A stretch of 13,451 nucleotides of DNA from Candidatus Aerophobota bacterium (lineage in GTDB: Bacteria; Aerophobota; Aerophobia; Aerophobales; B3-G15). This document shows, piece after piece, positions 1 through 13,451 of this stretch. The DNA lies in NCBI GenBank assembly GCA_014859225.1, contig JACUUP010000032.1:1-13451 (forward strand). The letters run 5' to 3'. The position numbers and the translations under genes are program-made. Position 1 is the first letter of the stretch. Each line of letters begins with the position of its first letter. The notes beneath the pieces are model-generated. The model was given only the letters and a program-made list of their open reading frames with translations, was not told the origin of the DNA and did no database searches.

Positions 1-111
1 AGCTTCATTCCAGCATCATGGATTGGCTGGGGCAAAAGTATTTTTTTCATTGGAGCTTCCTTCCTTATTGTAAAATTTTGGAAAAGCGAAGATTGGATTA
101 TGCGTCAGTAG
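1..111 (+). CDS. C-terminal fragment of a membrane protein, 5' end outside window
   Basis: An open frame runs from base 1 to a TAG stop at 109-111 and encodes 36 residues. The peptide has a hydrophobic stretch (roughly residues 13-25, SIFFIGASFLIVK) preceded by the Pro/Trp/Gly-rich segment PASWIGWGK, and ends in a charged tail (KSEDWIMRQ). This is what the last transmembrane helix and cytoplasmic tail of an integral membrane protein would look like. It converges with the endonuclease gene on the other strand, and the two 3' ends overlap by 14 bp. The family cannot be told from this fragment. It could also be a chance frame, since only 36 codons are visible. Confidence 0.4.
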   Translation, partial: SFIPASWIGWGKSIFFIGASFLIVKFWKSEDWIMRQ

Positions 112-1354
112 CACACAATACTTGAATCATATCTGCTAAGTATTGCTCTTTATCCTTATTTTTAGGGATAAGATCATCTTCAAAAACGGACGGGTATTTT
201 TGTAAAAGGTAACTCGTGATATCTAAAAGCTCACTCTCTCCACATTCACACATAATAAGTCTATCGTATTTCATTCTCAAATCTTTGTCTCTTTTGAGTA
301 AATCCCTAAAATTAATAGAGCAGTTCTTACCGTTTTTAAGTAAAAAAGCCCTTTCGTCTATAGCAAATAGTTGGGATAGCCACATATCATCGTATCTAAG
401 CAAGAGCAAATCAGATATAGAATAATCTTGTTGGAATAAAGCTTTGGGTATCTGATTCCCATACAATGCTCCAACTGTTACATTGAGTATGCTTTCTTTT
501 AAAGCTAGATCCAAAAGCAACTCTTCAGGGTTTTCTTTAATAATCTTTAGCGTTGGATTATTGGCAAGAAAATTCTTCAAATCTCTGTAGCCTTCCGCAT
601 TGGATGGGAAAAACCCCCTTTGTTTATCGCTCTCTTTGGTTGCTGGGGTTCCATCAACATTAAAAAGTATTCCAATATATACCTCAAAGTTTTTTACACT
701 GAAGTATTCAAGTAATTCTGAAAGGGAATATTTCTTGCCCTCTTTTGCGTATAATTTGGTTTTAGTGGCTAAGAGCTCTAAAATCGTCTTAAATTTCTTT
801 GTCCAAACTTCTCTTCTTCCAGCAGTACCTCCAGTATCCACGCGATTTTTTAGTTCAATTAAAATAAGTCTATTTCGAGATAGTAGATTACCCACATCTG
901 TAGTTTCCTCCTCTTTGCCTAACCAGTCCCAATCTATATTTCGTAATACACCTTTTTCTTCTGGGGTTAAGCCTGATTGAGTTAAGATTCCTTTTTTGCG
1001 GTGAAGCTCGGGATATTCTAACCACATTGGTAACTCACTCAACTTAATGTTCATTGAACAAGTTTCTATAACAGAGGATATTTTCTTCTCTACATATTTT
1101 CCTTTACCGCCTTGACTATGTTGATAGAATGAAGTGATACCTAATAGAGCCTCATAGTAATGTTTCATATCTTCTGATATGCTTTCTAATCCATTAAAAG
1201 TTCGAGAAATAGGATCAAAATCAATAGCAGATTTTTCTGTAGCAAGAGCTACAAAGTTAATCAATACATTCTTATAGGGTCGGTATAAGAGTAAATGTCC
1301 TAAGTCTAATGCATTCTCTTTCTTAACACAGAGAAGATTTCTTTTTATTATCAT
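98..1354 (-). CDS. Type II-like restriction endonuclease (PD-(D/E)XK-like)
   Basis: Probable restriction endonuclease that cuts DNA left unmodified by the upstream methyltransferase. The frame is open back to a TTG at 1366, but the ATG at 1354 is preferred because it forms an ATGA overlap with the methyltransferase stop, giving 418 residues. Numbered from the TTG (422 aa), a PD-(D/E)XK-like core is visible: D157, then a hydrophobic strand (RLILI) running into E171-L-K173, the ExK pair with typical spacing. A Gly/Arg-rich loop (DTGGTAGRR, 177-185) and a Trp/Lys-rich stretch follow, and the rest is mixed helical. There is no signal peptide and no obvious membrane segment. The protein was not matched to a named enzyme family, so the assignment rests on the ExK motif and on pairing with a DNA methyltransferase. 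Translation is probably coupled to the methyltransferase, as no clear Shine-Dalgarno precedes the ATG. Confidence 0.75.
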   Translation of the reverse strand: MIIKRNLLCVKKENALDLGHLLLYRPYKNVLINFVALATEKSAIDFDPISRTFNGLESISEDMKHYYEALLGITSFYQHSQGGKGKYVEKKISSVIETCSMNIKLSELPMWLEYPELHRKKGILTQSGLTPEEKGVLRNIDWDWLGKEEETTDVGNLLSRNRLILIELKNRVDTGGTAGRREVWTKKFKTILELLATKTKLYAKEGKKYSLSELLEYFSVKNFEVYIGILFNVDGTPATKESDKQRGFFPSNAEGYRDLKNFLANNPTLKIIKENPEELLLDLALKESILNVTVGALYGNQIPKALFQQDYSISDLLLLRYDDMWLSQLFAIDERAFLLKNGKNCSINFRDLLKRDKDLRMKYDRLIMCECGESELLDITSYLLQKYPSVFEDDLIPKNKDKEQYLADMIQVLCATDA

Positions 1355-2679
1355 GGTTTTTCGCAAATTATAATACTTTCTCCTCTAATTGCTCTGTTAC
1401 GTGCTCCAAGAAGAGGATTAAATATCAATTTTTTAAATTTAAATCCGGCTTCTTCGCAGAATTTCTTTGTCGTCATTGTTGTTGGTATCTTTTTAGAGTA
1501 AACAGTACTATCTCCTACTATTATGGCGAGTTTACCTTGAGGTTTTAATGCCCAAAAGATATTTTCTATAGATTTTTTCAGGTCCTGGTAATATAAAGCT
1601 ACTCTTATAGGAAAATTTTTATATTCTCTACTTAATTGACCATTATTTTTCATCCCCAAATATTTAGATTCAACTTTTTTCATCTCCACTCCTAAATAAT
1701 CATAGGCGATTTTGTCCTTACCGACATAGTCTATAGAAAAATAATAAGGAGGAGAGGTTATTACAGCATCAAATTTGCCTTCAAATTCTTCCATATTCTT
1801 TAACTCCAGGATATCTTTTTCTATAATCTTAGCAGGTTCAAACTTCAAAGAATATTTTTCTTTCATCTCCATTATTTTTTTATAGCAATTTTTAATATAA
1901 TTGAACTTTTCTATAAATAATCCAGTTTTTCCCTTTCTGTTGTATCGAGAGGTTCTCGCAAAGGCATCAATGGTGTCAAAGTATATAGCTAACATTAACT
2001 TATAAATTACAGGATTATGGTGCTTCCATTTTTTATTTTCTACCTCTTGAACAATGTCTATTAAATCTTGAAGGTGGAAATCTAACTTTCTCTCATCAAT
2101 AAAGAGAAGAGCATTTTTTAACTCAGATAGAACCACTCCCATTGGTGTTACATCCATGCCAACACTTCTAATTCCCATAAGAGAGGCTTCGTGAGTGGCT
2201 GTTCCAGAGCCATTGAAAGGGTCAAGAACAAGGGCATTATTTTTTAACTCAAAGGTATTTATTAAAGTTCTTACTATCCTTGGATAGAATTTTCCTTTAT
2301 AAGGGTAAAGATTATGGAAGGCATAAGCGTTAGTATCACCAAACGTATCCACTATATCTGTATATAGCGTTGTTTTTCCTCCCACTTTTTCAAGATGAGC
2401 AACTCTTAATCTTATAAATTCTATGTCTCCCTTAAGGGTAGCTTTTCTATTTACTGGATCAATTTTATATTCCTCAGTTAATCCTTCTAATTCAAGATCT
2501 AAAAACTCTAAGTCTGCTAAAGTCTGCATCCAGAAACCAAATACCGTATCCCCTTTCGGTGTTACATAATTTGTAAACTCCTTGGAATATGTTTCAATTA
2601 TTTCTTCAAAGGAAGGAAACTCATAAGTTCCAAACATTGTCATCTGTTCTTTATTATTTTTTGCACCGACATTTTTCAT
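1351..2679 (-). CDS. DNA methyltransferase (SPPY-type, N4-cytosine or N6-adenine) of a restriction-modification pair
   Basis: S-adenosylmethionine-dependent DNA base methyltransferase, the protecting partner of the downstream endonuclease. From the ATG at 2679 it has 442 residues. It carries a motif X-like region (HNLYPYKGKFYP, about 122-133), motif I for SAM binding (VLDPFNGSGT, about 151-160), an acidic residue after the next strand (GMDVTP, motif II region), and the catalytic motif IV TSPPYY (about 308-313). SPPY favours exocyclic amino methylation, often N4-cytosine. The order is motif I then motif IV, whereas most SPPY N4-cytosine enzymes of the beta class have motif IV first. The frame opens upstream to an ATG at 2715 (454 aa), but that site has no Shine-Dalgarno, while AAGGAG at 2689-2694 sits 9 nt before the 2679 ATG. 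Its stop overlaps the endonuclease start. Target specificity cannot be read from sequence. Confidence 0.88.
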   Translation of the reverse strand: MKNVGAKNNKEQMTMFGTYEFPSFEEIIETYSKEFTNYVTPKGDTVFGFWMQTLADLEFLDLELEGLTEEYKIDPVNRKATLKGDIEFIRLRVAHLEKVGGKTTLYTDIVDTFGDTNAYAFHNLYPYKGKFYPRIVRTLINTFELKNNALVLDPFNGSGTATHEASLMGIRSVGMDVTPMGVVLSELKNALLFIDERKLDFHLQDLIDIVQEVENKKWKHHNPVIYKLMLAIYFDTIDAFARTSRYNRKGKTGLFIEKFNYIKNCYKKIMEMKEKYSLKFEPAKIIEKDILELKNMEEFEGKFDAVITSPPYYFSIDYVGKDKIAYDYLGVEMKKVESKYLGMKNNGQLSREYKNFPIRVALYYQDLKKSIENIFWALKPQGKLAIIVGDSTVYSKKIPTTMTTKKFCEEAGFKFKKLIFNPLLGARNRAIRGESIIICEKP

Positions 2680-2801
2680 CTCGCCCATCTCCTTATGGTG
2701 TAATTTTCTCCTCATAGGTATTTTTTCTATCCATTCATCAATAATCTCTTTTTTAAATCTCCAATTTCCTCATTATTTCAGTTTCATTGCTTATAATATA
2801 C

Positions 2802-2829
2802 AATATACAAGGCAACCATGATAAGTCAA
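2802..2829 (-). promoter_or_regulatory. Predicted sigma-70 promoter of the restriction-modification operon
   Basis: On the minus strand a -35 box TTGACT (2829-2824) and a -10 box TATATT (2807-2802) are separated by 16 nt, about 120 nt upstream of the preferred methyltransferase start. The -35 box lies inside one arm of the inverted repeat at 2823-2856, so a protein bound there would block RNA polymerase. This is a prediction from box matches only. Confidence 0.5.
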
Positions 2830-2856
2830 GAAAATTATATAAGATTTTCTTGACTT
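2823..2856. repeat. Perfect 13-bp inverted repeat (operator or hairpin) over the methyltransferase promoter
   Basis: AAGTCAAGAAAAT (2823-2835) and its exact reverse complement ATTTTCTTGACTT (2844-2856) flank the 8-nt spacer TATATAAG. The 2823-2835 arm contains the predicted -35 box of the restriction-modification operon, read on the minus strand. It also lies about 30 nt past the stop of the upstream flavoprotein gene, so it could form an RNA hairpin in that transcript. The stem is AT-rich and no U-run follows it on the minus strand, which argues against a classical intrinsic terminator. An operator is the alternative favoured here. Confidence 0.7.
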
Positions 2857-2887
2857 TTCCTCTTAAATCCAGGTTCCCGAATCTGAA

Positions 2888-3982
2888 TCAAAAATCCACA
2901 TCAGAAGAGGGTTTTGCCAGCATTCCGGGAAAACTCAGTCCAAGTTTCTTCATAACAGAAAAAACGCCAACTGAGTGATGTTCAAAATCAGCCACATCTT
3001 CTATAAGATGGGAATTTTTTTTAGCAAGGGTGAAGAGTTTTTCTAAGAGTTTAATATTTACCTTCTCTAAAATTTTTTTTATTCTCAAAGCTGAGCGAAT
3101 CTCTCCTCCTATCGCCTTTTTCCATTTAGTATCATACGATGAAAGATTTCCTTTTTTGATGCAATGGGCAAGAATCTCTGCACATCTTATTCCATAGTAA
3201 AGTCCACCTCCACTTAAGGGTTTTACCTGACAGGCGGCATCACCCACCAGGATAATGTTATCTTTGACAGTAACCCCATAACCTATGGGCAAAACTCCCC
3301 CCATCTTTTCTATTATTTCCCCTTTTATTTTCATCTTTTCCATAAAGTCTTTAAGCTCTTTTAATGGTTTGAAAGGAGATATACCTCCTACACGAGTTAC
3401 ATTTTCATCTTCTGGAATTATCCAGCAAAACTGAAGAAAAGGTTTGGTGAAATAAACCTGAACCATATCCTGGCAAGTGACCCTTTGTCTTATCCTGAAT
3501 TGAACACCCCTGTAATAGATTGGTTTTAATTTTAGACCGCTTAGCTTTCTAATTTTTGACCTTGCTCCATCAGCACCAATTATTAAGTCAGAGCGAAAAA
3601 TTCCCTTATTTGTGTATAAGAGGTACTCTTCCCCCCTTTTTTCAAGACTTACAAGTTTAGTTTCTTTTTGAATCTCAAGTCCCAGAGAGAGTTTTTTATC
3701 CAGCTTTTCTCTATCAATTACAAAAGCAGCCTTTCTTCTTTTTAGAATGAAACTTTGATTTTTATAAGAGATTATAGCACCATGTATCTCTTTTTTTATT
3801 ATCTCGCGTGGCAGGGGAATTTTGGAAGCATCAAAAAACGAACTTCCCACCACACCGGCACAATGCTTGGGGATACCTACCTCGGAGTGTTCCTCCAGAA
3901 GAAGGGGGGAAAAACCGTAGCATTTCAAAAGCTGTCCCAGGTAACATCCTATAGGTCCTGCTCCTACAATTGTTATGCGCAT
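2888..3982 (-). CDS. FAD-dependent oxidoreductase, geranylgeranyl reductase family
   Basis: Predicted flavoprotein of the geranylgeranyl reductase/PHBH-like superfamily, which reduces isoprenoid chains or oxidises related substrates. The 364-residue protein begins with a Rossmann FAD-binding motif GAGPIG (7-12) after strand MRITIV. It then has the family-typical Cys-Gly segment HCAGVVG (40-46), the DG motif GADGARSKIR (136-145), and the GD motif ILVGDAACQVKPLSGGG (244-260), which contacts the FAD ribityl chain and is well conserved. The C-terminal helical part is basic and short. Substrate cannot be deduced; menaquinone or lipid isoprenoid side chains are possible in bacteria. It follows the HD-domain gene by 11 nt on the same strand with no convincing Shine-Dalgarno, so it is probably co-transcribed and perhaps translationally coupled. 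Confidence 0.85.
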   Translation of the reverse strand: MRITIVGAGPIGCYLGQLLKCYGFSPLLLEEHSEVGIPKHCAGVVGSSFFDASKIPLPREIIKKEIHGAIISYKNQSFILKRRKAAFVIDREKLDKKLSLGLEIQKETKLVSLEKRGEEYLLYTNKGIFRSDLIIGADGARSKIRKLSGLKLKPIYYRGVQFRIRQRVTCQDMVQVYFTKPFLQFCWIIPEDENVTRVGGISPFKPLKELKDFMEKMKIKGEIIEKMGGVLPIGYGVTVKDNIILVGDAACQVKPLSGGGLYYGIRCAEILAHCIKKGNLSSYDTKWKKAIGGEIRSALRIKKILEKVNIKLLEKLFTLAKKNSHLIEDVADFEHHSVGVFSVMKKLGLSFPGMLAKPSSDVDF

Positions 3983-3993
3983 TTTTGTATAGT

Positions 3994-4554
3994 TTACAGT
4001 CCAAGTTCATCTGATATATTTTGCATGGCCCGAAGAACACACTCTATATGTTCTTTTAACTCAATTCCCAGGTCCTTTGCTCCTTTTTCTATGTTTTCCC
4101 TGTTTACACCTCGGGCAAAGGCTTTATCTTTCCACTTTTTCATAAGTGATTTTACCGTTACCTCAGATATTTTCTTAGAGGGACGAACAAGCGAGACAGC
4201 AACAATAAAGCCTGTTAGCTCATCCACTGCATAAAGTGTTTTTTCCAGAAGAGTTTCTCTTGGAATACCTGTGTGGTCCCCGTGAGCAAGAATTGCCCGC
4301 ATCATCTCTTGAGGATATCCTTTCTCTTTCAGTATTTTTACTCCCTTGAAAGGATGCTCTTCAGGGGTGGGGAATCTTTCATAATCAAAGTCGTGCAAAA
4401 GTCCAGTTACACCCCACTTTTCCGCATTCTGGTTAAATTTTTTTGCATAAGCTCTCATAGCTGCCTCAACAGCAAAGGCATGTTTTATCAAATGTTCATT
4501 TGTAGTAAATTCTCTTAGAAGCTCAAGGGCTCCCTCTCTACTTGCCCATTCCAT
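3994..4554 (-). CDS. HD-domain metal-dependent hydrolase
   Basis: A 186-residue single-domain HD-superfamily protein, expected to be a cytoplasmic metal-dependent phosphohydrolase. The metal ligands are visible: H25 in the helix HLIKHAFAVE, the HD doublet H54-D55 (LLHDFDYE), H91 and H94 (AHGDHTG), and the distal acidic residue D111 (AVDELTG). This pattern matches small stand-alone HD hydrolases that act on nucleotides or phosphate esters; substrate unknown. GGGGAGG at 4559-4565, read on the minus strand, is a strong ribosome binding site for the ATG at 4554. It is the first gene of a two-gene unit with the flavoprotein, transcribed from the predicted promoter at 4588-4616. Confidence 0.85.
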   Translation of the reverse strand: MEWASREGALELLREFTTNEHLIKHAFAVEAAMRAYAKKFNQNAEKWGVTGLLHDFDYERFPTPEEHPFKGVKILKEKGYPQEMMRAILAHGDHTGIPRETLLEKTLYAVDELTGFIVAVSLVRPSKKISEVTVKSLMKKWKDKAFARGVNRENIEKGAKDLGIELKEHIECVLRAMQNISDELGL

Positions 4555-4587
4555 TTTTACCTCCCCTTTATTTTTTATGTATAGATT

Positions 4588-4616
4588 ATTCTATCAGTAT
4601 AAGCAGATTGCGTCAA
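4588..4616 (-). promoter_or_regulatory. Predicted promoter of the HD hydrolase-flavoprotein unit
   Basis: On the minus strand TTGACG (4616-4611) and TAGAAT (4593-4588) are separated by exactly 17 nt, with the HD gene start about 34 nt further on. It lies in the 130-bp divergent region and is back to back with the plus-strand promoter at 4627-4654, so the two units could be co-regulated. Confidence 0.45.
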
Positions 4617-4626
4617 TTTTTACCCC

Positions 4627-4654
4627 TTGATTTTACCTATTACTCGTATATACT
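4627..4654 (+). promoter_or_regulatory. Predicted promoter of the HPr-like fusion-pyrE unit
   Basis: TTGATT (4627-4632) and TATACT (4649-4654) are spaced by 16 nt and end about 30 nt before the ATG at 4685. The short leader between leaves no room for a pyrimidine-type attenuator ahead of the first gene. Confidence 0.5.
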
Positions 4655-4684
4655 ATTTTAAATAATCCTGTTTTGGAGGAGTCA

Positions 4685-5917
4685 ATGAGAAGGGCAAAGT
4701 CCTTGGGCAAAGTTATACCGAAAGAGGAATTTATCTCAAGGCTGGGAAAGGTGGCACATAGATTTTTTGCGCTGGCAAATTTTTTACTTGAAAAAAAAGA
4801 GCTAAGCCAAAGTTACTACTCTAATTTAGCAAGCGAAGCCCACACGCTGGAGACGTTTTTGGATAATTATAAGGCTCGGGGAAACAGGTTCTTTGCTTAT
4901 TTTACGGAACTTGTTGCCTGTATCAGGTGGATTGCTTATGCCGCTCATACCACAAGGCACATTCAGAATAGATTTAAAGGCTATGGCCTTGAGGAAAATG
5001 ATAAATTTTTTTTACATATCCAAAGTCTTGTAGAATTTTGTGATGATTCTCTTCGCGGGCTCTATGAAGCTTTAAGGAAAGAGGCTATATCTCTTGGTAT
5101 AAAGTTATCATCTGGCTATATGGTAGAGGAGGAATTTCTGGAAACCGAAGTTCAGGAGTATCTTGTCCAGGATATGGATGAGGTTTACTACTGTCTTTCC
5201 GAGGGAGAAAGAGTGACAGAAATTACTTTTGCTTACGTAGACCTGGCAGATAGATTATCCGAACTTTTAAAAATTGATGAACCAACCGAGGATAAAATAC
5301 AAGAGTTTACAAGTTCTTTCCATAGAATCCAATCAAAATATGATAGTTATATAGGTGGCAGTGAAGAGGAAAAAAAAGATAAACAGCTTAAAACACTAAG
5401 AGGTTACATCTCCATCTGTTTACATTTACTTGAAGTAGCCTTTTTGATATTGCATTTTTACGAAAGACATATTCAAGCAGAAAGTTTAAGTGAGGTAAAA
5501 AAGAAAATATCACAAATTGTGGACCTGTTTAAGGTTAAAGAAAATGTAAAGATGGTGTCCGAATATGCGAATGATTATGTTTTAGAAGGAAAAGTTCTTG
5601 CGAAAAAGCTTTTAAGAGAGTATGCAGATGTGACTTTAGCAAGAGAAAAGGTGATTATCCCCAAAGGGTCAATACTTCATTTAAGACCAGCATCAGCATT
5701 GGTGGAGCCTGTCATCCAGTGCACAACCCCGGTTCTTCTGGAAATAGATGGGAAAAGAGTCAGAGCAAATAGTGTTCTGGAGATTATTGCAGCAATGGGA
5801 GAAGTGGCAGATAAAATAGAAAAAAGTGATGTAGAAATGGTTCTTCAGGGAGACCGGAGGGTGGTAAAAAAAATGAAGGATAACTTTTTAAGCAAGATTT
5901 TAGAGACCAGGTATTGA
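4685..5917 (+). CDS. Helical protein with C-terminal HPr-like phosphocarrier domain
   Basis: A 410-residue cytoplasmic protein. Residues 1 to about 315 are charged and apparently all helical, with no membrane segment and no family I recognise. Residues about 320-410 match the HPr fold in length and motif: strand EKVIIPKGS, then the active-site segment LHLRPAS with H332 (the phosphorylated His in HPr) and R334, then strand VLLEIDGKRV, then ANSVLEIIA with S363 at the position of the regulatory Ser46 of HPr, and a closing helix. HPr passes phosphate from enzyme I to PTS permeases or, in regulatory paralogues, to other proteins. A 330-residue N-terminal extension is unusual. The ATG at 4685 is chosen over an in-frame TTG at 4673 because GGAGGA (4675-4680) is correctly spaced from it. 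pyrE starts 9 nt after its stop. Confidence 0.72.
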   Translation: MRRAKSLGKVIPKEEFISRLGKVAHRFFALANFLLEKKELSQSYYSNLASEAHTLETFLDNYKARGNRFFAYFTELVACIRWIAYAAHTTRHIQNRFKGYGLEENDKFFLHIQSLVEFCDDSLRGLYEALRKEAISLGIKLSSGYMVEEEFLETEVQEYLVQDMDEVYYCLSEGERVTEITFAYVDLADRLSELLKIDEPTEDKIQEFTSSFHRIQSKYDSYIGGSEEEKKDKQLKTLRGYISICLHLLEVAFLILHFYERHIQAESLSEVKKKISQIVDLFKVKENVKMVSEYANDYVLEGKVLAKKLLREYADVTLAREKVIIPKGSILHLRPASALVEPVIQCTTPVLLEIDGKRVRANSVLEIIAAMGEVADKIEKSDVEMVLQGDRRVVKKMKDNFLSKILETRY

Positions 5918-5926
5918 GGTGCAAAG

Positions 5927-6490
5927 ATGATTTCCAACAGGGATAAAGAGTATCTTCTTGGGCTTATAAAAGAAAAAGCATTGTTTTATCAGAGAATAAA
6001 GCTTTCCTCGGGAAAGCAAAGTGGCTATTATATAGATGCAAGACAGATTAGCCTATCAGGAGAAGGTGCCTACCTAATAGCAAAAACAGTTTTTAACCTG
6101 ATAAAGGAAGATAATATACAGGCAATTGGAGGACCTACAGTTGGTGCTGACCCAATTGTAGGGGCAGTTGCTTGTTTTAGTGAGTTGCAAAAAACCCCGC
6201 TTCAGGCGTTCATAGTTAGAAAGGAGCCTAAAAAACACGGCATGCAAAGATATATAGAAGGGCCTCCCTTAAAAAAGGGTATGAGAGTGGCAATTATTGA
6301 CGATGTCGTAACTACGGGTGAGTCAGTTATTAGAGCAGCTAATGTTGCACAGGAGCTGGGATGTGAGGTTGTTAAACTAATTGCTCTCATAGATAGATTG
6401 GAAGGAGCTGAGGAGAGGTTGAAACAGTTGGGATTTACGTTAACCCGTGTATTTACTCGAGATGATTTAGGGATAACACCAGTCTCCTGA
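5927..6490 (+). CDS. pyrE: Orotate phosphoribosyltransferase
   Basis: Catalyses orotate + PRPP to orotidine 5'-monophosphate, the fifth step of de novo UMP synthesis. The 187 residues match bacterial/archaeal PyrE length. The PRPP-binding motif VAIIDDVVTTGES (121-133) is intact, as is the flexible catalytic loop RKEPKKHGMQ (98-107), whose lysines and histidine contact pyrophosphate. The N-terminal KLSSGKQSGYYIDAR (25-39) is the usual orotate-side signature. The ATG at 5927 is preceded by GAGGTG, which overlaps the end of the HPr-like gene, so the two genes are closely coupled. No other pyr gene is in the window, and the Glu/Thr-rich tail ends shortly after ITPVS as usual. Confidence 0.93.
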   Translation: MISNRDKEYLLGLIKEKALFYQRIKLSSGKQSGYYIDARQISLSGEGAYLIAKTVFNLIKEDNIQAIGGPTVGADPIVGAVACFSELQKTPLQAFIVRKEPKKHGMQRYIEGPPLKKGMRVAIIDDVVTTGESVIRAANVAQELGCEVVKLIALIDRLEGAEERLKQLGFTLTRVFTRDDLGITPVS

Positions 6491-6549
6491 AAAAAATTTG
6501 AAAATTATTAGTTTATTTAAGCAAAAATTAAGATGTAAGGAGAGGCAGT

Positions 6550-7527
6550 ATGGGACTCCAGATAAAAATGTGGCTACTTGTTAGCCTGATGTTTGGGCTC
6601 CTTTATGCAGTTATTACGGGAGTTGGAAGTTATCTGGGAGTGGGAAATGCTTTGTTTTATGTGGTGCTGGCAGGATTTTTCATGGGCATTCAGTATCTGG
6701 TTGGACCCGCACTTGTTGCTGCAATTATGAGGGTAAGGTGGGTATCAGAAAAAGAGGAACCTGAGCTTCACATAATGGTAGCCGAGCTTGCTCAAAGAGC
6801 ATCAATCCCAAAACCAAGACTTGGCATTTCCCGGATTTCTATTCCCAATGCTTTTGCTTTCGGGAGAAGTTTGAAAGATGGGAGAGTTTGTGTTACCGAA
6901 GGAATCACAAGGCTGCTGAGCAAGGAGGAGCTTAAGGCAGTATTAGGTCATGAAATTGCACATCTCAAGCATCGTGATATGGTAGTTATAACTGTGCTTT
7001 CAGTTGTTCCTCTCATTTTTTATTGGCTTGCCTGGAGCTTGATGTGGGGAGGGATGGCTGGTGGTAGGCGAAGAGAAGGGGGAGGTTATGCAGCCCTTAT
7101 TGGACTTGCAGCTTTTGCACTATATTTTCTCACTAACCTTCTTGTTTTGTACGGCTCACGCATTAGAGAATACTATGCAGATGAGAGGAGCGTGAAGATA
7201 GGCAACCCTCCTCACTATTTAGCCTCAGCTCTCTACAAACTGGTCTATAGCTCGGCTCAGCTCAGGAGAAGCCATCGGGCAAAAGAAGAGTTACAAAGAG
7301 TGCAGGCGGTCAGGGCATTTTTCTTGAACGATGTTGCCCGGGCTTCTACTGAAATTCAAGACTTAAAAGAAGTTGATACGAATTTAAGTGGGACCATAGA
7401 CCAAAATGAACTTTTAGCTTTACGGTCCAAAAGAATAAAACTCAAAGGAGTAGAGCACATAATGGAAGTTTTCACCACTCACCCAAATATGCTCAAGCGA
7501 ATCAAACGACTCGCCTCCCTTGTTTAA
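6550..7527 (+). CDS. htpX: M48-family membrane zinc metalloprotease HtpX
   Basis: Inner-membrane zinc protease that degrades misfolded membrane proteins as part of envelope quality control. The 325-residue protein has two N-terminal hydrophobic segments (about 7-27 and 33-58), the zinc-binding HEIAH (134-138), two more membrane segments (about 143-166 and 180-202), and the third zinc-ligand region REYYADE with E207. The C-terminal THPNMLKRI motif is typical of the family. A loop between segments 3 and 4 is rich in Gly and Arg (GGMAGGRRREGGG). A strong ribosome site (AAGGAGAGG) precedes the ATG. The gene lies 59 nt after pyrE. It is probably co-transcribed, but no function links it to pyrimidines. 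Confidence 0.92.
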   Translation: MGLQIKMWLLVSLMFGLLYAVITGVGSYLGVGNALFYVVLAGFFMGIQYLVGPALVAAIMRVRWVSEKEEPELHIMVAELAQRASIPKPRLGISRISIPNAFAFGRSLKDGRVCVTEGITRLLSKEELKAVLGHEIAHLKHRDMVVITVLSVVPLIFYWLAWSLMWGGMAGGRRREGGGYAALIGLAAFALYFLTNLLVLYGSRIREYYADERSVKIGNPPHYLASALYKLVYSSAQLRRSHRAKEELQRVQAVRAFFLNDVARASTEIQDLKEVDTNLSGTIDQNELLALRSKRIKLKGVEHIMEVFTTHPNMLKRIKRLASLV

Positions 7528-7683
7528 ATTGAACCTTTTCATCTTTTTCTATTGTGATTTTGTTGTGAAAGCTATATTTAGTTGACACAATTTACCCGCT
7601 AAAAACAAAGTTTTGCACTATTAGCCTTCCTATTCCTCCCTTTTTTCCCTTGAGTGTGTAAGCGAAATTGTTTTTGCGCTCAC

Positions 7684-7712
7684 TTGACATAAAAGAATCT
7701 ACGTGGTATAAA
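7684..7712 (+). promoter_or_regulatory. Near-consensus sigma-70 promoter of the transporter locus regulator
   Basis: A consensus -35 TTGACA (7684-7689) and TATAAA (7707-7712) are separated by exactly 17 nt, one mismatch from the full consensus. It drives the GntR-type gene beginning at 7764. Such a strong core promoter ahead of a repressor gene suggests it is held down by a bound regulator, possibly the GntR protein itself. Confidence 0.72.
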
Positions 7713-7724
7713 GTATAAAAACGG

Positions 7725-7745
7725 ATTATAAATTATAAATTATAA
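7725..7745 (+). repeat. Three perfect tandem copies of ATTATAA
   Basis: ATTATAA occurs three times without interruption, from 7725 to 7745, in the 5' leader between the promoter and the GntR-type start. The motif TATAAAAACG occurs both just before (7714-7723) and at the end of the array (7741-7750). It may be a simple slippage repeat, a protein-binding array, or an AT-rich unstructured leader that aids ribosome loading, since the Shine-Dalgarno of this gene is weak. Confidence 0.8.
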
Positions 7746-7763
7746 AAACGAAAGACGAAAAAA

Positions 7764-8435
7764 ATGAAAGGTGACGAAATAATTAAGGGGATAGGAGAAC
7801 AGCTATACCGCACACTTAAACAGAGGATTGTTGCACTTGAAATGCAGCCAGGGGAGCGTATTAACTTTTCAGATTTATCCAGGGAATTTGGGGTTAGTTT
7901 AAGTCCTCTGCGTGAGGCGGTAAAGAAATTATGTGAGAGTAGATTGGTAGAGTTTTTCCCCCGAAGGGGATATTATATATTTAAACCAGCTGTAGAGGAT
8001 GTGAAAAACATCTACGAATTAAGGAGAATGTTTGAGCACCATGCACTTAATTCCTTTAATAAGAGCAATCAGGATGATAAGAATTTACGAAAACTAAAAA
8101 AATTAGGCGAAGCTGTTCTGGGTAAAGGTGAGGAGAAAAAAAGAGCTATCTTGCTTGAGACTGAACAGATTCATATCTTTACAATCAGCCATTCAGAAAA
8201 TACTCACATGAAAAATCTTTTCCGCTCAATATATGATTTTACTCTATTTTTCCAGCATATGGTGGAAAGGGATATAGAGAGGTTTATAGGTGAGCATATA
8301 GCTATGGCAGATGCTCTTTTGAAGGGTGATATCAAGAAAGCTCACCAATTAGTGGATGAGCATACGGACGCAGCTATTCGGGAGATATGTAGAGCGCTGC
8401 AGGTAAGAGAGAAAGCGAGTAAAAGTAGCTTATAA
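7764..8435 (+). CDS. GntR-family transcriptional regulator (FadR subfamily, FCD domain)
   Basis: Ligand-responsive DNA-binding regulator, probably controlling the adjacent ABC transporter and catabolic genes. The 223-residue protein has an N-terminal winged helix-turn-helix (about 8-75) with the family signature INFSDLSREFGVSLSPLREAV and wing RRGYYI. It then has an all-helical FCD ligand domain: the IHIFTISHSENTHM helix supplies a His at the usual metal site, and later EHIAMAD and DEHTDAA supply further His ligands. The residue at the SR-P position of the recognition helix is SPLREAV, as in other FCD-type proteins. Effectors in this subfamily are usually small organic acids or sugar acids. 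The start is the ATG at 7764; only a weak purine-rich site precedes it. Confidence 0.9.
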   Translation: MKGDEIIKGIGEQLYRTLKQRIVALEMQPGERINFSDLSREFGVSLSPLREAVKKLCESRLVEFFPRRGYYIFKPAVEDVKNIYELRRMFEHHALNSFNKSNQDDKNLRKLKKLGEAVLGKGEEKKRAILLETEQIHIFTISHSENTHMKNLFRSIYDFTLFFQHMVERDIERFIGEHIAMADALLKGDIKKAHQLVDEHTDAAIREICRALQVREKASKSSL

Positions 8436-8693
8436 TTAAGTGATTGGAAGAACTACTTTATCCTGGAGGTTTAAAGTCAAACCAGGAAAAGAGCTAAAAA
8501 TAAGGACCGGGAGGAGGTGTTAATATTAGAAAGTTAATAGGTCCCAATAGCTCAGGGATAAAGAATGTTTTCAGGAGAAGAGGTGTTGAAAGGTTATAAG
8601 AAGCTTTCAGGAAAAATGGTGTAAGTCATGTAGAGAGAGTGCCGGATAAATTATCAGTAGTGTTTTATGAGAGTAAAATACAGGGAGGTTAGA
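8436..8693. other. Leader region before the binding-protein gene, with hairpin and degenerate frame
   Basis: This 258-bp region has no intact gene. It begins with a stem-loop (CCTGG..TTT 8462-8472 paired with AAACCAGG 8479-8486, with a 3-nt bulge and a 6-nt loop) that lacks a following U-run. A strong Shine-Dalgarno-like GGAGGAGG (8510-8517) is not followed by a normal start codon. A frame from 8528 to 8692 is peptide-like (RKLIGPNSSGIKNVF, then EAFRKNGVSHVERVPDKL) but carries a TAA at 8597-8599. Within it TTTCAGGAGAAGAGGTGT (8569-8586) recurs 36 nt later (8605-8622) with 15 of 18 bases the same. It could be a decayed small gene or a regulatory leader. Confidence 0.35.
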
Positions 8694-9743
8694 ATGTATA
8701 AAATAAAGGGTTGGTTGGTGATAGTGCTAACCCTGGCGTTAATCATGGGAACAACAGGAGTTGCTTTGGCACAAAAACCGATAGTAATTGGTGCTGTACC
8801 TTTCTATTTGGATAGGTATGACTCTTTCATGTTATATCTAAGGGAGACGGAACGCAGATTAAAGGAATTGGGAGTAGATTATAGACTAATTACGCGTGCT
8901 CCAGCCGGGGGTGCTAAGGACCATATAGGTCAATTAGCAATCATTGAAGATATGGTTGCTATGGGGGTGGATTATCTGGCGATGCTACCTACCAGCATAG
9001 AGATGCAGATACCAGCTTTCGGTCACGTTATTGAAGCAGGTATTCCGCTGATTATTACTGATTACCTGGATTACATAGAAGGTAGTGATGTTCCGGAAAC
9101 GGACCAAGAGTATTTTATAGCATATTCCCATTCTGATATGGGTAAGGCTGTTGCTGATTACGTCAAGGAAAACTATCGTAAGGGTGTAAAAATGGCCATA
9201 ATCCACGGTATCCCTGGACATATTACTAACGAACGGGCTGCGGAACACCTGCACATAGCAAATGGTGTGAATATAATATACAGGCACTGGGCTGACTTTG
9301 ATCGAGCCAAAGCTTATGCAGCTACCCTGGATGTACTTGTTGCCCATCCGGACGTAGAAATTATCCTGGGCATGAATAGCACTATGGCCATAGGTGTTGT
9401 TGCAGCAGTTGAGGCTATGGGGCGTCTTGACGACATTGATGTAATTGGATATGGTGGAATTATAGAGGAGCTAAATAACGTTGCGCTGGGCCGAATGATT
9501 ACCGTTGCCAGAAGTCACTTTCACACGGGCAAAGCTATGGCTGATATAATCTATCTTCACAGTCAAGGATTTAAAGACGTGCTGAGGAGGTCTATTCGTA
9601 CACCTTGCCTTGTACTTGATTCTGCCCAGGCTATCCGGGACAAATGGGACCATCGTTACCTTGAGATGATGCGCGAGGCATGGCCTGCTGACCCTGGCAT
9701 TGAGGTGTTCAATAAGTTATTTGGCGACTTAGTTGGACAATAG
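8694..9743 (+). CDS. Periplasmic sugar-type substrate-binding protein of ABC importer
   Basis: Extracytoplasmic solute-binding protein of the ribose/galactose-binding (PBP1-like) family, which delivers substrate to the downstream RbsC-type permease. The ATG at 8694 is preferred, with GGGAGG at 8683-8688 upstream, over an in-frame ATG at 8667 with no such site; this gives 349 residues. The N terminus is a signal peptide: MYKIK, a hydrophobic core, then VALA before Q27, a signal peptidase I site. There is no lipobox Cys, so the product should be free in a periplasm. The mature protein starts with strand KPIVIGAVPFY. Two alpha/beta lobes follow, with family segments such as GVDYLAMLP, AGIPLIITD, DVEIILGMNSTMAIG and DIDVIGYGG. 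The substrate is unknown; the flanking regulator and enzymes suggest a sugar, polyol or sugar-acid-like compound. Confidence 0.87.
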   Translation: MYKIKGWLVIVLTLALIMGTTGVALAQKPIVIGAVPFYLDRYDSFMLYLRETERRLKELGVDYRLITRAPAGGAKDHIGQLAIIEDMVAMGVDYLAMLPTSIEMQIPAFGHVIEAGIPLIITDYLDYIEGSDVPETDQEYFIAYSHSDMGKAVADYVKENYRKGVKMAIIHGIPGHITNERAAEHLHIANGVNIIYRHWADFDRAKAYAATLDVLVAHPDVEIILGMNSTMAIGVVAAVEAMGRLDDIDVIGYGGIIEELNNVALGRMITVARSHFHTGKAMADIIYLHSQGFKDVLRRSIRTPCLVLDSAQAIRDKWDHRYLEMMREAWPADPGIEVFNKLFGDLVGQ

Positions 9744-9781
9744 AAGAGTTTGAAAAACAGTAATTTCCGGCATTTTCTAAG

Positions 9782-9816
9782 TAGTGAAAGTTGAAGTTTT
9801 TCTCTTCATTTCACTA
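9782..9816 (+). repeat. Hairpin 1: 8+5-bp stem downstream of binding-protein gene
   Basis: TAGTGAAA (9782-9789) pairs with TTTCACTA (9809-9816), and after a 2-nt bulge TGAAG (9792-9796) pairs with CTTCA (9804-9808), closing a 7-nt T-rich loop. It begins 38 nt past the stop of the binding-protein gene. No U-run follows, so it is more like an mRNA 3'-end stabiliser than a terminator. Confidence 0.65.
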
Positions 9817-9826
9817 TAACCCACAA

Positions 9827-9886
9827 CAGGGGGAGGTGGAAACATTTCACAAAACATAAAGACAGGGAAAATTCCACCTCCCCTTG
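9827..9886 (+). repeat. Hairpin 2: 15-bp GC-rich stem between binding protein and permease
   Basis: GGGGAGGTGGAA (9830-9841) is exactly complementary to TTCCACCTCCCC (9872-9883). One G-U pair and two more pairs (9827-9829 with 9884-9886) extend the stem to 15 bp, with a 30-nt loop. The stem is very GC-rich compared with its surroundings. There is no U-run after it, so it should not terminate transcription by itself but could block 3' exonucleases. Confidence 0.8.
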
Positions 9887-9978
9887 CCTCAAAATGGTGG
9901 GGGTTGCTGAAAGCAAGAAGCGGTAGGCTTTTTAGAGTTTTATAAAGGGCAAAAAAGCGAATTCAGGAGGTTAATTCT

Positions 9979-10962
9979 ATGGTTAATTCTGTGCAATTAA
10001 TTTTGCGTAAATGGAAGATACTGGAGTATGCATATCCTAATTTTCGTGTTTTGACGACACTGTTCTTAATCTTCGTGGCAGCGATGATACTGCTGTCTAA
10101 TTTGAATCCCAGATTCTTTACCGTGGTTAATCTAACAAACATAATGACACAGTGTTCCATCTACGTAATTATGGGTATAGGCATGACGCTGGTTTTAACC
10201 ACGGGTGGACTTGATATTTCTATCGGTTCCATCGTTGGATTATCCACGGTTTTGATGGGGATTACCATGGTCCTGCTTCGCTATCCCACATGGGCGGGAG
10301 TTTTGATTGGGTTAGCAGTAGCAACTGCCTGTGGTGCTTTCAACGGTTTTTTTATTGTAGGGTGTAAGGTGCCGCCGCTTATCGTGACTCTGGGTAGCCT
10401 GGCTGTGTTTCGGGGGTTAGCCTATGTCTTGTCGGAGGGGGAGCTCTTTTTCGGCTTTCGCAGGGACTTTGTCTGGTTCTCCCGGGGAAGAGTTTTAGCA
10501 ATTCCCATGCCTATCTGGCTGGCAGTCATTGTGTTTATTCTGGGGTATTATCTTCTTAATAAGACTGTGACCGGGCGTCATGTCACCGCAATCGGCGGCA
10601 ATGAAGAAGCTGCTGCCTATACGGGAGTGCGTATCAGACGCCTCAAGTTTCTAACGTATGTGCTTAGTGGACTTTTAGCCGGCGTAGCAGCCATAATTTA
10701 TACGGCCCGCCTTAATGCTGCCCAGCCCACCATCGGCATGGGAGATGAGATACACGTCCTTGCTGCTGTAATTCTGGGCGGGACATCTCTTTTCGGTGGT
10801 CGTGGTACGATGCTTGGTACATTACTTGCGGTAGTGCTATTGCAGGTAGTGTCAAATGGGGTACTTCTTGCAGGTGTAGGGTTCTTCTGGCAGCAGGTGC
10901 TAATAGGGCTTATCTTTATTATTGTAGTGGCTTTCCGCACCCTTGGAAAAAGGGAAGCCTGA
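9979..10962 (+). CDS. Sugar ABC transporter permease, RbsC/AraH type
   Basis: Membrane subunit of a monosaccharide-type importer (BPD_transp_2 family). The 327 residues are mostly hydrophobic, with about eight to ten transmembrane segments. The family signatures are visible: TTGGLDISIGSIVGLST (74-90), the cytoplasmic coupling segment GGNEEAAAYTGVRIRRLK (206-223) that meets the ATPase, and AAVILGGTSLFGGRGTMLGT (262-281) in the last third. The ATG at 9979 is preceded by AGGAGG. It probably works as a homodimer with the ATPase encoded 29 nt downstream and receives substrate from the upstream binding protein. Confidence 0.92.
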   Translation: MVNSVQLILRKWKILEYAYPNFRVLTTLFLIFVAAMILLSNLNPRFFTVVNLTNIMTQCSIYVIMGIGMTLVLTTGGLDISIGSIVGLSTVLMGITMVLLRYPTWAGVLIGLAVATACGAFNGFFIVGCKVPPLIVTLGSLAVFRGLAYVLSEGELFFGFRRDFVWFSRGRVLAIPMPIWLAVIVFILGYYLLNKTVTGRHVTAIGGNEEAAAYTGVRIRRLKFLTYVLSGLLAGVAAIIYTARLNAAQPTIGMGDEIHVLAAVILGGTSLFGGRGTMLGTLLAVVLLQVVSNGVLLAGVGFFWQQVLIGLIFIIVVAFRTLGKREA

Positions 10963-10991
10963 ATTCTAAAATAAGCAGGGGAGCATACAGG

Positions 10992-11741
10992 ATGGAAAAG
11001 CAAAATTCAGTAGTAGTCATGAAGAATATCTGTAAAAGTTTTGGCGGCCTCCAGGCCTTAAAAAATGTAAATTTAAATCTCTATGAAGGGGAAGTTTTAG
11101 GAATAGTTGGTGATAATGGAGCGGGAAAATCAACCTTAATCAAGATTTTGAGTGGAGCCTACACCAAGGATGAAGGTGAAATATATGTTTTTGGTGAAAA
11201 AAGAGATATCAAGTCTCCCTTAGATGCCAGAAATTTAGGAATAGAAACCATTTATCAGAACCTGGCTCTGGTACCGGAATTTACCCCCGTAGAAAATGTA
11301 TTTCTTGCCCGGGAACTCAGAAAATCATTGCTAAGGTTGAGAGTTTTAGATAGAAAAAAAATGAAAAAAGAAATGGCTGGAACGCTTAAAAAAATTGGGA
11401 TAGATTCTGCAATGTTAGGGGCTGTGACGCGGAATCTGTCGGGTGGGCAGCAACAGTCAGTAGCAATTAGCAGAGCGATTCATTGGGATGCAAAAATTAT
11501 TATTATGGATGAACCAACCGCGTCTTTAGGGGTAGAGGAAAGTAGGAGAGTATTTCATGTTGTTAGGCAATTAAAGGAAAAAGGCGTTTCGGTTATACTC
11601 ATCACCCATAATATGCACAGCATTTTCGAGGTTTGCGATAGGATTGAGGTCTTAAGATTAGGAGAAAATGCTGGTATGCGAATGCGGGAAAAGACTACCC
11701 CGCAGGAGGTTGTAGGATTGATTATGGGCGAGAGGCCTTAA
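10992..11741 (+). CDS. Sugar ABC transporter ATP-binding protein (single-domain)
   Basis: Cytoplasmic ATPase powering the importer. It has one complete nucleotide-binding domain: Walker A GDNGAGKST (40-48), Q-loop IYQN with Q89, signature LSGGQ (149-153), Walker B IIIMDEPTA (169-177) and H-loop ITHN with H206. At 249 residues it is half the length of RbsA/MglA/XylG, which carry two fused domains. It therefore resembles FrcA-type single-domain ATPases and must dimerise. GGGGAG upstream of the ATG serves as ribosome site. The gap to the permease is 29 nt, and the SDR gene follows by 46 nt, consistent with one operon. Confidence 0.93.
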   Translation: MEKQNSVVVMKNICKSFGGLQALKNVNLNLYEGEVLGIVGDNGAGKSTLIKILSGAYTKDEGEIYVFGEKRDIKSPLDARNLGIETIYQNLALVPEFTPVENVFLARELRKSLLRLRVLDRKKMKKEMAGTLKKIGIDSAMLGAVTRNLSGGQQQSVAISRAIHWDAKIIIMDEPTASLGVEESRRVFHVVRQLKEKGVSVILITHNMHSIFEVCDRIEVLRLGENAGMRMREKTTPQEVVGLIMGERP

Positions 11742-11787
11742 ATCTGCGCTTGGTCTTCCATGTTTTCTAACAAAAGGAGGAGGGAAA

Positions 11788-12537
11788 TTGAGCCTCAAAA
11801 ATAAAACAGCTATTGTAACCGGGGCAGGAAGAGGGATTGGCGAAGCTTATGCCCTGGGGTTTGCTAAAAAAGGGGCTAATGTGGTGGTAGTTGACATTAA
11901 CCCCTCAGATGCTAAATCTGTTGCCAAAAAAATTGAAAAACTCGGTAGCAAAGTGCTTGTTCAAATTAGCGATGTTACTAAAAAAGCAGATGCTGAAAAG
12001 ATGGTTGAGGAAACTTTGAAAAGTTTTGGTAAAATTGATGTTCTGGTGAATAATGCTGGAATCCTTTTCCAGGAGCCATTTATATCTTCCACAGAAGAGC
12101 AGTATTACAAGATGTACGATGTGAATGTTAAAGGTGTTTTTCTCTGTGCCCAGGCTGTTTCCAAACAGATGATAAAACAAAAAAAGGGTAAAATAATAAA
12201 TGTTTCCTCCATCGCCGCAATTGTAGGGCAAACCAATCTATCTTTATACAGCTCTTCCAAAGGAGCAGTTCTTTCTCTAACCCGGGCTATGGCTCTTGAA
12301 CTTGCTCCTTACAATATTCAGGTTAATGCTATTTTACCTGGAACCACAGAGACTCCTATGGCAGCTGAAGCTTTAGCCAATCCACAAACCCGGGCCCAGC
12401 TAACCAGTGGAATTCCTCTTGGTAGATTGGGTAAACCCGAGGACCATGTGGGAGCAGTTCTTTATTTTGCCTCCGAAGAATCCAACTGGTGTACCGGTCA
12501 GACTCTAATTGTGGATGGAGGTTACTCTATGGTATAA
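11788..12537 (+). CDS. Short-chain dehydrogenase/reductase (SDR), probably NAD-dependent
   Basis: Classical SDR oxidoreductase of 249 residues that oxidises or reduces a hydroxyl/keto group. The cofactor motif TGAGRGIG (11-18) is followed by D36 after strand VVVVD, which favours NAD(H) over NADP(H). NNAG (88-91), N113, and the catalytic set S141, Y154 and K158 (YSSSK) are intact, as is the late PG motif ILPGTTETPM. The start is TTG at 11788, supported by the very strong AAAGGAGGAGGG just upstream; no ATG alternative fits this site. It sits in the transporter operon and next to a thiolase, so its substrate may be an imported polyol or sugar acid, or a 3-hydroxyacyl-type compound. The substrate cannot be decided from sequence. 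Confidence 0.92.
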   Translation: MSLKNKTAIVTGAGRGIGEAYALGFAKKGANVVVVDINPSDAKSVAKKIEKLGSKVLVQISDVTKKADAEKMVEETLKSFGKIDVLVNNAGILFQEPFISSTEEQYYKMYDVNVKGVFLCAQAVSKQMIKQKKGKIINVSSIAAIVGQTNLSLYSSSKGAVLSLTRAMALELAPYNIQVNAILPGTTETPMAAEALANPQTRAQLTSGIPLGRLGKPEDHVGAVLYFASEESNWCTGQTLIVDGGYSMV

Positions 12538-12559
12538 TTTGCTTTATAAAGGAAGTTAG

Positions 12560-13451
12560 ATGAGCAAAATAGCTCTTTGTCATCCTTTGAGGTCTGCGAT
12601 TGGCAGGTTCGGGGGAGCTCTTAAGAATACTCCGGCAGTTAGTTTAAGCTCAGTAGTAATTAAAAAGATTTTGGCATGTTCCAGAATGAATCCTGCTCTG
12701 GTGGATGAGTGCATTCTGGGTAATGTTTTGCAGGCAGGTCAGGGCATGAATCCAGCCAGGCAGGCTGTCCTTAAAGCTTCTCTTCCCGTTGAAGTTCCCG
12801 CTGTAACTATCAATAGAGTGTGCGCCTCGGGTCTACAGGCTGTTATTTTTGCTGTTCAAGCAATAAAGGCAGGTGATGCCGAACTTATAATCGCCGGAGG
12901 GATGGAAAATATGAATCGGGCTCCTTTTTACTTAGAAAAAGCTCGATTTGGTTATAGAATGGGTATGTATAAAGATGATATTGTTGACGGAATGGTTTAT
13001 GATGGTCTGTGGGATGTTTTTTGCAACTTTCATATGGGAATGACAGCTGAAAATATAGCTAAAAAGTACAAAATATCAAGAAACAGACAGGATGAGTTTG
13101 CTTTGATGAGTCACAGAAAAGCTGCAAAAGCCATTGAAGCAGGTTACTTTAAGGGTCAGATTGTCCCCATAGAGGTTTTTCCAGAAAAAAAAGAAGGTTT
13201 TGTGTTATTTGATATGGATGAGGGAGTGCGCACTGACACATCTATTGAAAAACTGACTGAGCTTGCGGCTGTATTTAAGAAAGATGGAACAGTAACTGCG
13301 GGAAATTCTTCCGGTATAAGTGATGGAGCTGCTGCCATGATAGTTACCACTGAAAAGAAGGCAAAAAGTTTAGGATTAGAAATTTATGCTATGGTTAAAT
13401 CGTATGCCCTGGTGGGAATAGAACCCGAGATGATGGGAATGGCACCGGTAT
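12560..13451 (+). CDS. Thiolase (acetyl-CoA acetyltransferase family), 3' end outside window
   Basis: Open from an ATG at 12560 (GGAAG upstream) to the window end, giving 297 complete codons with no stop. Thiolases make or cleave 3-ketoacyl-CoA using two cysteines and a histidine. The nucleophile region NRVCASGLQAV contains C88, where the family expects it. GGMENMNRAP (about 118-127), the adenine-loop region and TAGNSSGISDGAAA (near residue 250) are all conserved. The C-terminal GHP and CxGGG motifs, including the second catalytic Cys, lie beyond the window. The start sits 22 nt after the SDR stop, in line with operon membership. Biosynthetic (acetoacetyl-CoA forming) or degradative use is not determined. 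Confidence 0.9.
   Translation, partial: MSKIALCHPLRSAIGRFGGALKNTPAVSLSSVVIKKILACSRMNPALVDECILGNVLQAGQGMNPARQAVLKASLPVEVPAVTINRVCASGLQAVIFAVQAIKAGDAELIIAGGMENMNRAPFYLEKARFGYRMGMYKDDIVDGMVYDGLWDVFCNFHMGMTAENIAKKYKISRNRQDEFALMSHRKAAKAIEAGYFKGQIVPIEVFPEKKEGFVLFDMDEGVRTDTSIEKLTELAAVFKKDGTVTAGNSSGISDGAAAMIVTTEKKAKSLGLEIYAMVKSYALVGIEPEMMGMAPV

Follow-up and report, generated by a model that had tools for sequence, protein, structure and literature searches.

A gene for a helical domain joined to HPr

The window (the whole 13,451-nucleotide stretch of DNA analyzed here) derives from an Aerophobota MAG. An open reading frame at 4685 to 5917 (+ strand) encodes a 410-residue protein, which we characterized by translation, by alignment of 83 full-length homologues, and by an AF2 model of the complete chain (pLDDT 91.1, pTM 0.82). 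Direct reading places a Shine-Dalgarno-like GGAGG at 4675 to 4679 (+), 5 nt before the ATG at 4685, and this start codon is kept in the nearest relative (L017/L004). Residues 1 to 317 (4685 to 5635, +) form a helical domain, and residues 318 to 410 (5636 to 5914, +) form an HPr domain. HPr, the phosphate-passing protein of the bacterial phosphotransferase system (PTS), is among the best-studied bacterial signaling proteins and usually occurs either on its own or attached to further PTS domains. Promoter- and terminator-like sites flanking the fusion gene occur at near chance levels.

Only 9 nt downstream lies pyrE, encoding orotate phosphoribosyltransferase (5927 to 6490, +; TIGR00336, E=4.4e-38), with which the fusion is probably co-transcribed. 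A divergent upstream gene encodes an HD-domain protein (3994 to 4554, - strand; PF01966, 4e-9) and is kept only in L017. The preliminary description of this DNA had read the coupling to pyrE as a link to nucleotide or carbon balance, a proposal that the comparison of loci does not sustain. It is very unlikely that the fusion is a pyrimidine- or nucleotide-linked regulator: the fusion-pyrE order with its short gap recurs in L017, but pyrE adjoins the fusion at no other locus examined, and the neighbors change by phylum (Idi-like/HNH-like in Nitrospinota, HemW/ParB-type in Planctomycetota, and LexA-like in Omnitrophota). We therefore rejected pyrE as a conserved partner, the adjacency being confined to two Aerophobota loci.

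Some of these neighborhoods recur within a group. At about 23 Nitrospinota loci (L005, L006, L031, and others), the fusion lies between HNH-nuclease-like and isopentenyl-diphosphate-isomerase-like Nudix genes. At Omnitrophota-type loci (L067, L075, L079, and others), it is followed by a LexA-like gene on the same strand (six loci), and a DinB-like polymerase gene stands at +3 (five loci).

Two other regions of the window deserve mention. At 98 to 2715 (-), a gene for an N6/N4 DNA methylase (PF01555) overlaps by 16 nt a gene for a 422-residue protein without a Pfam match; the two look like a restriction-modification pair with an unrecognized endonuclease. At 7764 to 12537 (+), a GntR/FCD regulator is followed by a sugar-type ABC transporter (binding protein, permease, and ATPase) and then a short-chain dehydrogenase, and the transporter is consistent with sugar uptake via ABC rather than PTS.

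The C-terminal domain has the fold and active site of HPr

The preliminary description had placed a complete HPr domain at the C terminus of a larger helical protein, and both profile and structural comparisons bear this out. Taken alone, the window protein matches PF00381 below threshold (E=0.0021, 18.5 bits, cut-off 23) and TIGR01003 at 6.6e-6, also below the cut-off of that model. Across the family, PF00381 is found at E<=0.1 in 70 of 71 members (best, 7.6e-9), its curated cut-off is passed by many, though not all, members in the genome-wide search, and a profile of the family finds solved HPr and Crh structures with E values down to 1.5e-13. The AF2 elements (strand 318-325, helix 333-344, strands 351-354 and 357-360, helix 364-380, strand 383-390, and helix 391-408) follow one another in the order of the HPr topology over residues 318 to 408, and the modeled domain has the open-faced beta-sandwich HPr fold. 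In VIA-align, solved HPrs superpose on it with Z about 11 and rmsd 1.7 to 2.0 Å over about 80 residues (1pch: Z 11.3, rmsd 1.7 Å, 80 residues).

The motif LHLRPAS holds H332 (codon 5678 to 5680, +), the predicted phospho-histidine equivalent to E. coli HPr His15, together with R334 and P335 at the Arg17 and Pro18 positions. The resulting His-x-Arg-Pro active site is present in 83 of 83 sequences, so that the two residues singled out beforehand, H332 and R334, are conserved in every homologue. S363 (codon 5771 to 5773, +), within ANSVLEII, occupies the Ser46 position and is retained in 82 of the 83 (98%). Gly67 and the hydrophobic residues after Ser46 are mostly retained in a position-by-position comparison with E. 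coli HPr. We conclude, from alignments and models together, that the C-terminal domain is a genuine HPr and not a chance resemblance.

Whether such a domain accepts phosphate could be doubted on the precedent of Crh, which lacks the active-site His. Crh is the best single solved-structure match of the window sequence, and the domain in the window falls under the Pfam cut-off, as might be expected of a domain that serves for docking and receives no phosphate on His, in a protein that works by binding partners only. However, all 83 proteins have the His, Arg, and Pro, whereas the Crh alignment has Gln at the His position, and we consider this reading highly improbable.

The N-terminal domain is predicted to be a pair of helical bundles

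AF2 predicts two four-helix bundles in the N-terminal domain, the first comprising helices 13-36, 42-61, 71-96, and 106-136 and the second helices 173-197, 202-222, 233-262, and 281-317. Folded alone, the domain reaches a pLDDT of 92 and a pTM of 0.90. The helical and HPr domains are probably rigidly joined, because helix 281-317, the last of the bundles, passes directly into HPr strand 1 in the model of the whole chain and a flexible linker is not predicted. The alignment of 83 full-length proteins, from which all conservation figures derive, contains nearly invariant residues at L59, A64, and L160 and at about 15 polar positions (E56, D60, N67, E75, R81, H92, R96, E202, D220, R239, H247, H257, E260, R261, and H262). 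So many conserved polar residues would exceed the needs of a structural spacer.

The earlier reading had recognized nothing in this part of the protein, and searches of Pfam, NCBIfam, the PDB, and BFVD (viral) likewise gave no convincing match. DUF7923, YfbR, and GCP_N appeared only as scattered chance matches and were rejected as identities of the domain. Foldseek comparison of the N-terminal model with the PDB and BFVD returned nothing with E<=0.001, and its top rows were GPCRs and designed bundles, which are background for helices. The VIA-align scores for CheA P1 (HPt; Z 9.4 over 121 residues), IpaD (9.2), PilJ (8.5), and CHAD (7.2, rmsd 12.7 Å) are all within the background for helical bundles (Z under 13), and the lack of a match does not in itself show a new fold. 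Two further candidates were set aside. hhalign put the LE-SFLD / LQS-YD and the H..R motifs of the two bundles in register, as an internal duplication would, yet at a probability of 0.1%. Homology to Rsd/AlgQ fared no better (hhalign against E. coli Rsd, 0.1%; zero Pfam match in 71 members).

The nearly invariant histidines raise the possibility that the helical domain is itself a phosphoacceptor, on H92, H247, H257, or H262, much as EIIA is in the multiphosphoryl transfer proteins FPr and DhaM. There is precedent for HPr fused to its own acceptor domains (PMC2405797), and the top structural neighbor is the CheA P1/HPt bundle, at a Z score that is insignificant. By sequence, the helical part matches neither HPt nor any other PTS domain; no EIIA or EI domain was found in 71 family members, and matches to FPr/DhaM profiles fell within the HPr portion of each profile. 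As the structural scores are background and stand-alone EIIA proteins are already present as acceptors, we regard a phosphoacceptor role as rather unlikely, although it would be compatible with the explanation that we prefer below.

The fusion is spread over several phyla and is probably old

The nearest named relative, L017, is from a Candidatus Aerophobetes MAG and is 67% identical. A single-sequence scan of genome contigs recovered zero relatives, and an alignment-based scan recovered 94, of which 80 loci were kept. These loci belong to Planctomycetota, Nitrospinota, Omnitrophota, a TA06 bin, a Nitrospirae bin, and others. In a survey of 386 spread genomes, the N-terminal domain was found in 16; in 15 of these, the HPr motif lies in the same frame, and the sixteenth (G381) is cut by a contig end. 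A complete N-terminal domain without HPr was never seen in this survey. In open-access literature, we found no description of the helical-domain/HPr architecture.

The tree largely follows the boundaries of phyla, which makes an old origin of the fusion probable. Planctomycetota fall on one side of a branch with support of 95/90. The window protein and L017 group with Omnitrophota (98/93), a placement whose long branches mark it as a possible artifact.

Fusion-bearing genomes encode the partners of a proposed relay without a sugar permease

Genome-wide presence and absence were judged from profile searches of genomes, most of which are MAGs, so that absence calls hinge on completeness and profile sensitivity. 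An enzyme I (EI) is encoded once in the window's genome (contig C207), with a GGRTSH active-site motif in its translation. The same genome has three EIIA_2 domains that carry the PH motif of the active site, two of them stand-alone (contigs C192 and C123) and the third, on contig C2, fused to an octopine-dehydrogenase-like protein. EIIA-Man, EIIC, and HPr kinase (PF07475) were all undetected in profile searches of this genome. Its sole HPr match is the fusion, with the proviso that in a 91%-complete MAG a free HPr could be absent from the assembly, a risk lessened by the gene order at serS and by the evidence of other genomes that are nearly complete.

The contexts of two of these EIIA genes are suggestive in their own right. 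The protein encoded on contig C2 (L132, 2103 to 3734), in which EIIA_2 is joined to an NAD-binding/octopine-dehydrogenase-like part, is a possible enzyme target of the relay. The stand-alone EIIA gene on contig C123 (L130) adjoins genes for Na+/H+ antiporter-like membrane subunits and for a small protein resembling P-II by eye, surroundings that hint at what EIIA regulates in this genome.

We searched 35 fusion-bearing genomes, and EI is present in 32. Free HPr occurs alongside the fusion in 18 (Planctomycetota and a few others), where the fusion is thus not the only carrier, and was undetected in 17; PF00381 misses divergent Omnitrophota-type fusions, and a divergent free HPr in that group could escape likewise. 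EI is present in 14 of the 17, and all 14 (the window's genome and the near-complete G021 and G140 included) also have EIIA, which is directly upstream of EI in 10. PTS_EIIC was detected in 0 of 22 genomes by a search with PF02378 only, which was positive in 7 of 14 controls.

HPr kinase scored above the cut-off in 1 of the 35 fusion genomes, in a search of imperfect sensitivity (B. subtilis, which possesses HprK, is missing from the control list), and direct reading of the ptsN/ptsI loci of fusion-only genomes found the kinase gene absent. The preliminary description had taken S363 for a regulatory serine. Such a role is unlikely because HPr kinase is almost never found in this imperfect search, and the conservation of this residue, with the kinase nearly always undetected, probably reflects a role in structure or in contact with EI.

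The gene for free HPr is missing from orthologous loci

In Aerophobota, the gene order LysM protein-HPr-serS is present in G003 and G010, and HPr also stands beside serS in G015. The fusion carriers G000 (the window's genome) and G001 have LysM protein-serS without HPr. A similar pattern is seen at PTS cassettes: the Nitrospinota genomes G021 and G219 have rpoN-hpf-ptsN-ptsI-metK without HPr, and G140 and G208 have hpf-ptsN-ptsI without HPr. G078 retains a free HPr, positioned in a cassette of the hpf-ptsN-ptsI type. In the window's genome, hpf, ptsN, and metK lie together on contig C192, with ptsI elsewhere. G206 keeps EIIA, EIIA-Man, and EI, and no HPr open reading frame was found in the 478-bp gap between EIIA-Man and EI. 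At the serS and ptsN-ptsI loci, EI, EIIA, and HPr were tested with Pfam and the other gene names were read from translations. Read most simply, these gene orders mean that the job of HPr passed to the fusion and that free HPr was lost.

These loci also bear on the idea that the fused domain is an accessory sensor, reading EI~P while the relay itself passes through a distinct, free HPr. Such a division of labor may hold in Planctomycetota, and the coexistence of free HPr with the fusion in 18 of 35 genomes would fit it. However, free HPr is undetected in the window's genome, in G021 (98% complete), in G140 (96%), and in 14 others, and its gene is gone from the orthologous serS locus and from ptsN-ptsI cassettes. 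We consider an accessory role unlikely as a general explanation.

DISCUSSION

We propose that the fusion serves as the HPr of a regulatory relay without transport, in which phosphate would run from EI through the fused HPr to EIIA and the helical domain would be a coupled sensor or output module, and we consider this explanation likely. EI would take phosphate from PEP and hand it to H332, from which it would move to a stand-alone EIIA of the Ntr/Fru type. Phosphotransfer through the fused HPr is thus postulated from the conserved active site and gene inventory. The helical domain would sense or act on something in the cell, its activity being gated by the phosphorylation state of H332; alternatively, a ligand of the helical domain may gate phosphotransfer. 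In either direction, gating between the two domains is a supposition of the model. The preliminary description had suggested a signaling protein that reads the PTS phosphorylation state. PTS-linked signaling stands as the best reading, with free HPr and EIIC undetected, but the picture of an extra reader does not, as the fusion is probably the relay's own HPr.

A permease-less PTS relay works in Brucella (PMC2937029), and a PTS with EI^R and an rpoN cluster has been described (PMC2405797). The fusion genomes resemble this EI^R/nitrogen-type regulatory PTS (rpoN-hpf-ptsN) in having EI and EIIA (Ntr/Fru-type) without a sugar permease and ptsN beside hpf (plus rpoN in Nitrospinota). They differ in that the cassette is without free NPr/HPr and in that HprK and EIIA-Man are usually undetected. 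Strictly speaking, the relay does not qualify as PTS-Ntr (PtsP/PtsO/PtsN), because the EI of the window's genome has no room for the N-terminal GAF domain that is a feature of PtsP (PMC13104625): its frame is 594 residues long, and PEP-utilisers_N begins about 15 residues in.

The fusion itself also departs from known HPr-containing proteins. HPr and NPr (PtsH and PtsO; PF00381, TIGR01003) share its fold, topology, His15/Arg17/Pro18, Ser46 position, and Gly67 but are free-standing, whereas the HPr described here is joined to a 317-residue helical domain without a predicted flexible linker. Multiphosphoryl transfer proteins of the FPr/FruB and DhaM types likewise carry HPr C-terminally in a larger cytoplasmic protein. 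Their partner domain, however, is EIIA-Fru, EIIA-Man, or EI, and in the fusion its place is taken by an undescribed helical domain. The E. coli Rsd-HPr complex (PDB 4xwj) offers a parallel in which a helical regulator binds HPr, but there the two are separate proteins, and the helical part has no detectable homology to that of the fusion.

To our knowledge, there is little experimental work on the PTS in Nitrospinota, Omnitrophota-type, and Aerophobota groups. The fusion is seemingly the only HPr of many Nitrospinota genomes, of many genomes of the Omnitrophota type, and of some Aerophobota, and this would explain how a relay can run where EI and EIIA are encoded but apparently "no HPr" is. 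More tentatively, and with somewhat more doubt than confidence, we suggest that the two-bundle domain represents a previously unrecognized kind of PTS output domain (or of phosphoacceptor or sensor) that occurs only with HPr and that a carrier and effector combined in one protein replaced free HPr in several phyla. Finding what the helical domain does would offer a direct way into what is regulated by a PTS without a permease.
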